Of a stretch of 62,051 nucleotides of DNA, positions 1 to 62,051 are shown in pieces; the first letter of the stretch is position 1, and each line of letters begins with the position of its first letter. The translations under genes were made by a program, and so were the position numbers. The notes under the pieces are model-generated. The model searched no databases. It was not told the DNA's origin and saw nothing but the letters and a program-made list of their open reading frames with translations. The stretch is taken from the IMG/VR virus record IMGVR_UViG_3300049259_000057, positions 1 to 62,051 of that record; one strand, given 5' to 3'. The stretch comes from a virus.

Positions 1-12
1 GCAAGATAAAGC
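1..12. repeat. 12-base terminal direct repeat
   Basis: The first 12 bases are identical to the last 12 (62040-62051). Both copies fall in a gene-free stretch between the terminator at 61.9 kb and the first gene at 204. This fits a circular molecule whose ends overlap. A cos end is less likely because the terminase genes lie 20 kb away. Confidence 0.75.
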
Positions 13-203
13 GGGACTGTAGCTCCCCGGTGGCGGAACTCCAGACCGTGATGCTATGTTGCTTACGGTTGCCGTTGGGTGCGAAAATGGTTCCTGGGAA
101 AAGTCCGTCCGGGGCGCGCGTGGGTTTCGGTGTCATGAAAAAGGTCCCCAGCGGCAACCATCCGACGACGTGACCGGGCAACGATAGGTGAGCGCAAGCC
201 CCG

Positions 204-377
204 ATGAGACGCCCCTGTCAACTGTGCGAAGGTGGCCGGTCCAACCCGAACTGCACAATCTGTGGCGGCAACGGTGAGTGGAACGATGGCGACGCAGGGA
301 AGGGCAATAAGAGAAATCCGATGCCACCGGGTCAGCCTGGACCACGTAACCCGAACAGGGGAAAGACCAACCCGTGA
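204..377 (+). CDS. small zinc-knuckle protein
   Basis: A 57-residue protein with two CxxC pairs near its N-terminus (C5/C8 and C17/C20), followed by a Gly/Asn/Pro-rich tail. The second pair is followed by GGNG, as in DnaJ-type zinc repeats. It starts at ATG 204 and its TGA overlaps the GTG of the next gene by four bases, the coupling seen through this whole arm, which supports it as a real gene. Zinc binding is inferred from the cysteines; function is unknown. The 203 bases before it hold no gene I can support. Confidence 0.55.
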   Translation: MRRPCQLCEGGRSNPNCTICGGNGEWNDGDAGKGNKRNPMPPGQPGPRNPNRGKTNP

Positions 378-871
378 ACAACCCGGAGCCCGGTGCGTCC
401 ATCGGCGAGACACTGGACAACCTGATCACGCATCACCGTCACCTGGTGCGCACAGTGAACGAGGATGGCGCGTCCCGGATGACGAACTGGTTCCTGGCCA
501 GCCAGCACCCGGACATGGTGGCCCGGTTGCTGACACGGGCTGTCAGCCGGCTGGCCCTGGTGTGGCCCGAGCGGAAGCCGCCGCCCCCGGTGGTGCTGAC
601 CCCGTTCGAACTTCAGTTGGGCGGAATTGACCGCGTGGACGGTCCGTCACCGTACCGGCAGATAGCGGCACAACTGAGTGAGGCGATGGACGACAGGCGC
701 CTGAAACCGGGTGACCGGCTGCCATCGGAGAGTGCCCTGATTCAGCATTACGGCGTGTCGCGGATGACGGTGCGTCGCGCGTTCGAACGATTGGCGGCTG
801 CCGGCTACATCCAATCGGCGCAGGGTAGTGGCGTGTTCGTGTTGGACCGCAACAGGAGAAGAGCGACGTGA
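374..871 (+). CDS. GntR-family transcriptional regulator
   Basis: A 165-residue protein whose C-terminal half (about residues 95-163) is a typical GntR winged helix-turn-helix: the PYRQIA start, LKPGDRLPSE in the wing/helix region, the recognition helix VSRMTVRRAF and a GSGVFV end. The first 90 residues have no known effector domain, so this is a short DNA-binding form rather than a full FadR or HutC regulator. The GTG start overlaps the upstream stop. GntR proteins of this kind occur on actinomycete plasmids and phages, where they control transfer or lysogeny genes; the target here is unknown. Confidence 0.85.
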   Translation: MNNPEPGASIGETLDNLITHHRHLVRTVNEDGASRMTNWFLASQHPDMVARLLTRAVSRLALVWPERKPPPPVVLTPFELQLGGIDRVDGPSPYRQIAAQLSEAMDDRRLKPGDRLPSESALIQHYGVSRMTVRRAFERLAAAGYIQSAQGSGVFVLDRNRRRAT

Positions 872-1401
872 CACTCAGGGATAGACGGATTCGATCGGTG
901 TTCAGCCTCACCCGGCTACAACGCGCGATTCGGATGATTCAAACCATTGACCTCGTGGTGAACTATCTACTTCCGCCGGGTGCGCCCGTCCCGTCTCGCA
1001 AGGAGCGCAACGCGATCAAACTAGTATTGTTGCTCATCATCAGGAGGGGAGATCTCGCCACGGTCGAGTCGTCACTGACCGATCTCAGGGACCTGATGGT
1101 AAAGAATAATTGGATATTCATGGTCACATCGATCATGTATTTTGCCACAGGTACGGTGCCGCCGGATCAACAGCGACCGTACAGAGACGGTTGTGACGAT
1201 ATCTGTCGACGGTTGTTCAATGTGGATTTCGAGGTGAACGGGAGTGTCGGCTGCCTGCTGATCGGGGGTCGTCTCAACGGTAGTTTGAGCAGCCAGAACT
1301 ATTCGTTTCTGTCGACCGCCCTCTATAGTGACGAGTTGCCCAAGGTGAGCCAGCGCAGAGCAGATGCATGGTTGCGTGACATCAAACCAATTGTCAAGTG
1401 A
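868..1401 (+). CDS. hypothetical protein
   Basis: A 177-residue protein starting at GTG 868 with a 4-base overlap of the regulator's stop. It has a basic start, a hydrophobic stretch near residues 48-55 and three scattered cysteines (around residues 110-130). The base composition is visibly less GC-rich than the flanking genes, a possible sign of separate origin. I recognise no family. Confidence 0.65.
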   Translation: MTLRDRRIRSVFSLTRLQRAIRMIQTIDLVVNYLLPPGAPVPSRKERNAIKLVLLLIIRRGDLATVESSLTDLRDLMVKNNWIFMVTSIMYFATGTVPPDQQRPYRDGCDDICRRLFNVDFEVNGSVGCLLIGGRLNGSLSSQNYSFLSTALYSDELPKVSQRRADAWLRDIKPIVK

Positions 1402-1447
1402 TGCTGAACGGCAGACTCGTGGACCGGACCTTGAGGGATGATCCGGT

Positions 1448-1768
1448 ATGACGAATCGAATCCGCGTGACGCTACACGTCATCCTGGTCGTGACAGAGTT
1501 CCTGATCAACCCCGATGCCGAACTCTACGGCCGCGAAATCAGCAGACGAACGGGACTGCTACCGGGCACGCTGTACCCGATCCTGGCGCGACTGGTGACC
1601 GCCGAATGGCTGGCCGTCAGGGACGAGGAAGGCGACCCGGCGGAACTGAACCGTCCTTTGCGACGGTATTACCGGCTGACAGACGACGGCGTCCCGGCAG
1701 CGCGGGCAACGCTCGCACGGTCCCGGATGCAGGTGTCTGTCGCCGCCCCCCGGGATCAATCGTCATGA
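1448..1768 (+). CDS. PadR-like winged-helix regulator
   Basis: A 106-residue protein with a PadR-type winged helix: a hydrophobic first helix, LYGREISRRTG, the recognition helix LLPGTLYPILARL and a wing with YYRLTDDG (residues 22-83). The long C-terminal dimer arm of full PadR proteins is shortened. It probably represses a phage promoter. Another wHTH of the same style is encoded at 17237-17524. Confidence 0.8.
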   Translation: MTNRIRVTLHVILVVTEFLINPDAELYGREISRRTGLLPGTLYPILARLVTAEWLAVRDEEGDPAELNRPLRRYYRLTDDGVPAARATLARSRMQVSVAAPRDQSS

Positions 1769-1968
1769 CGCGGCCAGTGTGCCCCATGTGCGGGTTGCGT
1801 ACGGGACGTCGCTACCTGATTCGCGAATCGTGCCAGTGTGTACCTTTGCCCTCCCATAGTGTGACGACGTGGTGGAATACGCTATACATGGGGCGAACGC
1901 CTAAATCAGCCGCCGTGGTTATTGCGGTGTGCGTCGTGGCATTCGTCCTGGCCTACCTCATCCACTAG
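1765..1968 (+). CDS. zinc-ribbon protein with C-terminal membrane anchor
   Basis: A 67-residue protein beginning at an ATG that overlaps the upstream TGA (ATGA). Residues 6-9 are CPMC and residues 23-25 are CQC, a possible zinc site. Residues 49-66 form one hydrophobic segment that ends the protein, so it is probably a tail-anchored membrane protein with the zinc site in the cytoplasm. Function is unknown. Confidence 0.6.
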   Translation: MTRPVCPMCGLRTGRRYLIRESCQCVPLPSHSVTTWWNTLYMGRTPKSAAVVIAVCVVAFVLAYLIH

Positions 1969-2025
1969 CGCAGGATCAGGTAATCGAACGGAGGCACACC
2001 GAATGACAGAGCCACAGGGGCACGT

Positions 2026-2310
2026 GTGATTGACAGTGATGAACTGTACCGGGCGATAGGCGACGAGTTGCAACTCGCGCGGAAACAGGCAGAGTTGTTG
2101 CAACAAGATTTGGCCGACCGGTTAAGCATTCCGCGCAATACTCTGGCCACCTATGAACAAGGGATTCGCGGGTGCTCCATTCCGCGCATGGTGGAACTTT
2201 GTCAGGAAATGGGGATCAGCGCACCAAAATTGTTGGATCGGGCACTGCGGAGGGTTACCGCGCCACGGTGCCCAACATGTCAGCACGAACTGTCGGAGGG
2301 CGTCCTATGA
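2026..2310 (+). CDS. XRE-family HTH protein with zinc tail
   Basis: A 94-residue protein with a Cro/CI-type helix-turn-helix at residues 10-70 (LARKQAELLQQDLADRL, IPRNTLATYEQG), followed by CPTC near the C-terminus. The start is GTG 2026, 57 bases after the previous gene. A nine-codon reading frame (ATG 2003) ends just before it and may couple translation. It is likely a small repressor of the early region. Confidence 0.8.
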   Translation: MIDSDELYRAIGDELQLARKQAELLQQDLADRLSIPRNTLATYEQGIRGCSIPRMVELCQEMGISAPKLLDRALRRVTAPRCPTCQHELSEGVL

Positions 2311-2459
2311 CCGGTATTGCGATGCGCGTTAAGAAATGGTGGTTCCTGTCATCGATTCGTCGGCTACTCTTGACGGACGCGCGCAAGATCGATGAGTACA
2401 ACCGGGCGGTTGACGCTTACAACGAGGCTGTTGACCGGGAGAACAGGAACATAGCATGA
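2307..2459 (+). CDS. small hypothetical protein
   Basis: A 50-residue protein in ATGA overlap with the XRE gene. It has a basic/aromatic N-terminus (KKWWF) and an amphipathic C-terminal helix rich in Asp, Glu and Asn. It is accepted mainly because of the tight coupling with its neighbour; I recognise no family. Confidence 0.45.
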   Translation: MTGIAMRVKKWWFLSSIRRLLLTDARKIDEYNRAVDAYNEAVDRENRNIA

Positions 2460-2472
2460 CAGGCATAATGAT

Positions 2473-2968
2473 GTGACACTGAAGAACAGGCTGGCAGACT
2501 GGACAGATTGGGACATTGCCGGGTTTGCACTAGGTCGCGAATTGGGGATTTTCGAATCAGATGACGACTGGTATCCGAACAAGAGCATCCTTTGGTCGGC
2601 CAATCCGCTCGGGGGATGCACTTCACGTCGCACTGATGGCCTTGGTGTCCGGTGGAGTGCTGGAACGCCGAGACGAGCCCGAGACGACTCAGTTCCGCTG
2701 GTCTCGCCAAGCGGAGGATGCGACACAGTTCACCTGCCCCGTCTGCGGTGCCGCTAGTGCGCATCCCGAAGACCAGCGGCATGGCTACTGCGGCAGGTGC
2801 CACGCTTTCACTGGTCACGGGACATCGGGGGGCGTGGTGCTCACCGACGAGGTGATCGAGCGTGCGGCTCGGGACGCGGAGCAGGGCTACGACGTCAACC
2901 GGTTGCGCCCGCGTACGCATCGTGGTGAACCGCTCGACGCAAAGGAAACAAGACATGGTGACGTTTGA
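2473..2968 (+). pseudogene. zinc-ribbon protein gene split by a frameshift
   Basis: Two overlapping frames make one sensible protein. From GTG 2473 the product reads through ALGRELGIFE to SANPLG at the run of five G at 2611-2615, then turns into a Ser/Arg/Pro-rich shadow. In the next frame the text continues as DALHVALMALV, followed by a CPVC...CGRC zinc ribbon, and ends at 2968. Removing one G from the run restores an uninterrupted product of about 165 residues. The helical first half followed by a zinc ribbon resembles proteins common in actinophages (from memory). The cause is either a true mutation or a homopolymer sequencing error. Confidence 0.7.
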
Positions 2969-3158
2969 TCTCAAGGCCGGCACTGTGGCCCTCATCTTTG
3001 CGCTCATCTTCGCGGTCGCAGGAGGGGGTATCCGAATGATCTTCAGTGCCTTGTATATGGATGCTGATGAACCGGCTTGGGTCCGTATCTTCTGGGTGCT
3101 CGTTCCCGCTGGCCTGGTTGGCGGCTGGGTACTTGGCTGGTGGCTCGCCACACCTTAA
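2955..3158 (+). CDS. small two-helix membrane protein
   Basis: A 67-residue protein starting at ATG 2955 behind AAAGGAAAC, overlapping the end of the split gene by 14 bases. Two hydrophobic segments (about residues 9-30 and 46-63) flank a short loop with acidic residues, giving a hairpin membrane protein. A holin-like or superinfection-exclusion role is possible, but nothing in the sequence decides it. Confidence 0.65.
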   Translation: MVTFDLKAGTVALIFALIFAVAGGGIRMIFSALYMDADEPAWVRIFWVLVPAGLVGGWVLGWWLATP

Positions 3159-3244
3159 CGGCATCGCACGTTGCGTGATGGCTAGTCGCCGAGCGTAGTT
3201 CGCCAGGCCAGGACAGTTGTCGGGTGTCACGATCGTGTAACGAA

Positions 3245-3296
3245 CTGTACGGATGCCTGCTAGTTCGTCTTGCCGGAGTACCAAGCATCCGTACAG
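3245..3296. other. attP: candidate attP site (52-bp dyad)
   Basis: The site has perfect 12-bp inverted ends (CTGTACGGATGC at 3245 and its complement ending at 3296). The two 26-base halves match at 20 positions around a central TT (3270-3271). Serine-integrase attP sites are about 50 bp, imperfectly symmetric and centred on a dinucleotide, which this matches. It lies in a gene-free gap 2.9 kb before the integrase, whereas attP usually adjoins int, so an operator is the main alternative. Confidence 0.5.
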
Positions 3297-3321
3297 TGGG
3301 ACCTAGACAGCACGACACCGC

Positions 3322-3353
3322 CTCACCAGGGGGAACCCCACATGAGCACCACC
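3322..3353 (+). repeat. duplicated leader and start, copy 1 (copy 2 at 3667-3700)
   Basis: CTCACCAG, a purine-rich ribosome-binding stretch, GAACCCC and ATGAGCACCACC are shared by the leaders of the genes at 3342 and 3689. The two proteins differ after the first residues, so only the translation-start cassette appears duplicated. Confidence 0.6.
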
Positions 3354-3605
3354 ACCGCCACCACGATCACCCCCAACACCCGGTACGCCAATGACCTGGG
3401 CATGTGGGCGGAACTTCGTTTCGATGCGCAGGGTGGCTACGTTCCTGGCCTAGGCGCACAGGGCGTGTGGTACGCGGTCACCTGGGCCCCGTACTTCCCC
3501 AGCGACAAGCCGATGACCATGGCGGACAGCCGCGACCGGGCCCGTGTCGAGAGCGCCATTCGTCGCTGGATTGCCACTCGGGAATTTCCCCCCGCAATCG
3601 TCTGA
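3342..3605 (+). CDS. small hypothetical protein
   Basis: An 87-residue protein beginning MSTTTATTITP, taken from ATG 3342 because it follows AGGGGGAAC. Longer readings from 3270 would cross the 52-bp dyad. The middle is aromatic and Gly-rich (DAQGGYVPG, WYAVTWAPYFP) and the end is a basic helix. The leader and first codons are nearly repeated before the next gene (3667-3700). Confidence 0.65.
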   Translation: MSTTTATTITPNTRYANDLGMWAELRFDAQGGYVPGLGAQGVWYAVTWAPYFPSDKPMTMADSRDRARVESAIRRWIATREFPPAIV

Positions 3606-3611
3606 TCGGTC

Positions 3612-3651
3612 GCCCGTCCCGGATCGGTGGGGTTCGACTCCCCACACGGGC
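3612..3651 (+). other. tRNA T-arm-like hairpin
   Basis: GTGGGG and CCCCAC close a seven-base loop TTCGACT, the conserved loop of a tRNA T arm. They are flanked by GCCCGT (3612-3617) and ACGGGC (3646-3651), which pair outside it. It lies in the 83-base gap after the gene ending at 3605. No D or anticodon arm is present at tRNA spacing, so it is a T-arm-like fragment, possibly a remnant or a regulatory hairpin. Confidence 0.4.
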
Positions 3652-3688
3652 ACTCACGCACACCAACTCACCAGAGGGAACCCCCGAT

Positions 3689-4948
3689 ATGAGCACCACC
3701 CGAAACCTGAAACTCTCTCAGACCATGGTCGCCGGTCTCGTCCACTACGCCTATGAGGCCATGGGCCGCGACGACTGGCGCGTGCCCTACCCGGCCACCA
3801 GCACCCGCGTGGCACTGGTGACACGAGAGCTGATCACCCCCGGCATGACGCACGAGATCAACGACGCGGGCCGCGCGGCACTCCTGGCAGCGCTGGACAA
3901 TGACGCGCTCGACACGCCGAACGTTCCGGAACTGCGCGAGTACCTGGCGACCCCGGTCACTGTCCCCCCCCTGCCTGTAAACACCACTGGCCCCCGTAGC
4001 CCGATCCGTGTTAGCCCGCCACGCCAGCCCGGCAACGGCACTACGCGCAACTGGACGCGCACCCTGTCCGGCAAGCTCTACGCCTTTTTCCTGGTAACCA
4101 TGCCTGATGGTGAAATCCGCTACGAAATCCGCCGGTACGACGGGTCGCCAGAGGGAGCAAAGTTTGATTGTGACTGGACGCGGTTGCATTTCATCACGAT
4201 TCCGGCGCCCACGGCCCCGGTCGCTAGCACGTCTGCGGACCCGGTGCGCACGTCCCTGGTGTCGCGTGGCCTGGTCCCGCCGACGCTGGTTGCCTCACTG
4301 GACGATTTCGGCCCTGCCCCGGTCACTGTCGCCAAGGTTGCCACGCCGGTCGCCCAGCGGCCCGTCACCGAGCCGAAGGTGTCGACGCTTGACCTACTCG
4401 AACGCATTGACCGGGTGGCCCGGAACCTGATCGAAAATGCGCGGGCACAAACGGTCGACGGTACCCCGATGGACATCCGCAACCTGGCCCACCGCATCGA
4501 TGGACTGTGGCAGACCGCCACGGCATTGGTTCAGCGTCTAGGACGCGTAGTGCTGCCGTTCCCAGAGCTGATCGCGTCCATTCATCCGGGCAAAAAGGCA
4601 GTGAAACGACGTGACCCGGTGGACGCGGCGGCCCTCATGGCACAGCTCACGGTGATCCGGACCGTGGGTGACGTGGTGTCTGATTGGTTGACTCCGGAAC
4701 AGGGTTACAGCCCGGACCCCACGGCGCCGTTGATGGACTGCCCGGAATGCGGGCGCCCCGGCATCGTGCACCGCGACGGTTGCGCGAACGGTCAGGACGC
4801 ACTCAGGGCGCGCATCGCGAAGGCGCTCGGTGACCGCGAGTGCGAGGCGAACGCGCGCAAGGGCACCGGTACCGGCTCGTGTGACCGGCCGCTGGACGCG
4901 CACGGCAACTGTGACCGCGCGTCCGCTCACATCACGGATGGTGCCTGA
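3689..4948 (+). CDS. large hypothetical protein, zinc-binding C-terminus
   Basis: A 419-residue protein starting at ATG 3689 behind AGAGGGAAC. The N-terminal 95 residues form a compact helical unit (LVHYAYEAMG, LITPGMTHEIND) like small actinophage proteins. A Pro-rich linker follows, then a beta-rich section (YAFFLVTMPDGEIRYEIRRYDG), a helical section near residues 230-330, and a cysteine-rich end (CPECGRPG, DGC, then C residues before the stop). It looks like several small phage modules joined. I recognise no catalytic motif. Confidence 0.65.
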   Translation: MSTTRNLKLSQTMVAGLVHYAYEAMGRDDWRVPYPATSTRVALVTRELITPGMTHEINDAGRAALLAALDNDALDTPNVPELREYLATPVTVPPLPVNTTGPRSPIRVSPPRQPGNGTTRNWTRTLSGKLYAFFLVTMPDGEIRYEIRRYDGSPEGAKFDCDWTRLHFITIPAPTAPVASTSADPVRTSLVSRGLVPPTLVASLDDFGPAPVTVAKVATPVAQRPVTEPKVSTLDLLERIDRVARNLIENARAQTVDGTPMDIRNLAHRIDGLWQTATALVQRLGRVVLPFPELIASIHPGKKAVKRRDPVDAAALMAQLTVIRTVGDVVSDWLTPEQGYSPDPTAPLMDCPECGRPGIVHRDGCANGQDALRARIAKALGDRECEANARKGTGTGSCDRPLDAHGNCDRASAHITDGA

Positions 4949-5706
4949 TGGATGCCGCCACCGACGCGGCCCGCCGAATGACCAACCTAGCCAGCCGCAC
5001 CCCGGTGGAGATTGACACCACCCTGGCCGCCCTAGACACCGAGTATCACGGGCTGACTAGGCGCCTGAGGATGATCCTGGGCACCGTGCACGTGGCGGCC
5101 GGTGACAAGCAACGTCGGATCGGTCGACGCGAACAGTGGTCGATGACCGACGCGGACGCGGTGGCCGCGCTACGGGACAAGATCGAAACCGGTACCGTGA
5201 ATCTGTCGTATGCCGACATGGCGCCTACCACCATGGCCAACTATGACGAAACCGATCGACAGGCCAACGCCAACCGGTACCAGTTCGAGCGGCTCAACGC
5301 CGAACACGGCCGGCGCCGTTGGACGCGATTCGTCATCGTCGAACACGTGCATTCTGGTGACAACTGTGTCGGCGGAACGTTGGACCGTGGCCTGTACCGT
5401 TCGGAACGGCACTGGTTGCCGGAATACTCCGGTCGCAGTGAAGCGGAAGCAATCGCCGAACTCGCGGACCTGGCACACACACTGTGTACGCATTGTTTCC
5501 CAGGCGCACCCGTCGTCAAGGCCGCCGTGGACCCGACTTCGTGCGCTGGTCAGACCTACGACAGGACCAGGCTGGTTCGACGCGGTCGCGCGAGCGGCAA
5601 TGGCGCGTTCTGCACCGAGTGCGGCGGCTGGGCCACGTTCACCAGCGCAGGCAATCTACGCAAGCACAAGCGCCCTACCACGTCGCACATTGACGGGGGT
5701 GCCTGA
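4948..5706 (+). CDS. hypothetical Cys/His-rich phage protein
   Basis: A 252-residue protein joined to the previous gene by TGATG. The N-terminal 110 residues are helical. The rest has the pattern typical of actinophage metal-binding proteins: RWTRFVIVEHVHSGDNC, WLPEYSG, LAHTLCTHCFP, and a final CTECGG ending with a His. Several zinc sites are likely. Homologues commonly lie in phage early operons, without known function. Confidence 0.7.
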   Translation: MDAATDAARRMTNLASRTPVEIDTTLAALDTEYHGLTRRLRMILGTVHVAAGDKQRRIGRREQWSMTDADAVAALRDKIETGTVNLSYADMAPTTMANYDETDRQANANRYQFERLNAEHGRRRWTRFVIVEHVHSGDNCVGGTLDRGLYRSERHWLPEYSGRSEAEAIAELADLAHTLCTHCFPGAPVVKAAVDPTSCAGQTYDRTRLVRRGRASGNGAFCTECGGWATFTSAGNLRKHKRPTTSHIDGGA

Positions 5707-5918
5707 TGAGCGCAATATGTCAGGTGCGGACCAAGTATCGAGGCGTTGACAGCATGTGCGGCAAAAAGGCCACGCATTTTGTGACCTATTTTACAGATGG
5801 TAGCGGTGGCATGAATTGCTGCGCTCCGCACATTGCCCGTGCCCTGAACCTGGTACTGAACACCTTGCCGGCCACCGGTGACCACGGGAAAATCCAACGG
5901 CTCGACGGGGGTGCTTGA
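5706..5918 (+). CDS. small Cys/His protein, paralogue A
   Basis: A 70-residue protein overlapping its neighbour by TGATG. It carries C5, C18, CC near residue 40 and a following His (CCAPHIARAL), a likely single zinc site. The next gene has the same layout (Cys, Cys, aromatic strand, Cys, His, helix), so the two are probably a tandem duplication that has diverged. Confidence 0.6.
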   Translation: MSAICQVRTKYRGVDSMCGKKATHFVTYFTDGSGGMNCCAPHIARALNLVLNTLPATGDHGKIQRLDGGA

Positions 5919-6160
5919 TGCCGGCGAACCGTGATCGGTGCAGCGCGCCCATGACTCACTATCCCGATATGCAGTGCACCTATATCGCAACATTCTACGT
6001 TCACCCGATGCAGCACCCATCCAAGGGCAAATTCGGGTGCACTCAACACCTGGCCAAAGTGTGCCGAACCATGGCCGCCGGTACCGCCGAGGATCTGACC
6101 GCCATGACGGACACGGTCACAGTGATTGTCCTTCGCAACAACGAAGGGGAATCGCGATGA
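5918..6160 (+). CDS. small Cys/His protein, paralogue B
   Basis: An 80-residue protein starting at ATG 5918 (TGATG coupling); a TTG at 5915 is the alternative. Residues DRCSAP, MQCTYIATFYVHP and GCTQHLAKVC match the layout of the preceding gene. Its stop overlaps the integrase start, so the pair is co-translated with the integrase and may act with it, for example as a directionality factor. That role is inference only. Confidence 0.6.
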   Translation: MPANRDRCSAPMTHYPDMQCTYIATFYVHPMQHPSKGKFGCTQHLAKVCRTMAAGTAEDLTAMTDTVTVIVLRNNEGESR

Positions 6161-7734
6161 CCGCCACCAGCAGCCGGAACCGAGCCGCACTCACGGCGGT
6201 CAACACGCCCATCGTCGCGGACGCCTACATCCGGTTGTCCGACCTGCGCGACACGGACCTGACGGAAGAGGGCATCGGCAAGACGTTCGCCGATCGGGAG
6301 AAGGCACTCCGCGAGTTCGCCGCGCGGCTGGGTTGGACGATTGATCGCGTGGTGATTGAAAACGACCTGGCAAAGTCGAAAACGGGGAAGCAACGCGGGG
6401 CGTCCGCGTTCAAGCGACGCAGGGTGTACCAGGCCGATGGCACGTACACTCTGCGCGTGTGGCGACCAGGTTTTCAGTCCATTCTGGACGACATGAAATC
6501 CGGTCGGATCAATGCCCTAGTGGCTGAAGACCTGGACCGTGCGATGCGTGACCCCCGTGACCTAGAAGATTTGATCGATATTGCCGAGGCACACAAGATC
6601 AACGCTCGTTCCCTGGCCGGTTCGTTGACGTTCACCGATGGCGGAACGGACGCCGAGATCACGATGGCCCGGGTCATGGTGACGATGGGCAACAAGTCGA
6701 GTCGGGACACGGTGCGCCGCGTGGCAGCGTCACGGGAACGCAAGGCGTACGCGGGTGAATACGGCGGCGGGACACGCCCCTACGGTTTCGAAAAGGACGG
6801 CGTCACGAAGATCTGGCACGAGTGCGCGGTGATCGCGACCGCGTCCCGCCGTGTCCTTCAGGGTATATCGCTGAAGGAACAGGTACGCGACTTGAAAGCC
6901 GCCGGGGTGCCGACGACCACGGGCACGGGCCAGTGGGACACGCGGACACTGAAAGCTATTTTGATCAGGGAACGCAACGCGGGCATTCAGATCTACCAGG
7001 GCGAGGAAATCGGGTCAGCGCCCTGGGCCCCCATCATTCCCGTGGACATGTACCGGGAAGTGGTGCGCATACTGCGAGACCGGGCCGTCAACAACAACCC
7101 CAGTAACGCGCCCGTGTGGTTCGGTTCCTGCATCTACGAATGCGGCAAGCCAGAATGCGACGGTGGTCGGATCGTGGTCAACAAATCCGGCAAGCGGACC
7201 CCTACCTATGTGTGCACGAACGGGCACCTGGGCCGACGTGTGGAACCCGTCGACGTGCTGGTCGTCGGTACCATCATCGAAATGCTGTCCCAGCCGGAAG
7301 CGGCCGGTTTGCTGGTCCGGAAGGGCAAGGCGCCGATTGACTCGGAAAAGCTACGCGCGGAATGTGCCACGATTCGCCGGAACCTGGTCGAGTTGGCCGA
7401 AGACCGCGCGGAAGGACTGATCGACCGGGCCCAGATGCTCGCCGGTACCCGCAAGGGGCAGACTCGACTAGCCGAAATTGACGAGTTGCTGGCGTCGGCC
7501 GTGGTGGAGTCGCCGCTGGCGCCGATGATCGCTGCCGCTGATGTGCGCACGTCATGGGATCAACAGCCGTTGTCGGTGCGCCGTGCCGCGTTGGGGCTGC
7601 TGCTGGATGTGACAATCCTGCCGGCACCGGAGGGTCAGAGCCGTATTTTCGATCCGAGACTGATCCGGATCACCCCGAAGGAGGGCTACACGATCCCCTC
7701 GTCCATCGGCCGGTCAGTCACGATGGCCGCGTAA
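6157..7734 (+). CDS. int: large serine integrase
   Basis: A 525-residue large serine recombinase that would integrate the phage at attB. The resolvase domain covers about residues 18-180, with YIRLS giving catalytic Ser28 and the signature LDRAMRDPRDLEDLID (126-141) holding active-site Arg residues. The recombinase domain starts near 195 (GGTRPYGF). A zinc ribbon follows (C325, C329, C334, C353), then a coiled-coil-like helix near 375-460. Start ATG 6157 overlaps the upstream stop; the terminator hairpin at 7754 closes the operon. The length is normal for the family. Confidence 0.97.
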   Translation: MTATSSRNRAALTAVNTPIVADAYIRLSDLRDTDLTEEGIGKTFADREKALREFAARLGWTIDRVVIENDLAKSKTGKQRGASAFKRRRVYQADGTYTLRVWRPGFQSILDDMKSGRINALVAEDLDRAMRDPRDLEDLIDIAEAHKINARSLAGSLTFTDGGTDAEITMARVMVTMGNKSSRDTVRRVAASRERKAYAGEYGGGTRPYGFEKDGVTKIWHECAVIATASRRVLQGISLKEQVRDLKAAGVPTTTGTGQWDTRTLKAILIRERNAGIQIYQGEEIGSAPWAPIIPVDMYREVVRILRDRAVNNNPSNAPVWFGSCIYECGKPECDGGRIVVNKSGKRTPTYVCTNGHLGRRVEPVDVLVVGTIIEMLSQPEAAGLLVRKGKAPIDSEKLRAECATIRRNLVELAEDRAEGLIDRAQMLAGTRKGQTRLAEIDELLASAVVESPLAPMIAAADVRTSWDQQPLSVRRAALGLLLDVTILPAPEGQSRIFDPRLIRITPKEGYTIPSSIGRSVTMAA

Positions 7735-7753
7735 CCGCAGAACCACCCGCGCA

Positions 7754-7790
7754 CGGGGCCCAGATAGCCGACACCGGTTGCTGGGCCCCG
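7754..7790 (+). terminator. terminator hairpin after the integrase
   Basis: A perfect 10-bp stem (CGGGGCCCAG at 7754-7763, complement at 7781-7790) with a 17-base loop, 20 bases after the integrase stop. There is only a weak T-rich tail, as is common in actinobacteria. Confidence 0.75.
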
Positions 7791-7885
7791 TCGCTGTCTC
7801 TACAGTCGAGAGACTGGCTCACCGGGCGCCACGGGGGACGACAGACCTCCCCAGGGTAGGCACCCGCGTACGTGTGGAGTCCCCC

Positions 7886-8071
7886 ATGGCGGACATCCCC
7901 GATTGTCAGCCCCAGCGGCCACGGCCGGTCTACTCGGCGGACATGCCGACACCGGAACCTGATCCCGTGCTCGCGGCCTATATCCGCGACATGGTGAGCC
8001 ACTGGCCGCCGCTATCCGCCGAGCAAATCGGAACGCTGCGGGCCCTATTTGATCCGGTCACGCTGCCGTGA
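7886..8071 (+). CDS. small hypothetical protein
   Basis: A 61-residue protein starting at ATG 7886. A polar Pro-rich first half is followed by a helix pair (YIRDMV, WPPLSAEQIGTLRALFDP). Very similar WPPL(T/S)xEQ helices are found in small proteins of actinomycete integrative elements and phages; no function is known to me. It is the only gene between the integrase and Lsr2 blocks and is bounded by hairpins on both sides. Confidence 0.65.
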   Translation: MADIPDCQPQRPRPVYSADMPTPEPDPVLAAYIRDMVSHWPPLSAEQIGTLRALFDPVTLP

Positions 8072-8157
8072 ATAACCGAACAGATTTCACTTACCAGTGG
8101 TCAACCCCATCATCGTCCCTAGGTCCCTGACCAGCGACGTTGCCGCAACCCCCCCGG

Positions 8158-8184
8158 GCCCCGTCACCCGATCGGGGCGTTTTC
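8158..8184 (+). terminator. rho-independent terminator
   Basis: The stem GCCCCG/CGGGGC (8158-8163 and 8173-8178) is followed by GTTTTCC. It stands about 90 bases after the small gene ending at 8071 and isolates the Lsr2 block downstream. Confidence 0.75.
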
Positions 8185-8210
8185 CTGATATCGCGCGACT
8201 TGCGTTGCGG

Positions 8211-8259
8211 GTGACACGCGCCACGTGTTAAATGCCGAGTAACACGCGCTACGAGTCAC
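8211..8259. promoter_or_regulatory. 49-bp operator-like dyad before the Lsr2 genes
   Basis: Outer GTGAC/GTCAC and inner CGTGTTA/TAACACG repeats share one centre at 8235. In addition, ACACGCGC(C/T)ACG occurs twice as a direct repeat 28 bases apart. It sits 43 bases before the first Lsr2 gene, so an operator for that operon is likely. Its odd-length centre makes it a poorer attP candidate than 3245-3296. Confidence 0.5.
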
Positions 8260-8301
8260 CTGGCGCACGACTTTACATACCGTGACAGATGGGCAGGCGC
8301 C

Positions 8302-8646
8302 ATGGCGCAGCAAGTGAACGTCCGACTGATTGACGATCTGGACGAGGAGGAAACCGCCGCCGAAACGGTGCGGTTCAGTGTGGGCGATCGTGCGTATGTG
8401 ATCGATTTGTCCGAACAGCATGTGAAAGAGCTTCACGAGGCACTGGCGCCGTATATTCGTCACGCGCGGCCGGCAGGAACGCGGCCGAAGGTCACGAAGT
8501 CTCGCGCGTCACGGCGCACCAGTGATCCGGCCGAAAATCGACGCATCCGGGAGTGGGCCAATAAGGTCGGCATCCTCCTGTCCAACCGGGGCCGCATCCC
8601 GGATAACGTCCTGGCCCAGTACCGGCAGCGCGACCAGGTGGCCTAG
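8302..8646 (+). CDS. lsr2: Lsr2-family nucleoid protein, copy 1
   Basis: A 114-residue Lsr2 homologue, close to the normal length. The N-terminal dimerisation domain shows the family text (LIDDLD, VRFSVGDRAYVIDLSE, ALAPYIRHARPAG). The C-terminal DNA-binding domain carries the minor-groove motif RGR at 96-98. Lsr2 binds and bridges AT-rich DNA and silences foreign genes in actinobacteria. A phage copy could silence its own lytic genes in the prophage or interfere with host Lsr2 by forming mixed dimers. Confidence 0.95.
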   Translation: MAQQVNVRLIDDLDEEETAAETVRFSVGDRAYVIDLSEQHVKELHEALAPYIRHARPAGTRPKVTKSRASRRTSDPAENRRIREWANKVGILLSNRGRIPDNVLAQYRQRDQVA

Positions 8647-8700
8647 CGCATCTCCTCATTCCCCTGTAACCCGCGAACGTAACGGGAGGAGTACGGCCCT

Positions 8701-9279
8701 ATGAAGGTATTGCAAGTGCTTGACGACGTCGACACTACCCCCGATGCCAGCACCGTGGAATTTTCCTATCGGGGCAAGTCGTACGCCATCGATCTGGCAG
8801 CCGCGAATGCGGCCCAACTGGACGCCGAAATAGGTTTCTGGATTGACCACGCCCGACCAGCGGGTAAAGCGTCGAAACCCAGCAATCATCAAACGGTAGC
8901 CGCCATCAGGGCAAGCCACGAGGTCCAGGGCGCCGAAGACTGGTGGTCGACGCCCCCCAACGCCAGCCCAGCGGAGAAAGAAGAGTTCGCCGAGATCCGG
9001 CGCCGGATACGCCTGTGGGGCGCGTCGCACGGCTATCCGTCACTGGGCGAACGAGGCCGCATCCCCCGGTCACTGGCGGCAGCGTGGCAGGCAAAGCACC
9101 GATCGGACAGTCCCGTGACTCCACGCCGTGACGACGACGATGACGACGACCCTACGACCGACACCGAACAGGCGGACCCCGAATTGGAGTTCGAGCCGGA
9201 ACCGGTGACGAAACCCCGGAAGGCATCGACGACGCGGCGCAGCACGGCGAGTAGCGCGCGAGGTAGGGCGGCATCGTGA
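8701..9279 (+). CDS. Lsr2-family protein with acidic/basic tail, copy 2
   Basis: A 192-residue protein. Residues 1-55 repeat the Lsr2 dimer fold (VLDDVDTT, EFSYRGKSYAIDL, WIDHARPAG), and 95-130 repeat the DNA-binding domain with RGR at 118-120 (GERGRIP). Unusual parts are a 40-residue linker insertion, seven consecutive Asp at 144-150, an acidic stretch, and a basic Lys/Arg/Ser end with a second RGR (187-189). It starts at ATG 8701 behind GGGAGGAG. It is probably a divergent partner of copy 1, able to form heterodimers or bind other proteins. Confidence 0.9.
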   Translation: MKVLQVLDDVDTTPDASTVEFSYRGKSYAIDLAAANAAQLDAEIGFWIDHARPAGKASKPSNHQTVAAIRASHEVQGAEDWWSTPPNASPAEKEEFAEIRRRIRLWGASHGYPSLGERGRIPRSLAAAWQAKHRSDSPVTPRRDDDDDDDPTTDTEQADPELEFEPEPVTKPRKASTTRRSTASSARGRAAS

Positions 9280-9716
9280 CAATCGAAACACTGGACGAGC
9301 AACACGCGACAGAAGTAGCCACGTTTCTGAAAACCTATGCCTATGTGAACTGTCGCGGCCTGTGTCATCCCTACACGACGCCGCTCAATGAGTGGGTGGC
9401 AGACGGTTCCGGACTGTCACTGGTGTGGCAGAAAACCCGACTCTGTCCTGAATGCGGCCTAGAACGCATCGACCGAATGAACGCACGGTTCAAACCACTC
9501 AAGCCCCTCTATAAGTATCCGGATGGCTACAAATCGGAACCGGGGCTCGCGATCAGCCGTACCGATGTACGCATTTTCGAGATTCAACAGGCACAGGCCA
9601 GGCACAAGTCAGCGTCGACGCGGGCCGCTCGTCCAGCGAAGGCCGCGAAGAAACCGGCGGCACCCGCGCGCCGTGCCACGGCCACCAAGAAAACCCGATC
9701 CCGGGCCGCCTCGTGA
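9276..9716 (+). CDS. protein with zinc site and histone H1-like tail
   Basis: A 146-residue protein starting at GTG 9276 in overlap with the second Lsr2 gene. The first 100 residues hold NCRGLCHP and CPECGLERID, likely zinc ligands. The last 40 residues are almost only Ala, Lys, Arg, Pro, Ser and Thr (AAKKPAAPARRATATKKTR), like the tails of histone H1 and actinobacterial HupB. Position and tail suggest a DNA-coating role together with the Lsr2 proteins. Confidence 0.7.
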   Translation: MTIETLDEQHATEVATFLKTYAYVNCRGLCHPYTTPLNEWVADGSGLSLVWQKTRLCPECGLERIDRMNARFKPLKPLYKYPDGYKSEPGLAISRTDVRIFEIQQAQARHKSASTRAARPAKAAKKPAAPARRATATKKTRSRAAS

Positions 9717-9940
9717 TGCGTTGGTGGCGTCGGTGTCGACTACGTACCGTGCCGCGCGCCGACGTACGCGTCACCCGACCGGATGGCCGCGCGCTGCCGG
9801 TGCGTTACGAACGGGGTGCCTCCTCGTCCGGGCACGTGTGGACAGCGGTAGTACAGATACCCCGGTCGCGGCAAGACGTCGCGGTGTCGGTCGATGTGCG
9901 GTCGCCGCGTACAGCGGTGCGACTAGAGACGGAATGGTGA
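9716..9940 (+). CDS. small basic hypothetical protein
   Basis: A 74-residue Arg/Val-rich protein starting at ATG 9716 or at the preceding GTG 9713; both overlap the upstream stop. Alternating short strands (VRVTRPDGR, VWTAVVQIP, VAVSVDVRS) suggest a small beta fold. No family is recognised. Confidence 0.5.
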   Translation: MRWWRRCRLRTVPRADVRVTRPDGRALPVRYERGASSSGHVWTAVVQIPRSRQDVAVSVDVRSPRTAVRLETEW

Positions 9941-10314
9941 TGACGGACGACCGGGCCACCGAAGTGGCGCCTTCGCCGCCGGGTGACACGTTGCGCGAGA
10001 CACTGGCCGCGCTGGACATGAGCCAAGCCGAGCTAGCGCGACGAACAGGCATCTCAACGAAACATATCAACCAGATCACCCAAGGTCTGATCGGTATCAG
10101 CCATCAGGTCGCGTTGCAATTGGAGTCGGCGCTGGGCATTCCGGCACGGTTCTGGTGTGCGCTGGAAACCGAGTATCAATTGCATGTCCTACGCCACCGT
10201 GGCAAACAGCCGGTAGCGAAGTCGCCTCACGATGTGGTGGCACATTTGACAACGGCCGGATTGGTGGCGAGCGCTCGTCTACTGGACGGCATGATTCCGC
10301 AGGGGCGCCCGTGA
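9940..10314 (+). CDS. HigA/VapI-type XRE antitoxin-like regulator
   Basis: A 124-residue protein with the HigA layout: PPGDTLRETLAALDMSQ, the helix-turn-helix ISTKHINQITQG, and LESALGIPARFW after it. HigA proteins neutralise and repress HigB toxins, but no HigB-like RNase is encoded on either side. The protein may therefore act alone as a repressor, or counter a host toxin. ATG 9940 is preferred; GTG 9937 is possible. Confidence 0.8.
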   Translation: MTDDRATEVAPSPPGDTLRETLAALDMSQAELARRTGISTKHINQITQGLIGISHQVALQLESALGIPARFWCALETEYQLHVLRHRGKQPVAKSPHDVVAHLTTAGLVASARLLDGMIPQGRP

Positions 10315-10586
10315 CGACGCTACGACATGAAATCGCGGTCGCCGCGCGGCAACACGCCTGTGTGCTGACACTGCTGGTGGTGCGCCGCGTCCTGCGGGTG
10401 GCGATCAGGACAAGCCAATGGTCACTCGCGGCGGGTGCGGTGTTGTCTCGGTGGGCCGGTGACGAGCCCGCGCTACCTTCTCCTGACCCCCAGGCGGCCC
10501 CGGTGAGGCTGGCAGCCGGCGGGCGACACAGTCTCCGCAAACCTGCCCCGTGTGGCTCGATACGGTCCCTACGGCGACGGGGGTGA
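10311..10586 (+). CDS. hypothetical protein after the HigA-like gene
   Basis: A 91-residue protein in GTGA overlap with the HigA-like gene. It has a helical N-terminal half (EIAVAARQHACVLTLLVVRRVLRV) and a basic, Pro/Gly-rich C-terminal half. It shows no HigB or RelE motif, so it cannot be called a toxin from sequence, although it occupies the partner position. Confidence 0.5.
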   Translation: MTTLRHEIAVAARQHACVLTLLVVRRVLRVAIRTSQWSLAAGAVLSRWAGDEPALPSPDPQAAPVRLAAGGRHSLRKPAPCGSIRSLRRRG

Positions 10587-10589
10587 CAC

Positions 10590-10847
10590 GTGAGCACACC
10601 ACGGCCCCGTCATAACGTGAACTGGGCGAAGCTGGCCGCTGATCTGGACACGGCCTGTCGTACCCGGTTGCTGTCGCGACGCAATGCAGCACGCGAGATC
10701 GGCATGGCGTCCAGCGGTCTCAGCAAGCTAGATCACGGCCACCGCTTGTCGGCTGACACACTGGCCGCCCTCGTGGCGTGGCTCTATCCGGATGCCGTCC
10801 CGGATTGGATCACCGACCACTGGCCACCGGGGACGCCACATGAATGA
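10590..10847 (+). CDS. XRE-family HTH protein
   Basis: An 85-residue protein, GTG 10590, essentially one helix-turn-helix domain: AARQ-like helix RRNAAREIGMASSGLSKLDHG and LSADTLAALVAWL. It is a candidate small repressor. Its last eight bases overlap the methyltransferase-like gene. Confidence 0.8.
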   Translation: MSTPRPRHNVNWAKLAADLDTACRTRLLSRRNAAREIGMASSGLSKLDHGHRLSADTLAALVAWLYPDAVPDWITDHWPPGTPHE

Positions 10848-11631
10848 CGAGGAGTCGGCAAGGCAACTGGTGGACGCTGCCGCTCTGATCGCCGAGTTTC
10901 ACGAACGGTGGTCGGTCAACGGATTCCGTTCGTGGTCAGGCAAACAGCTAGAGCGACTCGCGGACAGCGCGCACGGTCAGCCAGACACCCAGGGGCGAAA
11001 CCCTTACTGGGATATCATCCGTCAGTTCCCACTGGACGACGTGAGCAGCCCGTGGGGCTACCATGCCGTTGCGGTCTCACCGACACCGGGACTGAGTAAG
11101 GGCTATCCCCAGCTTGTGACCCGCCATGATCTGGTGTGGACGTACGCTTGGGCTATTCCGACACCGGCTGACATTCGGTGGCTCACCCAGCGTCTAGCCG
11201 GCCGGTCCGTGGTGGAGATCGGCGCGGGCACCGGCTATTGGGCGTGGCAACTGTCGCAAGCGGACGTCGATGTCCTGGCGTTTGATATCCGTACGGGCAG
11301 CGATGACAACCCGTGGTGTCAGCCGATTCAGTATCACCCGGTGCACCAGGGCGGCCCGGACAAGGCCAGCGAATATCCGACGCGGGCGCTACTGTTGTGT
11401 TGGCCGCCCTACAGCAGTCCCATGGCTGCGGATGCCTTGCGCGTCTACAACGGTGACGTCGTGGTGTACGTGGGCGAATCAAGCGGCGGGTGTTGCGCGG
11501 ATGACGAGTTTTTCATGTTGCTGGATAAGGATTGGGACGAGATCGGCGTGAGCCCGCAGCACGTCACTTATTCAGCGATTCATTGTTCTCTGACGGTCTA
11601 CCGGCGCAAGGGTGCGGAGGTGCGACGATGA
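10840..11631 (+). CDS. SAM-dependent methyltransferase-like protein
   Basis: A 263-residue protein. Residues 123-150 read as motif I and II of class I methyltransferases (VVEIGAGTGYWAWQL, then DVLAFDI). At 185-191 LLLCWPPY stands where amino-methyltransferases carry (D/N/S)PPY. The N-terminal 110 residues have no clear domain. With WPPY instead of DPPY, catalysis on DNA bases is uncertain; a small molecule, protein or modified target is possible. It lies in an early operon of regulators. Confidence 0.75.
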   Translation: MNDEESARQLVDAAALIAEFHERWSVNGFRSWSGKQLERLADSAHGQPDTQGRNPYWDIIRQFPLDDVSSPWGYHAVAVSPTPGLSKGYPQLVTRHDLVWTYAWAIPTPADIRWLTQRLAGRSVVEIGAGTGYWAWQLSQADVDVLAFDIRTGSDDNPWCQPIQYHPVHQGGPDKASEYPTRALLLCWPPYSSPMAADALRVYNGDVVVYVGESSGGCCADDEFFMLLDKDWDEIGVSPQHVTYSAIHCSLTVYRRKGAEVRR

Positions 11632-12080
11632 GGCCGCTCACCTCCTACCACGAACTGATCAGCGTTCTGGAAAACCTGCCGATGCTGGTCCTGGAAACCC
11701 GCCGTCGCCAGGGGCTCACATTGCGGGAGGCAGCCGAGAAAACCGGTGTGTCCACTAACAGTCTGAACAGGTTCGAGCGCGGCAAAAGCGGCATCCATTC
11801 GGATGGGTTGCTGTTGCTGCTGAAGTTCGTCAGCGACCAGGCCACGACGCCACCCGATCCCGATCCGGAACGCGACGCGGTCAACCGATTGGCCCGTGTC
11901 GGTGAGCTGCACACCCACGGAATCAACGCTGACGGTGTCCTGATGGGCATATGCATGGAGTGCGGCCGCGCCTGGCCGTGTGCCACGTATCAATGGGTCA
12001 CCGACGCCGACCGTGACCCGCTGGACTGGTGGACCGCAGGCGACGGTAGCGACGATAACGAGGAGGTGACGCCAACATGA
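11628..12080 (+). CDS. XRE HTH fused to a Cys-rich domain
   Basis: A 150-residue protein from ATG 11628 (ATGA overlap). Residues 22-60 are a Cro/CI-type HTH (LTLREAAEKTGVSTNSLNRFERG). After an acidic linker come CMECGRAWPC and TYQWVTDADRDPLDWW, a metal-site module also seen in the gene at 51830-52198 (CLECAEGWPC, TYTW). This is a real link between the two arms of the genome. Confidence 0.8.
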   Translation: MRPLTSYHELISVLENLPMLVLETRRRQGLTLREAAEKTGVSTNSLNRFERGKSGIHSDGLLLLLKFVSDQATTPPDPDPERDAVNRLARVGELHTHGINADGVLMGICMECGRAWPCATYQWVTDADRDPLDWWTAGDGSDDNEEVTPT

Positions 12081-12361
12081 TGGGTCTGCCATCCCGCATG
12101 GCCCCCGGAAGCGCTGCCGCGCGCATGGTCGGGTGTCGCTGTCCGGCGGCACCTAATGCAGATGGACTCGGTTATCAGGGTGGCCGACGCGACGCCTGCG
12201 GAGAAATCCTGTACGTCATCGATATTCGGTGCCAGATTCACGCCCCCGGTGCGGAGATGGCGCGTCGCGTCGGTTGTACGTGTCCAGCGGCGAGTGATAG
12301 CGCGTGGTCCACTCAGGTGGAACCGGGGTGTCCGGTGCACAGTCCCGGGGGGCGCTCGTGA
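12077..12361 (+). CDS. protein with duplicated Cys/His unit
   Basis: A 94-residue protein consisting of two copies of one unit. The first has ARMVGCRCPAAPN, then C and CQIHAPG; the second has ARRVGCTCPAASD, then CPVHSPG. The GC(R/T)CP...C..H pattern is common in small actinobacterial proteins and is probably a zinc site. The duplication is internal to one gene. Confidence 0.65.
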   Translation: MMGLPSRMAPGSAAARMVGCRCPAAPNADGLGYQGGRRDACGEILYVIDIRCQIHAPGAEMARRVGCTCPAASDSAWSTQVEPGCPVHSPGGRS

Positions 12362-12699
12362 ATGGCCTGTATTTCGGCCAGCCCTGGGCGCCCGGGCTGC
12401 ACCAGGGGGCGACGCGCATCGGAACCCCGGTCGGTGACGTATGTCTACAGTGCACAGAACCGGTGGTGGCTGCGGACCGGGGTTCGATCACCTCGGGTGT
12501 CCTGCTGAAACCAGGCGCCGGGTTGCAATTCACACTCGCCCCGGTGCACATGGAATGTCAGTTGCGTGTCGCGGTCGGCACCCTGGCGCACCTGGTCGGC
12601 GGTCACGCGCCGTGGCGTGGTTCGTTTCGCATGGAGTCACGGGCGGTGCTGGCCGAGGTGAACCGGGTCCGGCAATGCCACGGAATAGGGCCGCTGTGA
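12358..12699 (+). CDS. small Cys/His hypothetical protein
   Basis: A 113-residue protein, GTG 12358. CLQCTEPV (about residues 29-36) and a later HMECQLR suggest a treble-clef-like metal site. The central part resembles the pattern of small host proteins with CxxC...HxxC. Function is unknown. Confidence 0.6.
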   Translation: MNGLYFGQPWAPGLHQGATRIGTPVGDVCLQCTEPVVAADRGSITSGVLLKPGAGLQFTLAPVHMECQLRVAVGTLAHLVGGHAPWRGSFRMESRAVLAEVNRVRQCHGIGPL

Positions 12700-12923
12700 G
12701 CCGGCCGTGGTGGGAGATTGACCCGAAGGACGCTACCAGCATCGTGTTACCGGCAGAGGGGATCGTGGGGCCGTTGACGATGGAAGGTGAACCGTGTCCG
12801 TGGCCATGGGAACCGCAACAACTGAGAGGCGTTCCGTTGGGCCAGTACCACTGTGGGTATTGCGGTGAAATGGTCATGGCCGGCATGTTTCATCTTGACT
12901 ACCGCGACGAGGTGATCTCATGA
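12696..12923 (+). CDS. small Trp-rich zinc-ribbon protein
   Basis: A 75-residue protein, GTG 12696 overlapping the upstream stop. It begins MSRPWWEIDP, has PCPWPWEP in the middle and CGYCGEM near the end, with one further Cys and His. No family is recognised. Confidence 0.55.
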   Translation: MSRPWWEIDPKDATSIVLPAEGIVGPLTMEGEPCPWPWEPQQLRGVPLGQYHCGYCGEMVMAGMFHLDYRDEVIS

Positions 12924-13132
12924 CGGAACAGCCGGAACCACCAGGCGGTCTACGGGTGTCCTATCCAGATGGACATGTTGAGCCGATGGACTGTACCTAC
13001 ATGGGCCGTGACAAGTTCGGCCTACACCAGTGGATTTGTTATCTACCGTCGGCAGCGAACGGTCTCCTGGTGGATGTTCTGATGGATACGTTGCCGCCGT
13101 ACACCGAGTTGACAATTCGGGGGCCACGGTGA
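12920..13132 (+). CDS. small hypothetical protein
   Basis: A 70-residue protein in ATGA overlap on its left and GTGA overlap on its right. Strand-rich text (GLRVSYPDGHVEPMDCTYMG, HQWICYLP) suggests a small beta fold. Function is unknown. Confidence 0.55.
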   Translation: MTEQPEPPGGLRVSYPDGHVEPMDCTYMGRDKFGLHQWICYLPSAANGLLVDVLMDTLPPYTELTIRGPR

Positions 13133-13449
13133 CAGCGCCAGACGAACCCCGAATTCATGAGACCGGCACGGCCTATAACCGGAAATGTCGTTGTGAGACG
13201 TGCGTGCTGTCACACCGGGCGCGCGTGATCAACGCACGGGACAGACGCGCAGCTCGGCGGGAGTTGATCGATGGACGATGGGTCGCGCCGTTACCGGCAG
13301 AATCGCACGGTAAAGCAACAACGTATGTCAACCATCGGTGCCGCTGTGAACCGTGCGTGACAGCCAATGCCAAGAAAAGCGCCAAACGGCGGGAACGGTA
13401 CCGGCGGTTACCGCGTGACAGCTTACCCAGCGAGAAGGGGCGCCCGTGA
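13129..13449 (+). CDS. protein with two CxCxxC units
   Basis: A 106-residue protein with two copies of an HG/ET(G/K)...Y...CRCxxC unit (CRCETC near residue 20, CRCEPC near 74), each followed by a basic helix (RRAARREL, KKSAKRRERYRR). It is related in plan to the leftward gene at 46778-47068. Such proteins resemble the zinc part of phage endonuclease VII, but no nuclease motif is visible here. Confidence 0.65.
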   Translation: MTAPDEPRIHETGTAYNRKCRCETCVLSHRARVINARDRRAARRELIDGRWVAPLPAESHGKATTYVNHRCRCEPCVTANAKKSAKRRERYRRLPRDSLPSEKGRP

Positions 13450-13622
13450 TCGCACAACAGCTTGATTGGCAAGGCCAACACGAGCAACGCCAGCGGGAAG
13501 ATCCGAGCCATGATCGTTCGCCCTGTGCGTGTTGCTGCATCGACTGTTCCGATCTTTTCGAATCACTAGAAGGAAGTGCGACGAATGACTCTCGCGACAC
13601 TCCAGCCGAAACCGAGCACTGA
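13446..13622 (+). CDS. short Cys-cluster protein
   Basis: A 58-residue protein, GTG 13446, overlapping the previous stop by four bases. The core is CACCCIDCSDLFESLEG: four to five cysteines then an amphipathic helix. I recall small proteins with the same core ahead of the same two downstream genes in actinophages, which supports it. Its end overlaps the next gene by 38 bases. Confidence 0.6.
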   Translation: MIAQQLDWQGQHEQRQREDPSHDRSPCACCCIDCSDLFESLEGSATNDSRDTPAETEH

Positions 13623-13854
13623 CCCGTCTCCTGCGCACACCATGGAGGTGTGCACGCCTAAGCGTCAAGACACGGTGACCTGGTCACTGGACAACCCGCG
13701 TTCAGTCGATACGGCCCGCGAGGTGTTCGAACTACGCGTGAAACAGGGGTACCTTGCGTACACAGTGGGAGCGACGGGCGAAGGTGACGCCATCCGCGAA
13801 TTCACGCCCGACGCCACTCGCATCGTGTTGCACCACCCCGTCTCAGGCGGCTAG
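13585..13854 (+). CDS. conserved actinophage hypothetical protein
   Basis: An 89-residue protein taken from ATG 13585, eight bases after GAAGGAAG. After a Pro/Thr-rich start it reads VTWSLDNPRSVDTAREVFE, GYLAYTVG and IREFTPDATRIVL. I recognise this as a widespread actinophage family of unknown function; in many phages it precedes the gene found next here. Confidence 0.7.
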   Translation: MTLATLQPKPSTDPSPAHTMEVCTPKRQDTVTWSLDNPRSVDTAREVFELRVKQGYLAYTVGATGEGDAIREFTPDATRIVLHHPVSGG

Positions 13855-13856
13855 CG

Positions 13857-14210
13857 GTGGATTGGTACAGCATAGATCACGCGTGGCCACTGCACGCCTA
13901 TGTGCGGCGGCAAGAGCGTGATCCGGCCGCAACAGACCAGGCGGAACGTCTCTTACTGTCCCTCCTGACACCAGCCGAACGGAAGCGATACCGGTCATGT
14001 CGCGAGATCATGGTGACGGGGTCCATCGGTGGCCTGTGGTTAATCCAATACGGCTATGTCGGCAATGTGTATCACCTACCGGACATGACCCCGTGGTGCG
14101 CACACCCGCCGATGAAAGGCGCCCCCGTTGAAACGGCCATGATCGCGCAATGGCTCACGCTGACACATGACGAGCCCGAGTTTATCGCTGTCGCGAACTG
14201 TAATCCGTAA
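13857..14210 (+). CDS. conserved actinophage hypothetical protein
   Basis: A 117-residue protein, GTG 13857. It has a helical first half (LLSLLTPAERKRYRSCREI) followed by strands and short motifs (GSIGGLWLIQYG, NVYHLPD, CAHP, LPFDEP-like end). It is the usual partner of the preceding family in actinophages. Function is unknown. Confidence 0.7.
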   Translation: MDWYSIDHAWPLHAYVRRQERDPAATDQAERLLLSLLTPAERKRYRSCREIMVTGSIGGLWLIQYGYVGNVYHLPDMTPWCAHPPMKGAPVETAMIAQWLTLTHDEPEFIAVANCNP

Positions 14211-14340
14211 CTGATGCCGCCCTTTGACAATTTGACAGGGCAACACAAACGTGCCGCCGGGTGAGTCGCGCAACCTGGCGGCTGAACGGTTCCCATTCCC
14301 TTTCGCGTGGGGTGGGGGGTATGGGGCCGTTCAACGAGGG

Positions 14341-14380
14341 AACGGGGGTCGGCTGGGCCCTCCCTGGGCTGGCCCCCGTT
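14341..14380 (+). terminator. stem-loop between operon parts
   Basis: AACGGGGG (14341-14348) pairs with CCCCCGTT (14373-14380), with further GC pairing possible inside. It sits in the 204-base gap after the gene ending at 14210. The same gap has TTTGACA twice at 14223-14237, but no -10 box at normal distance. Confidence 0.55.
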
Positions 14381-14414
14381 CCGCTATCCGCATCCAACCA
14401 GAGGGGGGCTGCTG

Positions 14415-14612
14415 ATGTATGTGACAGATCCGCCCTGCCCGTTCTGCGGCCACCATGGCGTGCACGTGTACCGGTTGCCGCTCGGCGATGGACCCCCGTT
14501 GCTGTCCTGGGTGTGTTTCGAGTGCGACGCTTACGGCCGCGCGCGTGCCCCGGTGGGGTTCCAATGGCCGGACAACGATCCGGACGAGGATGATCTAGAC
14601 GATGAGCAGTGA
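14415..14612 (+). CDS. small zinc-ribbon protein with acidic tail
   Basis: A 65-residue protein, ATG 14415 behind AGAGGGGGG. CPFCGHHG (9-16) and CFEC (about 40-43) form a four-cysteine zinc ribbon; the end is highly acidic (DPDEDDLDDE). Similar proteins bind RNA polymerase or DNA in other phages, but that is not shown here. Confidence 0.65.
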   Translation: MYVTDPPCPFCGHHGVHVYRLPLGDGPPLLSWVCFECDAYGRARAPVGFQWPDNDPDEDDLDDEQ

Positions 14613-14625
14613 CGAGGACACGCCA

Positions 14626-14664
14626 CGGCCCCCGTGCCAACCGGTGGGCTGACGACGGGGGCCG
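14626..14664. terminator. bidirectional terminator between converging genes
   Basis: A perfect 10-bp stem (CGGCCCCCGT and its complement) with a 19-base loop separates the rightward operon ending at 14612 from the leftward pair ending at 14678. Confidence 0.75.
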
Positions 14665-14677
14665 CGAGGAGGAGACG

Positions 14678-14863
14678 TTACATGAGTTGACCCTCACGGA
14701 TGGCGGCTTGGCACAGTGACCATGCCACTACACTAAAAAGCAGTTCGCCATCGTTGGGAGCCTTGCTATCTCGAACGCCCGTTTCCGCGTCCATTACAGC
14801 AACCTCTACACATTCGTTGCCACCGCCACTGTAACTACTCGTGCGCCATACCCTTTTCGGCAT
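14678..14863 (-). CDS. DUF397 protein
   Basis: A 61-residue DUF397 protein of normal family length: WRTSSYSGGGNECVEVA at 6-22, then GVRDSKAP and FSVVAWSLCQAAI. DUF397 genes are abundant in Streptomyces and relatives, nearly always next to a DUF5753 HTH gene, as here (29-base overlap). Some such pairs are described as antitoxin-like regulator plus small effector, and they affect development. They are rare among phage structural and early genes, so this looks captured from a host. Confidence 0.92.
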   Translation of the reverse strand: MPKRVWRTSSYSGGGNECVEVAVMDAETGVRDSKAPNDGELLFSVVAWSLCQAAIREGQLM

Positions 14864-15728
14864 AATTCCGTCCCTTTAGTTCAGCAATCCGAGCCCGTAT
14901 CAGCGCCTCCGACTCCGCAGTGGATAGCGCCTGGGCTGTTGTGTCATTGAACATGGCACTGAACTTATCAATAGTCTCCTTGTCGTCGATCCATTCTCCA
15001 CCGCCTTGATATTCCAGATAAATAGAATCAGGCGGAGTATCGAACCCCAGAATAATCATCGGGCCGGACATGGTGCCATAGGCGCCGGCGTCCTCGTGGA
15101 CTACCTGAATCGTGACGTTATCTTCCTGTCCGGCCACCAGGAGATGCTCCAACTGGTTGACCATGACAGAAGGACTGCCTACCACTCGACGAATGACGCC
15201 CTCGTCTATTAGCGCGTGCAAGACCAGGGGCTCTGGTCCGGACAACAATTGCTGGCGTGCCAATCGAGCGGCAGTCGCCTTGGCCGCGTCAACTGTAGGA
15301 TCTACGATTCTTCGCGATGCGTGATGAACAGCAGCCGCATAGTCTCCAGTCTGCAATAGTCCAGGCATCGCCGTTGGCTGCAATGTCCGCTCAATGGATG
15401 CATCGGCTTCCGATCGCAAGAAGGCGCGGAACTTAGGGGGAACAGCAGACGAGCCCTGAATCTTCCGACTGTCTTGCTTCGCGTCTTGCCAGTAGCTCCC
15501 GATCTCGCGTCGTTGTTCGTCGGTTGCACCGAAATAAACCAACATCGCAGTAAGTTCAGCGAACGCGCACAGGTTGTGGCCATTCTCGTACTTTGACACC
15601 TGTGCCGCTGTCTTCTGAAGTAGGTCGGCCACGTCCTGCACCGTGATCACGGGGTCATGGTGAGCCTTCCGAAGAGCGGCGAGCGCCTGTCCGACTCGTC
15701 GCTTGCGTCTGGTGGGCGTACTCGGCAT
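14835..15728 (-). CDS. XRE regulator with DUF5753 domain (Scr1-type)
   Basis: A 297-residue protein starting at the ATG at 15728. The N-terminal helix-turn-helix (about 10-75: VQDVADLLQKTAAQVSKYENG) is joined to a DUF5753 domain with its hallmark text ERTLQPTAMPGLLQTGDYAAA, then ALIDEGVIRR and LEYQGGGEWIDD. Length and order are normal. It probably represses its own promoter, since three GGGAGA half-sites lie 30-90 bases upstream. With DUF397 it forms the only leftward unit of this arm and could be expressed in the lysogen. Confidence 0.95.
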   Translation of the reverse strand: MPSTPTRRKRRVGQALAALRKAHHDPVITVQDVADLLQKTAAQVSKYENGHNLCAFAELTAMLVYFGATDEQRREIGSYWQDAKQDSRKIQGSSAVPPKFRAFLRSEADASIERTLQPTAMPGLLQTGDYAAAVHHASRRIVDPTVDAAKATAARLARQQLLSGPEPLVLHALIDEGVIRRVVGSPSVMVNQLEHLLVAGQEDNVTIQVVHEDAGAYGTMSGPMIILGFDTPPDSIYLEYQGGGEWIDDKETIDKFSAMFNDTTAQALSTAESEALIRARIAELKGRNYAEKGMAHE

Positions 15729-15756
15729 GAGACACACACTAGCCGTAGTCGGGCCA

Positions 15757-15816
15757 GGGAGAACAGTCACCCGATCTATGTAGTGCGGGAGAACAATCTC
15801 CCCTGTACTGTCTCCC
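15757..15816. promoter_or_regulatory. operator cluster of the DUF5753 gene
   Basis: GGGAGAACA(G/A) occurs at 15757 and 15787, exactly 30 bp apart. The second copy is half of the palindrome GGGAGA-ACAA-TCTCCC (15787-15802), and a third half-site in reverse (ACTGTCTCCC) is at 15807-15816. The first copy would overlap the -35 region of a leftward promoter with TAGTGT as -10 near 15736-15741. Autoregulation is the likely use. Confidence 0.6.
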
Positions 15817-15818
15817 TT

Positions 15819-16288
15819 GCTGACGGGGTCACGGCGTACCGGTCGCGGGCAAGGCTCCGTCCCGACCTGCGGATCGGTGTCCGCCGCCGTTGACCCCGTC
15901 AGCCCTAGACGCGGCCTGGCAGCCGCTACCCGGTCCCTACGTCCGGAGGTGAGCACGACATGTGTGCACACGCGGTGTTCGCGTGGCTACGTGCCGACGC
16001 CCCTCACGCTGCCAGGCCGCTGACACGACGGCGGGGGCGGTCCCTCCTCCCCGATAGCCCCCGTCGTCGTGTCACCAGCACCACGCCCCCGTGGGGACGC
16101 CAGACCAGGCCCCGGGGGACTCAGGGCAGGAACCACCAGGCGCGAGCGTCCGCAGGGAATGCCCTCCCTCCCCGGGCGCCCCTGGTGGGCTTCCTGCCGG
16201 GCGATGGGCTGCCAGTCCAGCCGTCCGCCCCGGGACGCGGCCGGGGGCCACATCGGTCGTCCGCACCGATGGCCCCTGGCCGTGTCCC
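15819..16288 (+). ncRNA. candidate large structured noncoding RNA
   Basis: Five big stem-loops stand almost end to end. SL1 at 15819-15903 has 13 bp plus 5 bp with one bulged base. SL2 at 15911-16020 is closed by 13 perfect pairs. SL3 at 16021-16074 has 18 pairs. SL4 at 16125-16198 has 8+8 pairs. SL5 at 16232-16288 has 24 pairs with a 2-base bulge. All three non-Watson-Crick positions (16031/16064, 16237/16283, 16243/16277) are G-T, which pair only in a plus-strand transcript. A smaller hairpin follows at 16295-16309. An open frame from ATG 15960 has unnatural composition. The alternative is a DNA element such as an origin. Confidence 0.55.
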
Positions 16289-16385
16289 TCTCTTACGGCA
16301 ACGCGCCGTGGCTATTCCTGTAATCGCCCGTGGCGCATCCCGTTACCCGGATTCATGGTGACCGCCTACACGAGGTGAAAGTAAA

Positions 16386-16733
16386 ATGTTGTCCGGACAT
16401 GCGCATGGCCTAGAGCTGGCCATTGAGTGGCTCGGTACCGCTGTGGTGATCGGCTGGATTGTGTGGCTACTCATTACCGGCCGCGACAAGCGGGCGCAGA
16501 TGGAGGCCGAAGCCGAATGGCACCAGGTACACGCCATGGTGCTGGCTGACGATTGGGCCGACACGCGGTACGGGATACCGAGCTACCTGGACAGTCCCGA
16601 GCTACGCGCCAAGGTGATGATGCGTCGTACCCAGGAAGCGGCACGGGTTGCCGACCGTGAACGCCGGCCGGTCGTCCACCACGCCCAGTGTCAGCACGCG
16701 GCGGCCCACCAGGGGCAGGGACAGGCGTCGTGA
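16386..16733 (+). CDS. membrane protein with N-terminal anchor
   Basis: A 115-residue protein, ATG 16386 behind GAGGTGAAAG. One membrane helix spans about residues 10-30 (AIEWLGTAVVIGWIVWLLI). A charged helical region and a His/Gln-rich end follow on the cytoplasmic side if the basic residues after the helix face inward. It opens the block of membrane and HTH genes. Confidence 0.65.
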   Translation: MLSGHAHGLELAIEWLGTAVVIGWIVWLLITGRDKRAQMEAEAEWHQVHAMVLADDWADTRYGIPSYLDSPELRAKVMMRRTQEAARVADRERRPVVHHAQCQHAAAHQGQGQAS

Positions 16734-17236
16734 GGTCACCCGTGACGGCCGTCGTGACCCTGGCGGTCGTGGCCGTGGTGCTCGGCGCCGGGTGCTTGGT
16801 GACGTGGATGCGTCGTCGTCGTATTCGGCCGGTGTTGCTGCCGCCACCGATACCCATGCCCTACGTCGACCGCACACCCGAAGATGACCTAGAGATCATT
16901 CGAGAATATTTCGGCACGTGGAATTGTCGTTTCTACGGCCGCCATTACCACCCGATGGCCACGGCGGTGTATCGCCGCTGCGCTGGTGGCGGGTGGGATG
17001 TGTTTGCTGTCTGGCGAGATGGCCGAGTGGTGGCCTACCGCACGTCACCGGATGCATTCGAGCCGACCGATCCGCGTTTCGTGGTGTGGATGTGGGCGGA
17101 TGGGCATATTCACGAGACGGCGCAACAGTTGAAGGCGCTACCGCCCTATTTCCATGCGCCACTTGTGCCACTGCCCGAGAAGTTTCACATGCCAGATATT
17201 CGACCTATCACCTTTCGTCCCGGTAAGGATGCCTGA
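16730..17236 (+). CDS. membrane-anchored hypothetical protein
   Basis: A 168-residue protein, GTG 16730 overlapping the upstream stop. A hydrophobic N-terminus (about 4-25) with a basic flank (RRRRIRP) anchors a soluble domain rich in aromatic strands (WNCRFYGRHYHPMATAVY, GWDVFAVWRDGRVVAYRT). The domain resembles small sensor folds, but no family is recognised. Confidence 0.6.
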   Translation: MRSPVTAVVTLAVVAVVLGAGCLVTWMRRRRIRPVLLPPPIPMPYVDRTPEDDLEIIREYFGTWNCRFYGRHYHPMATAVYRRCAGGGWDVFAVWRDGRVVAYRTSPDAFEPTDPRFVVWMWADGHIHETAQQLKALPPYFHAPLVPLPEKFHMPDIRPITFRPGKDA

Positions 17237-17524
17237 ATGCCCGTCACGAAACGTCAAGCTGTGGTCGCCGCGCTCATGGATTCGGATTACAACGAGCGCA
17301 CCATGTCCGAGCTGCGCACCGTTACCGGATACACGCCCATGTCACTGTATCCCGTGCTGTCGTGGCTGGAGACTCAGCAGATCATTACGCACCGCTGGTC
17401 GGAGACCGATGGACATCCGACGTACAGCATCACCGATTTCCCCAGGGCGGCCGTCATTCTCTACGACACACGGTCATGGTGGGCCCGGTTCATTTCTTGG
17501 TTGACCCCAGGGTGGAAACCATGA
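17237..17524 (+). CDS. PadR-like winged-helix protein
   Basis: A 95-residue winged helix: KRQAVVAALMDSDYNERTM, the recognition helix YTPMSLYPVLSWLE and the wing GHPTYSITD. It starts directly after the preceding stop. The plan is that of the 1448-1768 regulator, with a Trp-rich end (WWARFISWL) that could touch the membrane or a partner. Confidence 0.75.
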   Translation: MPVTKRQAVVAALMDSDYNERTMSELRTVTGYTPMSLYPVLSWLETQQIITHRWSETDGHPTYSITDFPRAAVILYDTRSWWARFISWLTPGWKP

Positions 17525-18036
17525 CGCTCACCGCGCGAGACATCGTCATGTTGGGCGTCGGCGCATTCGTCGCCCTGGTGGGTGTGTTTGTGTTGCAACC
17601 GTTGATTCTGTGGCTGTCCGGCCGGTCGACTCGCGGTGAGCACGCTACGGGAGACTATGGCGCGGTCGATGTGCGCGCCCAGCTTGACAAGAAATTGCCG
17701 GAAGATATCGAACGGCACCAGGCGCTCATGGATCGGACGAGAACCGTTCAGCGTCGATACCGGCAGGCACGTCTCACGCACCCGAGCCACGCTCGGCGTA
17801 CCCCTGCGCACGCGGATACCTCGTCCGGGCCGGACACCATGCTGTTGTCGGGCGAGGATGCCGCGCAACTGTTATGCGGCGTGGTCACCGAAGAAATCCC
17901 CGTGAACACCGATCCGATATTTGTACTGCCACTGCCACCACAACAGGAGGTGATGCCCCGTGACCCGGTCAGAGTCCGAAATGGCGCGCATTCACGAACT
18001 AGAGTTGGAACAGGCGCGCATTCGAGATTTGAATGA
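17521..18036 (+). CDS. membrane protein with long cytoplasmic tail
   Basis: A 171-residue protein from ATG 17521 (ATGA overlap). One membrane helix covers about 9-32 (VMLGVGAFVALVGVFVLQPL), followed by a charged, helical then disordered tail. The last 77 bases are shared with the next gene in another frame, so the true C-terminus is well constrained only by the stop at 18036. Confidence 0.55.
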   Translation: MTLTARDIVMLGVGAFVALVGVFVLQPLILWLSGRSTRGEHATGDYGAVDVRAQLDKKLPEDIERHQALMDRTRTVQRRYRQARLTHPSHARRTPAHADTSSGPDTMLLSGEDAAQLLCGVVTEEIPVNTDPIFVLPLPPQQEVMPRDPVRVRNGAHSRTRVGTGAHSRFE

Positions 18037-18442
18037 ATACCTGTGGGATCACCTGGGCGAGACGCACACTTCAACGTGGCTGGCGTCCCGGTTCGGTCTG
18101 TCCCGTGTATATGTCGCCGAACGGCTGGCGGTGGTGAAACGACTCGGCGCGGAAGCATTCGCGGTAGCCGTCATGGTGCCCCCTGGCCAGCGTGTGGGGC
18201 ACTGGGTGCCACCGACGAGGGAATCGGACCCGCCGCCACTCAGTGACGAGGAACGTGCGGCACGCCTGCGGGAATACCTCGCGACCACGCCCCGTAGGGC
18301 GCGGGTAACCGTGGCCCAGATGGCACGGGACCTGAAAATCTCACAGGAGTTCGCTCGGCGAGTCATCGCGGAAGTGGAGCCACTAGGAAGGCGGAACCAT
18401 GATTGTCCGCGAACCAACCGCGACCGGGGTCACCGACGATGA
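17960..18442 (+). CDS. protein with two repeated HTH modules
   Basis: A 160-residue protein, GTG 17960 behind AGGAGGTGATG. Two copies of one helix-turn-helix unit of about 43 residues occur: LNEYLWDHLGETHTSTWLAS with the recognition helix RVYVAERLAVV (near 22-60), and LREYLATTPRRARV with EFARRVIAEV (near 95-135). A third copy is the core of the next gene. It is likely DNA-binding; no known family is assigned. Confidence 0.65.
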   Translation: MTRSESEMARIHELELEQARIRDLNEYLWDHLGETHTSTWLASRFGLSRVYVAERLAVVKRLGAEAFAVAVMVPPGQRVGHWVPPTRESDPPPLSDEERAARLREYLATTPRRARVTVAQMARDLKISQEFARRVIAEVEPLGRRNHDCPRTNRDRGHRR

Positions 18443-18581
18443 GCGTTACGCCGAGTTACTCGCCTATCTGAGATCCACTCCCCAGGGGCAACGGTCGACT
18501 GATTTCCGCCTGGCCCGCATCTTCGGATTCACCCAGGTCCATATCCGGGATGCCGTCCAAAGAGAGAAAAAGGGAAGGTAA
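18399..18581 (+). CDS. single-module HTH protein
   Basis: A 60-residue protein, ATG 18399, overlapping the previous gene by 44 bases. Its core (DERYAELLAYLRSTPQ, then QVHIRDAVQRE) matches the second HTH module of that gene position by position. The two may bind the same site or form mixed complexes. Confidence 0.6.
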   Translation: MIVREPTATGVTDDERYAELLAYLRSTPQGQRSTDFRLARIFGFTQVHIRDAVQREKKGR

Positions 18582-18587
18582 ATAGTA

Positions 18588-19193
18588 GTGCGGTTTCGAT
18601 TCTCGAACACGGAGGTGTACCCGGCCACCGGCCGTCTGCTGCGGGAAATCCGGCGCACACTCAACGTGACCGTGAATAGTGTCGCTACTACGTTGGGTTC
18701 CGCAGAGTCGATGATATCGCGCATTGAGACGGGCCGGTGCGAACCGCCCTTGATGCATTATTTCATGGTCTGTTTTGCGCTGGACATTGATCTCAGTGTG
18801 CTTGTCAAAGTAGTCCAGGATCACACTAAGGACATTGTCTCCGGATTTAATTTTCCGTATCCCCTGCGGAAAACAACTCTGGCCATCGTCGATGTGTTTC
18901 GCGATAGTCCGACGCGTTTTATTCATGAGGCGGAAATCGCGACGGAGGCTCGGCTCGACCGAAATAGGACTGACGATGGAATCCGCCAGCTATGCGCCCT
19001 CGGGTGGATACAGAGAGACACTGCCGAGGGTTCTCAACGTCAATGCTATTGGCGACTGTCGGATCAAGGTGTGCAGGAACTCCCCCAGATGTGCGCCTAC
19101 CTGGATCGTCTCCACGAACTAGCAATGATCGTCATCAACAGCAGTCGCAGCACTGTAGCTACACCCCACGAGAACACAGCTACGAGGAAGTGA
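18588..19193 (+). CDS. XRE plus winged-helix regulator, paralogue A
   Basis: A 201-residue protein, GTG 18588. Residues 12-70 are XRE-like (LLREIRRTLNVTVNSVATTL, MISRIETGR). Residues 95-165 form a winged helix (TLAIVDVFRDSP, IATEARLDRNRTDDGIRQL, CYWRLSDQG). The next gene has the same two-domain order. Base composition is less GC-rich than most of the phage. Confidence 0.75.
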   Translation: MRFRFSNTEVYPATGRLLREIRRTLNVTVNSVATTLGSAESMISRIETGRCEPPLMHYFMVCFALDIDLSVLVKVVQDHTKDIVSGFNFPYPLRKTTLAIVDVFRDSPTRFIHEAEIATEARLDRNRTDDGIRQLCALGWIQRDTAEGSQRQCYWRLSDQGVQELPQMCAYLDRLHELAMIVINSSRSTVATPHENTATRK

Positions 19194-19201
19194 GATAACA
19201 G

Positions 19202-19891
19202 TTGTCGGTCACAGATGTGCCATTCAGCCAGGTTGGATCACGGGGCACTCACGACTCCATCTATCGTATGGTGGGCGCGCTGATCCATGATATCCGCCTG
19301 ACCCGCAACGTGAGTATGCCTAAGATGTGCGCTGAACTGGTGGCCGGTGTCCCATTGCTGAGCCGCATAGAAAGCGCGGAACGCATTTTCCCCCTGCATT
19401 GGTATGTCCGGTGTTCCGTGGTACTCGCGGTTCGGTTTTCGACCGTGCTCCGTGCGGCCGAGGATGACCAGACGGGCGCCATGACACTGTATCGGTGGCG
19501 CCAGACGATTAAGCCGCTCACTCTCAATGACACGCTGACCAGGATGACCCCGGTGCTGGCAAGGAGTGTTGAACAGCCGATCTTTGCGACCGGTATTGCG
19601 GAGGAGGCGCAAGTATCTTGGGATAATGTGCGGCCCCTGTTGGTTAAACTGCGACGTATCGGATGGCTCGTGGACGTCACCGACGATGACGGAACCCATG
19701 ACCGAAGGAACTACTACCAGTTGACCCCGCATGGCCTCACCGCGTCACGGGAAATCGCGACCGCCACGAAGCACATCCATGAAATCGCTACCGCAATCAT
19801 TGAGCACGACGCACCCGAACAGATCGACCCGGCAGCGCAAGCCATTCTCGATGCGGAAGCCGAAGATCTGCGCGCACAACAGGAGGAGTGA
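19202..19891 (+). CDS. XRE plus winged-helix regulator, paralogue B
   Basis: A 229-residue protein starting at TTG 19202. It repeats the plan of its neighbour: LIHDIRLTRNVSMPKMCAEL with LLSRIESAER at the N-terminus, then a winged helix with IAEEAQVSWDNVRPLLVKL and NYYQLTPHG, and an acidic helical end. Sequence identity is low, so the duplication is old. Such fused proteins are unusual for phage repressors. Confidence 0.75.
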   Translation: MSVTDVPFSQVGSRGTHDSIYRMVGALIHDIRLTRNVSMPKMCAELVAGVPLLSRIESAERIFPLHWYVRCSVVLAVRFSTVLRAAEDDQTGAMTLYRWRQTIKPLTLNDTLTRMTPVLARSVEQPIFATGIAEEAQVSWDNVRPLLVKLRRIGWLVDVTDDDGTHDRRNYYQLTPHGLTASREIATATKHIHEIATAIIEHDAPEQIDPAAQAILDAEAEDLRAQQEE

Positions 19892-19896
19892 CAACG

Positions 19897-20037
19897 ATGG
19901 TCAGGGATACACCACAACGTGACGCACGAGTGGAGCGCCGCGAGGCAATCAACCGGGTTCACGAGAAAGCACAGGGCGAGATCGAGAGGGTGGACGGCAA
20001 CACGATCGATAACCAATCATCGAACAAACCGAAATGA
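19897..20037 (+). CDS. short charged helical protein
   Basis: A 46-residue protein, ATG 19897, six bases after the previous stop and ending in ATGA overlap with the next gene. It is a single charged helix (RVERREAINRVHEKAQGEIE). It is accepted on spacing and coupling only. Confidence 0.45.
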   Translation: MVRDTPQRDARVERREAINRVHEKAQGEIERVDGNTIDNQSSNKPK

Positions 20038-20270
20038 CGAGGTTCACCATGAAAACCACGGCACGTCACATCGCGCAACGATACAAGATCCGGCTGGTCG
20101 GGGAACCGGAAACCGAACCGGGACCGTTCGACCCGGTACAGTTCACTCTCGTCAAATTCGGCAGCGATGATGACGCCCGACGATTCAAGGAGGGTTGTGA
20201 CGACGAACATGTGCCCGCCTGTCTGTATCTGCGCGTCGATGAGCCCGACGTCGTGGTGATCCTGCACTGA
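20034..20270 (+). CDS. small hypothetical protein
   Basis: A 78-residue protein, ATG 20034 (20049 is possible). Strand-helix-strand text (YKIRLVGEPE, FTLVKFGSDDDARRFKEGC, CLYLRVDEPDVVVIL) suggests a small alpha/beta fold. It is the last gene before the main terminator of this arm. Confidence 0.6.
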   Translation: MTRFTMKTTARHIAQRYKIRLVGEPETEPGPFDPVQFTLVKFGSDDDARRFKEGCDDEHVPACLYLRVDEPDVVVILH

Positions 20271-20275
20271 GTAGC

Positions 20276-20340
20276 CGCACGCAACAAAGCCCCCCGCCGA
20301 CCGGTCGCGAGACCAGGCAGACGGGGGGCTGTTGTGTGCG
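20276..20340. terminator. main bidirectional terminator
   Basis: AGCCCCCCG (20288-20296) pairs with CGGGGGGCT (20322-20330). Flanking CGCACGCAACAA and TTGTTGTGTGCG-like arms extend the stem and give an A/T tract on each side. It separates the rightward arm (ends 20270) from the leftward late operon (ends 20349). Confidence 0.85.
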
Positions 20341-20348
20341 TACGGGGG

Positions 20349-21440
20349 CTACTGGTGCGGGCCGGTGTTCTTGGCCCACCACGAGAAGGGATAGGAGGCT
20401 GACGAGTACAGGACGCCGCTGCCTTGTGCCCGCACGACGATCGCGACGCGGAGCACGCCACCGTCCAGGTCACCGGAGGTCACGGACAAGCCGAGCGGGC
20501 CGGACTGCGAAGTGAACCCGGTCGAGATGTACCAGGCTGGGTCACCTTCGGCAGTCGGGTTGATCGTTCCGGTGGACAGGTACCGCACGATGGACGAACC
20601 GACCAGGATCGCCGTGTCCAGGAACGCGGTCGCCGTGGTGGAGTGCATCCCATGGAGACCGATCTCCACCCAGTCCCCCGCCACGGCCGGGATGTCCAGC
20701 TCGAACCCGGACAGCGGCACCCAGGCGCCCCCGGTGTTGGGCAGGGTGGTGTCCCCGGTGAGGACCCGTTGCTGACGAACGACCAGGGGCGCGGCACTGC
20801 CACCGGCCACGGGTGTGGTCCATCGGAGTCCGGTGGGTTGGCCCGGGTCGACGGTGAGCACCTGGCCCGTGGTGCCGACACCGAGCCGGGTCACCGTGCC
20901 CGAGCCGAGTGCGGCCAGGAGGTCACCTGCGGCCGTGACGGTAGCGGTCGGCACCAGTGCCGCCAGGGCGGCGGCCAGGCCGGTGACGGCGGCCTGAGAC
21001 ACGGTGCCCACCCGTAGCGTCACGGCACTGGCGTTGCCGCCGACCACGATGGAGCTGTCCGCCGCCGTCAGCGACTGGATAGCCGTCCCGTACGTGCCCA
21101 CCAGGGCCACCGGCACCACATCGGCGAAAGCCACACTCGGCGTAGCCGCGAACACTTGCGCCTGAAACGTGGTCGACCAACCGGCAGTGTTGACCGTGAC
21201 CGTGTACGCCCAGCCGGACGGGGTGAGCGTGGGCGCGTCGACAGCGGGCACCGTGACGCTGAATGAGCCATCGGGGGCCAGTTCGGCGCTGATCGTGTCC
21301 GGGCCGATGACCGCGTTGCCCGTGTGGTCCCGTAGCGGCGTGGGGATGGACCATGACACGGTGCCGCTGTCGGGCCGCCCGTCTGCCCGTTCCAGGGCAC
21401 CGTGCACGGTCACCACGGCCACGTCTGTCGGGTAGGGCAC
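20349..21440 (-). CDS. tail fibre / receptor-binding protein candidate
   Basis: A 363-residue protein, last gene of the late operon. The N-terminal 110 residues are an immunoglobulin-like beta unit, the middle is Ala/Thr/Val-rich (a fibre-like shaft), and GQVLTVDPGQPTGLRWTTP is the phrase that precedes C-terminal heads in phage fibres. The end (about 230-363) is beta-rich and Gly/Ser-rich, fit for host binding. Confidence 0.75.
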   Translation of the reverse strand: MPYPTDVAVVTVHGALERADGRPDSGTVSWSIPTPLRDHTGNAVIGPDTISAELAPDGSFSVTVPAVDAPTLTPSGWAYTVTVNTAGWSTTFQAQVFAATPSVAFADVVPVALVGTYGTAIQSLTAADSSIVVGGNASAVTLRVGTVSQAAVTGLAAALAALVPTATVTAAGDLLAALGSGTVTRLGVGTTGQVLTVDPGQPTGLRWTTPVAGGSAAPLVVRQQRVLTGDTTLPNTGGAWVPLSGFELDIPAVAGDWVEIGLHGMHSTTATAFLDTAILVGSSIVRYLSTGTINPTAEGDPAWYISTGFTSQSGPLGLSVTSGDLDGGVLRVAIVVRAQGSGVLYSSASYPFSWWAKNTGPHQ

Positions 21441-21443
21441 GGG

Positions 21444-21794
21444 TTACGGGGTGGTCGGTGCCGGGGTCGGTTCCGGTGCCGGGGTCGGTTCCGGGGTGGG
21501 TTCCGGTGCCGGTGCCGAACTGGCCGGGACGAGTGCGGTGGTGGCGTCCACGGTCGCGGACAGGTTGTCCACAGCGGACTTGAGTGCGGTCACGTCGACG
21601 CCCTGCGCCGCAATGTTCGCGATCGCGGCCTGAATGGCGCTGTCGTCGGCGGTCAGTTCAGTAGCCAGGGTACCGAGCTTCTCGGTAATGGCGTCAATGT
21701 CAGCCTGGGTGGTCATGAGACGTGCCTCTATTCGGTCGAATCGTTGATTGATAACGGTGGTGAGGTGCGCGAGTGCGCGCTGTGGAATCCACAT
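21444..21794 (-). CDS. coiled-coil protein with Pro-Glu-Pro-Thr tail
   Basis: A 116-residue protein, or 90 residues if translation starts at the ATG at 21716, which has a better ribosome-binding site (GAGG). A long heptad helix (IDAITEKLGTLATEL through LSATVDATTAL) ends in a repeated PEPTP/APEPTP tail. It is probably a fibre-associated trimeric rod; its position between lysin and fibre agrees. Confidence 0.65.
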   Translation of the reverse strand: MWIPQRALAHLTTVINQRFDRIEARLMTTQADIDAITEKLGTLATELTADDSAIQAAIANIAAQGVDVTALKSAVDNLSATVDATTALVPASSAPAPEPTPEPTPAPEPTPAPTTP

Positions 21795-21797
21795 CGA

Positions 21798-22691
21798 TCA
21801 GGTGCCTGTCACGTTCACAGTGCCGGTGATCTGGAGATGATGAGAAACCGCGTCATTCACGATGGCAGTCAGTTCGTCTTTCGTGATGTCGGATTTCGCG
21901 GCGAGCGCGGACACTGCGGCAGCGAGGGCCACAAGCGAGGCATTCGCAGCGGCGAGGTGTCGGAAATTCTCGTATTCCGAATCCCACAGGTTGCGAGGCG
22001 CGCCGTCCGGGCCGGCCACGCGGAAACTGATGAATGCCTGTAGAGCTGCCTGGCTGATGTTGTTCAGGTCCGTCTGATCAACTGCCATGGTGGCCCCTTC
22101 CGTGATATCGGTCAGGATGTTGTCCAGGTCCACCGCACCTGTGATGCCGGGAATGTGGCCGGTACTCGTGTATTGGTGGGCGTCGACGTGCCCGGTGTAC
22201 GCGTTGATGGGGTGTTCGGTGCCGTCATTGGGGCCGTATTGCGCGACCCATGACACCAGTCCCGAAATCCCCCACGTGTCAGGTTTCAATGCGGTGAACC
22301 ACGAGGCCGACGAATACAACGCGACCTTGGACATGTTCAATGTCGATTGCAACCGCAGCAGAAACCGGCGGCCGTAGTCGACTCGGACAGCGGGAGGGAT
22401 GCTCGACTCTTCAAGGTCCAGCGCTGGCGCGATATCCAGGGCCCGCAAACGGTGCAGCTCGGCGGCAAACACGTCGGCCTGACGTTCGGGGGACGGTGCC
22501 GCTTGCATGTAGTGGTAGCCGCCGACAGCGCAGCCGGCCGCACGGGCGCCCGCTGTGTAGGCATCACCATGGGTGGATGCCAGGCCGCCGCCGTCGGTGA
22601 GTTTCACATACACGTGGCGTACACCGGCCGCGCGCACCAAATGCCAATCCGTGACGAGGTTGTATTGTTGGAAAAGGTCGACACCGAGCAT
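21798..22691 (-). CDS. GH25-type endolysin
   Basis: A 297-residue muramidase that would cut the glycan strands of peptidoglycan. GH25 landmarks are GVD (Asp5), HVYVKLTDGG (27-35), GGYHYMQ, the catalytic DLE at 92-94 and VALYSS. After about residue 215 comes a helical, non-catalytic C-terminal part (SDITKDELTAIVNDAV), probably for wall binding or multimerisation. The ATG at 22691 starts the domain exactly. Confidence 0.88.
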   Translation of the reverse strand: MLGVDLFQQYNLVTDWHLVRAAGVRHVYVKLTDGGGLASTHGDAYTAGARAAGCAVGGYHYMQAAPSPERQADVFAAELHRLRALDIAPALDLEESSIPPAVRVDYGRRFLLRLQSTLNMSKVALYSSASWFTALKPDTWGISGLVSWVAQYGPNDGTEHPINAYTGHVDAHQYTSTGHIPGITGAVDLDNILTDITEGATMAVDQTDLNNISQAALQAFISFRVAGPDGAPRNLWDSEYENFRHLAAANASLVALAAAVSALAAKSDITKDELTAIVNDAVSHHLQITGTVNVTGT

Positions 22692-22710
22692 GACGCCGTG
22701 CCCCCTTGTG

Positions 22711-22878
22711 TTAGCTGGGCGCGAAAAAGCCCTCGTGGTCGTCGTCGGCAAGGTCGGCCATGGTGACGCTGTCCCGGTCCGGATCGGTAGCCGCCGGGGT
22801 GACGTGATCGTGGGATCGGATGATGGTCGCCGCGATGCCGAGAGCGGCACCCACAGCAATCCAGAACAGGCGGGACAC
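22711..22878 (-). CDS. small single-helix membrane protein
   Basis: A 55-residue protein from the GTG at 22878. Residues 4-22 (LFWIAVGAALGIAATII) form one membrane helix, followed by an acidic tail. Its place directly before the lysin gene makes it a candidate holin or antiholin. The longer reading from 22959 would run into the preceding gene. Confidence 0.5.
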   Translation of the reverse strand: MSRLFWIAVGAALGIAATIIRSHDHVTPAATDPDRDSVTMADLADDDHEGFFAPS

Positions 22879-22894
22879 AGGGCGTTCTCTTTCG

Positions 22895-23797
22895 CTAGGG
22901 TCGGAGCCAGGCCAGGGAAATGGACGTTCGGGCGGCATTGCTCGCGGTGGCCCGGTCAATCGCGCCGGTCGCGGAGGACACCGCGTTAACGGAGAGCGCT
23001 GTGGACACGGCGAACCGCATGACGCACGTCAGGACGATGTCCACGGTGGGTGTGCCGGACGCCACCGGTACCGACGCGGCCTTATATATCGTGGCAAAAG
23101 TCGAGTCGGTGAGCTGAAGGAATCTGCCTATGGCAGCCGTTGAATCAGCGATGCGGCCCGCAATGTCGATGATCCACAGTCCGGCGCGTTGCAGCGTGAA
23201 CACCGAGTTGCCGGTACCGCTGACGCTGACATCATTAGATGAATAGTCGGCGGACGCGAACTGAACCGCGTTGTTGCCGGCTGCTAGTGCCTGATTCGCG
23301 GTGGTGGCCGCGCGGTAACGCGCCTCATGCACCTGTGTCGCGGACGGCGTGACTTGATTATCCGGGCCGAGCGCGCACACCGCGACCCAGGAACCGGCGG
23401 TGTATCGATAGAGCAGTCCATCGGTGGTGTTGTAGACAATCTGCCCCGTGTAGGGCGCGGTAATCGCTGACGTGGCCGACACCGCTACGGGAACATTGCC
23501 CCATCCGGTCCCGGTGTACGTCAACTGGTGCCCGGCGGCCGGGGCGGTCACGGTCACGTCCTGTTGAGCGGCTAGCGCGCTGGTGTGGACGTGGTCGGTG
23601 TGCGCGCTGCTGGTGCCGGTACCGGTGACGGGCGCGGGACCGATGGCGCTGGGCGGCAGGTTCGACAACGGCGCCCCGCCGCCCGCTGTGGTGGCCCCTG
23701 CCGCCGCTTGCTGCATCACCCGTAGCCGGGTCTCGATTTTGGCGATCCGGTCCACGAGGGACACGTCAGGGCGCGGCACGAATCCGGGTGCTGTCAT
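22895..23797 (-). CDS. minor tail protein with beta-sandwich head
   Basis: A 300-residue protein. A short coiled coil (IAKIETRLRVMQQAA) leads into a Gly/Thr-rich collar (TGTGTSSAHTDHVHTS), a GQIVYNTTDGLLYRYT repeat typical of tail fibres, and a C-terminal beta sandwich (about 160-300) that resembles C1q/TNF-like phage receptor-binding heads. It overlaps its upstream neighbour by one base. Confidence 0.75.
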   Translation of the reverse strand: MTAPGFVPRPDVSLVDRIAKIETRLRVMQQAAAGATTAGGGAPLSNLPPSAIGPAPVTGTGTSSAHTDHVHTSALAAQQDVTVTAPAAGHQLTYTGTGWGNVPVAVSATSAITAPYTGQIVYNTTDGLLYRYTAGSWVAVCALGPDNQVTPSATQVHEARYRAATTANQALAAGNNAVQFASADYSSNDVSVSGTGNSVFTLQRAGLWIIDIAGRIADSTAAIGRFLQLTDSTFATIYKAASVPVASGTPTVDIVLTCVMRFAVSTALSVNAVSSATGAIDRATASNAARTSISLAWLRP

Positions 23798-24945
23798 CAG
23801 CTCACCGCCACTACGGGCTGTAGGCCGAGTACAGCCGTGTCGTAGGTGCTGCCGTTCCCGATGGAAATGATGCGATAGGTGTAGGTGCCGTCTGGAATGC
23901 GGCGGTGACCGACCACGGTAAAATTCGCGACGTCGCCGACCGAGATTTGATCGAGCGTCGGACTACCGGTCACCCGGCCGGACAGGTCGAGCCCATCAAC
24001 ACGCACCGTCGCCGAGGGAATGTTGACCGCCGTCGAATACGTGTTGACCCACTGCTGGGCGTAGCTGGCGAGCGTCGCGGGATCGGTCACCGAAGTGTGA
24101 TCACCGTTGACATCCTCCAACAGTGGATACCCGTTGGCCATGAGTGCCAGGTTCTGGGCGTTGCCCACCAACAGGTTGTATTGGCTGCCACTGCCGCGTA
24201 CATAGTCAGACAGCGTCATCTGTGACCCGTCACGGGAGAAATCCAGTTGCTGTACCGCCCCCCGGGGCCCGTAGTCCCAGCACCACGGCGAACCGAGCTG
24301 GCCGAGCCGGGGCGAGCCGATGCGCATCAACCATTGCAGGTAACCGGTGGTGTTCCACTGTGGCCGGAATTCGATTTCCGGTCCGTTCACCAACCCGGTG
24401 AGGTTGACGAGCATATCCGCGACAATATTCATGTCGAACCCGTAGTACGTGATGGTGTTCGTGCCGGCCGGGTCGTCCGGGGGCAAAGCAATCGGCAACG
24501 TGCCTCGCGCGATCGTGGTGGCGACGATGTTCTTTGCCATCTGGAGATACGTCACGTTCGTGTATGTGGTGTCGACGGTGTTCACCGCCGGGTTGCCGCC
24601 CGTGAAAGCGGCAGGAAACAGCAGCCTTTTGGACAGCACTTTCCACAGGCCAGCGAACGTGACAGTCGTGTTGTTCTGGGTGTCCGTCATTTGCTCGCCG
24701 ACAACCGGGCCGCCCTGGCACACGAAATTCCGGTAACACACCGCCCAGGACCACCGCCACGGTTGACTCAGCTCCTCTATGTCCGCAGTGGACATGCCAT
24801 TGCCACCGAGGGGCACCGTGACGGACCCGGACCCGGGATCGTTGACCTTGTAGCCCCATTGGTTGACGTTGACGAACGGGATTTCGGCGGCCACTCGTCC
24901 GGTGGTGGTTTCGACCGCGTACACCGTCCAGTCCTGTTTAGCCAT
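23797..24945 (-). CDS. tail tip protein (Gp37-like)
   Basis: A 382-residue protein (GTG 24948 is an alternative start). AVETTTGRVAAEIPF and VTVPLGG at the start, then LWKVLSKRLLFP and a long alpha/beta body ending VGHRRIPDGTYTYRIISI. This matches the tail protein that follows the distal tail protein in many actinophages and probably forms the baseplate hub. Confidence 0.75.
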   Translation of the reverse strand: MAKQDWTVYAVETTTGRVAAEIPFVNVNQWGYKVNDPGSGSVTVPLGGNGMSTADIEELSQPWRWSWAVCYRNFVCQGGPVVGEQMTDTQNNTTVTFAGLWKVLSKRLLFPAAFTGGNPAVNTVDTTYTNVTYLQMAKNIVATTIARGTLPIALPPDDPAGTNTITYYGFDMNIVADMLVNLTGLVNGPEIEFRPQWNTTGYLQWLMRIGSPRLGQLGSPWCWDYGPRGAVQQLDFSRDGSQMTLSDYVRGSGSQYNLLVGNAQNLALMANGYPLLEDVNGDHTSVTDPATLASYAQQWVNTYSTAVNIPSATVRVDGLDLSGRVTGSPTLDQISVGDVANFTVVGHRRIPDGTYTYRIISIGNGSTYDTAVLGLQPVVAVS

Positions 24946-24961
24946 CACGCCCCCAGCGGGA

Positions 24962-26095
24962 TCAGGACGGAATCACTTCAACGTCAAGGAATGTGCCGGT
25001 CAGCCATCCCGCGTAGGGTGCGACACAACTGGCCATGCCGCCCGCGAAAGCGTTGAGATACACGGTGTGCGCCCCGGTGTAGGGCCCGGTGGTGTGGCTC
25101 GGGAACCCGGTCCACGAGTCCAGTGACGAATTCGTCCAGGCCGCGAAACCGTTCGCCGAACCGATGCCGGTGCCACCAACGCTGTCCAGGGTCAACCGCA
25201 ACGCGACATAGGGCGGTGAACCTGCCGTGAAGGTGGGATACCCGTTCCAGTCGATTTGTGCGGACACGCGGAGCAGATACGGATAGCCGGGGTCGGCCAC
25301 GGTGCAGGTAGCCAGGTTCACCGACGTGGTGGGTATGGTGATATTGCTGGTGCCGTTGGCCCATGCCGGGGTCTTGACGGATGGCTTCACGCCGCGCCAC
25401 ACCGAGCCGTCCCAGTACCGCAGACCGCTTTTGAGCGCGGTCACCGCGTCATGGGTGTATTCACCGACGAACGAACCAGCATCGCCGGTCAGATCACCGG
25501 GCAGCAACGCGCGGATACCGCCCATGGCCGACGACTTCCGGACATCCGTGATGTTGGCCGTGGTAATGGGGTTGACGTTGGTGGCGCGGAGCATTTGCGC
25601 CAGAGCCAACGCGCCGGTAGGTATCGCCGGTACCGCTGGACTCGCGCCCGGGGTTCCGTTGACGATGAACAGTTGCCCGCCTTGAGTTCCCGAGTCGCCG
25701 ATCGCCGCGTCAATGACCTGCACCGCCAGCACGTCGATACGCGGATTGGTGGACGATGCCGGGTCACCGACCACAGTGGACGTGGATGTGAACGTGACGA
25801 GGTACGGGCCACCAGCCGCGCCTGCCCGGGGGATGACGCACGTGCCGGGTGCCACCAGTACCGACGCGCTGGCCGTACCGGTCTGCGACACCGACAGGTC
25901 TGTGTTGCCGGTGCTGGTGCCGGCCGAGGACAGCACGCCAGCGCGCCACACGATCGGACCGCCCGGTGCGGGGGCGGCTGCGGCGCCAATCAATCCCATG
26001 CGGTAGTTCGCCGCCGTGTTGACCGGACTGGTACCGGCGGCATTCATCAAGGGAATGGCCGACGCGCTCTGTACTGGTGTACCCGCCCACGCCAT
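24962..26095 (-). CDS. minor tail protein
   Basis: A 377-residue Gly/Thr/Ala-rich beta protein between the tail tip and distal tail genes. NPRIDVLAVQVIDAAIGDSG near residues 120-140 is a phrase common in phage baseplate or fibre proteins. The C-terminal 140 residues look like a carbohydrate-binding-type beta domain. The exact role is inferred from position. Confidence 0.7.
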   Translation of the reverse strand: MAWAGTPVQSASAIPLMNAAGTSPVNTAANYRMGLIGAAAAPAPGGPIVWRAGVLSSAGTSTGNTDLSVSQTGTASASVLVAPGTCVIPRAGAAGGPYLVTFTSTSTVVGDPASSTNPRIDVLAVQVIDAAIGDSGTQGGQLFIVNGTPGASPAVPAIPTGALALAQMLRATNVNPITTANITDVRKSSAMGGIRALLPGDLTGDAGSFVGEYTHDAVTALKSGLRYWDGSVWRGVKPSVKTPAWANGTSNITIPTTSVNLATCTVADPGYPYLLRVSAQIDWNGYPTFTAGSPPYVALRLTLDSVGGTGIGSANGFAAWTNSSLDSWTGFPSHTTGPYTGAHTVYLNAFAGGMASCVAPYAGWLTGTFLDVEVIPS

Positions 26096-26106
26096 AGCTG
26101 TGACTC

Positions 26107-26979
26107 CTAATAGGACGCGTCGCCATAGGTGACGGTGAGAACCCCGGTGTCCGCCGGATTGGTGCTGCGAAACAGAACCGTGACCGAGCTGTACGCGGGC
26201 ACAGAGAACCAGTTCAACGCGGTCACGAGTGCGCGTCGATTGATTCCGTTGAGTAGCACGCTGCCGGTGGCAAAATCGATCGTCAGCGCGTCGGTACTGG
26301 CCAACGTCCCGTTGTAAGTCACCGTGTCGCCCGTGTCGGCCCGGGTTAGGCTCGGCGTGGTGAGCGGCCCCACGAGGGAGCAGTACGGGTCAGCGTCGGC
26401 ACTGCCGGCATTGCTGATGGGCACGGCCCCGGGGGCGCCTGGCGTGCCGTAGGACACGGGATAGGTGACGGGATAGGTGACACCACTGGACCCGCCGGAC
26501 GCGAGCGGCACGGCCACCGTGGTCAACGTCGTGGCGAATTTACGTGGATCTGGTGCCACGAGTTGAATCGAGAAGGTCACCGCGTAGGGGCCGATCGGCG
26601 TCGTCAGGATTTCGCCGTCCAGCACCACATTCGCGTACGACTGATAGCCGGACTCCTCGGTGACCGTGAGTGGATACTGCTGGTGCGGGTCGGGACAAAT
26701 CCCCAGCAGTGTGCGCACAGCCGACCGCAACGCACCAACACTGTTCGTCGCGGACAGCACGCCTTGCAGGACGATGACGCGCCCACCACGAAACTCGTTA
26801 CCACGAAACACGCCGCGCGCGGCTGGCTTGTCGACCCGAGCCGTTTTGATGGCTGGGCTGGCAAACCAGCCACTTTCGCTGGTGAGAAGCCAATCGCACC
26901 CGTTGACGTCGGTACTGCCGTTGATGACGATGCCGCCGAGCGCGAATTGGCAACCGTAATAGATCGGGTCATAGAGCAC
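26107..26979 (-). CDS. distal tail protein (Dit-like)
   Basis: A 290-residue protein immediately after the tape measure gene. It has a beta-rich N-terminal half with RGGRVIVLQGVL and the C-terminal galectin-like half expected of siphovirus distal tail proteins (VLLNGINRRALVTALNWFSVPAYSSVTV). It would form the ring joining tube to tip. Confidence 0.8.
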   Translation of the reverse strand: MLYDPIYYGCQFALGGIVINGSTDVNGCDWLLTSESGWFASPAIKTARVDKPAARGVFRGNEFRGGRVIVLQGVLSATNSVGALRSAVRTLLGICPDPHQQYPLTVTEESGYQSYANVVLDGEILTTPIGPYAVTFSIQLVAPDPRKFATTLTTVAVPLASGGSSGVTYPVTYPVSYGTPGAPGAVPISNAGSADADPYCSLVGPLTTPSLTRADTGDTVTYNGTLASTDALTIDFATGSVLLNGINRRALVTALNWFSVPAYSSVTVLFRSTNPADTGVLTVTYGDASY

Positions 26980-26991
26980 GACGCCCCCCGG

Positions 26992-29900
26992 TCACAGTCG
27001 GGCGCGCATGTGCGCGGTTTCTCGCCGCTCAATTTCGTGCGCGACCGACGAAGGATCGTGACTGGTGATGAAATATTGGTGCGTGCCACTGGTTTTCGGC
27101 TGGGACAGGTTGGCGCGCATGACATCCCACTGGCTGCCGGTGAACACGGGTTCGGGTCGACGGGTCCAGTTGGCAATGACGCTCACACCGGGGGGGATAT
27201 AGCCACCACCGTCGTAGCCCTTCGGGGGCAAATTCGCGTTGGCTTGCTGCACGTGGCTAATTCCGTGGTACCGGGATTGAATATAGTTGATGACGGCCGC
27301 GACGTTGGCCACGGGATTGGTCATCGAATCCGGGAATGCCTTGTTGCGGTACGCCTCGAACGTGCCAATGATCGTTTGGCCGAGACCGGTCGACGGGTGC
27401 CCAGCCTGGGCGTTCGAATCGGTGAGATTGACCGCGTTAGGATTCCATCCCGATTCCCGGGTGATGAGGGTGTTGAGCCCTGCCTCCCATTGCGCCCAGT
27501 CGGATTGCGGGATGCCGTCAGCGGCTAGCGCGTTCGTGATGATGTTGAGCCGCGCGCCCGTGGGGATCGTGCCACCGATCGCCGCACCCGATGCGTTCGC
27601 TGCCGCGTCCTTAGCGCCGAGGAACGAAAGAATGTCACTTTCGATCTTGTTGGCCAGACCGGCGAGCATTTTGACCGGTTCACTGCTCTGACCACCGGGA
27701 ATGCTGCTGATCAGCGGCTTGATCACCGAGTCGAAAAACGTCGACGCTGCCGCGCGGAGCCCACCCAGGGCGACATTCTTCACCGCGCTCCACGCGGAAC
27801 TGGCCGCACTGCCGATGCCGCCGAGAAGGTCACCAACAAACCCGCCAAGCCCAAACCCGGGCAGGCCGCTACGGGTTGCTGTGGGCCCGTTCCCGCCGCC
27901 ACCGAACAGGCTGTTAAGCGCGTGAATGGCAGGCGCACCACCGAGACCGCGCACGGTAGCCGGGGTGAGAATTCCCTCGCCCGGCGTGACGAGCGCGTGC
28001 ACCGAGTCGACCGGCCCGGACCCGGGCACGATGCCGCCTCGTTCGAATGTCGGTAGATGCGGGTCCGGAATCAGCGGTATACTCAGGCCAACGGCACCTA
28101 GAATCCAGTTGATTCCTTTAATGATGCCGTCGTTCAAGATCGTTTTGATGACGAACTCGATCGGTGTGCCGAATGCCTTTTTCAAGCCCTCCCAAATGGA
28201 CCCGATCAAGCCGACGCCCTTTTTGAAAGCTTCCTGGAGATCGGCTAGCGCTAGCTTGAATCTCGCCCAGATCGGTTCAATCACACCGTGGTAGATGTCA
28301 CGGATCAGGTTACCTAGCCCGGTCCAGATAGGACGTACCACGTTGTTATACAGGAAACTGAGCGCGGCCTGAAGAATCCTCCAGTCATTTTGCAGTCGCT
28401 GCCAGATAGGCAACAGGATATTGTCGTATACCCATTTCGCGGCGGCAGCGATAACGGACCAGAGGTCATGCCATTTCGCAGCCAGAATGCCCAGCGCGGC
28501 CTGAACAATGCGCCAGTCATTCTGCAACCGCGCCCAGATCACAGCCAGCACCGCGTCATATACTCGGCGAATGGCGTCACCAATGGCGTTCCAGATTTTC
28601 GCGAACCAGGTCGCCAGCACGTCAAGCGCGGCCATCACCAGGCGGTAGCCGAACACGATTCCGGCGACAATGGGCGCAATGGCGGCCTGATACACGGCCC
28701 GCGCGATATTGCCCATGATGTTCCAGGCCGCGACGACCTTTGGTGCCAGCCATTCAAACACCGCGCCCAGCGATCGCACGGCAATAACAATGGGTGCGAT
28801 CACCAGCGCGAGAATAACTTTCGCGGTGATCAGGAAAATGTCAGCGAGCACCGACAGGATTGGCTTGAGAATTGTCCGCCAGAGCCACATGAAAGCCTCG
28901 GCCACGGCACGCGCCCCGATGACGATCGCGCTCACCATGGGTTGAATGCTGTGCTGGTACAACCAGACGAACGCCGCGCCGATCTCATGGATGTGCGAAA
29001 TGATCAGGACGAAGAGGCCAATGCAAATCGTGATCGGCGCAAAGATGACGGCGAGCGCAATCGCAAAGATTTTCCAATGTTCGGCCAGCCAATGTACCGC
29101 GTCCATCACGGCGTGAAGCACCACGAGGAACACAGCTCGGAAGAACCGGCCGATATCGTCAACGATCCGGCGAAACGCGGTGAAGTGAAAATACGCGTAC
29201 ACCACGCCAGCGACGAGCGCCGCAATAGCCAACGTCAGCGCGACAACCGGATTCGCGGCGATCGCAGCATTCAGCAGCCAGATAGCCACTCGAATGTTGA
29301 GAATGACAGCCCGCACCGCATTCCACGCCATGATGGCGAGGCGTACGGCCACAATGGGGCCGACGAGCGTACCGATCACCGTCGCGACCAGGCCAATCCA
29401 CACGCGATTCTGGACGAGCCAGGCAACCGCACCCTGAAGTCCGATAATCATGGATGTCAGCACGGGTATCAGCTTTTGGCCGATCGAGATCACCCAGGAA
29501 CCGATGCCGGCGCGCACTTCGGCCAGTCGCTGATTCAAGGTGTTCTGAATCTCTGCCCAGCCGTGAACGTTGCCCCCGGCTTCCGTGGATGCGGCGGAGA
29601 TATCCCGGATGTTCTGTTGGGTTTTCGCGGCATTCTCGCCGGTCAGCATGAGTGCGACGTTCAGCGCGGTACTGCCGCCGGTTGCTTTCGCGAGTGCCTG
29701 GGTAAACGTCTGGCTCGCGTTGCCGCCGTTTTTCAATGCGTCGTTGAACCCGGTCGCGCGTTTCTCCGACGTGAGCCACTGTTTCAACAGATTGGCCTGC
29801 ACCGGGTCAATCGTTTTCAGACCCTGCGTCCATTCGTGCATCGACAGTTTGCCGTCGAGCATTTGACTGGCGATCGCGTGCAACTTCGGCGGCAGCGCCG

Positions 29901-31245
29901 CGAACATCGTGTTAGCGTCCGACGCGGCCTGTTTGGACTGGTTGAACGCATTAAATAGCGTGGTGCCGGCCGGGCCCATGTGGTGCAAGATCGCGTCGAC
30001 AACCTGTTGCATCGACCCGGCAATGCCAGCCTTGCCCAGATTCTTGGACAGGTCGGCCGAATTGATGCCGAGCGCGGCTAGCTCTTTCGTGGCCGCCAAG
30101 CTCGGGTTTGCCAGGCTACGGATAGCGTTCGCCAGGTTCTGCGCACTCTGGTCAGCCGATTCGCCGTGCAGCGTCATCGAGGACAAGTCGCCGAGGACTT
30201 CGGACATGTTGACGTGCGTAGCCGATGCGATCGGCAGGACAGCGGACATGGCGCCCGTCAAATCCTGAAATGTGGTCTTGCCATCGGACACAGCGGCAAC
30301 CAACCGGGACGTGACCAGCGCGGCATCCGATGCCGGCAAATGGTAGTCACGCAACGCGGAGGTCAGCGCATTCGACACCGTCGACAGATCGGCGTTCTCT
30401 TCTTTGGCGCCCTGCGCTGCCGCTCGCATCACTTTCAAGCCATCGGCACCGTGATAGCCGGCAGACTCGATGGTATACATGCCTTTGGACAGATCCTGGG
30501 CGGAAATACCGACCTGGCCGGCCATCGACAGGACACCGGAGCTAACCATGGCAAGGTTGCTCTGGAGTTCACCCGCCGTGGTAACCAAGCGTTCCTGTGA
30601 CTGTTGGAACGCGCCAGCCGCCTGCACACCTTTGACACCGAGGTCAATGGCCAGTGCGACGCCGACGAGCGCGCCGAGTTTGCCGTATTGCGCGGTGAGA
30701 CCGCCTACGGTGCCGCTGGTTTCCGCCGCCAGAGCCCTGACACGGCCCAGGGACGCCGATTCGGCATCGGTGGCAGTGGCGGACGCGGTCGCGGCGGCGG
30801 CGGCATTCTTGCGCGACACAGACAGCTCGGACGTGGCCAGCGTGGACCTGTCCGCAGTAAGGGCAACGTTCCGCTCGGCGGCGGCTAGTCGCTCTTCGGC
30901 GGCCACCACTTGTGACGAGTCCGCCGCGTACTTGCTCCGCGCTTCCGCCAACCGTTGCTCGGCGATGCGCACCCGTCCGGCGGCATCCTCTTCCCGGGCG
31001 TGTGCCGCGACCACTTTGGCCGCTGCCTGTTCGATCGCGAGTTGCGCTGTACGGGCACTGTTACCGATGGCGCTACCGGCGCCCATGCCAGCCCTGGCAG
31101 CCTGTTCAGAAAAAGCGTCCGAAAAGGACCGGCCCGTCTTGGCGCCCACTTCGGTGGCGGCCGGAACGACTTGTTTCTGAAGGATGGGGCCAAAGTCTTT
31201 GGCGGTGGGAAAGACGCTGACAGCAAGACTCGCGGCGGTGCCCAC
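26992..31245 (-). CDS. tape measure protein with lytic transglycosylase domain
   Basis: A 1417-residue protein that sets tail length and would travel into the host envelope. A long Ala/Arg/Glu coiled coil covers about 50-190. The TMP core (VGISAQDLSKGMYTIESAGYH, then SSMTLHGESADQSAQNLANAI) spans about 240-400. Hydrophobic segments occupy about 590-800. A soluble lytic transglycosylase-like domain lies at about 1225-1330, with RESGWNP and STGLGQTI. A 1417-residue product predicts a tail of roughly 200 nm by the usual 1.5 angstrom per residue rule. Confidence 0.95.
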   Translation of the reverse strand: MGTAASLAVSVFPTAKDFGPILQKQVVPAATEVGAKTGRSFSDAFSEQAARAGMGAGSAIGNSARTAQLAIEQAAAKVVAAHAREEDAAGRVRIAEQRLAEARSKYAADSSQVVAAEERLAAAERNVALTADRSTLATSELSVSRKNAAAAATASATATDAESASLGRVRALAAETSGTVGGLTAQYGKLGALVGVALAIDLGVKGVQAAGAFQQSQERLVTTAGELQSNLAMVSSGVLSMAGQVGISAQDLSKGMYTIESAGYHGADGLKVMRAAAQGAKEENADLSTVSNALTSALRDYHLPASDAALVTSRLVAAVSDGKTTFQDLTGAMSAVLPIASATHVNMSEVLGDLSSMTLHGESADQSAQNLANAIRSLANPSLAATKELAALGINSADLSKNLGKAGIAGSMQQVVDAILHHMGPAGTTLFNAFNQSKQAASDANTMFAALPPKLHAIASQMLDGKLSMHEWTQGLKTIDPVQANLLKQWLTSEKRATGFNDALKNGGNASQTFTQALAKATGGSTALNVALMLTGENAAKTQQNIRDISAASTEAGGNVHGWAEIQNTLNQRLAEVRAGIGSWVISIGQKLIPVLTSMIIGLQGAVAWLVQNRVWIGLVATVIGTLVGPIVAVRLAIMAWNAVRAVILNIRVAIWLLNAAIAANPVVALTLAIAALVAGVVYAYFHFTAFRRIVDDIGRFFRAVFLVVLHAVMDAVHWLAEHWKIFAIALAVIFAPITICIGLFVLIISHIHEIGAAFVWLYQHSIQPMVSAIVIGARAVAEAFMWLWRTILKPILSVLADIFLITAKVILALVIAPIVIAVRSLGAVFEWLAPKVVAAWNIMGNIARAVYQAAIAPIVAGIVFGYRLVMAALDVLATWFAKIWNAIGDAIRRVYDAVLAVIWARLQNDWRIVQAALGILAAKWHDLWSVIAAAAKWVYDNILLPIWQRLQNDWRILQAALSFLYNNVVRPIWTGLGNLIRDIYHGVIEPIWARFKLALADLQEAFKKGVGLIGSIWEGLKKAFGTPIEFVIKTILNDGIIKGINWILGAVGLSIPLIPDPHLPTFERGGIVPGSGPVDSVHALVTPGEGILTPATVRGLGGAPAIHALNSLFGGGGNGPTATRSGLPGFGLGGFVGDLLGGIGSAASSAWSAVKNVALGGLRAAASTFFDSVIKPLISSIPGGQSSEPVKMLAGLANKIESDILSFLGAKDAAANASGAAIGGTIPTGARLNIITNALAADGIPQSDWAQWEAGLNTLITRESGWNPNAVNLTDSNAQAGHPSTGLGQTIIGTFEAYRNKAFPDSMTNPVANVAAVINYIQSRYHGISHVQQANANLPPKGYDGGGYIPPGVSVIANWTRRPEPVFTGSQWDVMRANLSQPKTSGTHQYFITSHDPSSVAHEIERRETAHMRARL

Positions 31246-31262
31246 GTGGCCCCCTCGCGCGT

Positions 31263-31742
31263 CTACACGATGTCGGTGGCAGGGGCGTACACACGGCCGT
31301 CAGAGGGCACGGTGGCCGTGTCCAGTTGACCGCGCATCATGTCGGCCAGGGCGTCATGCACCTGGCGCGTCTCGTCCCGTTCCTGTTGCGCGTCCACGGT
31401 GTCCGGCCGGGGGACGGTCGACGGGCGCACACTGCCGCCGTGGGCGTTGGCGTAGTCGGCCCTGGCGAACGTGACCGTGTCCGCGACGTAGGCCACGAGG
31501 TACATCAGATCGGACCAGGGTGTACCGCGTTGTGCTTTCACGGTGGCCGAGTCGTCCGGCAGGTGCTGTATCAACACCAACAGGGCCCGCGCGGACATCT
31601 CACCGCGCCAGAACTGGCCGATGTCACGCCCCGGGTAGAACCGGGCTATGTCCGCCTCGATCTCCTCCGGATAGTGCGAGAGCAGCGACATTACCTCGGG
31701 AGTTTTGGGCGTTGCTGTGCCTCTTCGGCCATGATTTGCCAT
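31263..31742 (-). CDS. tail assembly chaperone, frameshift-extended part
   Basis: The frame that extends the upstream chaperone. Its useful product begins after the slippery site at 31703-31709, giving a fusion that ends at 31263 (ARFYPGRDIGQFWRGEMS, LIQHLPDDS, then a charged tail). Independent starts exist (31742), but the gene position before the tape measure and the perfect slippery site argue for expression by -1 frameshifting, as with lambda G/GT. Confidence 0.85.
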   Translation of the reverse strand: MANHGRRGTATPKTPEVMSLLSHYPEEIEADIARFYPGRDIGQFWRGEMSARALLVLIQHLPDDSATVKAQRGTPWSDLMYLVAYVADTVTFARADYANAHGGSVRPSTVPRPDTVDAQQERDETRQVHDALADMMRGQLDTATVPSDGRVYAPATDIV

Positions 31743-32008
31743 GCGAGCATGACGTCAGCGGACCGGCCGCCGCCCGCGAGGAGACGCGCGTGTTCCGCCT
31801 CGCCGAGGATCGCTTTCGCTGACGCAATGGTGCCGGTGGCGGACTCGATGAGTTCCTGTGCCTCTTCGGACACGAACATCGGATTCGGGATGTTCAGGGT
31901 CTCGCCGTTGTCGAGTTCCAACTCAATACCGGGTTCCATGCCGAGTGACTCAACGGCCTGTGACCGCATTTCGGCGAGCTTGAGACGCTTGTGGTTCGGT
32001 GACGGCAT
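31691..32008 (-). CDS. tail assembly chaperone, short form
   Basis: A 105-residue protein from the ATG at 32008, behind AAGGAAT. It is acidic and helical (LELDNGETLNIPNP, ESATGTIASAKAILGEAEHARLL), as usual for the G-type chaperone that coats the tape measure protein. The slippery heptamer lies five codons before its stop. Confidence 0.85.
   Translation of the reverse strand: MPSPNHKRLKLAEMRSQAVESLGMEPGIELELDNGETLNIPNPMFVSEEAQELIESATGTIASAKAILGEAEHARLLAGGGRSADVMLAWQIMAEEAQQRPKLPR
31703..31709 (-). other. programmed -1 frameshift site CCCAAAA
   Basis: In the short chaperone frame the minus strand reads C-CCA-AAA; slipping back one base gives CCC-AAA-ACT, which is the frame of the long form. 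It fits the X-XXY-YYZ rule exactly and occurs in the 52-base overlap of the two frames. Confidence 0.88.
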
Positions 32009-32095
32009 GGAATTCCTTGGTAGCAGAGGGGGCGGACGCACGGGGCGGAAGGGGGGATCAACAGGCGCCCCGTGCGTCCATTACAGAAGGGGAGG

Positions 32096-33037
32096 TCAGC
32101 TCGTGGTCGCGGTGAGGGTCGCGGCGGCCGAGCTGCCATTGGCGTTGTTGCTGACGACACTGACCACGTACTGGGTGGCGGTGACCAGGCCACCCACGGT
32201 GCATGCCAACGTCGTGTTCGGGTTGGGCGGGGTGAAGGTGGCACCACCGACAGCGGTCCCGTTGCTGGCCAACACAATGGACACGGTGTAGGACACGGGA
32301 ACCGGGCCGGTGGCCGGTGCGGTCCACGTGATCGGCAGCGTGGTCGCGGTCTTGGCGCCCAGGGTGAGCCCGGTCGGCGGGTTCGGCAGGGCCAGCGCAC
32401 GCCACCCAGGCCCGTCGCGGAATCGCTTGATGGTGTAGCCAGCAACGGAATCCGGGAATGCCTGAAACGTGAGCGGTGTCTGTACTTCGGTTTTCGCTAC
32501 CCAGTCCTGTTTGTCGGGCTTGATCATGAGGGCGCGCGGATACAGCGTCGCCATGAATGAATAGGAACCACTGGCACCGTCGACGCCCAGGAACAGCAGT
32601 GAACGGTAGATGATGCTCGGCACCTTCGGCTTGACGACGGAATAGCCGGAACCGCCGAGCGTGCCAGCGCTGGCCAGCGAGAGACCGTTGTAGAGGCAAT
32701 CCGAAACCGGGCTTGATTGCAGAACGGTGATTTTCGCCTGTTCCGTGTCGGCCGTGACATCGGTGCGCAACGGCTGACGAGTCTGCCACGATGTCGTGTC
32801 AGCGGTCGTGTAGTTGGGGGTAAATTCGACGCCGTTTTCGTCCAGGTAGCCTAGATCGGTCCACCCGTCCGTAGTGAGCAGGGTCGAGCTGAGTAGCCCG
32901 GTGGTGGAGTCGAACGGCGAATACGACGCGAATGCATTACTCGCGCTGTAGTCCTGCACCAGCACAGAGCCGTACAGCGCTTTTCGAACAAGAGCGGAGG
33001 TACCCGGAAAAATGCTATCCCAGGTGACACCGGCCAT
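32096..33037 (-). CDS. major tail protein with C-terminal Ig-like domain
   Basis: A 313-residue tail tube protein. The tube domain covers about 1-225 (GTSALVRKALYGSVLVQDY, LGYLDENGVEF). After NPPTGLTLGAKTATTLPITW comes a fibronectin type III/Ig-like domain (about 230-313, ending VVSVVSNNANGSS). Such domains decorate the outside of the tail and may bind carbohydrate. Confidence 0.9.
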   Translation of the reverse strand: MAGVTWDSIFPGTSALVRKALYGSVLVQDYSASNAFASYSPFDSTTGLLSSTLLTTDGWTDLGYLDENGVEFTPNYTTADTTSWQTRQPLRTDVTADTEQAKITVLQSSPVSDCLYNGLSLASAGTLGGSGYSVVKPKVPSIIYRSLLFLGVDGASGSYSFMATLYPRALMIKPDKQDWVAKTEVQTPLTFQAFPDSVAGYTIKRFRDGPGWRALALPNPPTGLTLGAKTATTLPITWTAPATGPVPVSYTVSIVLASNGTAVGGATFTPPNPNTTLACTVGGLVTATQYVVSVVSNNANGSSAAATLTATTS

Positions 33038-33061
33038 GGCGATATCTCCTCGTCAGTGCGA

Positions 33062-33445
33062 TTAGGGCGCGGCGCCAACGCGGGATTCCACAATGTAGGT
33101 CGACACGTAGCGCTGAAGGTTTTCGTCGTCGTAGTTAATCCACTGTGGACCGGTGACGGTTTCGACCGAATCCACTAACACGCCATTCACGGCGGTATGT
33201 TTCAGGCGCATCATGGCCCCGTGGACCGTGCGCGCGATCATGCTCGCCGTGGCCCGTGTCGCAGCGAAACAGTCGATATCGACCAACGCCGAGTCCGTCA
33301 CGTAGTTGTCACCACCACCGACCCGGTTGACCTGGACAAAAGGCAGCACGGTCAACACGTTCTGTGGCAAATCCACTGACACGCCCTGGATTCCGGATAG
33401 TGGTGTCAGGTAGGCCACCAACAATGCCTCTACGTCCGCGTACAC
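33062..33445 (-). CDS. tail terminator protein
   Basis: A 127-residue protein, taken from the GTG at 33445 because GGGAGG lies eight bases before it. The text VEALLVAYLTPLSG, LPFVQVNRVGGGD and ALVDIDCFAATRATASMIA is that of the tail terminator/completion family. It is placed between the connector and the major tail protein, as expected. Confidence 0.8.
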   Translation of the reverse strand: MYADVEALLVAYLTPLSGIQGVSVDLPQNVLTVLPFVQVNRVGGGDNYVTDSALVDIDCFAATRATASMIARTVHGAMMRLKHTAVNGVLVDSVETVTGPQWINYDDENLQRYVSTYIVESRVGAAP

Positions 33446-33467
33446 CGGGGGCACCTCCCAAGAGGTG

Positions 33468-33899
33468 TTAGGCGCGTGTTCGGCGCCGAGCGGCCCGTTT
33501 CCGTTGTGTGCCAGCGTTCGTGGCGTCGTACTCGGCGGACCCGGCATAGCTGGACGCGGCTTGTGCGTGGCCGGTGGCGAGGTAATCGAGCGTGCGGCGC
33601 AACACGGACCGGCGAGGCACCTTTTTTGATCCGTATTCTTGCCACCACGCGGTGTAATCGTCGCTGAAAATGCGCAAAGTCATCCGGTTCTTTCCCGATT
33701 TGACCTCGTACTGGAGTGAGTCACGGTATTGACCGGGCCGGGTGTTTTTGGTGGTACGGGTGCCAACCGGCGCAATGGATCGGGCGTAGTCGACACCTTT
33801 CCGGCCCAAATCTTCTAGATACCTGCGCAACTCGGGATTGGTCCGCAGAAACACGCCGACCTCGGCGTAATTCATGGTGAACGTGACCTCACCGGCCAT
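33468..33899 (-). CDS. HK97 gp10-like neck protein
   Basis: A 143-residue basic protein with LEDLGRKGVDYARSIAPVGT and DSLQYEVKSGKNRMTLRI, typical of the gp10/tail-completion neck family, and an Arg-rich end (RKRAARRRTRA). It probably joins head and tail. Confidence 0.75.
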   Translation of the reverse strand: MAGEVTFTMNYAEVGVFLRTNPELRRYLEDLGRKGVDYARSIAPVGTRTTKNTRPGQYRDSLQYEVKSGKNRMTLRIFSDDYTAWWQEYGSKKVPRRSVLRRTLDYLATGHAQAASSYAGSAEYDATNAGTQRKRAARRRTRA

Positions 33900-33917
33900 C
33901 GCGAGACCTCCCGGATA

Positions 33918-34247
33918 TCAACCCGTGGCGCGTCGCAACAGGCATTCCAGGTGATGTGGCTGTCCGCGCATGTCTATCCACACCTGCGGGTCACCGTCGA
34001 CTTCGTACAGCAGGCCACGCGAGATCACCGCGTCTGTCACGGTGAGCCCGGTTCCGGCCGGGGCGTACAGTTTCCACCGGGTGATGACCTGGTCCACGTC
34101 GGACAGTTCCTCACTGGTGGTGAGCGGCTGCACCGAGCAGCCCGTGACGTGCTCCTGCGTCTCGATTTTCGAGGGCACACCCAACACGTCCGGCGGCCCC
34201 GTTGCACGGTGCACGATGATCACCGTTTCGTGACCTGGCCGTGTCAC
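33918..34247 (-). CDS. head closure-type protein
   Basis: A 109-residue protein from the GTG at 34247 (GTGA overlap). Strand-rich text (VIIVHRATGPPDVLGVP, RWKLYAPAGTGLTVTDAV, YEVDGDPQVW) is typical of small head-closure/stopper proteins. The role is assigned from position between adaptor and neck. Confidence 0.7.
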   Translation of the reverse strand: MTRPGHETVIIVHRATGPPDVLGVPSKIETQEHVTGCSVQPLTTSEELSDVDQVITRWKLYAPAGTGLTVTDAVISRGLLYEVDGDPQVWIDMRGQPHHLECLLRRATG

Positions 34248-34873
34248 CGTAGTTCCACTGTGGTCGCGGCCCGCCGGAACGGTGCGAGCATCCGCATTTC
34301 GGCGTCGGTCAACCCGAGGACACCGTCTTGCGCTGCGGCACTCAGCCGGTAGGACAGGCCGCCTACGGTGGAGCTGGGCGCGCTGGTCGGCCCGGGGGTG
34401 TCCAGGACGCGGCACACCATGGAGCACACCACGGTCACCACGGGGTCAGGCATCGTGGTGTAGCCGTAGACGTAGATCACGCGCATGAGCGGTGTCTGGT
34501 ATTGCAACAGATAGGTGATCTCGTCCGGCAAGTTGATCACCGTCTGAATGGCGCCGATCCAGATTTCCTGGCCGCCGTCCCACATCCACGCACCCATGGG
34601 CAATACCAACAAGCTGTTCGTCTGCAACGTGTCCACGATGCCGACAGCGGTCACTGCCGTCACGGGCGCCTGGCGTAGCCGTAGCCGGTCACCGATCGGC
34701 CGGATTGTCTCGGTAATGGTGGTCGGTGCAGCCGAGAAGGTCTGCCGCGTGTAGGTGCGGACCACGGTGGACGCGTCGACCAGGAGACTGGCCACCCGAG
34801 TGGCGACACTGTCACTCCACGGCCCCGGATAGCGCGACTGGACGTCGGCCACGGTCGCGAGGGGATCGGCCAC
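34244..34873 (-). CDS. head-tail adaptor protein
   Basis: A 209-residue protein, GTG start. MADPLATVADVQSRYPG and VASLLVDASTVVRTYT at the front match the gp6/gp15 connector family, while the C-terminal part is helical with a Ser/Gly turn (SAPSSTVGGLSYRLSAAA). It overlaps the glycosyltransferase gene by 62 bases. Confidence 0.75.
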   Translation of the reverse strand: MADPLATVADVQSRYPGPWSDSVATRVASLLVDASTVVRTYTRQTFSAAPTTITETIRPIGDRLRLRQAPVTAVTAVGIVDTLQTNSLLVLPMGAWMWDGGQEIWIGAIQTVINLPDEITYLLQYQTPLMRVIYVYGYTTMPDPVVTVVCSMVCRVLDTPGPTSAPSSTVGGLSYRLSAAAQDGVLGLTDAEMRMLAPFRRAATTVELR

Positions 34874-35867
34874 CGGTCACCCCCTCTACAGCCGCCACCC
34901 AGCGGTCTAGGTCGGCATCGGTGGGCAACGCTGCGGCACGAGCGGCGGCCAGGGCGGACGCGGCGGACCAGCCGGCCGGGGTGAGCAGCCGGGTCAGGTG
35001 CAGGGCCCACGCGTCGACGTCGCCCCGGTCGGCGTACAGGCCAGCGTCGCCGAGTGATTCACGGAGTCCCGGTGTGGGATGCGCGATCGTGGGGATACCG
35101 CTACAGGCCGCCTCGGTGCCGACACGCCCGTAGGACTCGTACACACTCGGCATGAGGAGGATTCGCGTCCGGCGGTAGACCTCGTCCCGCATCCGGTCAC
35201 CGGCTAGGTGGCTCTGCCATCGGACGTTGGGCCGGTCGCGGCGATCCTGTTCCCCGTAGGCGCCTTCTACGGCCAGAAAGGTGACTTTCGGGAACCGGTC
35301 GGCCAGCGCGTAGAAGATGTCCGAACCTTTGTCACGGGTGGGGTTGACCAGGGTGACCCAGCGGCCGGGCGTGGTGCGGTACTCGTCCGGGACCACGGGT
35401 GGCCGCACCACGATCATCGGCGACATCGACTGTCCGGTGTGCTCGGCGGCCCACCATTGCCGGATATCCGCCGCCATCCATTCGGTGTTCGCCACGGCCA
35501 GGTCTGGCCGCCGTGTCAGCGCCCGTTTCGTGGTGTCATAGGTGTTGTGCAACAGGTGCACCACGGGCACCCGGTAGGTGTCGCCGAGTATCGACGCGCG
35601 CTCGGTGCTTTCCAGGTGCGTCACGATGACATCGGGTCGTCGGCCCGGGTCGACCAGCCACCGAATCGGGTCGCTCTTGTCGTGACGGGGATGGACGCGG
35701 ACACCGTCCCACGTGTACGGCTCGGTGATGGCCGTGTGGACGCGTGACAGGATGACGTCGACGGTGTGTCCGCGTGTCACCAGTGCGCGCAACAGGCCGT
35801 GTGCGGCCATTTCAGCGCCTGCGCAATGGTGCGGGGCGTACAGGTGGAGCATGGCCAGGACCCGCAC
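34812..35867 (-). CDS. GT4-type glycosyltransferase
   Basis: A 351-residue GT-B enzyme. The N-terminal Rossmann half begins MRVLAMLHLYAPHHCAGAE (acceptor side); the C-terminal half has LVNPTRDKGSD and the E-x7-E motif E244...E252 within YESYGRVGTEA. It would use a nucleotide sugar, probably in the cytoplasm. Set between capsid and connector genes, it may glycosylate virion proteins, as reported for some actinophages; a surface-conversion role is also possible. Confidence 0.9.
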   Translation of the reverse strand: MRVLAMLHLYAPHHCAGAEMAAHGLLRALVTRGHTVDVILSRVHTAITEPYTWDGVRVHPRHDKSDPIRWLVDPGRRPDVIVTHLESTERASILGDTYRVPVVHLLHNTYDTTKRALTRRPDLAVANTEWMAADIRQWWAAEHTGQSMSPMIVVRPPVVPDEYRTTPGRWVTLVNPTRDKGSDIFYALADRFPKVTFLAVEGAYGEQDRRDRPNVRWQSHLAGDRMRDEVYRRTRILLMPSVYESYGRVGTEAACSGIPTIAHPTPGLRESLGDAGLYADRGDVDAWALHLTRLLTPAGWSAASALAAARAAALPTDADLDRWVAAVEGVTGGRSPRDRGRRPVALSGAVE

Positions 35868-35884
35868 GCCCTACACTTCCCCTC

Positions 35885-36088
35885 ATGCCGACACCACAGG
35901 AGACGCCCTGCCCGAACCCCGCATGTGGCCAGATGGGGCTAATCGTCGGACGAATACTGAGGGCGCGGCCGATCGGCTCGTTTTCGCTGTCCGGGCAACA
36001 GATGAAAGTGTCCGCACGGGAATCCCTGCGATGGCGTTGCCCATCCTGCGGTGCGAGCGGTCCGGCGGCACCGTCCGATGAGGAATGA
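35885..36088 (+). CDS. plus-strand zinc-ribbon protein inside the late operon
   Basis: A 67-residue protein with CPNPAC (about 8-13) and CPSC (about 54-57), a clear four-cysteine zinc ribbon. It is the only rightward gene between 20.3 and 56.4 kb. No ribosome-binding site precedes ATG 35885. Instead TACACT ends seven bases before the ATG, so transcription could begin at the A of the ATG, giving a leaderless mRNA. Confidence 0.65.
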   Translation: MPTPQETPCPNPACGQMGLIVGRILRARPIGSFSLSGQQMKVSARESLRWRCPSCGASGPAAPSDEE

Positions 36089-36206
36089 CGAGGTGCCGGC
36101 CACGGGGTCTACGGTGACACCTCGCCCTGCCGGCCCTCACGCGACAACCCATGTCCATCCCGGTACCAGGGCTTGGCGGCTGTTACCGCGTGAGCACATT
36201 CTCTCG

Positions 36207-37163
36207 TTAGCTGTTCGGCCCTGCCGAGACGAGCGCCGCGAACGGGAACCGAGTCGCGCTGGTGGTGTTGAGCCGAGTCACCGGGTTCGCCGTGGCGAAC
36301 GCCAACCGCATCGTTACCCGCATGGCCACGCTGTCTTGCTGCATAAGGTTCAACACGATAGCGCCAGCGTCATTCGAAATGACACCTTCAGTGAAGAGCT
36401 TGAACGAAATGTCAGCCCTCATGCCGACGAGCGCGTCATCCCAGTCACCGGCGATGAGCTGTGCCGAGGATTCCACCCACGAACCGTTATCCACTTCGGA
36501 CAGCGGGTAGCCGTACAAATTGCCGCCCGGGGTGCCCTGGAGATTCGGCTGGTAGATCGGCAGGTTGGTGCTGGCCGAGCGCATACCGACCAGACGCCAA
36601 TTCAGGCCAGGCCGAGCCGCGAAACCGTCGATAGAATAGCCGTCCTGGGTGAGCAGTTCGCCGATCTTGGTGACGTCCTGCGCCAGGTCGACCCCGGTAC
36701 CCATGGTGACCGTGTTGCCCGCCGCGACAGCACCGTCATATAGGCTGGTGCTCCATGTGGATGGCTTGCTGACCCCGAAAAAACAGGCACCGTCGATGAG
36801 CGCGCCGATGGCTTCCGTCATTCGGGGCATGACCTCGTCCCAGATGGGGACATCCGCATCCGCTAGATACGATTCAGGGATGGGGACGATGGTCGCGATT
36901 TCCTCGGCGACGAGATTGACGTTCTTCCATTTCTGGGTGCTGGTCTGCTTCATTCCGGTGTCACCACCGACGAAATAGGCGAGCGGCAGAACGTCCAGTA
37001 CCGGCAGACGCTGGGTTTTCGCGCTCATCGGCACTTTGCGGGCGCGCTGAAGAATCGCGCACTGCTTCGGCAGTTCCTGAATGATCTGGTTGCTGACCGG
37101 CTCGGGTACGAGCGGATCGGACCCGCTGGACGCGCGAGTAATCGACTCGCCATAGTCAGGCAT
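36207..37163 (-). CDS. major capsid protein (HK97 fold)
   Basis: A 318-residue protein from the ATG at 37163, behind GGAGGAG. The text IIQELPKQCAILQRARKVPMS, RLPVLDVLPLAYFVGGDTG, IPESYLADADVPIWDEV and the C-terminal RVTMRLAFATANP are those of phage capsid proteins of the HK97 type. It lies after the scaffold gene; no internal protease was seen nearby. Confidence 0.92.
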   Translation of the reverse strand: MPDYGESITRASSGSDPLVPEPVSNQIIQELPKQCAILQRARKVPMSAKTQRLPVLDVLPLAYFVGGDTGMKQTSTQKWKNVNLVAEEIATIVPIPESYLADADVPIWDEVMPRMTEAIGALIDGACFFGVSKPSTWSTSLYDGAVAAGNTVTMGTGVDLAQDVTKIGELLTQDGYSIDGFAARPGLNWRLVGMRSASTNLPIYQPNLQGTPGGNLYGYPLSEVDNGSWVESSAQLIAGDWDDALVGMRADISFKLFTEGVISNDAGAIVLNLMQQDSVAMRVTMRLAFATANPVTRLNTTSATRFPFAALVSAGPNS

Positions 37164-37222
37164 CGGGGTTACTCCTCCGAAATGTTGCGAGCGCCCCACT
37201 CACGCGGCTATGGCGACTCGTC

Positions 37223-37786
37223 TTACGGTGTGGTGTCGTAGCCGGCTTTACGTCGCAGCCACGCATTCATGTCTTCTGACGGCTTAGCCGTGGTCCGGGC
37301 GCCCTGTTTCAGGTCCGGTTTTGCGGGCTGCACCTTTTTCGCCAACACCTTGGCTTGCGCCAGCGCGGCATCCGGTTCGGTCGCGGTCAGAAAATCCGCC
37401 ATGTCGGCGTCAAGACCAGCCTCCCGAGCCGCTTTCATTCGAATGTCTCGAATGCGGTGCTCGCCGAGTTCTTTCTCAGCGGCGGCCAGGCGGTCGGACA
37501 GCTTCTGTGTCTCGGTTTTCTGCGCATCCTCGATATCGGCAAGCTTTTTCGCTGCGTCGGCGTTGGCCTTGGCTGCTGTCTCGTGCTTCCGGGACAGGGT
37601 CCGCCACTTCTCGGCTTGTGCCTGCCAATCGGTGTCCGTGCCGGTCGCCGTGCCGGTGTCACTGGTCGCCGTGTCGGCGGTTCCGGTGGCGGTCGTCCCG
37701 GTGTCAGTGCTCCCGGTGGTGGTTGCGGTGGTCCCGGTGTCGGTGGTCGTGCCTGTACTGGTGCCTGTGGTTGCCGTGTCGGCCAT
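37223..37786 (-). CDS. capsid scaffold protein
   Basis: A 187-residue protein from the ATG at 37786. The first 60 residues are almost only Thr, Gly, Asp and Ala in repeats (TGTTTDTGTT type). Then comes a long Ala/Lys/Glu coiled coil (about 65-140) and a basic end (RRKAGYD), the usual scaffold plan. The repeat part may vary between relatives. Confidence 0.85.
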   Translation of the reverse strand: MADTATTGTSTGTTTDTGTTATTTGSTDTGTTATGTADTATSDTGTATGTDTDWQAQAEKWRTLSRKHETAAKANADAAKKLADIEDAQKTETQKLSDRLAAAEKELGEHRIRDIRMKAAREAGLDADMADFLTATEPDAALAQAKVLAKKVQPAKPDLKQGARTTAKPSEDMNAWLRRKAGYDTTP

Positions 37787-37841
37787 ATCGGGTGTCCCTG
37801 TCGGGGTATCGGCGCCGTGTCGGTGCCGTGGGTGGTGCGGG

Positions 37842-39314
37842 CTAGCTGGCGGCTTGCGGAATGGGTGCCTTCGGGATGGGTGGAACGGCACCAGTGCCGG
37901 CGGCCGGGGCCGAGCCGTTCGAGCTGGCCGCCGGAACCGGGTCGGCTGGCGCTGCCGCCGCCGCCGCGAGGGCGATCACCTTGGCGTCCGATTTCCGTTC
38001 GGCGTCCATCCGCTCGATTTCTTGGGGCGACTTGTCCAGCATTTCCATGCGGGTGCGCCAAGGCACGTCGGATGCCTTGAGTTGCACGCTGGCCGACGCC
38101 ATTTCGGTCAACGTCCGGAATTGCGGGTCTTTCCAGATGACTTCGGCATCGTCCGGGACCGTTTTCCCAAGAACTTTGCCGGCCAATCGGTAGACGGCTT
38201 CCCAGGATTCACCGAATTCCTGCTCCCGTTCCGCCACTTTGCAGGTCAACCCGACCTCGGCTTGCGCCAAGGCGTCGCCGCTGGCGTTCACGATTTGGCC
38301 GACCAGATAATGGGGCGGACACCGGGTGATGGCGGCCAACGTCTGCACCGACGAATCAATGGCGGCAATCAGCGGCCGAAGGTCGGTCGAACCAAACTCG
38401 CCGAATTCGGCTTTTTCTTCCGGGGTGACCCACAGGAGATCAGCCCCCGGATCGAAAAGGGTCTGCGGATTGCCCTTGTCGTCTTCCGGATCGACACCTT
38501 TCACCCATCGCTGTTTATACGCCTGCATCGCAGAAATGACAGACAGGTCAAGCGTCAAGGTGTTGATGCGGTCTTGAACGTCGCAGACATCCTCGAATTC
38601 CCCGAGCCCGTTACCCGCCAAATCCGGCCGACACACGAAGGGCACCACCGGCACCTCGCCGAGCGGATTCTCCGCGACCCCGTCCGGGGCGAAACCGTTG
38701 GCAACGTCAATATCCCAGGTGGCCGGTTTCCATGCGGTTCGCACTTTATTCAGCGGTGTCCGGGACCGGTAATAGTGCACGGTGTCCGGTAGATAGAGCA
38801 CTGCGAACGCCAGATTTTCGACGTCGTCGGCCCACAGTTTCAGGGCGGCCCGAATGAGATACCGGTCAGCCGGGGCGGATTCGTGGATCACTTGCCGGGG
38901 GTCTTCCCCCGTGACGAGGGGCGTTCCGTTCTGGTCGCCCACGATCACGTACGACCGGGACATGACCACGGCGGCCCGATGCACCAGGCCGCTATTCGCG
39001 TCCATCCGGTTGGCTTGCCACCAACCCCACGCGGCGGTGTCCGTGGTGTCGCTGCCGGTGCCGCCGACCCGAAACCCCGTCACTTTCATGCGCTCTAGCA
39101 GCGTTTCCGCGACCAAGCCGACGTAATTGGACCTCGATTGTTTCTGTAGCCGCTTATATGCTTCCCGCATTTTCCGGTTGCCGAACGGAAGCGGATGCCG
39201 TCCCTTGTGATATGCCTCTAGCCGGTCGAATCGAGGCCGATCGGTGGTGAGTCGCTGGCCGAGCCTGAGAAGCCACCAGCCGGGGGCACCGGGGGTTGTG
39301 GTGTCGTCCAGCAC
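37842..39314 (-). CDS. portal protein
   Basis: A 490-residue portal of the SPP1 gp6-like group, the DNA gate of the head. Landmarks are YHKGRHPLPFGN, SNYVGLVAETLLERM, AVVMSRSYVIVGD, CDVQDRINTLTLDL and the helical LPP-type end PPHYLVGQIVNASGDAL. An Ala/Pro-rich disordered tail of about 50 residues closes the protein. Confidence 0.92.
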   Translation of the reverse strand: MLDDTTTPGAPGWWLLRLGQRLTTDRPRFDRLEAYHKGRHPLPFGNRKMREAYKRLQKQSRSNYVGLVAETLLERMKVTGFRVGGTGSDTTDTAAWGWWQANRMDANSGLVHRAAVVMSRSYVIVGDQNGTPLVTGEDPRQVIHESAPADRYLIRAALKLWADDVENLAFAVLYLPDTVHYYRSRTPLNKVRTAWKPATWDIDVANGFAPDGVAENPLGEVPVVPFVCRPDLAGNGLGEFEDVCDVQDRINTLTLDLSVISAMQAYKQRWVKGVDPEDDKGNPQTLFDPGADLLWVTPEEKAEFGEFGSTDLRPLIAAIDSSVQTLAAITRCPPHYLVGQIVNASGDALAQAEVGLTCKVAEREQEFGESWEAVYRLAGKVLGKTVPDDAEVIWKDPQFRTLTEMASASVQLKASDVPWRTRMEMLDKSPQEIERMDAERKSDAKVIALAAAAAAPADPVPAASSNGSAPAAGTGAVPPIPKAPIPQAAS

Positions 39315-39344
39315 GGCGCCCCCCTGCTAGTTGACTGGTGAGCG

Positions 39345-39608
39345 CTACAGGGTCGGTGGCACAACCGGCGGTGCGACAGTCGCCAAGCTGGGCGGTAGTG
39401 GGCGCGGCGTGTGTTTCGCCAGCCACGCGGCCACGAACGTCACGGCGCCTGTCACCAGGGCACCCACCATGGCGGTCACCATGGCCGGCACGGCGCCGTG
39501 AAACACGCTGACACCCAGCCACATCACGAGGAACCCGGTCACAGCAGACGCCACGGTGGCGACGGTGACCTTCGTTTCCACACCAGCCATGCGCACCGCC
39601 TTGATCAT
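39345..39608 (-). CDS. putative holin (two membrane helices)
   Basis: An 87-residue protein with membrane segments at about 16-38 and 44-64, then HTPRPLPPS. Small actinophage holins share this order and the HTPR ending. The start at 39608 overlaps the methyltransferase stop (ATGA). Its place far from the lysin is unusual, so another membrane role is possible. Confidence 0.6.
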   Translation of the reverse strand: MIKAVRMAGVETKVTVATVASAVTGFLVMWLGVSVFHGAVPAMVTAMVGALVTGAVTFVAAWLAKHTPRPLPPSLATVAPPVVPPTL

Positions 39609-40924
39609 CGAGCGTCCAATCTGGACAGAACCAAAGGAATGTAGGCCGCTTCCCGTTCGATGCCGACGCACCGGAAACCCTCGTCCCGTGCGGCCTGGGC
39701 CGTGGTGCCCGAACCGAGAAACGGGTCTAGCACAACTCCACCGGGCGGTGTCACCAGCCGCACCAACCATTGCATGAGGGCGAGTGGTTTCACCGTGGCG
39801 TGCGAGACGCCGTCCACTTTCGGCCGTTCCGACGTGGGCGCTTTAGCCTGATAGCGGAACGCGGGAAAGAATCGAGACGCGCCACCAGAGTCATTGTGAC
39901 CACGAACAGTATTCGGCCCTGACAGCCCTTTTCCATTGCCATAGACCATGTTCTGTCCGGCGCCGTCCCGCGTGCCACGATAAGAAGCAACCGCAACACT
40001 GACCCCGCTCTGGGCGTCCAGTTCCGCGACCGGGCAACCCGGCGCACAGTCCGTGTCACAGTCGGGCGCGTGGGATAGCACCACATTCGCGGGCCAGCGA
40101 CCAACGTGCGAAGGCGACCAACCCCCTAGCGGGCTAGATGCGCCCATGATTCCGCCACTACGGCGCGTACCACTTGCCGATGCAATAGGGCCGCCGTTCA
40201 CGCGGCACCCGTCGATGTTCAACGCCCCGGTGCCGTGCGCCAGCACTGTGGCGGCCACCGTGCCAGACAACGGTTTCCGGGCCACCACAATGGGCTCGTG
40301 GGCTGGTTTCAGGGCTGTCCCCCAGCCTTGCCACTGGCGCGCGGCATCGGTAGCGGGCGCCGAGAGATACTTGCCTTTAGCGTCCTGCGTTCCATAGGTA
40401 ACACCGTTTCCCCATTCAACGGTACGCCCCGAACTATGATGCACACTTGGTCCAATGATCTCACGCTCGGCGCCAGCCGCCTTATCAATCGCCTTGCCCA
40501 CGTCCAGCGATTTCGGGAACCCCGATCCGTATAGCCAGTCAATCGAGTCGCGTATCTCGAATCCGGCATCCTCGATAGCGCACACCAGCCGGTGCCAGGT
40601 GCGGGTACCGCCGAACGCCACGAGATGCCCGCCGGGGGTGAGCACGCGCCAGCATTCCCGCCACACGTCCGGCCGAAATGCTATGCCGGTGGCGTCCCAT
40701 GTCTGGCCCATGAATCCCCCGGACGCCTCACCTATCCGCGTCCGCCCGTGCGGGGTAGCGGGGTCATTGGTACGTGGTGAACCGTTGCGGCTAGTAGTCG
40801 TCAAATCGTATGGCGGGTCAGTAACAATGGCGTGCACCGATGCATCCGGCATAAGTGGCAACACGTCCAGACAGTCACCCAGGTACACTGTGACATCCGG
40901 GTCAGCATAAGCGGGCGCCAGCAT
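39605..40924 (-). CDS. DNA methyltransferase (beta-class, DPPY)
   Basis: A 439-residue amino-methyltransferase: catalytic DPPY at 36-39 in the N-terminal part, SAM-binding FLGSGTT at 402-408 near the end, the beta-class order. The large middle (about 130-380) would hold target recognition, including a Cys-rich stretch (CDTDCAPGCP). No restriction enzyme is adjacent, so it probably protects phage DNA against host restriction. Confidence 0.93.
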   Translation of the reverse strand: MLAPAYADPDVTVYLGDCLDVLPLMPDASVHAIVTDPPYDLTTTSRNGSPRTNDPATPHGRTRIGEASGGFMGQTWDATGIAFRPDVWRECWRVLTPGGHLVAFGGTRTWHRLVCAIEDAGFEIRDSIDWLYGSGFPKSLDVGKAIDKAAGAEREIIGPSVHHSSGRTVEWGNGVTYGTQDAKGKYLSAPATDAARQWQGWGTALKPAHEPIVVARKPLSGTVAATVLAHGTGALNIDGCRVNGGPIASASGTRRSGGIMGASSPLGGWSPSHVGRWPANVVLSHAPDCDTDCAPGCPVAELDAQSGVSVAVASYRGTRDGAGQNMVYGNGKGLSGPNTVRGHNDSGGASRFFPAFRYQAKAPTSERPKVDGVSHATVKPLALMQWLVRLVTPPGGVVLDPFLGSGTTAQAARDEGFRCVGIEREAAYIPLVLSRLDAR

Positions 40925-40933
40925 TCACGCCCC

Positions 40934-42574
40934 CTAGAACCGGTACAGTTTCCGGGTTTTCCGCTTCTCGGTGCGCACACCGGACGCCACGGCATCGGCT
41001 CTGGCTTCATACGCCAGCACGGCGGCCACCGCCGCGTCGATCTTGCGGTCGGATTGTGGGTGTTCCTTGGCGATCGTGATCCCGGACCGGCCCAGCCGTC
41101 GCCGAGCGTTCAACACGTGCCGTGTCAGCACCGAATCACCGTCATGGGTGAGCCGTTTCTCAACCACGGCATCATGGAACCTGGCCAACACGTCGACCAT
41201 CACTTTGGGACGGTTCGTCCACCATTCGAGCGGCCGGGTAGCCGATGCCTTGACGCACAAGCGTTCCCCGTATTCACGGCTCCACCGGTCGACGTAGTCC
41301 TGCCAATGCGGCGGGTCACAGTAGAAGCCCACCACGTCGTACCGGTCGAACGCGCCCGCCACGGTGGCGTCTACCGCTTCCCGGTCCACTTCCCAGGATT
41401 CCCGTTGTGTGACGGGTTTTTCCCAGCAGCCGAGTAGCGAGACGTAACCGTCCGACACGCGGCAAGCCACCAACGCTGTGCTGTCGGATCGAATCGCACC
41501 ATCGAATCCGAGAGTGATCGTGTCGCCATCATGCAACATGTCCGGCGCGGTGCACGCCGACCACTCTTCAGCGGCAATCCACGCGTCGGATGCCGAGGTG
41601 CGGGCGTTGAGAAAGTAGCGGCGGGAGTCAATGACGTCGGCACGCGGGTCGTAGAACTCGTCCACAATGGCCGCCAGGTCGATCCAGGCCAGCGCATCGC
41701 CGTATGCGTCCTGAATGGCGGCCCGCAATGCGGACTCGTTGGTCAGGTCGCCGCACTCGCCCCAACGGTGATCGAACAGTGCCCGTGAACGGCGCGCCCG
41801 TCCCTCGCGAATCGCTTCCGCCAGCTCATAGGTCGACTCGGCGATGGAGTTTTGACCCGGCATAAACATCGTGGTGGTTTCCAGATACCACGGTTCAGCG
41901 ATTCTGCGCCGCTTCACCAGGTTCCGGGTCACCACTTTATGCATCTGCCGCAGTTCAGCGGTGTTATACAGGTGACTTTCGTCGAAAATGGCAAACGTCT
42001 CTTTACCGCCGTCCTTACTGGACGAGGCCGCTGTCGACGGGGTGATTTCACCGCCGTCCGGCAACAGGATGCGGGTCAAACCGGCGTCCACACCGGGCAC
42101 CGTCGACAGCGGCCCATCGGTCAGGTTATAGACCACCGAGTCATAGACGTTGCCGGTCTGCTGCTCTTCCGTGGCCATGCACCGGACGTAGGGAACCGCG
42201 ACCGGCCGCCCCATCGGCTCGCCCCGGGTGTAGCGGTACCGGAAACCCTGCCAGGCGTACACCTCGCCGCCCTCGGCCCACCCGGCGAACCGGCACGGGC
42301 CGAGGGCTTCAACGAGCGCCAGGCGGGCCGCTAGGCCGCTCTTGTCGGCACCTTTGGGGCGGGACAGGAACGCCGAGTCATACAGCCGGCGGCCATCCTC
42401 GCCCAGCGCGTACACGTCGGCCAGGAACCCGGAGATCTCGTCCCCGTGGACCACCGGGTCACCCTGTATGTCACCGGGCCCGTGGACGGTGAATCGCTCT
42501 AGCCACGCCAACACCAACCAACCGAGCGACCGTGACCGGTCGTGCCCCGGGGCCCGTACCAGCGACCGGGGCAC
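40934..42574 (-). CDS. terL: terminase large subunit
   Basis: A 546-residue packaging motor. The Walker A-like SRPKGADKSG is at 71-80, and the Walker B FAIFDE is at 194-199 followed by SH. The C-terminal nuclease half begins near LGFDGAIRSDSTAL and has DRKIDAAVAAVLAYEA near the end. The Walker A with a central Ala-Asp differs from the common RxxGKS, but this variant is known in actinophages. Confidence 0.93.
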   Translation of the reverse strand: MPRSLVRAPGHDRSRSLGWLVLAWLERFTVHGPGDIQGDPVVHGDEISGFLADVYALGEDGRRLYDSAFLSRPKGADKSGLAARLALVEALGPCRFAGWAEGGEVYAWQGFRYRYTRGEPMGRPVAVPYVRCMATEEQQTGNVYDSVVYNLTDGPLSTVPGVDAGLTRILLPDGGEITPSTAASSSKDGGKETFAIFDESHLYNTAELRQMHKVVTRNLVKRRRIAEPWYLETTTMFMPGQNSIAESTYELAEAIREGRARRSRALFDHRWGECGDLTNESALRAAIQDAYGDALAWIDLAAIVDEFYDPRADVIDSRRYFLNARTSASDAWIAAEEWSACTAPDMLHDGDTITLGFDGAIRSDSTALVACRVSDGYVSLLGCWEKPVTQRESWEVDREAVDATVAGAFDRYDVVGFYCDPPHWQDYVDRWSREYGERLCVKASATRPLEWWTNRPKVMVDVLARFHDAVVEKRLTHDGDSVLTRHVLNARRRLGRSGITIAKEHPQSDRKIDAAVAAVLAYEARADAVASGVRTEKRKTRKLYRF

Positions 42575-42580
42575 TGTGCA

Positions 42581-43030
42581 TCACCCGGACAGGCGGGAAC
42601 GGCGAGACGCGATATCGGTGACGTCCGGCGAGTCGATGCCGTCATCGTCGGTGTCACCGGGCTGAATGAGGTTCATTCGCAACGTAACCCGGTCGCTCAC
42701 CGTTGCACCGAACCGACTCACGCGCTGCCGCAGTTCCGACGCGGCACCGGTACGCCCGTGCGCCCACATCTCGTGATGGAGAATGGCGGTGGCCAATAGT
42801 TCCTGCCAATCGGTGTCGACCATTTTCATGGCCTGGGCCGATACTCGCCAGGTTTCCCACCACTGCACCGTCATCGGGTGCCAGTCCTCACCGTCGAGTA
42901 GAACACCCACGGGGAGCGGGAAACCGCGTTTGACGCCGTCCCATTCCAGAGCCTCGAACGTCGCCAAGAGGCGCCGCTGGTCACGGGGGCGCGAGCGTTG
43001 CAATGTGGTCAGTGTTCCGCGTGCCGGCAT
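42581..43030 (-). CDS. terminase small subunit candidate
   Basis: A 149-residue helical protein with a good ribosome-binding site (CAGGAGGTGAAC) directly before the large subunit gene. DWHPMTVQWWETWRVSAQAMKM and LATAILHHEMWAH are typical of the actinophage small terminase family, which recognises the packaging site. Confidence 0.8.
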   Translation of the reverse strand: MPARGTLTTLQRSRPRDQRRLLATFEALEWDGVKRGFPLPVGVLLDGEDWHPMTVQWWETWRVSAQAMKMVDTDWQELLATAILHHEMWAHGRTGAASELRQRVSRFGATVSDRVTLRMNLIQPGDTDDDGIDSPDVTDIASRRSRLSG

Positions 43031-43047
43031 GGTTGTTCACCTCCTGG

Positions 43048-43263
43048 TCAGTCGAGCCATTCGACACGGGTGAGTCCGTTGTGGCCGTGTATCGCCATGG
43101 CGTGATCGAGGTTGCGCCAGTGGGCCAGGGACGAATGTTCGCCATGCCACCGGAGTGTGACGCTCTCGTCCGTCCACTGGACGCCCTCGGCGACGCGGCC
43201 GGTACCGGAGAGACCCGTCACGTCCTGGTCTCGGACAAGGTCGAACCGACGTGGCGTGTGCAT
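43048..43263 (-). CDS. small conserved actinobacterial protein
   Basis: A 71-residue protein: VTGLSGTGRVAEGVQWTDESV, LRWHGEHSS and MAIHGHNGLTRVEWLD. I recognise this as a small beta protein common in Streptomyces genomes and phages; function unknown. It ends 17 bases before the terminase gene. Confidence 0.7.
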   Translation of the reverse strand: MHTPRRFDLVRDQDVTGLSGTGRVAEGVQWTDESVTLRWHGEHSSLAHWRNLDHAMAIHGHNGLTRVEWLD

Positions 43264-43500
43264 TCAGTCCTCTTCAAAAATCAGCGTGTAATTCTGGCCT
43301 ATCTCGAACAGGTCGGCGGCACGGCCGTTGAGTGTCATGTTCAGATTCAGGTGCGGGGTGGCCATTGCCCACTCCCGATTCACTTGCTGGCCATCGGAAT
43401 CAAGGTAATTCGGCCCGAACACGACGAGCGCATTGCGGTTATCGCCCTCGCCGCCTTCACTCTTGCTATTACAGCGGATCTTGGCGGTAATCTGCGGCAT
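43264..43500 (-). CDS. small hypothetical protein
   Basis: A 78-residue beta-rich protein from the ATG at 43500 (MPQITAKIRCNS), with HLNLNMTLNGRAADLF and LIFEED. The gap upstream (43501-43674) holds no gene I can support, although a 40-residue frame starting at 43659 cannot be excluded. Confidence 0.6.
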   Translation of the reverse strand: MPQITAKIRCNSKSEGGEGDNRNALVVFGPNYLDSDGQQVNREWAMATPHLNLNMTLNGRAADLFEIGQNYTLIFEED

Positions 43501-43674
43501 TGCCGACCTTTCAAGAATCATTCAACCGCTCATAGTCAGGACGCAATAGACTCGATTAGCTGAAATGCGACAATTGGAGGTGCGAATTGCGACCCTCCGA
43601 AACTCCCGGTTCCGCTGATCTTGGAAAAGGGGATCGCACCCCCCCCATTCGGACACATGCGACGCGTGTGGCGG

Positions 43675-43731
43675 TTACAGCGCGCCAAGTACGGTCTGGA
43701 GGAACTGGAGAATGCACTGGAGTAGCGACAT
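43675..43731 (-). CDS. 18-residue hydrophobic peptide with strong RBS
   Basis: Directly after the HNH gene, CAGGAGGTGAAATC precedes the ATG at 43731, one of the best ribosome-binding sites in this region. The frame encodes MSLLQCILQFLQTVLGAL and stops. It could be a translated leader peptide or a tiny membrane protein. Alternatively, the GTG at 43739 opens a 67-residue frame, but it lies on top of the ribosome-binding site. Confidence 0.35.
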   Translation of the reverse strand: MSLLQCILQFLQTVLGAL

Positions 43732-43735
43732 GATT

Positions 43736-44044
43736 TCACCTCCTGTTGCTCAACCCGGGGTGTTGTTCGGGTAGTCGTTTCTCGCGAACGGCCCAGCGCG
43801 CCCGGTTGCCTTCTGCGCTGCTCTTGTATCGGTGGCAGTGCGGTGGAGCGTGGTCGTGCACGGCGGCTAGGTTGCTGTCGCTGTGGTCATCGCCTGGCTG
43901 TATGTGGTCCACGGTGTCGGCGCCGTATTGGCCGCACAGGTAACAGATGCCGTGGTCTCGCGCGAGGATGCGGGGCACGATGACGGTGGACCAGTGGGGC
44001 GGTAGGCGTGTGCGCCTGGTGCTGCCGTGCCATGAACCTGGCAT
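43736..44044 (-). CDS. HNH endonuclease
   Basis: A 102-residue HNH protein: CYLC at 34-37, the catalytic DH at 46-47, N58, and CHRYKS near 70. HNH proteins next to terminase act in cos cleavage and packaging in many phages, including HK97. The position two genes before the small terminase fits that role. Confidence 0.9.
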   Translation of the reverse strand: MPGSWHGSTRRTRLPPHWSTVIVPRILARDHGICYLCGQYGADTVDHIQPGDDHSDSNLAAVHDHAPPHCHRYKSSAEGNRARWAVREKRLPEQHPGLSNRR

Positions 44045-44046
44045 GG

Positions 44047-44223
44047 CTACCGCTGTGTGGCCCAGGGCATGTATGTGTCGTAGTGCCCGATGGTGCCAGC
44101 GTTGGTGTCCCGCGTGCTGGTGCCGGTGTCTGCGGTGACACGAGTGCCACTGGTGTCCCGGTCGCCCTGGTTGTCAGACAGTCGCCCGTCTGCTGGGGTG
44201 CCTGGATTGGGCTTGCCGCCCAT
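44047..44223 (-). CDS. small polar hypothetical protein
   Basis: A 58-residue Gly/Thr/Asp/Asn-rich protein from the ATG at 44223, behind GGAAGGTGATC. It begins MGGKPNPGTPADGRLSDN, a start seen in small disordered actinophage proteins. Function unknown. Confidence 0.55.
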   Translation of the reverse strand: MGGKPNPGTPADGRLSDNQGDRDTSGTRVTADTGTSTRDTNAGTIGHYDTYMPWATQR

Positions 44224-44245
44224 GGTGATCACCTTCCTGTGTCCA

Positions 44246-44659
44246 CTAGTGACAGTTGAGCGCCTTGTTGCCGTCACGCAATGTGGCGTAAGCATTGTCG
44301 TACCACACTGGACCACGGGGGTTCAGTACAGGATTGTCACGCACCTGCACCGAATACGAGTTGATGAACAACTGGTACAGCGGACACAGCACTTTCTGTC
44401 GGACAACGAGTCCGTTTGCCTGGGTGTCTTGCACCACGCGTGTGGTGTCGCTGAGTTGCGCGAGTCCGACATACACGAACACAGTCAGCATGATGTCCAG
44501 GAGGAAGCTGACGGCCAATGCCGCCAATACCGCCTCGGATCGCCGCGTGCGCCGCGTGATGCGCGCTGCCGTAATGTTCAGCGCGTCAACGGCGGTAATG
44601 AGCGTGTCCGCTTCACTCGCCAATTTGTCAAGGCGTTGCTGTGTTTCCACGCTGTCCAT
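44246..44659 (-). CDS. single-pass membrane protein
   Basis: A 137-residue protein. A heptad-like N-terminal helix (about 5-40) is followed by a membrane segment (about 43-68, LAALAVSFLLDIMLTVFVYVG) and an extracytoplasmic-type domain with two cysteines that could form a disulphide. It belongs with the two genes upstream as a membrane/coiled-coil group. Confidence 0.65.
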   Translation of the reverse strand: MDSVETQQRLDKLASEADTLITAVDALNITAARITRRTRRSEAVLAALAVSFLLDIMLTVFVYVGLAQLSDTTRVVQDTQANGLVVRQKVLCPLYQLFINSYSVQVRDNPVLNPRGPVWYDNAYATLRDGNKALNCH

Positions 44660-44864
44660 TGTCGCCTACCCGATCGGCAAGTTTCTTCAGACGTTTGATT
44701 TCAGCATTCAGGGACCGCGTGTACGCCGACAGGTTTTCCGTGGTGGCCAACAAGTCACGGCGCATGTTACGGGTTTCGGCGAGTAGCTGACGGTCGTCGA
44801 GGTCATTTGACGCGTCCGTGTTGTCGGACAAACGCCAACGCTTCCGCAATCGCTTTAGTCGCAT
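44628..44864 (-). CDS. small coiled-coil protein
   Basis: A 78-residue protein with a basic start and a helix (LLAETRNMRRDLLATTENLSAY, NAEIKRLKKLAD). The start is uncertain: ATG 44864 overlaps the preceding gene by 62 bases and lacks a ribosome-binding site; a TTG near 44831 is possible. Confidence 0.5.
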   Translation of the reverse strand: MRLKRLRKRWRLSDNTDASNDLDDRQLLAETRNMRRDLLATTENLSAYTRSLNAEIKRLKKLADRVGDNGQRGNTATP

Positions 44865-45054
44865 CATGAAGTACCACCGAATACCCGGTATTGATGGTTT
44901 TGTTGAGTTCGCGGAGTTCGCTTTCGAGGCGGTCAGCGCGGTCACGTTCCCGTTTCTGGTCACGTTCCATCCGTCCGAATAGGACGCGGACCGCCACGAG
45001 GGCCAGCGCAGCGATGACACCGACAGCGCCGTATTGGGCAAAGGTGGTATCCAT
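44803..45054 (-). CDS. membrane-anchored coiled-coil protein
   Basis: An 83-residue protein with a membrane helix at about 9-28 (GAVGVIAALALVAVRVLF) and then a charged coiled coil (RDQKRERDRADRLESELREL). The plan resembles small phage holin/XhlA-type or spanin-like proteins of actinophages. A lysis role is possible, far from the lysin gene. Confidence 0.6.
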   Translation of the reverse strand: MDTTFAQYGAVGVIAALALVAVRVLFGRMERDQKRERDRADRLESELRELNKTINTGYSVVLHDATKAIAEALAFVRQHGRVK

Positions 45055-45191
45055 CAGGAATTATCTGTGGCCGGATCACACCCGACGGCACCGTGTCCCA
45101 TATTCCGCACGGCGATCACCTGACCCGGGTGTCCTGTGTGCACAGTGATCCGCCACGAACCGTGACACACGATCTGGACTCCTGTCAAATG

Positions 45192-45368
45192 TTAAACGCC
45201 ATTTACGGTTCGACGAGATATGTAGTCCGCAATGGACGCCAGGTCATAGCCCCGGTTCGCACGGCGGATGTGCCCCCGACACACCCACTGACGCAACGTG
45301 TCAGGCGTACACGGGTAGCCGCTGCGGACGACGAACATGGCCGCTAGCTCGGCCGGGACAGGTTTCAT
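45192..45368 (-). CDS. small HTH DNA-binding protein
   Basis: A 58-residue protein from the ATG at 45368 (ATGA overlap). CTPDTLRQWVCRGHI and YDLASIADYISRR give a MerR/excisionase-like winged helix found in many actinophages. It may control the late operon. The 137 bases after it hold TTGACA on the minus strand (45183-45188), but no good -10 box. Confidence 0.7.
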   Translation of the reverse strand: MKPVPAELAAMFVVRSGYPCTPDTLRQWVCRGHIRRANRGYDLASIADYISRRTVNGV

Positions 45369-46033
45369 GTGGTCGACTCCTCCTCCTGTGCCTGGTGAAG
45401 CCTCACCAGTTTGTATCCGTCGTACTGGGCACCACACATCGGACACCGGATGCTCGTCCCGCCTTCCGGCAGCCGCAACGGAGCACCACAACGCCGCTCG
45501 TCCACGGTCGCTGTGCAATGGCCCACCACCGGGGGCGCACGCTCATCAGTGACCGCGCGGAGCTGGGCGCGCACGTCGGTCAGTTCCTGGGCGAACTGGG
45601 CCAGTGTCTCAGATGGGAATTCGCGCACAATCCAGTCCAAATGGAACAGCAGTGTCACCACTTCGGTATCCACGGTCGCTGACGTGGTGGGTGCGATGAG
45701 TCGCCACGAGCGGACACCGGAAGCCCACGCATAGGTCACTTCTAGTGGCGAGCGTAGATCACCGGGCGCGGTTGCCGTGGTGCGTACATCGCGTAGGGCC
45801 ATCACATGCAGATTGCCCGGTGGTGTCGATGCGAACCCGGGTGTTCGCCGTTCCGCTAGACCAGTGCCAGCCGGCAACAATGCGCTGTCGGGCACGATGC
45901 GGCGCCATCGCTCAACGATTTCATGCAAGGTGTCCCGCAACCGCGTCACGCATCGGTCACAGCATCGGTATCCGTCCGGCGCTGGATACGGGTGTCCGTC
46001 GCGAGTGATGCACCCGAGCGCACACGCGGTCAT
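45365..46033 (-). CDS. Cys-rich hypothetical protein
   Basis: A 222-residue protein from the ATG at 46033. An N-terminal zinc unit (ALGCITRDGHP, CCDRC), a helical centre with WRLIAPTT and FHLDWIVREFP, and a C-terminal zinc ribbon (C...RRCGAPLRLPEGG, RCPMCGAQY). This three-part protein recurs in actinophages; function unknown. Confidence 0.7.
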   Translation of the reverse strand: MTACALGCITRDGHPYPAPDGYRCCDRCVTRLRDTLHEIVERWRRIVPDSALLPAGTGLAERRTPGFASTPPGNLHVMALRDVRTTATAPGDLRSPLEVTYAWASGVRSWRLIAPTTSATVDTEVVTLLFHLDWIVREFPSETLAQFAQELTDVRAQLRAVTDERAPPVVGHCTATVDERRCGAPLRLPEGGTSIRCPMCGAQYDGYKLVRLHQAQEEESTT

Positions 46034-46800
46034 GAGTCCACTCCGGACCCGTAGCCGGCGTGCGCCAGGATCGGTGCCAGGTCGGCCACGGTCAGCCGTA
46101 CCGGCACCATGTAGAGATCTTCCGGGTATATGTCGATGCTGGACGTCAAGGCGTCGTGTATCAGGTCGGCTAGTGGCAGGTGCGCCCACCATTGACCGGG
46201 GTCGGCGTGCCCGCGTCGCTTCACCACCAGGATACCTAGGTCTGCCCCGGACGCGACACGTTGCCGCTCGGTGTCGGCTAGCCATGTAGGCAACAGGTAA
46301 TGATCCCGTTCGGCAACATCCTTTACCTGCCAGGTGATGCCGAGTGTGCCATCGATGTCCCCGTGGTCGCTGCACCCACGAGTTCGTGTCCGGTAGCCGG
46401 TGCGCACGGTCCGTTCAGCGCCAGGCCACCCGTGGGCGCGCAACCAGACGACAAGATCCCGCTCGGCGCGCTTCCCGCGTTCCCCGTTGGCGCGGCCACG
46501 TCGCGATGCCTCGTTTCGGGCCCCAGGATCGCCGCTGACGGCCTGAACCGGGTTCGCTGGTCCTGTGTGTCCAACCGGGACGCTCGGCGTCTCCTGGTGC
46601 GCCACGGACGCGGCGCGCGGCTGGCCATCAGGCGGTGACTCGTGGTACCAGAGATCGAAACCGGCACAGACACAGATTTCTGTCGGAAAGTTGAGACTAT
46701 CCGGATTCTGAACGATCACGTTCCCCAGGCATCCGGTTTCGCCATGTTCTACACGCGGATGGCCACAGGCACACACGTCATAGTGCAGGGTGTCGTTCAC
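46030..46800 (-). CDS. putative Holliday junction resolvase / PD-(D/E)xK nuclease
   Basis: A 256-residue protein. An N-terminal CACGHPRVEHG...C...CVC zinc unit (9-46) is joined by a linker to a nuclease-like domain: GERGKRAERDLVVWLRAHGW (Glu113), DHGDID (145-150) and WQVKD (157-161), matching the E...D...(E/Q)xK pattern of Hjc-type resolvases. GILVVKRRGHADPGQWW closes the domain. It would act on branched DNA in replication or packaging. Confidence 0.8.
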   Translation of the reverse strand: MNDTLHYDVCACGHPRVEHGETGCLGNVIVQNPDSLNFPTEICVCAGFDLWYHESPPDGQPRAASVAHQETPSVPVGHTGPANPVQAVSGDPGARNEASRRGRANGERGKRAERDLVVWLRAHGWPGAERTVRTGYRTRTRGCSDHGDIDGTLGITWQVKDVAERDHYLLPTWLADTERQRVASGADLGILVVKRRGHADPGQWWAHLPLADLIHDALTSSIDIYPEDLYMVPVRLTVADLAPILAHAGYGSGVDS

Positions 46801-47068
46801 TGTGGCCCACCTTTCGACGTTTCCGGTATTCTGCGCTGCTGGCCGAATTTGCTGCGGTGCATGAATCGCATTGGCAACCCCAATTCGTGTAGGTGGACAC
46901 CGTGCCGTGTGCCAGGCCAGGCGCTACCGCGAGCCGGCGGCCATTGACTATCACGGCACTGGCGATTCGTCGCTCTCGTTCTGTGGCTGTTGTGCGGCGG
47001 TGGGCGTCGGTGCAGTGCACACACCGGCAGGGCCGCCGACCCCGGTAGCGGCCGACATTGTGTGTCAT
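46778..47068 (-). CDS. protein with two CxCxxC units
   Basis: A 96-residue protein: CRCVHC near residue 14, a basic helix, then GCQCDSC near 64 and a second basic helix. It has the same plan as the rightward gene at 13129-13449, so the family is present in both arms. Probably zinc-binding, with affinity for nucleic acid from its Arg content. Confidence 0.65.
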   Translation of the reverse strand: MTHNVGRYRGRRPCRCVHCTDAHRRTTATERERRIASAVIVNGRRLAVAPGLAHGTVSTYTNWGCQCDSCTAANSASSAEYRKRRKVGHSERHPAL

Positions 47069-47086
47069 GGGAGACTTGTTTTCTAA

Positions 47087-47530
47087 TTAATAGGGCGGGA
47101 TGTCGGCACCAATGACGCGGGCGCCTAGCTTGCGGGTGATGAGTTCGAGCGTGCCGAGTTCGGCGTCGGTCCATCGTGGCGTGTCCGGTTTCGGTTCCGG
47201 TGTGGCAAGGAATCGTTGGACAGCGGCGACGTGGTTCGGGTCGACGTCGGCGGCCGTGGCCGGGTGCGCACACGAGTGGGTGGCGAAGACGATGGATCTC
47301 TTGCCGTATTTGGTGTCGCCTCGAATGTTTTCCGGTATCCGCCAGGCGCAGCGTCCGGCGATGAGGCTGGCGCAGGGTCGGTCGGCGACGAGTGCGAACA
47401 ATTCGGCACGCGCGGTCAGCGGGACCGGGTCCAGCTTAAACGGGAGTCCTTCGGCGACTCCGGTGAGGATCGTGCGCTGACACCGGGGGCAGGGTCCAAC
47501 ACGGGGCGTGGTGCTCACGAAGTGGATCAT
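47087..47530 (-). CDS. zinc-ribbon hypothetical protein
   Basis: A 147-residue protein from the ATG at 47530. It starts with CPRCQRTI (about 14-21), has a second Cys/His set (CASLIAGRCAW, HSCAHP) and a helical C-terminal third. Homologues are frequent in actinophage replication regions. Function unknown. Confidence 0.65.
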   Translation of the reverse strand: MIHFVSTTPRVGPCPRCQRTILTGVAEGLPFKLDPVPLTARAELFALVADRPCASLIAGRCAWRIPENIRGDTKYGKRSIVFATHSCAHPATAADVDPNHVAAVQRFLATPEPKPDTPRWTDAELGTLELITRKLGARVIGADIPPY

Positions 47531-47880
47531 GATGGGCCAGTTTCCTCTAGTTGATCTTGACGCCACGCGACCATGATCAAAAACAGCGGCGTCGGGTCGG
47601 GTGTCAGGTGCCGGGAGTGCCGGATCGCCTACTTTCCCCACCTTCTTGATCTTTGACGTTCCCGATAGGTAGAGGAATCCGTCACCTTGCGACACCCGAT
47701 GACGGATGGTGCCGGATTCTGGAGTTCGGCTCTTCGCGTGCGCGCGAAGCGATGATCTTGAAAAATCCGGCACCATCCGGTCCGCACGGGGCAGCCGGGA
47801 CAGCGAACCGACACCGAAAATCGGCCGATCCGGCACCGGGCGGTCAATCCTGGCCGCCAGGTCGGGTGTCGGGTGTCAGA
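47531..47880. other. iteron-rich candidate replication origin
   Basis: This is a 313-base gene-free region plus the end of the primase/helicase gene. It contains TGATCTT(T)GA at 47552, 47647 and 47753; GTGCCGG(AT) at 47608, 47617 and 47709 and reversed at 47765 and 47828; CGGGTGTC at 47598, 47863 and 47870 and reversed at 47691. A 16-bp inverted repeat with a nested hairpin lies at 47703-47779. Repeat families beside a replicative helicase gene are the usual picture of a phage or plasmid origin. Confidence 0.55.
47703..47779. repeat. 16-bp inverted repeat with nested hairpin
   Basis: CGGATGGTGCCGGATT (47703-47718) and its perfect complement (47764-47779) enclose 45 bases. Inside, CTTCGCG and CGCGAAG (47732-47738, 47743-47749) form a second stem with a four-base loop. 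There is no T tract outside the arms, so it is not a normal terminator. Confidence 0.8.
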
Positions 47881-50279
47881 TCGGCGCTGTCGACCAGCCA
47901 CACGCCGACGTACATCCGGACACCGTGTGAGCGATAGGAACCGACCCCGAACGCGCGTCGTAGGGTCTGGGTGAACGCCTTGGCGCTGACCGCCGGAACC
48001 CCCTCACCGTGACACCACCGCTCGTACGCGGAACGCACGACGTCCACCCGTGTCCGCACGGTGTCACCGCCGCCGAGCCGGCAGCAGTCCTCGATAAACC
48101 GACTCACGCTGTCCTGGTCGTGTGCGTATTCATCGGTCGCGGCGTGCACACTGTCCGGCTCGTGCAAACCGTCTGCCAGATAGCGCATTGCACCGGTCAC
48201 AATCCAGTTCATGACCGCGTCGCCGTGGTGGCGCGCCAGGTGTTCGCCGAGCGCTTGCACTTGCCGGTCCGGTGGCACGGTGTTGTCGAATGGTAGGATT
48301 CTGAGCCGTCGCCAGAATGCGGGTCCGCCAGCGTTCACGGCGGGTTGATGATTGGCGGCCAGCCACAAATGGTGTGTCGGCGTGAAAGTAAAGTGGTCTT
48401 GCCGCATGAATCGGGCCGTCAGCGCGTCACCACCGGTCAATAGTTTGACCCTGGCCTCGTCGAATTGGTCGCGTTCGTTGACTTCGGAACACACCACGAA
48501 ACGGGCGCCGGACAGTCGAGCGATTTCTGTTTCGTGGGCAGGGTAGTTGCGCGTCATCAGGAACCCGGCGGGCGCGGTGATGGCGTACCCTCCCAGCACC
48601 AGGCGGATTGTTTCCAGGAATGCGCTTTTGCCGTTGGCGCCGTCGCCGAAACAGAACGGCAACACATGTTCTCGGACGAGTCCCGTGGCGGAGTATCCGA
48701 CGAGCCGCTGAAGGTAGTCGGGCACTTCGGGGTGTCCGGCGAATGTCTCGGCCAGGAAGGTGAGCCACGGCAACGGGTCCGCGTTCGGGTCGGGTGTCGC
48801 GACGGTGACCCGCGTGTGAAGGTGACAGGGGTCGTGCGGCATCAATTGCCCGGTGCGCAAATCAACTTCGCCGCCGGGGGTGTTCAGCTCGAACGGTCGG
48901 GCGTCCAGGTCGGTCGCGCGCACCACGATCCGGGGGTCACTGCTGGCCTGGCTAAGGATGTTGGTGGTGCCGGGCGCGGACAGTACGTGCACCTTGTGCC
49001 GCACGTCGGGGGCGTCGTGATCAGGCATGGTCCGACCTATCTGTTTGACGTGTTCGCGGACGGGGCCACCATCGGACGGGCACTGTTCCCAGCGGGGGGC
49101 GTGCCAGCGCATCCATCGACCGGGGGGGCTGGCGAACCGCACCACGGTCCCGAAGGTGTCCACCAGGGCCAGCGCCATGGCGTCGTCGGTGCGCGCGTGG
49201 GTGGTGGCGGGTGCGAGCTGCACCACGGGCGCCAGGGCCCCGTTCGAGCCGCCACCGATGCCGGGGAGCACGGTCAGGACGGGCCGCTGCGGTTCGGGTG
49301 CCCGCTGGCCGTAGCCGTTCGCCGAGAGCGCCTTGGCTGCCGCGTGAAAGTCGCCGTCGTGGTGCAACAGGGTGTACGCGCGCCACTTGGACAGCCCGGT
49401 CTCGGCCGGCAGCGTGGTCGAGGTGCTCCACACGTACAGGTAGTCGCCGCTGGTGCCCCCGGTGACCGCTGACACGCCGAGGTGTTTCCCGGGCCGCCGC
49501 CAGTGGGTTCGGGTGGCGTTGCGGTGCACGGGTGTCCAGCCGGCCGGCACCAGCACGTCATCCCAGGTGGCCCGTTCGTTATAGTCGGCCCCGGGTGGTG
49601 TGCCCTGGCGTCGGTCCAACGGAATGGGATCGGGGAGCGGTGTGGGCGGCGGCAGTTCATCGAATGTGCGCGCCACGGTGTAGAGCGCGTCTCGTTCGTC
49701 GGCGGTGATCGTGGTGATGGTGTCGGGCGATCCGGTCCAGACGCGCCAGGGTGCACCTGTGGGGTGTACGGGCCCGTGGCTGGGCGCGACAACCACGAAG
49801 CCGCCTTCCCCCCGGGTTTCGATCAGCGGCGTTACACCCGTGCCGGTGTCGCGTTGCGCGAGTTTCGTGTTACCGCGTGCCGTGCCACCGGATACCCGGT
49901 AGAACAAGTGAATGCCGGACGTGGGTGAGGTTTCCGAGTAACCGGTGATGATGCGATCACGTATCGGCTCTAACCCGTGTTCGAGTAGCGCGCTCAAGAA
50001 TTGCCCAGCGGTACCGTCGGCCACGGCGCGGCCTTCTAGTTCCAACATTTCCAGGTGACCGGACACCGCGCCGCAGACGACACCGACACCGGGGTGTCCG
50101 CCCACGAACCACGCATCAACGGCCCGTGTCCCGGCGGGTTCGGCCTGGGCGTGTTTCCACTGTCCCAGTGGTGCTTTGCTGCCATCGGTGGCGACGCGCA
50201 CCACGGAGCAGCCGGCCGCGCACCACGCCAGGGCGGCACTGTGTACGTCCATCGGTTCGGGGCTGTGACGGTCGTCCAC
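47844..50279 (-). CDS. primase-polymerase fused to SF3 helicase
   Basis: An 811-residue replication protein. Residues 10-205 form an archaeo-eukaryotic primase/prim-pol domain (LEMLELEGR near 77, SGIHLFYR near 121). About 490-760 is a D5/P4-type superfamily 3 helicase with Walker A GDGANGKS at 545-552, FVVCSEVNE and WLAANHQP. It would open the origin and prime synthesis. The catalytic LELE replaces the common DxD-like pair. The GTG at 50279 is the first in-frame start. Confidence 0.92.
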   Translation of the reverse strand: MDDRHSPEPMDVHSAALAWCAAGCSVVRVATDGSKAPLGQWKHAQAEPAGTRAVDAWFVGGHPGVGVVCGAVSGHLEMLELEGRAVADGTAGQFLSALLEHGLEPIRDRIITGYSETSPTSGIHLFYRVSGGTARGNTKLAQRDTGTGVTPLIETRGEGGFVVVAPSHGPVHPTGAPWRVWTGSPDTITTITADERDALYTVARTFDELPPPTPLPDPIPLDRRQGTPPGADYNERATWDDVLVPAGWTPVHRNATRTHWRRPGKHLGVSAVTGGTSGDYLYVWSTSTTLPAETGLSKWRAYTLLHHDGDFHAAAKALSANGYGQRAPEPQRPVLTVLPGIGGGSNGALAPVVQLAPATTHARTDDAMALALVDTFGTVVRFASPPGRWMRWHAPRWEQCPSDGGPVREHVKQIGRTMPDHDAPDVRHKVHVLSAPGTTNILSQASSDPRIVVRATDLDARPFELNTPGGEVDLRTGQLMPHDPCHLHTRVTVATPDPNADPLPWLTFLAETFAGHPEVPDYLQRLVGYSATGLVREHVLPFCFGDGANGKSAFLETIRLVLGGYAITAPAGFLMTRNYPAHETEIARLSGARFVVCSEVNERDQFDEARVKLLTGGDALTARFMRQDHFTFTPTHHLWLAANHQPAVNAGGPAFWRRLRILPFDNTVPPDRQVQALGEHLARHHGDAVMNWIVTGAMRYLADGLHEPDSVHAATDEYAHDQDSVSRFIEDCCRLGGGDTVRTRVDVVRSAYERWCHGEGVPAVSAKAFTQTLRRAFGVGSYRSHGVRMYVGVWLVDSADLTPDTRPGGQD

Positions 50280-50402
50280 GGGGTAGTGCCTCTCGGGGTG
50301 CTCTGGCGTGGCGCGCGGCGGGGTGTGGTGGCGGCACAGGGCATTCCGCCCGTTCTTCGTGGGCCGCGTGCTCTTACCTACGGGTCGGCCACCACCGGCC
50401 AG

Positions 50403-50723
50403 CTAGGGCGTCATGGTGACAGCCAACGTGTTCGCGTTGCGGTACTGCCACTGGCCCGGTTCGCCACCGTGGTTGCGGGACGTGGCCCAGTAGGACGAGT
50501 CACCGTCCAGGAACACCTGAAGGTTGGCCGTGCTCTGTCCGCCGAAGGTGGCGACAACAATCGCCGCGTAGTCCTGTCCGAACCGGACCGCGTTGCGTCG
50601 GGTGCGGGCCGGGTCGATCGAGTTGATGCGTTCCACGTCGGCCCGGGACAGCCGGTACAGCACCTGGTCGCCCACGGCCACGGGCGGCGGAACGGTGGGG
50701 TAGGTGTAGGTCATGGCGGTCAT
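50403..50723 (-). CDS. small hypothetical protein
   Basis: A 106-residue protein from the ATG at 50723 (a second ATG at 50714). VGDQVLYRLSRADVERIN and RNAVRFGQDYAAIVVATFGG, then LQVFLDGDSSYWATS, are typical of a family of small actinophage beta proteins. The 123 bases between it and the primase gene contain no separate gene. Confidence 0.65.
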   Translation of the reverse strand: MTAMTYTYPTVPPPVAVGDQVLYRLSRADVERINSIDPARTRRNAVRFGQDYAAIVVATFGGQSTANLQVFLDGDSSYWATSRNHGGEPGQWQYRNANTLAVTMTP

Positions 50724-50752
50724 GTCGTGTCGGTTTCCTTTCGGTGGCTGGG

Positions 50753-51454
50753 TTACACGCCGCTTTGTTGTTGGGCGGCTAGTTGCGCCAGGAGTGCCTG
50801 AACGGCGGGATCGTTGACGTTGATACCGGCGGGTGCGGGTGGCACGGCAGGCGCGGCCGGGGGCACGTGTGGCGCGGTCACGGGTGTCGCGGGTAGCGGC
50901 GGTGCGACCGGTGGCGCTGGCGGGGCGGAAGGCGCGGCCCACGGCGGCGGCTGGCTGGGCGCCCCGGGAATGGGTGCCATGCCGCCATTGTTGGGTGCGG
51001 CGGGCGCAGCCGACCCGGTGACAGTGCGGTGTACCCGTTCCCGTTCGAACCGTTCCGGGTTGGCAGCGGCCCACGCCTGCGCCGTGGCGAGTTCCGCACC
51101 GGTCAGCGGTTCCACATTCAGGTACGCGTTGGTGCCAGTCTTCGGCGTGTCGTAGAACAGTTTCACCGGTACCATTTGTGACACGTACCCTTTGAGGCTG
51201 TCCACAATGGCACCGTTGAACCACAACACGTTAATGTAAACGGTGTTGCTGGTCAGGTCGGCAATGTCCAACACCACTGCCTCGCCGCCTTCGGGCTTGT
51301 ACTTGGCGGTGTCGGCGGGGTTCGAGTTGAATTGAGTCTTGATGCCGAACCGGTGTTCGCGCACGAGCACCACGAGCGGCCGGCCGGCCATTTCCTTGGC
51401 GGGCACCCGGTCGCCGTCTTCACGGACAGGCGGGGTGAATGTGTTCAATTGCAC
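50753..51454 (-). CDS. hypothetical protein with Pro/Ala-rich tail
   Basis: A 233-residue protein. The first 145 residues form a beta-rich domain (AGRPLVVLVREHRFGIKT, EAVVLDIADLTSN, VYINVLWFNGAIVD, VPVKLFYDT). Then a long Pro/Ala tail ends in a short helix (VQALLAQLAAQQ). A beta domain plus flexible tail next to replication genes is reminiscent of single-strand DNA-binding proteins, but this is only a suggestion. Confidence 0.65.
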   Translation of the reverse strand: MQLNTFTPPVREDGDRVPAKEMAGRPLVVLVREHRFGIKTQFNSNPADTAKYKPEGGEAVVLDIADLTSNTVYINVLWFNGAIVDSLKGYVSQMVPVKLFYDTPKTGTNAYLNVEPLTGAELATAQAWAAANPERFERERVHRTVTGSAAPAAPNNGGMAPIPGAPSQPPPWAAPSAPPAPPVAPPLPATPVTAPHVPPAAPAVPPAPAGINVNDPAVQALLAQLAAQQQSGV

Positions 51455-51460
51455 GGATCA

Positions 51461-51601
51461 TCATTCCCTTGTGTCGGGTCGAAACAAGTCCCACGCGGTT
51501 GTGCCGCTTGTGCCGAAATGCATATGTGGTCCGCAATGCTCAACCGGACGGTCACAGTGGACACCGGATACCGGGTGACGTTCGGGGCAGGTGTCAGTCA
51601 T
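51461..51601 (-). CDS. short Cys/His protein
   Basis: A 46-residue protein from the ATG at 51601: CPERHPVSGVHCDRP, then HCGPHMHFG and WDLF. Spacing of Cys and His suggests one zinc site. It overlaps the preceding gene by eight bases. Confidence 0.55.
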   Translation of the reverse strand: MTDTCPERHPVSGVHCDRPVEHCGPHMHFGTSGTTAWDLFRPDTRE

Positions 51602-51833
51602 CGCTGGTGACCGGGACTGGTGTTCGACGCGGATGGCTGCGATACCAGACCATGGCGCGGACCATGGCTTGCGCGTGTTCGTGGTGGTCGATGTTGTACG
51701 TGGCGCGAATGTCGCGGCGATAGTTCGAGGGCAGCCGTATCCAGCAGTCGCGGCACGCGAAAATGTGATGTGGCACGGGTTTGCGGCAGCCACCGGGGCA
51801 GTCGTGGGTGGCGGGCAGGGGGCGCGCGGTCAC
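51594..51833 (-). CDS. small zinc protein
   Basis: A 79-residue protein: CPGGCRKPVPHHIFACRDCW, then LPSNYRRDIRATYN and AMVRAMVWYRSHP. This four-cysteine unit followed by helices is a recurrent actinophage family of unknown function. Confidence 0.7.
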   Translation of the reverse strand: MTARPLPATHDCPGGCRKPVPHHIFACRDCWIRLPSNYRRDIRATYNIDHHEHAQAMVRAMVWYRSHPRRTPVPVTSDD

Positions 51834-52198
51834 GGCTCGTCCACCATCCGTGCGTCGTCAGCCGTAAAACTGTCGTCCCAGACGTCGCACGGGTCCCGGT
51901 CGGTGGTGGCCCACGTGTAGGTGGGACAGGGCCATCCTTCGGCGCATTCCAGACAGTTACCGGAGGTGAGGCCAGCGGGTCCGACGTGTTTCCGGTGCGC
52001 TTCGGCGATGCGCGCCAGGCGACTGAGTGCGGTATCGCGATGCGCGGGTGACGCCCAGATGTAGGCGTTGAGCGCGGCAGCGGTGAGCCGGCCCATTTCG
52101 GGCGTGAACATGACGCCAATGTGTTCGTCGGTGTCGTGACTGGTGCCGCTGCGGTAGATGTTGCGGGCGTTGTGGTTCCCGAATCGATAAGGCAGCAT
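51830..52198 (-). CDS. hypothetical protein with CxxC-WPC module
   Basis: A 122-residue protein. DEHIGVMFTPEMGRLTAAAL (about 25-44) is a known actinophage phrase. The second half has CLECAEGWPC and TYTW, the same module that ends the HTH protein at 11628-12080. Confidence 0.65.
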   Translation of the reverse strand: MLPYRFGNHNARNIYRSGTSHDTDEHIGVMFTPEMGRLTAAALNAYIWASPAHRDTALSRLARIAEAHRKHVGPAGLTSGNCLECAEGWPCPTYTWATTDRDPCDVWDDSFTADDARMVDEP

Positions 52199-52201
52199 GG
52201 T

Positions 52202-52519
52202 TCAGGACTCCATAGTGGACAGATCGGGCCCGGTCGGCGGTTCATAGGTCGCCAGAAAAATGACGTCCCGGCACGGGTAAAATTCGCCTGCGATACCGCG
52301 AATGATCCAGTCGCCTACGCTGGCGTGCACCGGTCCCTCTAGCGTGTCCAAGAGGATTCGTTCATGCTCGGCGCCGGATTCCCCTGGGAACCACGAGGCA
52401 ATGCCACCGTTGGCTCGTACCCAGTCGATAATGGGCGTGGCGGTGTCCGCGCCACCGGGCCAATGCGCCGCTTCGATCACAATCGGCTTCTTTTGAAACC
52501 GTGTAGCGATCATGGTCAT
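52202..52519 (-). CDS. PGDYG-like phage protein
   Basis: A 105-residue protein (103 if the better-spaced ATG at 52513 is used). It begins with FQKKPIVIEAAHW and ends with VGDWIIRGIAGEFYPCRDVIFLATYEP, the hallmark of a widespread small phage family. Its biochemical role is unknown. Confidence 0.8.
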   Translation of the reverse strand: MTMIATRFQKKPIVIEAAHWPGGADTATPIIDWVRANGGIASWFPGESGAEHERILLDTLEGPVHASVGDWIIRGIAGEFYPCRDVIFLATYEPPTGPDLSTMES

Positions 52520-53283
52520 CCCTCCAAATGTCCGGGGCACCCGTCGCCGGTGTCGGGACGCCCGGGTTTCCAATAGGGGCAATAGGTGCAGGCGTGGCCC
52601 ACGGTGCGGGGAATGGCGCGGTAATGTTCGGGGTGCTGGTCGACGCCGAGTGTGACCGCGATTTCGAGGATGGTGTCGTGTCGCGCGAGTGCCTGCAACG
52701 CAACGGTTTCGTCATACGGTTGCGTCCATATCCACAGTCCGGACAGGAGGCCGCCGCGCGGGTACAACGCGAGTGCCACGTCACGCACGGGGAGCCCGAG
52801 CTGGGCCAGCGCGTAGCCGTACAAATGGATCTGCGAAATGTAGCCGAGCGACGGGCCGCGTTTTTTCTGTTCGGCCATGGATGTGGTGCCGGGCACTTTG
52901 TGGTCGATGACCATGCCCAGGTCGGCGTCGTACAGGTCGAGTGTGCCGGTGAGTCCTGGCCGCACGGTGACGGGTTGTTCGACCAGGTAACGGATGCGGC
53001 CGAGCCGTTCGTTGGCGGCGGTGAACGCGTCGGCTAGCCAGGCGTGCACAGCGGTGCCCACAATGGAGGGCCACGGGTCGGATTCGGCGTTGGATTCGGT
53101 GTGCCGCATGAGTTTGTAGGCGAGTTTGCGGGCGCAGGCTTCGCCGATTTCCGACGGGCCGAGTGCTTGCTGTTGGCTGCGGGGGGCTCGGCGCGCGGCG
53201 TCTTTCACCACGGACCGGATTTCCTCGGCGAGCGGGTGGCCGCTGGCGGTGGATGTGCGCGGCGCGAGCGTGGTCAGGTTCAT
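52516..53283 (-). CDS. Cas4/RecB-like exonuclease
   Basis: A 255-residue PD-(D/E)xK nuclease. SEIGEACARKLAYKL (with Cys50), GTLDLYDADLGMVIDHKVPG (Asp and the DxK-like catalytic residues) and the C-terminal CTYC...C cluster (232, 235, 249) match Cas4/AddB enzymes, where four Cys hold an iron-sulphur cluster. It probably resects DNA ends for recombination. No annealing protein is recognisable nearby. Confidence 0.88.
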   Translation of the reverse strand: MNLTTLAPRTSTASGHPLAEEIRSVVKDAARRAPRSQQQALGPSEIGEACARKLAYKLMRHTESNAESDPWPSIVGTAVHAWLADAFTAANERLGRIRYLVEQPVTVRPGLTGTLDLYDADLGMVIDHKVPGTTSMAEQKKRGPSLGYISQIHLYGYALAQLGLPVRDVALALYPRGGLLSGLWIWTQPYDETVALQALARHDTILEIAVTLGVDQHPEHYRAIPRTVGHACTYCPYWKPGRPDTGDGCPGHLEG

Positions 53284-53465
53284 CGGACACCGAACCCGCG
53301 TCGCCGCAACTCTATCCACAGTCGACGTTGACCCACGGTGATATAGAAACCGTTGACCGTGCGCCATGATGAGTTCTTGCGCAGCACTGGCCCCCCATCA
53401 CTATCGGCGTGCATCCATCCGATTCGGCGGTAACTGATTCGGGGAGTCGTGACGGTGACTTTCAC
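53280..53465 (-). CDS. small basic hypothetical protein
   Basis: A 61-residue Arg-rich protein from the GTG at 53465 (GTGA overlap). VTTPRISYRRIGWMHADSDG and VNGFYITVGQRRLWIEL suggest a small beta fold. Function unknown. Confidence 0.5.
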   Translation of the reverse strand: MKVTVTTPRISYRRIGWMHADSDGGPVLRKNSSWRTVNGFYITVGQRRLWIELRRRGFGVR

Positions 53466-53659
53466 GATTCGGCCCCCCGCGTGGATAGCCAATAGTTGTC
53501 CAGCCGCTCGGTTTCCTCGGCGGTGAACCACGCAACGTGATACGCGCGGCACACCGGGCAGTCCATCTCGGCGCCAAGCCGATCACGAAGTTGCACCGTC
53601 AGCACCCCGCCGCAATCGCAGAACGCCACGGCAGGCCACGGAATACCGGTTGTGGTCAT
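53462..53659 (-). CDS. small zinc-ribbon protein
   Basis: A 65-residue protein from the ATG at 53659. CDCGG and CPVC (about 14 and 34) form a zinc ribbon; the end is an acidic helix (EETERLDNYW). Function unknown. Confidence 0.6.
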   Translation of the reverse strand: MTTTGIPWPAVAFCDCGGVLTVQLRDRLGAEMDCPVCRAYHVAWFTAEETERLDNYWLSTRGAES

Positions 53660-53901
53660 GATTCGGCCACGTGTCCGGTGTGGACGAGAATGACGGGCCC
53701 GTCCAGCATGAGGAGTCGCCAGAACGGCAGCGGGTGGCGTTTCCCGTCGTGCGGCTGCCAGATGGAGTACCAACCACTGTCGGGTGCCCCGTCCGGCCGT
53801 TTCCCGTCGTAGTAGCCCAGGGGTAGGTGTTGCCAGGCCACGCCGTCACAGTCGAGCACCACGGACCCAATCGGCGGTTCAACGATATCCGGGGTGGTCA
53901 C
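53656..53901 (-). CDS. small protein, tandem paralogue 1
   Basis: An 81-residue protein: EPPIGSVVLDCDGVAWQ, PDSGWYS, then WRLLMLDGPVILVHTG. The upstream gene carries the same skeleton (EPPTGSIVVDRDG, SDSGWYP, GRLVMLCGPVDLVHTG), so these are a clear tandem duplication. Confidence 0.7.
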   Translation of the reverse strand: MTTPDIVEPPIGSVVLDCDGVAWQHLPLGYYDGKRPDGAPDSGWYSIWQPHDGKRHPLPFWRLLMLDGPVILVHTGHVAES

Positions 53902-54152
53902 GACATTTCCCCCGATCCGGTGTGGACGAGGTCAACGGGGCCGCACAACATCACGAGTCGCCCGAACGACAATGGCGGGGTGAACGCGGGTGGCCCGGTG
54001 TACTCGGAGACGGGATACCAGCCACTATCACTGGCCCATTCCGGATGCGCTCGGGTGCCGTAGTCGATGATGCGCCGTTCCCACCGGTCGCCGTCACGGT
54101 CGACCACAATGGACCCGGTGGGCGGTTCGCCGTAGATACCGAAGGCGCTCAC
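53898..54152 (-). CDS. small protein, tandem paralogue 2
   Basis: An 84-residue protein from the GTG at 54152. It shares the order GSxVxDxDG, W, SDSGWY, RLxML-GPVxLVHTG with its neighbour at roughly half the positions. The family text is familiar from Streptomyces genomes, without known function. Confidence 0.7.
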   Translation of the reverse strand: MSAFGIYGEPPTGSIVVDRDGDRWERRIIDYGTRAHPEWASDSGWYPVSEYTGPPAFTPPLSFGRLVMLCGPVDLVHTGSGEMS

Positions 54153-54391
54153 GAGTCGTCGTCCCCGATCAACTGGCCGCCTTCGTCCCGCCACTGGGCA
54201 CGCAGGTAACGACGCTGGTCACCGGTCAGTGCGAAGGGCAGTTCACCGCCACCGGCACACCATTCCCGTATCACGTAGTCCGTGACGATGGGGTGCGTGC
54301 CGGTGACAGCCTTGTGTCGCGGTAGGACACCGCTACGGGACAGGATGATGACTCGCCCGCACCACGGGCATGGTGTTCCTGAGTGCAGCAT
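54149..54391 (-). CDS. small zinc protein
   Basis: An 80-residue protein. CPWCGR (about 8-13) and a later Cys and His residues (LPRHKAVTGTHP, EWCAGGG) form a likely zinc site. The C-terminal helix is charged. The start is ATG 54391 (TGATG), with GTG 54394 as alternative. Confidence 0.6.
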   Translation of the reverse strand: MLHSGTPCPWCGRVIILSRSGVLPRHKAVTGTHPIVTDYVIREWCAGGGELPFALTGDQRRYLRAQWRDEGGQLIGDDDS

Positions 54392-54726
54392 CACGCGTCA
54401 CCACTGACCGGGGGGATGTAGGGCGCGGTGAACCGGTGGGATACGACGGTGGTGGAGTACCGCGCGGCCAGGTCGGGGTGTTCGGCCCGCAACCGGGCCC
54501 CGTCGACGCGGCGTGATTCCACCCGGGTCCAGCGCACAGCGGTCCGCCCGCGCACGGTGCCCACGGCGACCCCGGCTGTGTCGAGTGCGGCGGTGAGGTG
54601 TTGTTGCGCGGTGTCGGCGGCGGCTTGCCAGTGCCGCACTTTTTCGCGTGCCCGGTGCCATGCGGCGAGCCAGCCGGCCAGCTCGGTGGATAGTTCGGTG
54701 GCGGTAGGGGTGTCGTCGTCGGTCAT
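54391..54726 (-). CDS. helical phage protein
   Basis: A 111-residue protein from the ATG at 54726. A long helix (ELAGWLAAWHRAREKVRHWQ) is followed by AVRWTRVESRRVDGARLRAEHP and a short end with RF. This second part is shared with proteins and domains that accompany phage YqaJ/RecB nucleases, in keeping with the exonuclease nearby. Confidence 0.65.
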   Translation of the reverse strand: MTDDDTPTATELSTELAGWLAAWHRAREKVRHWQAAADTAQQHLTAALDTAGVAVGTVRGRTAVRWTRVESRRVDGARLRAEHPDLAARYSTTVVSHRFTAPYIPPVSGDA

Positions 54727-55121
54727 GATCGGATCAGGCATGTCGGTGTGTCCTGTTTCTTGTGGACGGTGATGACGGGGAGCGAGGTTGCGGACACCCA
54801 CCAGCGGCCGGGCAGTGCCCCGTCACCGTCGATGAGTTCCCGCGTGTAGCGGGGCACGTCGTGCGCAGCGGCCCAGGCGACCCAGGGCGTCACCCCGGGT
54901 GCGGGAAGCACGTCCACCCGGACTGTGGTGCGGTCACACCAGATCCAGTGCGCGGTGAGGCCAAGTTCGTGGGTGTCGGCGGTGGCCAGGTCGGTGAGCC
55001 ACACCAGGGCAGGCCGCCTCGGCATGAGGGGGTGTCGGTGGGCGGTGACGTGCCGGACTCGGGCGATGTCCGCACCACTGTGCCAACACGTCCAGTGGTA
55101 GAGCACGGGTTGCGAGGTCAT
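54723..55121 (-). CDS. conserved actinophage hypothetical protein
   Basis: A 132-residue protein starting VLYHWTCWHSGADIA, with PALVWLTDLA and LGLTAHWIWCDRTTVRVDV. LYHxTC plus WLTDL is a combination I know from an uncharacterised actinobacterial family; the arrangement recalls ADP-ribosyltransferase-like folds, but the catalytic triad cannot be confirmed by eye. Confidence 0.65.
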   Translation of the reverse strand: MTSQPVLYHWTCWHSGADIARVRHVTAHRHPLMPRRPALVWLTDLATADTHELGLTAHWIWCDRTTVRVDVLPAPGVTPWVAWAAAHDVPRYTRELIDGDGALPGRWWVSATSLPVITVHKKQDTPTCLIRS

Positions 55122-55414
55122 GGCGCCCGCCGTGCTCGGCGTCGGTGGCATTCCACGGCCGCGTGTGGCCACATCCGTACCCAGGCGCGCGGGTACATGA
55201 CACCGGTCTGGTGTTCGTAGCGCAGGTCACCGACGTGGTACCAATCGCGGGTGCCGTCGGTGTCCCGCAACGCGACAACGGGTGTACCGCAACGCTCGCA
55301 GGGTTCCACTGTGGACAGCACATCGTCCGGGCTGTAGGCGTAGCGGCGCACGGTGAACCCTGGGTGTACGTGTTCGATGTGTTGAATGAGCTGATCGAGT
55401 CGGGTGGTGGTCAT
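55118..55414 (-). CDS. small zinc-site hypothetical protein
   Basis: A 98-residue protein from the ATG at 55414. An N-terminal helix (LDQLIQHIEHVHPGF), then CERCGTPVVALRD and WYHVGDLRY, then a basic end. Function unknown. Confidence 0.55.
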   Translation of the reverse strand: MTTTRLDQLIQHIEHVHPGFTVRRYAYSPDDVLSTVEPCERCGTPVVALRDTDGTRDWYHVGDLRYEHQTGVMYPRAWVRMWPHAAVECHRRRARRAP

Positions 55415-55566
55415 GATGCGGTTCCCTGGCCGGCGGCCAACATCAGCCCGATGATCTTGATCGACTCGGACTCGGTGAAACCCTCCATGATCAACGCGAG
55501 GTAGATGTGACGCATCGCTTTCGCCATGGCGCGCATGTCGGCGGACGGTTCGATGGGCCCATTCAT
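55411..55566 (-). CDS. short helical protein
   Basis: A 51-residue protein from the ATG at 55566. Two helices (MRAMAKAMRHIYLALIMEGF and SESIKIIGLMLAAG) resemble the small helical proteins of actinophage early operons. Overlaps at both ends support it. Confidence 0.55.
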   Translation of the reverse strand: MNGPIEPSADMRAMAKAMRHIYLALIMEGFTESESIKIIGLMLAAGQGTAS

Positions 55567-55841
55567 GACGCGGTCCGGTGCAGTGAGCGGTACAGCGTCC
55601 AGCATTCGTCACAGCCACAGGTGGTCACGGGGAGCAGGCCGAACCCCTGATAGGGCTCACCAGGTATCGCGACTCGGGTGGTCACGGTTCCGTAGCTGTG
55701 GTATGTGGCGAGATATTCGGAGGGCCCCGGGTCCAATTTGTGACGACCCGCGCGGCAGTGGCCCCACGAGCATTCACCGTTGGCCAGGTGGGTGTAGTCA
55801 GGGTGGGTGCAGGCACGGCACCGATGAATGATCAGTGGCAT
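55563..55841 (-). CDS. Cys-rich hypothetical protein
   Basis: A 92-residue protein with CRACTHPDYTH, CSWGHC and a C-terminal CGCDEC, giving at least two possible zinc sites. Function unknown. Confidence 0.6.
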   Translation of the reverse strand: MPLIIHRCRACTHPDYTHLANGECSWGHCRAGRHKLDPGPSEYLATYHSYGTVTTRVAIPGEPYQGFGLLPVTTCGCDECWTLYRSLHRTAS

Positions 55842-55844
55842 GGT

Positions 55845-56084
55845 TCAGCGGCCGATCAGTCCGGACAGGACGGCCAACACCACGACAGCGGTCACGGTCG
55901 TGAGGTAGGGGGCGCCGGGGCGCCGGGCCACGGTGGCAGCGACGGGCGCCAGCAGCGTGACCACGAGTGCCAGGGGCGCGCACAGCCGCCAGGCCGCCCA
56001 CAGTGGCCACTCGGACACGGGTGTAGTGGTGCGCCGAGCATGTCGGGCGCTGGTCTCGATCATGTGTGCATCGCTTTCGGGCAT
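55845..56084 (-). CDS. two-helix membrane protein
   Basis: A 79-residue protein (ATG 56084; ATG 56063 possible). Hydrophobic segments at about 27-46 and 56-77 with basic flanks. It is the second gene of the leftward arm and may act in immunity or exclusion, as small early membrane proteins of temperate phages do; this is inference. Confidence 0.6.
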   Translation of the reverse strand: MPESDAHMIETSARHARRTTTPVSEWPLWAAWRLCAPLALVVTLLAPVAATVARRPGAPYLTTVTAVVVLAVLSGLIGR

Positions 56085-56136
56085 GGCGGTACGCCACGTG
56101 AGTGGGCACGCGGGAACCGGGCGAATGGGTGTTCTG

Positions 56137-56397
56137 TTAGGCGGCAGGTGTGCTGTAGGCGCGCACGAGGTCGGGCGATTCGGTGACCACGAAATACGTG
56201 CCGGTCGACACGCCGAGGGCGCGCTCAATGGCCGCCGCCGTGGTGACGGTAATGGTGTGTGCGCGCCCAGAAAGAATCTGGGATATGCGAGCGGGGCTCG
56301 TTTTCGCCTCGCGGGCGAGGGTCGCTTGGCTGACATGGGTGGTGGCCACCCGTTCACGCAAGGCGGTCACGTCTCGTGCGCGGACATACACGGCCAT
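56137..56397 (-). CDS. XRE repressor, leftward side of the switch
   Basis: An 86-residue Cro/CI-type protein from the ATG at 56397: ALRERVATTHVSQATLAREA, the recognition helix PARISQILSG and AAAIERALGV. It is divergent from the HTH gene at 56626. As first gene of the leftward arm it is a Cro-like or repressor candidate. Confidence 0.85.
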   Translation of the reverse strand: MAVYVRARDVTALRERVATTHVSQATLAREAKTSPARISQILSGRAHTITVTTAAAIERALGVSTGTYFVVTESPDLVRAYSTPAA

Positions 56398-56479
56398 GTG
56401 GGGCGTCCCATGGTCACGCGCTGTGATCGTTGGGAGGTTCGATCGTCCCTGGATCACCAGCGCGGGTCACGTGATGCTG

Positions 56480-56508
56480 ACGCTAGGTCGGGCATCGTCG
56501 CACGTCAA
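56480..56508 (-). promoter_or_regulatory. leftward promoter
   Basis: On the minus strand TTGACG (56503-56508) and TAGCGT (56480-56485) are 17 bases apart, a good vegetative-type promoter, preceded by an A/T-rich GTTAAAC. Transcription would start near 56473 and read the XRE gene and the leftward arm. Confidence 0.7.
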
Positions 56509-56519
56509 GTGCCGTTTAA

Positions 56520-56581
56520 CACACGGTGTGGTGATGTGTCATGCGGTAATCACACGTAGTGGCATACTCATGCCATGAGTA
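56520..56581. promoter_or_regulatory. operator palindromes in the divergent switch
   Basis: TACTCATGCCATGAGTA (56565-56581) is a perfect 17-bp palindrome of the size bound by Cro/CI-type dimers. CACACGGTGTG (56520-56530) is a second, 11-bp one near the leftward -35 box. The 17-mer overlaps CATACT, a possible rightward -10. Confidence 0.65.
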
Positions 56582-56625
56582 CCCGCGTCGTGAGTGGTCA
56601 GTGAGTGCCGAGGGAGTAACCAGGG

Positions 56626-56925
56626 ATGACTGTCACCGACACCGCCACCCGAATTCCGTCACCTACCTTTGCCGACCTGTTCGGCCGATCCGGAATAGGT
56701 CAAAGGGAACTCTGCCGCCGGGCAGCGATGCGCGGATTCCAGTTGTATCAACAAACGGTTGAGCGATTGGTAGCCGCACCGATGCGGGAATATCCGAAAC
56801 CCGAGACGATCGAGGCCCTTGCGGCAGGGTTGGATGTGCCCTATGACGAGGTGCTCGGCGCTATCACTGCATCTTTGGGCCGTCCGGCGAGATGGTCACG
56901 CCTATCACCTGACAACGGTACGTGA
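56626..56925 (+). CDS. HTH regulator, rightward side of the switch
   Basis: A 99-residue protein, ATG 56626 behind GAGGGAG. FADLFGRSGIGQRELCRRAAM, a short turn, then TVERLVAAP and TIEALAAGLDV give a helix-turn-helix of the XRE type with an unusual Gln-Leu-Tyr-Gln turn. Facing the XRE gene at 56397, it is the likely partner in a two-repressor switch. Confidence 0.8.
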   Translation: MTVTDTATRIPSPTFADLFGRSGIGQRELCRRAAMRGFQLYQQTVERLVAAPMREYPKPETIEALAAGLDVPYDEVLGAITASLGRPARWSRLSPDNGT

Positions 56926-57101
56926 GCAGTAGCAGACGATACCCACGATCGGGGGAAGATCCACGGCACGATTAATCCGCTGCGCTACTGTGCGTACCGT
57001 GCGGCTGGCAACAGGTGGACACGAGCCCGGCATCCGGGTGTCATGAGGCCATCTCGCCCAGGTCGGCACGGCATTGTCACGGCGAGCGTGGGGGGTTGGC
57101 G

Positions 57102-57503
57102 GTGGACCAGGCAGGAAGTGAGTGGCAGCGATTCGTGTACGGCGCACCGGGCGGCATGTGGCTTGTCGTGATCGGCTCGGCGTCCTACGACCCGCCACCG
57201 TCCATTGACGACGCGCGCCTCCTCGGTGACCCCGCGAGTCTGGTCCGGATCGCCTATGACTATTACCGCAGACAGACCCCAGCGGCACAGCAAGCACTTG
57301 CCGACACGATCGGCGTCAGCCAGCAGCAAGCAAGCCGATACCTGTCCGGGCATACCACCTTTGACCCGTCCACGGTGTCGGCGGGGTGTTGGCAGCGGTT
57401 AGTTGATGTGGTGTTGATGGCGCAGGCTGATCAGGGTGACGTGACATCCCCGCCGGACGGTGCCGCCGCTGCCGAGTCGGACGCGCGACGCGACGCCCCC
57501 TAA
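57102..57503 (+). CDS. XRE-like HTH protein
   Basis: A 133-residue protein from GTG 57102 (behind GGGGGG; GTG 57015 and ATG 57156 are alternatives). TPAAQQALADTIGVSQQQASRYLSG is a helix-turn-helix; the tail is Asp/Ala-rich. It probably extends the regulatory region to the right of the switch. The 176 bases before it hold nothing I can name. Confidence 0.7.
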   Translation: MDQAGSEWQRFVYGAPGGMWLVVIGSASYDPPPSIDDARLLGDPASLVRIAYDYYRRQTPAAQQALADTIGVSQQQASRYLSGHTTFDPSTVSAGCWQRLVDVVLMAQADQGDVTSPPDGAAAAESDARRDAP

Positions 57504-57549
57504 TGCCCGTTCACGGGTGGCCGTCCTGCCACTGATGTCCGCGACTGTC

Positions 57550-57580
57550 GCCCGGTCGGACTCGTGTCGCGGGACCGGGC
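57550..57580 (+). terminator. stem-loop after the HTH gene
   Basis: GCCCGGTC (57550-57557) pairs with GACCGGGC (57573-57580) with a 15-base loop, 47 bases after the stop at 57503. There is no T tract. A 63-codon open frame (57460-57648) crosses the region, but it lacks a ribosome-binding site. Confidence 0.5.
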
Positions 57581-57695
57581 ATCCGGCATTCTTGGGTGTG
57601 AGCCCGGTCACATCTGGGCGTAATTCGCTGAACTGTTCATCAAGCTAGGGGGGCGGGCCGACGCGGCCCAGAGCCAGACGAACAGGAAAACGATC

Positions 57696-58211
57696 ATGAG
57701 TGGTTACACGGCCGCGACACTGCGCGCCATGTGGATCGGCACCGGTCCCCATCAGGAAATGCGGGTGACCTTCACGCACCACGACACCCGGCGTGCCGGC
57801 ACGGTGCAGGAAATCGACGACACGATGGACGTCTGGGTGGACGGTGAACTCACCGAGGGTGTGAGATCGGACCGGGTGATCCACGCGGAGGTACGGGCAT
57901 CGTGGCGCGCGGCGGACCCACCGGTCACGGTCACCCAGCCCACCACGATCAATGGCCTGATGGTCATTGAAGCGATCCTATTGCCGGACCGGAAGGACAT
58001 GGTTCCGAACCGGTTCATGGTGCTGTGCGACCAGGGACCGGCAACGTCCCCGCGTTACGTGATCTGGATGGCCGCCAGTTACCTCGGGGCCGACTGGTTC
58101 ACCAGTGCCACCTACCTGACGGACCTGACCGACGCCGAGCGGCAGCTACGCGAGCGGGCCCGTAGCCACGGTGCCAGCCTTGAACCGGTGCCGCCCGACC
58201 CGGCGCAGTAG
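57696..58211 (+). CDS. hypothetical protein
   Basis: A 171-residue protein, ATG 57696 behind ACAGGAAAAC. The first 60 residues form a beta barrel-like unit (MRVTFTHHDTRRAGTVQEID, MDVWVDGEL), the rest is alpha/beta (LMVIEAILLPDR, RYVIWMAASYLG) ending in a helix. I recognise no family. Confidence 0.65.
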   Translation: MSGYTAATLRAMWIGTGPHQEMRVTFTHHDTRRAGTVQEIDDTMDVWVDGELTEGVRSDRVIHAEVRASWRAADPPVTVTQPTTINGLMVIEAILLPDRKDMVPNRFMVLCDQGPATSPRYVIWMAASYLGADWFTSATYLTDLTDAERQLRERARSHGASLEPVPPDPAQ

Positions 58212-58253
58212 CATCCGGCCCCATGTGCCTACACAGGACCAGGGGGCCGAACG

Positions 58254-58520
58254 ATGGTCGACGGTGAGCCGGACCAGCACCCGAACACGATGACGACATG
58301 GGACGTGGCGGTGCTGGTGGGTTACACAAGCGACGACAGACGCATGATCTTGCGGCAGGCTGCCGGCTGGCTGCACCGAGCGGGTATCGGTGCGGTCGGC
58401 CGGCAGCCTGGTCGCACGGGGATGAACCTGTATCCGACCGATGCGGTCCGCGCCGCGCTGGACGCGATGCCGGGCCGGGGAGCACCGGGCCAGCCGCGCG
58501 CGAAACGGCACCAGGGTTAG
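58254..58520 (+). CDS. MerR/AlpA-like HTH protein
   Basis: An 88-residue protein. TWDVAVLVGYTSDDRRMILRQ, a short helix and PGRTGMNLYPTDAVRAAL give the helix-turn-helix and hairpin seen in excisionase-like proteins. An excisionase or small activator role is possible; serine integrases normally use a different type of directionality factor. Confidence 0.65.
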   Translation: MVDGEPDQHPNTMTTWDVAVLVGYTSDDRRMILRQAAGWLHRAGIGAVGRQPGRTGMNLYPTDAVRAALDAMPGRGAPGQPRAKRHQG

Positions 58521-58529
58521 GAGACGACA

Positions 58530-58886
58530 ATGTCAGAGGGAACGACGTCAGCGGGCACGTGGACCGTGTGGGGCGATCAACGACAACCGCTCTTCGTCAA
58601 CCTGGATAGGGCGACAATGAAAGGGTGTATCGATAACGACTGGACGAGCGCGCTGTGGGCAGAGAACACGGATACCGGTGAGCGGTACACGGGGGTAGAA
58701 AAGTACATGGTACTTTTCCCGAATTGCCTGCCGAACCCTACCGGCAAATACCACGTCGTCACGTACACGGATTGGTTTTCACGCAAGGATACCCAAGAAC
58801 CGGTACCGTTCCTATCCGACCATGACACCTACCTAGAGGCGGACACGGCTCGTGAGGCAGCCAACAGCACGATCTCACCCGACTAG
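58530..58886 (+). CDS. hypothetical protein
   Basis: A 118-residue protein, ATG 58530 behind AGGAGACG. Beta-rich aromatic text (TWTVWGDQRQPLFVNLD, KYHVVTYTDWFSR) with an acidic end. Function unknown. Confidence 0.6.
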   Translation: MSEGTTSAGTWTVWGDQRQPLFVNLDRATMKGCIDNDWTSALWAENTDTGERYTGVEKYMVLFPNCLPNPTGKYHVVTYTDWFSRKDTQEPVPFLSDHDTYLEADTAREAANSTISPD

Positions 58887-58895
58887 GAAGAAATC

Positions 58896-59237
58896 ATGAC
58901 AGAAACAACGATCCTGGCGTGCGGTTGTCCGGAATCGACTGTGCGCGACGCGGGCCACGGGGAGGGATGCCGATTCGAGGGGATGCGTGCAGACGCGTAC
59001 CCGTGGATTCTTCGGTGGGCGGACGTGTGCGATCACGCGACGCTGGCACAGGTCCGGGACATCATGACGCGTGCGCGAGCCACGAACGCCCCCCTGGATA
59101 CTTTTTGGGAGGGCGCAGACACGGAAACACCCGCCAGCGACGATGACGGTTGGCTGACGGTAGACCAGATTCTCAGCCGTGAAACTCGGCGAGCGATTGG
59201 CCTTGACGAAACTCCAGAAACGGAGAACATCCCATGA
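58896..59237 (+). CDS. hypothetical Cys-containing protein
   Basis: A 113-residue protein with CGCPESTV...GEGCRFEG at the start (a possible zinc site), a helical middle (LRWADVCDHATLAQVRDIM) and an acidic end. It ends in ATGA overlap with the next gene. Confidence 0.6.
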   Translation: MTETTILACGCPESTVRDAGHGEGCRFEGMRADAYPWILRWADVCDHATLAQVRDIMTRARATNAPLDTFWEGADTETPASDDDGWLTVDQILSRETRRAIGLDETPETENIP

Positions 59238-59920
59238 CTCACGCACTATCCACGATGGACGATGTGCGCGTGCACCGATTCGAGGTCGAGGACAGGGCCG
59301 ATACCTGGCAGGTGACACAGGACTGGCAGGCGACCCATCACCAGCGGGATTGGTTGAGTGACGGTGATGTGGTCGTGACAAATCACGTGGTAGCGATCAT
59401 GGTGCTCACTCATCCGTGCGCGGTAACGACGCCGACGTGCGGCCTGGGCGTGGTGACGAGCCCATGGGAAACGATGGGCCGGTATGCCCGTGCGTACACG
59501 GTGGCCGCCCAGCTCGCGGAGGAGGCGCGCCTACCACTGGCCCCGATCGCCGCGCCGGACCAGTCGGCACCAGTCCGTCAGCGACGTACACAGGTGGCCG
59601 CAGCCGCCACGGTGGCCGCCACTGCCACGGTGCCCGAGCTGTCAGCAGCCCAGCGCAAAACGTTGACCACGCTGGTGGCGAAGGGTGGCGAGGTGAACGG
59701 ATACATCAAACAGCCGGGTATCGATGTGCGCAGCCTGGCGGCCCTGGTCACCAAGGGGCTGCTGGACTACATCGGCACGTGTGAGTGTTGGGAGACGGAC
59801 GGCGTGAACCCCTGCACTGTGGACCATGGCAAGGTGGACACGGACTGGTGTTATGAACGGGTGCGCATCAACGCTGCCGGCCGGGCTGCCCATGCCGCGT
59901 ACACCGGGGGCTCGTCATGA
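59234..59920 (+). CDS. hypothetical protein with winged-helix-like end
   Basis: A 228-residue protein. The N-terminal 90 residues are alpha/beta (VHRFEVEDRADTWQV, HVVAIMVLTHPC), then an Ala/Thr/Val linker. The last 85 residues look like a winged helix (LSAAQRKTLTTLVAKGG, VRSLAALVTKGLLDYI, NAAGRAAHAAY) with an inserted Cys pair (CECW...C). The end may bind DNA. Confidence 0.65.
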   Translation: MTHALSTMDDVRVHRFEVEDRADTWQVTQDWQATHHQRDWLSDGDVVVTNHVVAIMVLTHPCAVTTPTCGLGVVTSPWETMGRYARAYTVAAQLAEEARLPLAPIAAPDQSAPVRQRRTQVAAAATVAATATVPELSAAQRKTLTTLVAKGGEVNGYIKQPGIDVRSLAALVTKGLLDYIGTCECWETDGVNPCTVDHGKVDTDWCYERVRINAAGRAAHAAYTGGSS

Positions 59921-59985
59921 CTCGTATCGTGCCCGTGGCCAATGCTATCGTGCCGGACACCCCACGCCCCGATAAAGAGAACTGA
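59917..59985 (+). CDS. 22-residue peptide
   Basis: ATG 59917 overlaps the upstream stop and encodes MTRIVPVANAIVPDTPRPDK plus two residues. It is supported only by the coupling; it could be incidental. Confidence 0.3.
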   Translation: MTRIVPVANAIVPDTPRPDKEN

Positions 59986-60011
59986 TCGATTCCGGAAATG
60001 GAGCGTTGCGG

Positions 60012-60572
60012 ATGCCGGTCTCCCTGCCCGCCGAGGGCGCGCGTAGTCGATTCATCCTGTGGGTGGCACATCAAGCGGTATGGATCTACGCCAGTGCGGC
60101 GGTAGCTTCTATTCTGTCGGACGTATTTCCGGTTATCGTTCTACGGATCATCGCATTCGTAACGCTGACTGGCGTATTCCTACTACTCTGGACCAGGCGC
60201 TATCACGGTCTCACGCTGTGCCCGCTGTGCGCCATTGCCACCCCCTTGAATGGTCCAGAAAAGGCCAGGGATAGGGCAGCGATACTACAGTGGGCACATC
60301 GCATGTATAGCAGGCGTTACAGTTTGATATACGCGTTGATCATTGTGACATACTTGGGGCTTTTCTATTTCCTATTGAAGGTAGGGCGACTGGGCCCGCT
60401 GTCGAACCTGCCATTGGATCTGTTCTTTGTTACTGGATTCGTAGAAGCGTATGTCATGTCGGTGCATCGACCTCTACAGCCGTGGTGTCCGCAATGCCAC
60501 TGGGATGACGGCGGGGACCAGGAACCGTCACCGGACCCGGTGCCCCCTTCCGGTGCGGTGGTGGCCCAGTGA
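60012..60572 (+). CDS. multi-pass membrane protein with zinc cysteines
   Basis: A 186-residue protein from ATG 60012 (TTG 60006 possible). Membrane segments lie at about 18-38, 41-58, 101-120 and 132-147. CPLC (about 70-73) and CPQCHWDDGG (about 160-169) lie on the cytoplasmic side in the simplest topology. The CPxCHWDDGG ending is familiar from membrane proteins of actinomycete mobile elements. Base composition is lower in GC than the neighbours. Confidence 0.7.
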   Translation: MPVSLPAEGARSRFILWVAHQAVWIYASAAVASILSDVFPVIVLRIIAFVTLTGVFLLLWTRRYHGLTLCPLCAIATPLNGPEKARDRAAILQWAHRMYSRRYSLIYALIIVTYLGLFYFLLKVGRLGPLSNLPLDLFFVTGFVEAYVMSVHRPLQPWCPQCHWDDGGDQEPSPDPVPPSGAVVAQ

Positions 60573-60919
60573 CACAAGCTCTGATCATTGAGCCCGATGG
60601 AACCATCGACGTGCGGAGTGTCATCAGCGATGCATGGACCCGGGCCACTGTGATACATGACCTGGTGGGTGGCTATTTCACGATCGTGACGGGCCCCGGG
60701 TGGCACATCTATTTCAATGAGGATGGCCATCAGATGGGGTTGCCGAACAACGCGGTAGCGACTCGTCTCGCGGCACAGTTCCACCGGTTCATTCCGGATG
60801 ACGAACTCGTGGGGACCGTGGTTGTGTTCGGCAACGCGCGGAATGATGGTGACGCGGACGTGCCGCCGCAGGTGGTGGCATTGGCCAGGCGACTGGCGGC
60901 TGACGTCCACACGCGATAG
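60569..60919 (+). CDS. DUF3846-like protein
   Basis: A 116-residue protein. It begins ALIIEPDGTIDVRSV, has VGGYFTIVTGPGWHIYFNEDG and MGLPNNAVATRLAA, then VGTVVVFGNARNDGD, the order of DUF3846 proteins found in phages and conjugative elements. Function unknown. Confidence 0.8.
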   Translation: MTQALIIEPDGTIDVRSVISDAWTRATVIHDLVGGYFTIVTGPGWHIYFNEDGHQMGLPNNAVATRLAAQFHRFIPDDELVGTVVVFGNARNDGDADVPPQVVALARRLAADVHTR

Positions 60920-61009
60920 GCGCATTTCCCGTTACAGGGACAGGAAACCACCCTATCGGGGGTAGGGGTTCTTCAGTGCAGCACCGGACGCGCTATGCAA
61001 TGCTGGCGT

Positions 61010-61049
61010 CGCGTGGCCCTCATGTACCCCCATGCGTGGGGGCCACGCG
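61010..61049 (+). terminator. terminator-like hairpin
   Basis: CGCGTGGCCC (61010-61019) and its perfect complement (61040-61049), with a second CCCCC/GGGGG pairing possible inside, lie 90 bases after the DUF3846 gene and 33 bases before the next gene. Confidence 0.65.
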
Positions 61050-61081
61050 CCATCCCCCGGTGAACGAAACGAGTCAGTTCG

Positions 61082-61336
61082 GTGCAAAGGCTATCGGCGA
61101 ACAGTAGCGAAGCTCTCGCGTTGGCTTATCGGCTGACGCGGGCCCGTGAACGAGCGGGCATGTCCCAAGGGGCCGCCGCCACCGAGACCGGTATTCACCG
61201 TACCGGTATCTCAGATATCGAACGAGGCCGCCGTGTCGTCGGTGCGATCGAATTGGTATACCTGGCACGCGCCTACGGCGTATCAGTGAATCGGTTGCTC
61301 GGCATATGGCCAGGGGTACGTGATGAGGAGGATTAG
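61082..61336 (+). CDS. XRE-family HTH protein
   Basis: An 84-residue protein, GTG 61082. LTRARERAGMSQGAAATETG, HRTGISDIERG and YLARAYGVSVNRLL form a complete Cro/CI helix-turn-helix with little else. A candidate small repressor at the end of the rightward arm. Confidence 0.85.
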   Translation: MQRLSANSSEALALAYRLTRARERAGMSQGAAATETGIHRTGISDIERGRRVVGAIELVYLARAYGVSVNRLLGIWPGVRDEED

Positions 61337-61550
61337 CCCGCGTCCCTACGGATGGCGCCTGGTCGCGTTCCGAGTGCTGGGTTTCCTGGTGTCCTGTTAC
61401 GGCATCTACTCGTGTTCGGGTCACGTGGTGTGTGCGCTCGCGTCAAGGCACCCGGTACCGGCCGAGCTGTGGGGCGCGCTAGGGATGGCCGACCTGGTGT
61501 CAGCACTTCTCTACCTGCCTAGTGGTGGCGTCTATACGAGGAACAAGTGA
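61323..61550 (+). CDS. small membrane protein
   Basis: A 75-residue protein, ATG 61323, overlapping the XRE gene by 14 bases. Hydrophobic segments at about 12-32 and 48-65 make it a likely two-helix membrane protein. Function unknown. Confidence 0.55.
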   Translation: MRRISPRPYGWRLVAFRVLGFLVSCYGIYSCSGHVVCALASRHPVPAELWGALGMADLVSALLYLPSGGVYTRNK

Positions 61551-61819
61551 TCATGTCAGCTATCGATCCTGACGATATCCCTGTCAAGATTGTGGATCGG
61601 CTAGGGCGCCTGAATCACACACGTGAATGCGGTTCCTTTGACGGGGGAACCGCGAACCGCAGGGTTCCGCCACCGTGGCCGTATGCCGGTGCGCATCGGG
61701 ACGTGGATATGCGGGTGGCCGCCGTCCGGTTGGCGCAGATGTTGACGGATCTTCACGTGCCGCTGGACGAGTTCGTACTCGTGGTGGACTACCGGAAGTG
61801 GGACGAGAAAGCGCCGTGA
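61547..61819 (+). CDS. small hypothetical protein
   Basis: A 90-residue protein, GTG 61547 (GTGA overlap; ATG 61553 possible). A polar first half is followed by a helix (VAAVRLAQMLTDLHVP) and a strand (EFVLVVDYRKW). Function unknown; the last gene before the join. Confidence 0.6.
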   Translation: MIMSAIDPDDIPVKIVDRLGRLNHTRECGSFDGGTANRRVPPPWPYAGAHRDVDMRVAAVRLAQMLTDLHVPLDEFVLVVDYRKWDEKAP

Positions 61820-61922
61820 CAACCGCCTGGGCATCACAACGGCCCCCTGGCGACGTCATGTCGCGGTGCTGTAGCGTCCTGGTTCGAGTAGGCCGTTGAG
61901 CTTGCTTCTCCCTGATAGGTAC

Positions 61923-61983
61923 GGCGCACGACAACGGCCCCTCTTCGGTCTCACAAGGACACGGGGGGCCGTTGTCGTGCGCC
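61923..61983. terminator. 19-bp terminator hairpin
   Basis: GGCGCACGACAACGGCCCC (61923-61941) pairs perfectly with 61965-61983. ACAACGGCCCC also occurs at 61836-61846, so an alternative, larger hairpin with the right arm is possible. The stretch 61820-62051 and 1-203 contains no supported gene. Confidence 0.85.
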
Positions 61984-62039
61984 TAGGTGTCGTCATCCTG
62001 GTCGACGCGGTACCTGGCCGCCATAATCTTCCAATGGAC

Positions 62040-62051
62040 GCAAGATAAAGC
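62040..62051. repeat. 12-base terminal direct repeat, right copy
   Basis: Identical to bases 1-12; see the left copy. It marks the join of the presumed circular genome. Confidence 0.75.

Follow-up and report, generated by a model that had tools for sequence, protein, structure and literature searches.

Very probably, the hairpin array presented here is a regulatory RNA that had not been described before and has a part in timing the switching-on of a virus. It is structured, it is conserved in related phages, its helices covary, and its folding is biased towards the sense strand; that it is selected as a plus-strand RNA, carried by a predicted transcript, is highly likely. We propose that the array forms the leader of an early operon at a lysogeny switch and acts on RNA polymerase, by attenuation or by antitermination, and we give this statement as a whole, with a mechanism that we infer, a probability of about 0.5. 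The narrower claim, that the array is a cis-acting leader of the early operon read from a predicted promoter, is the safer one and is probably correct.

The window (the whole stretch of DNA analysed, 62,051 nt) is IMG/VR virus record IMGVR_UViG_3300049259_000057, entered in the database as a virus. The initial annotation, made from the sequence alone, took it for a phage, in agreement with its tailed-phage genes: the right part encodes tape measure, tail tube, capsid, portal, methylase and terminase proteins, together with a primase-polymerase with a D5 helicase domain, and the left part carries a GntR regulator, a serine integrase, two Lsr2 paralogues and several HTH proteins. Alignment of the portal protein against genomes yielded a single close relative, in a Kutzneria genome; because this best-named relative sits there, the host is probably a soil actinomycete of Kutzneria's group. 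The virus record matching the Kutzneria portal relative is without the array.

The array fills the divergent gap between the HTH_31-DUF5753 regulator gene on the minus strand and a row of small plus-strand genes starting at 16386 (Table 1). It had been placed behind the regulator gene; it lies upstream of that gene, where the early rightward transcript is predicted to start, a setting that had been overlooked. The regulator also matches PHROG 9908 (DNA binding protein, E 2.6e-52), and it is read from an ATG at 15728 in the direction away from the array. On the other side, the first early gene has a gene-like GC content by codon position (0.74/0.47/0.76), and a family search with it gave no match. 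Homologues of the second early gene stand directly after the array in two related phages; together they represent a conserved small early protein with the motifs GTW, YGR and IH[ED]TA, and a weak match to GNAT falls below the cut-off (E 7e-4). A retron or defence RNA was considered and rejected, the genes scanned around the array being without a reverse transcriptase or a strong defence match.

Table 1. Features of the array, its surroundings and the candidate replication origin (window coordinates unless another phage is named).
Feature	Position	Strand	Description
DUF397 gene	14678..14863	-	Partner of the DUF5753 regulator; Pfam DUF397 E 2.2e-15
HTH_31-DUF5753 regulator gene	14835..15728	-	Candidate repressor; Pfam DUF5753 E 7e-47 plus HTH_31
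-10-like TAGTGT	15736..15741	-	Putative leftward promoter (motif match); kept in three phages, in a 17-base block by the start codon
Operator-like imperfect palindrome	15757..15772	.	GGGAGAACAGTCACCC; counterpart GGGAATAGTCACCC in G001 and L144 (sequence)
Second operator-like palindrome	15787..15802	.	GGGAGAACAATCTCCC; counterpart GGGGGAGTATCCCCCC in G001 (sequence)
-10-like TACTGT	15806..15811	+	Putative early rightward promoter (motif match); predicted start near 15818-15819
SL1	15819..15903	+	GCTGACGGGGTCA/TGACCCCGTCAGC (15819-15831/15891-15903) plus inner 5-bp CGGCG/CGCCG
SL2	15911..16020	+	13 perfect pairs (15911-15923/16008-16020); GGAGGTG motif inside
SL3	16021..16074	+	18 pairs (16021-16038/16057-16074), one G-U; C-rich loop CCCUCCUCCCC
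SL4	16125..16198	+	8+8-bp stem; more pairing further in
SL5	16232..16288	+	Stem of about 24 bp, two G-U, one bulge
Shine-Dalgarno GAGGTGA	16372..16378	+	Candidate site of the first early gene (sequence)
First early gene	16386..16733	+	Opens the early rightward cluster; predicted to encode a small membrane protein; open frame
Second early gene	16730..17236	+	G001 and L144 homologues 38-45% identical (alignment)
Palindromic region	47703-47779		Likely origin
Palindromic region, G001	21596-21677		Likely origin
Palindromic region, G002	1066-1348		Likely origin
Palindromic region, G003	11228-11479		Likely origin

The five stem-loops first noticed in a gene-free stretch of 657 bases (15729-16385) stood up base by base, in position and in stem length, including the abutment of SL2, which ends at 16020, and SL3, which begins at 16021; gaps between neighbouring hairpins range from 0 to 50 nt. 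Folded with RNAfold and compared with shuffled sequence, as the initial annotation had suggested, the plus strand of 15800-16330 reaches -320 kcal/mol (z -9.8) and the minus strand a z of -5.75, and in neither case did any of 100 shuffles equal the value. In a 480-nt window scan that took in one related phage besides this record, with fold energy corrected for dinucleotide content, the plus strand of 15811-16290 is an extreme outlier (robust z -7.1), the next best independent window of this record standing at -3.1. The signal belongs to the 480-nt scale: in fold windows of 120 nt the array does not stand out. A strand-symmetric palindrome scan found 19 hairpins of comparable strength in the 62 kb and one cluster of at least three hairpins within 600 nt, namely the array, so that single palindromes of such size are not rare here but the tandem arrangement is. 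Other strong single inverted repeats of the window lie at 61923-61983, 58356-58410, 3244-3297 and 50209-50325, and include a perfect one of 19 bp near the right end of the record.

Relatives carrying the array were reached through the portal protein, which led to phages G001 (63,991 bp) and G002 (58,838 bp), and through a conserved 18-base motif at the start of the regulator, which led to contig L144; with the window, these make four phages known to carry it. The gene order of G001 and L144 is alike (DUF5753 gene, promoter block, hairpin array, homologue of the second early gene), and their arrays, at 53.8-54.2 kb and 8928-9490 respectively, are homologous to that of the window. In G002 a more diverged array of three strong hairpins stands directly ahead of an early gene, near a DUF5753 gene. 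The alignment of G001 with L144 runs through the whole array, and that of the window with G001 is good in the promoter block and SL1 only. Hairpin number, sequence and loop content drift quickly between relatives, and hairpin strength is kept. The Kutzneria-type relative G003 has no DUF5753 match, and its sole hairpin cluster follows the primase-helicase gene.

Wider searches returned little. Phage and plasmid collections gave no match to the array by DNA similarity or to the downstream gene product, and relatives sought among viral contigs through the proteins neighbouring the array were not found, whereas the portal protein succeeded. A profile of the second early gene gave one weak partial match (E 2.7e-4) in 390 genomes and none in 399 genomes, and a covariance model of SL1 matched nothing in 386 genomes. 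The array DNA of G001 did match ten short GC-rich stretches in 386 genomes, all within long open frames, and these we put down to composition.

Selection on an RNA is argued for because the sequence has changed and yet three related phages keep the hairpin string. In the initial annotation it had been argued from three imperfect positions in SL3 and SL5, all of them G-T and hence pairable as G-U only in a plus-strand RNA. These positions are as described; alone they say little (three of three, chance 1/8), but the argument holds across the four phages. Their 18 stem segments, counted as main stems only with a stem search giving G-T and A-C equal standing, contain 236 Watson-Crick, 24 G-U, two A-C and one other pair in the sense direction, compared with 208 GT and 224 AC (about 1:1) in control hairpins of the same phages. 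The excess of G-U over A-C has a p of about 2e-4 against the arrays' own composition, a count to which the related G001 and L144 contribute as not fully independent members. Transcription-linked C-to-T mutation could account for part of the excess; a plus-strand transcript would be implied in that case as well. Folding tells the same way: sense and antisense z values of the four arrays are -9.8/-5.75, -6.6/-3.8, -6.7/-4.4 and -3.7/-1.3, the sense strand folding better in each.

Compensatory changes, a further check that had been proposed at the outset, were found beyond controls. G001 and L144 were compared in four helices. Seven pairs have changed on both sides and still pair, and none is broken by a double change; slid controls gave 0 each, and five of 500 shuffles reached seven. 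One-sided changes in the same helices keep the pair in 11 cases and break it in four. The comparison draws on two sequences that are close relatives and so on few independent events. A covariance model of SL1 built from G001 and L144 only has, outside its training loci, its best match in 326 kb at SL1 of the window, with 28.6 bits on the plus strand against 19.6 on the minus strand (E 0.012, by a rough calibration), and this SL1 has T-A in place of the C-G of the other two phages, through compensatory changes on both sides. The claim of selection on a plus-strand RNA is thus backed by covariation, by the G-U excess and by the sense-strand folding bias.

The promoter block places the array within a putative regulatory switch. 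A TAnnnT motif lies 7-8 nt ahead of SL1 in three phages (TACTGT in the window, TACATT in G001, TAGATT in L144), and 7-8 nt is the usual distance from a -10 element to the start site, so that the predicted transcript would open with SL1. A consensus scan found no promoter at the start of the array, where a short -10 motif stands without a recognisable -35; its one weak plus-strand match (16358-16387) overlaps the start of the first early gene and could be a promoter serving that gene alone. Leftwards, the regulator message is probably leaderless or nearly so, because TAGTGT stands 7 nt ahead of the regulator ATG. The operator-like palindromes GGGAGAACAGTCACCC and GGGAGAACAATCTCCC are 30 nt apart, and the latter overlaps the spacer of the predicted early promoter. 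They share GGGA..A.TC.CCC, of which G001 has two more copies, AGGGGAGTGTCCCTC and GGGGGATAGTCCCCCC, inside its leader (in the SL1 loop and just past SL1); judging from these predicted sites, the regulator might also bind within the G001 leader.

In our proposal, the region would be an untranslated 5' leader of about 560 nt on the early rightward transcript, opening with SL1 no more than one or two bases from the transcription start and continuing as stable hairpins, almost without a break, as far as the ribosome-binding site in front of the first early gene; GAGGTGA and the ATG at 16386 lie beyond the end of the array. The locus would be a divergent switch: operator-like palindromes and two promoters would form its centre, flanked by the DUF5753/HTH regulator and, opposite, by the leader and small early genes. 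While emerging, the leader would act in cis on the transcribing RNA polymerase, in one of two ways: the hairpins may be tandem terminators without U-tracts that attenuate leaky early transcription in the lysogen and are overcome at induction, or, like HK022 put RNA, they may protect the polymerase against termination. Attenuation is somewhat the likelier, because hairpin number and sequence drift while hairpin strength is kept; fast drift with strength and place retained suggests an effect of the hairpins as such on polymerase, not of a fixed fold or a base-pairing seed. The predicted transcript has the strong, closely spaced GC-rich hairpins expected of tandem terminators without a U-tract, and no U-tract follows any hairpin of the array. 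Hairpin clusters, and hairpins without U-tracts, can terminate transcription in GC-rich bacteria (PMC8355165, which cites early-region terminators of actinophage phiC31 that lack poly-U tails; Ingham et al. 1995). Evidence on U-less hairpins in mycobacteria is divided (PMC5335608): mycobacterial RNA polymerase was reported to need a U-tract in vitro (Czyz et al. 2014, cited in PMC5335608).

In its way of working the array would be most like early-leader control RNAs, of which HK022 putL and putR (PMC9378689) are the nearest by analogy. These too are stem-loop RNAs a short way downstream of an early promoter (in the array's case a predicted one) and beside the immunity region, with putL just downstream of its promoter (PMC9378689), and they act in cis on RNA polymerase, as proposed for the array. 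Put RNA as defined, about 70 nt long and conserved in sequence with two stem-loops, does not include the array, which has 470-560 nt, at least five long hairpins, an actinobacterial host and no shared sequence shown, and is set apart by size and stem-loop number. The phiC31 terminators, as cited, share GC-rich hairpins without U-tracts in an actinomycete phage (Ingham et al. 1995, cited in PMC8355165), but the array stacks at least five hairpins behind one predicted promoter, ahead of an operon. A DUF5753/HTH-type regulator with a divergent gene is also present in Streptomyces phages Samy and Darolandstone and in Saccharomonospora phage PIS 136; their divergent gaps measure only about 130-260 nt, and that of Samy folds no better than chance (z -1.7), which marks the array as a feature of the present phage group.

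A trans-acting phage RNA is a rather unlikely alternative: the hairpin string would accumulate independently, ended by its own hairpins, and act elsewhere, for instance in the way of the immunity RNA of satellite phage P4, or by means of C-rich loops that bind Shine-Dalgarno sequences. Its hairpins are stable, the loops of SL3 and SL4 are C-rich, and CCTCCC, one of five motifs tried, occurs seven times in the four arrays against 2.3 expected (3/500 shuffles). Similarity to the CcsR1 family is weak and below threshold, at 13.2 bits where 65 is the cut-off. Base-pairing RNAs have conserved seed loops, however, whereas here sequence, loops and hairpin number drift quickly, and in all four phages the array reaches the start of the early genes. 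The enrichment of CCTCCC, together with the recurrence of CCGGAGGTG in the SL2 region of the window, G001 and L144, makes internal or Shine-Dalgarno-like interactions possible.

A degree less probable is a role without regulated switching, in which tandem terminators simply insulate the switch region, or the hairpins protect the transcript by warding Rho and nucleases off a long GC-rich untranslated leader. Hairpin clusters are common as bacterial termination units (PMC8355165), and strength has been retained while sequence drifts; against this, an insulator is not expected right at a start site, ahead of the operon that it would silence, and this phage has just one such cluster.

An attenuator governed by a leader peptide is improbable. 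Translation of a frame from the ATG at 15960 inside SL2, with GGAGGTG upstream, would remodel the hairpins, and in all three homologous arrays CCGGAGGTG is followed by a start codon and by a frame open up to the next gene. Codon-position GC is flat, GGAGG is not enriched, and similarity extends over some 27 residues only, in the two closest phages, where DNA similarity explains it. For the open frame across the array of the window the values are 0.75/0.71/0.71, against a second-position GC of 0.44-0.56 in most neighbouring genes; on this flatness a protein-coding reading was rejected, and the conserved protein in one frame that the initial annotation had named as grounds for refutation did not appear, no conserved peptide exceeding 27 residues.

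Least probable is a DNA element (a single-strand or double-strand replication origin, packaging site or recombination palindromes), despite long, in several cases nearly perfect palindromes in non-coding DNA, since a cruciform would not be expected to show mispairs that are G-U and not A-C (24:2) or a one-strand folding preference in four of four phages, and the iterons and palindromes that follow the primase-helicase gene make better candidates for an origin. The early suggestion of a single-strand origin or packaging element is disfavoured on the same grounds. Just downstream of the primase-polymerase/D5-helicase gene, all four phages compared (G000, the window, to G003) have a palindromic region, in most with iterons; its repeats are of the GTGCCG or CCGGTCAC type, and an inner CTTCGCG...CGCGAAG is common to three phages. 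That region is a likely replication origin, to judge by its sequence. The array itself has no iterons or palindrome next to a replication protein gene and was rejected as an origin.

Turning from the rivals to named RNA families, an Rfam search of the window gave no gathering-level match and, at E <= 5, three unrelated chance matches only, in keeping with the first impression of an unrecognised RNA. The comparison then drawn with GOLLD and ROOL did not hold up. Those RNAs and OLE (PMC12286853) are likewise large structured non-coding RNAs, some of them phage-borne, but they are ornate, whereas the array is a loose string of hairpins without a fixed fold, varying in number and sequence between relatives; no model of these families matched it, and membership was rejected. 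The CcsR or cuckoo sRNAs (RF02791) also have hairpins with C-rich loops (CCUCCUCCC in their case), but the array scores 13.2 bits against their threshold of 65.3 and the motif is inconsistent across its relatives. We found no paper describing the array in the literature searched.

If the preferred reading of an early-operon leader is true, a long structured leader RNA operates at the immunity switch of actinomycete phages, a layer of control not found for them in the literature searched, and RNA-mediated control of early transcription extends past the lambdoid phages. The array would then be a natural test of U-less hairpin termination in actinobacteria, a disputed point, and a strong, portable part for controlling transcription. 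The case also shows that conserved structure can lead to a phage RNA element where sequence searches give nothing. More tentatively, and with considerable doubt, we suggest an actinobacteriophage lysis-lysogeny RNA element in which a 0.5-kb nascent leader reprograms RNA polymerase (put-like, outside lambdoid phages) or serves as a trans immunity RNA, its sequence nearly free as long as it stays a hairpin string.

Two observations lie outside the array. Past the end of the DUF397 gene of G001, two strong adjacent hairpins (55404-55521), probably a terminator, give the best 120-nt fold (z -6.85). Two adjoining Lsr2-like genes of the window (8302-8646 and 8701-9279) have homologues in G001, G002, G003, G010 and G012.
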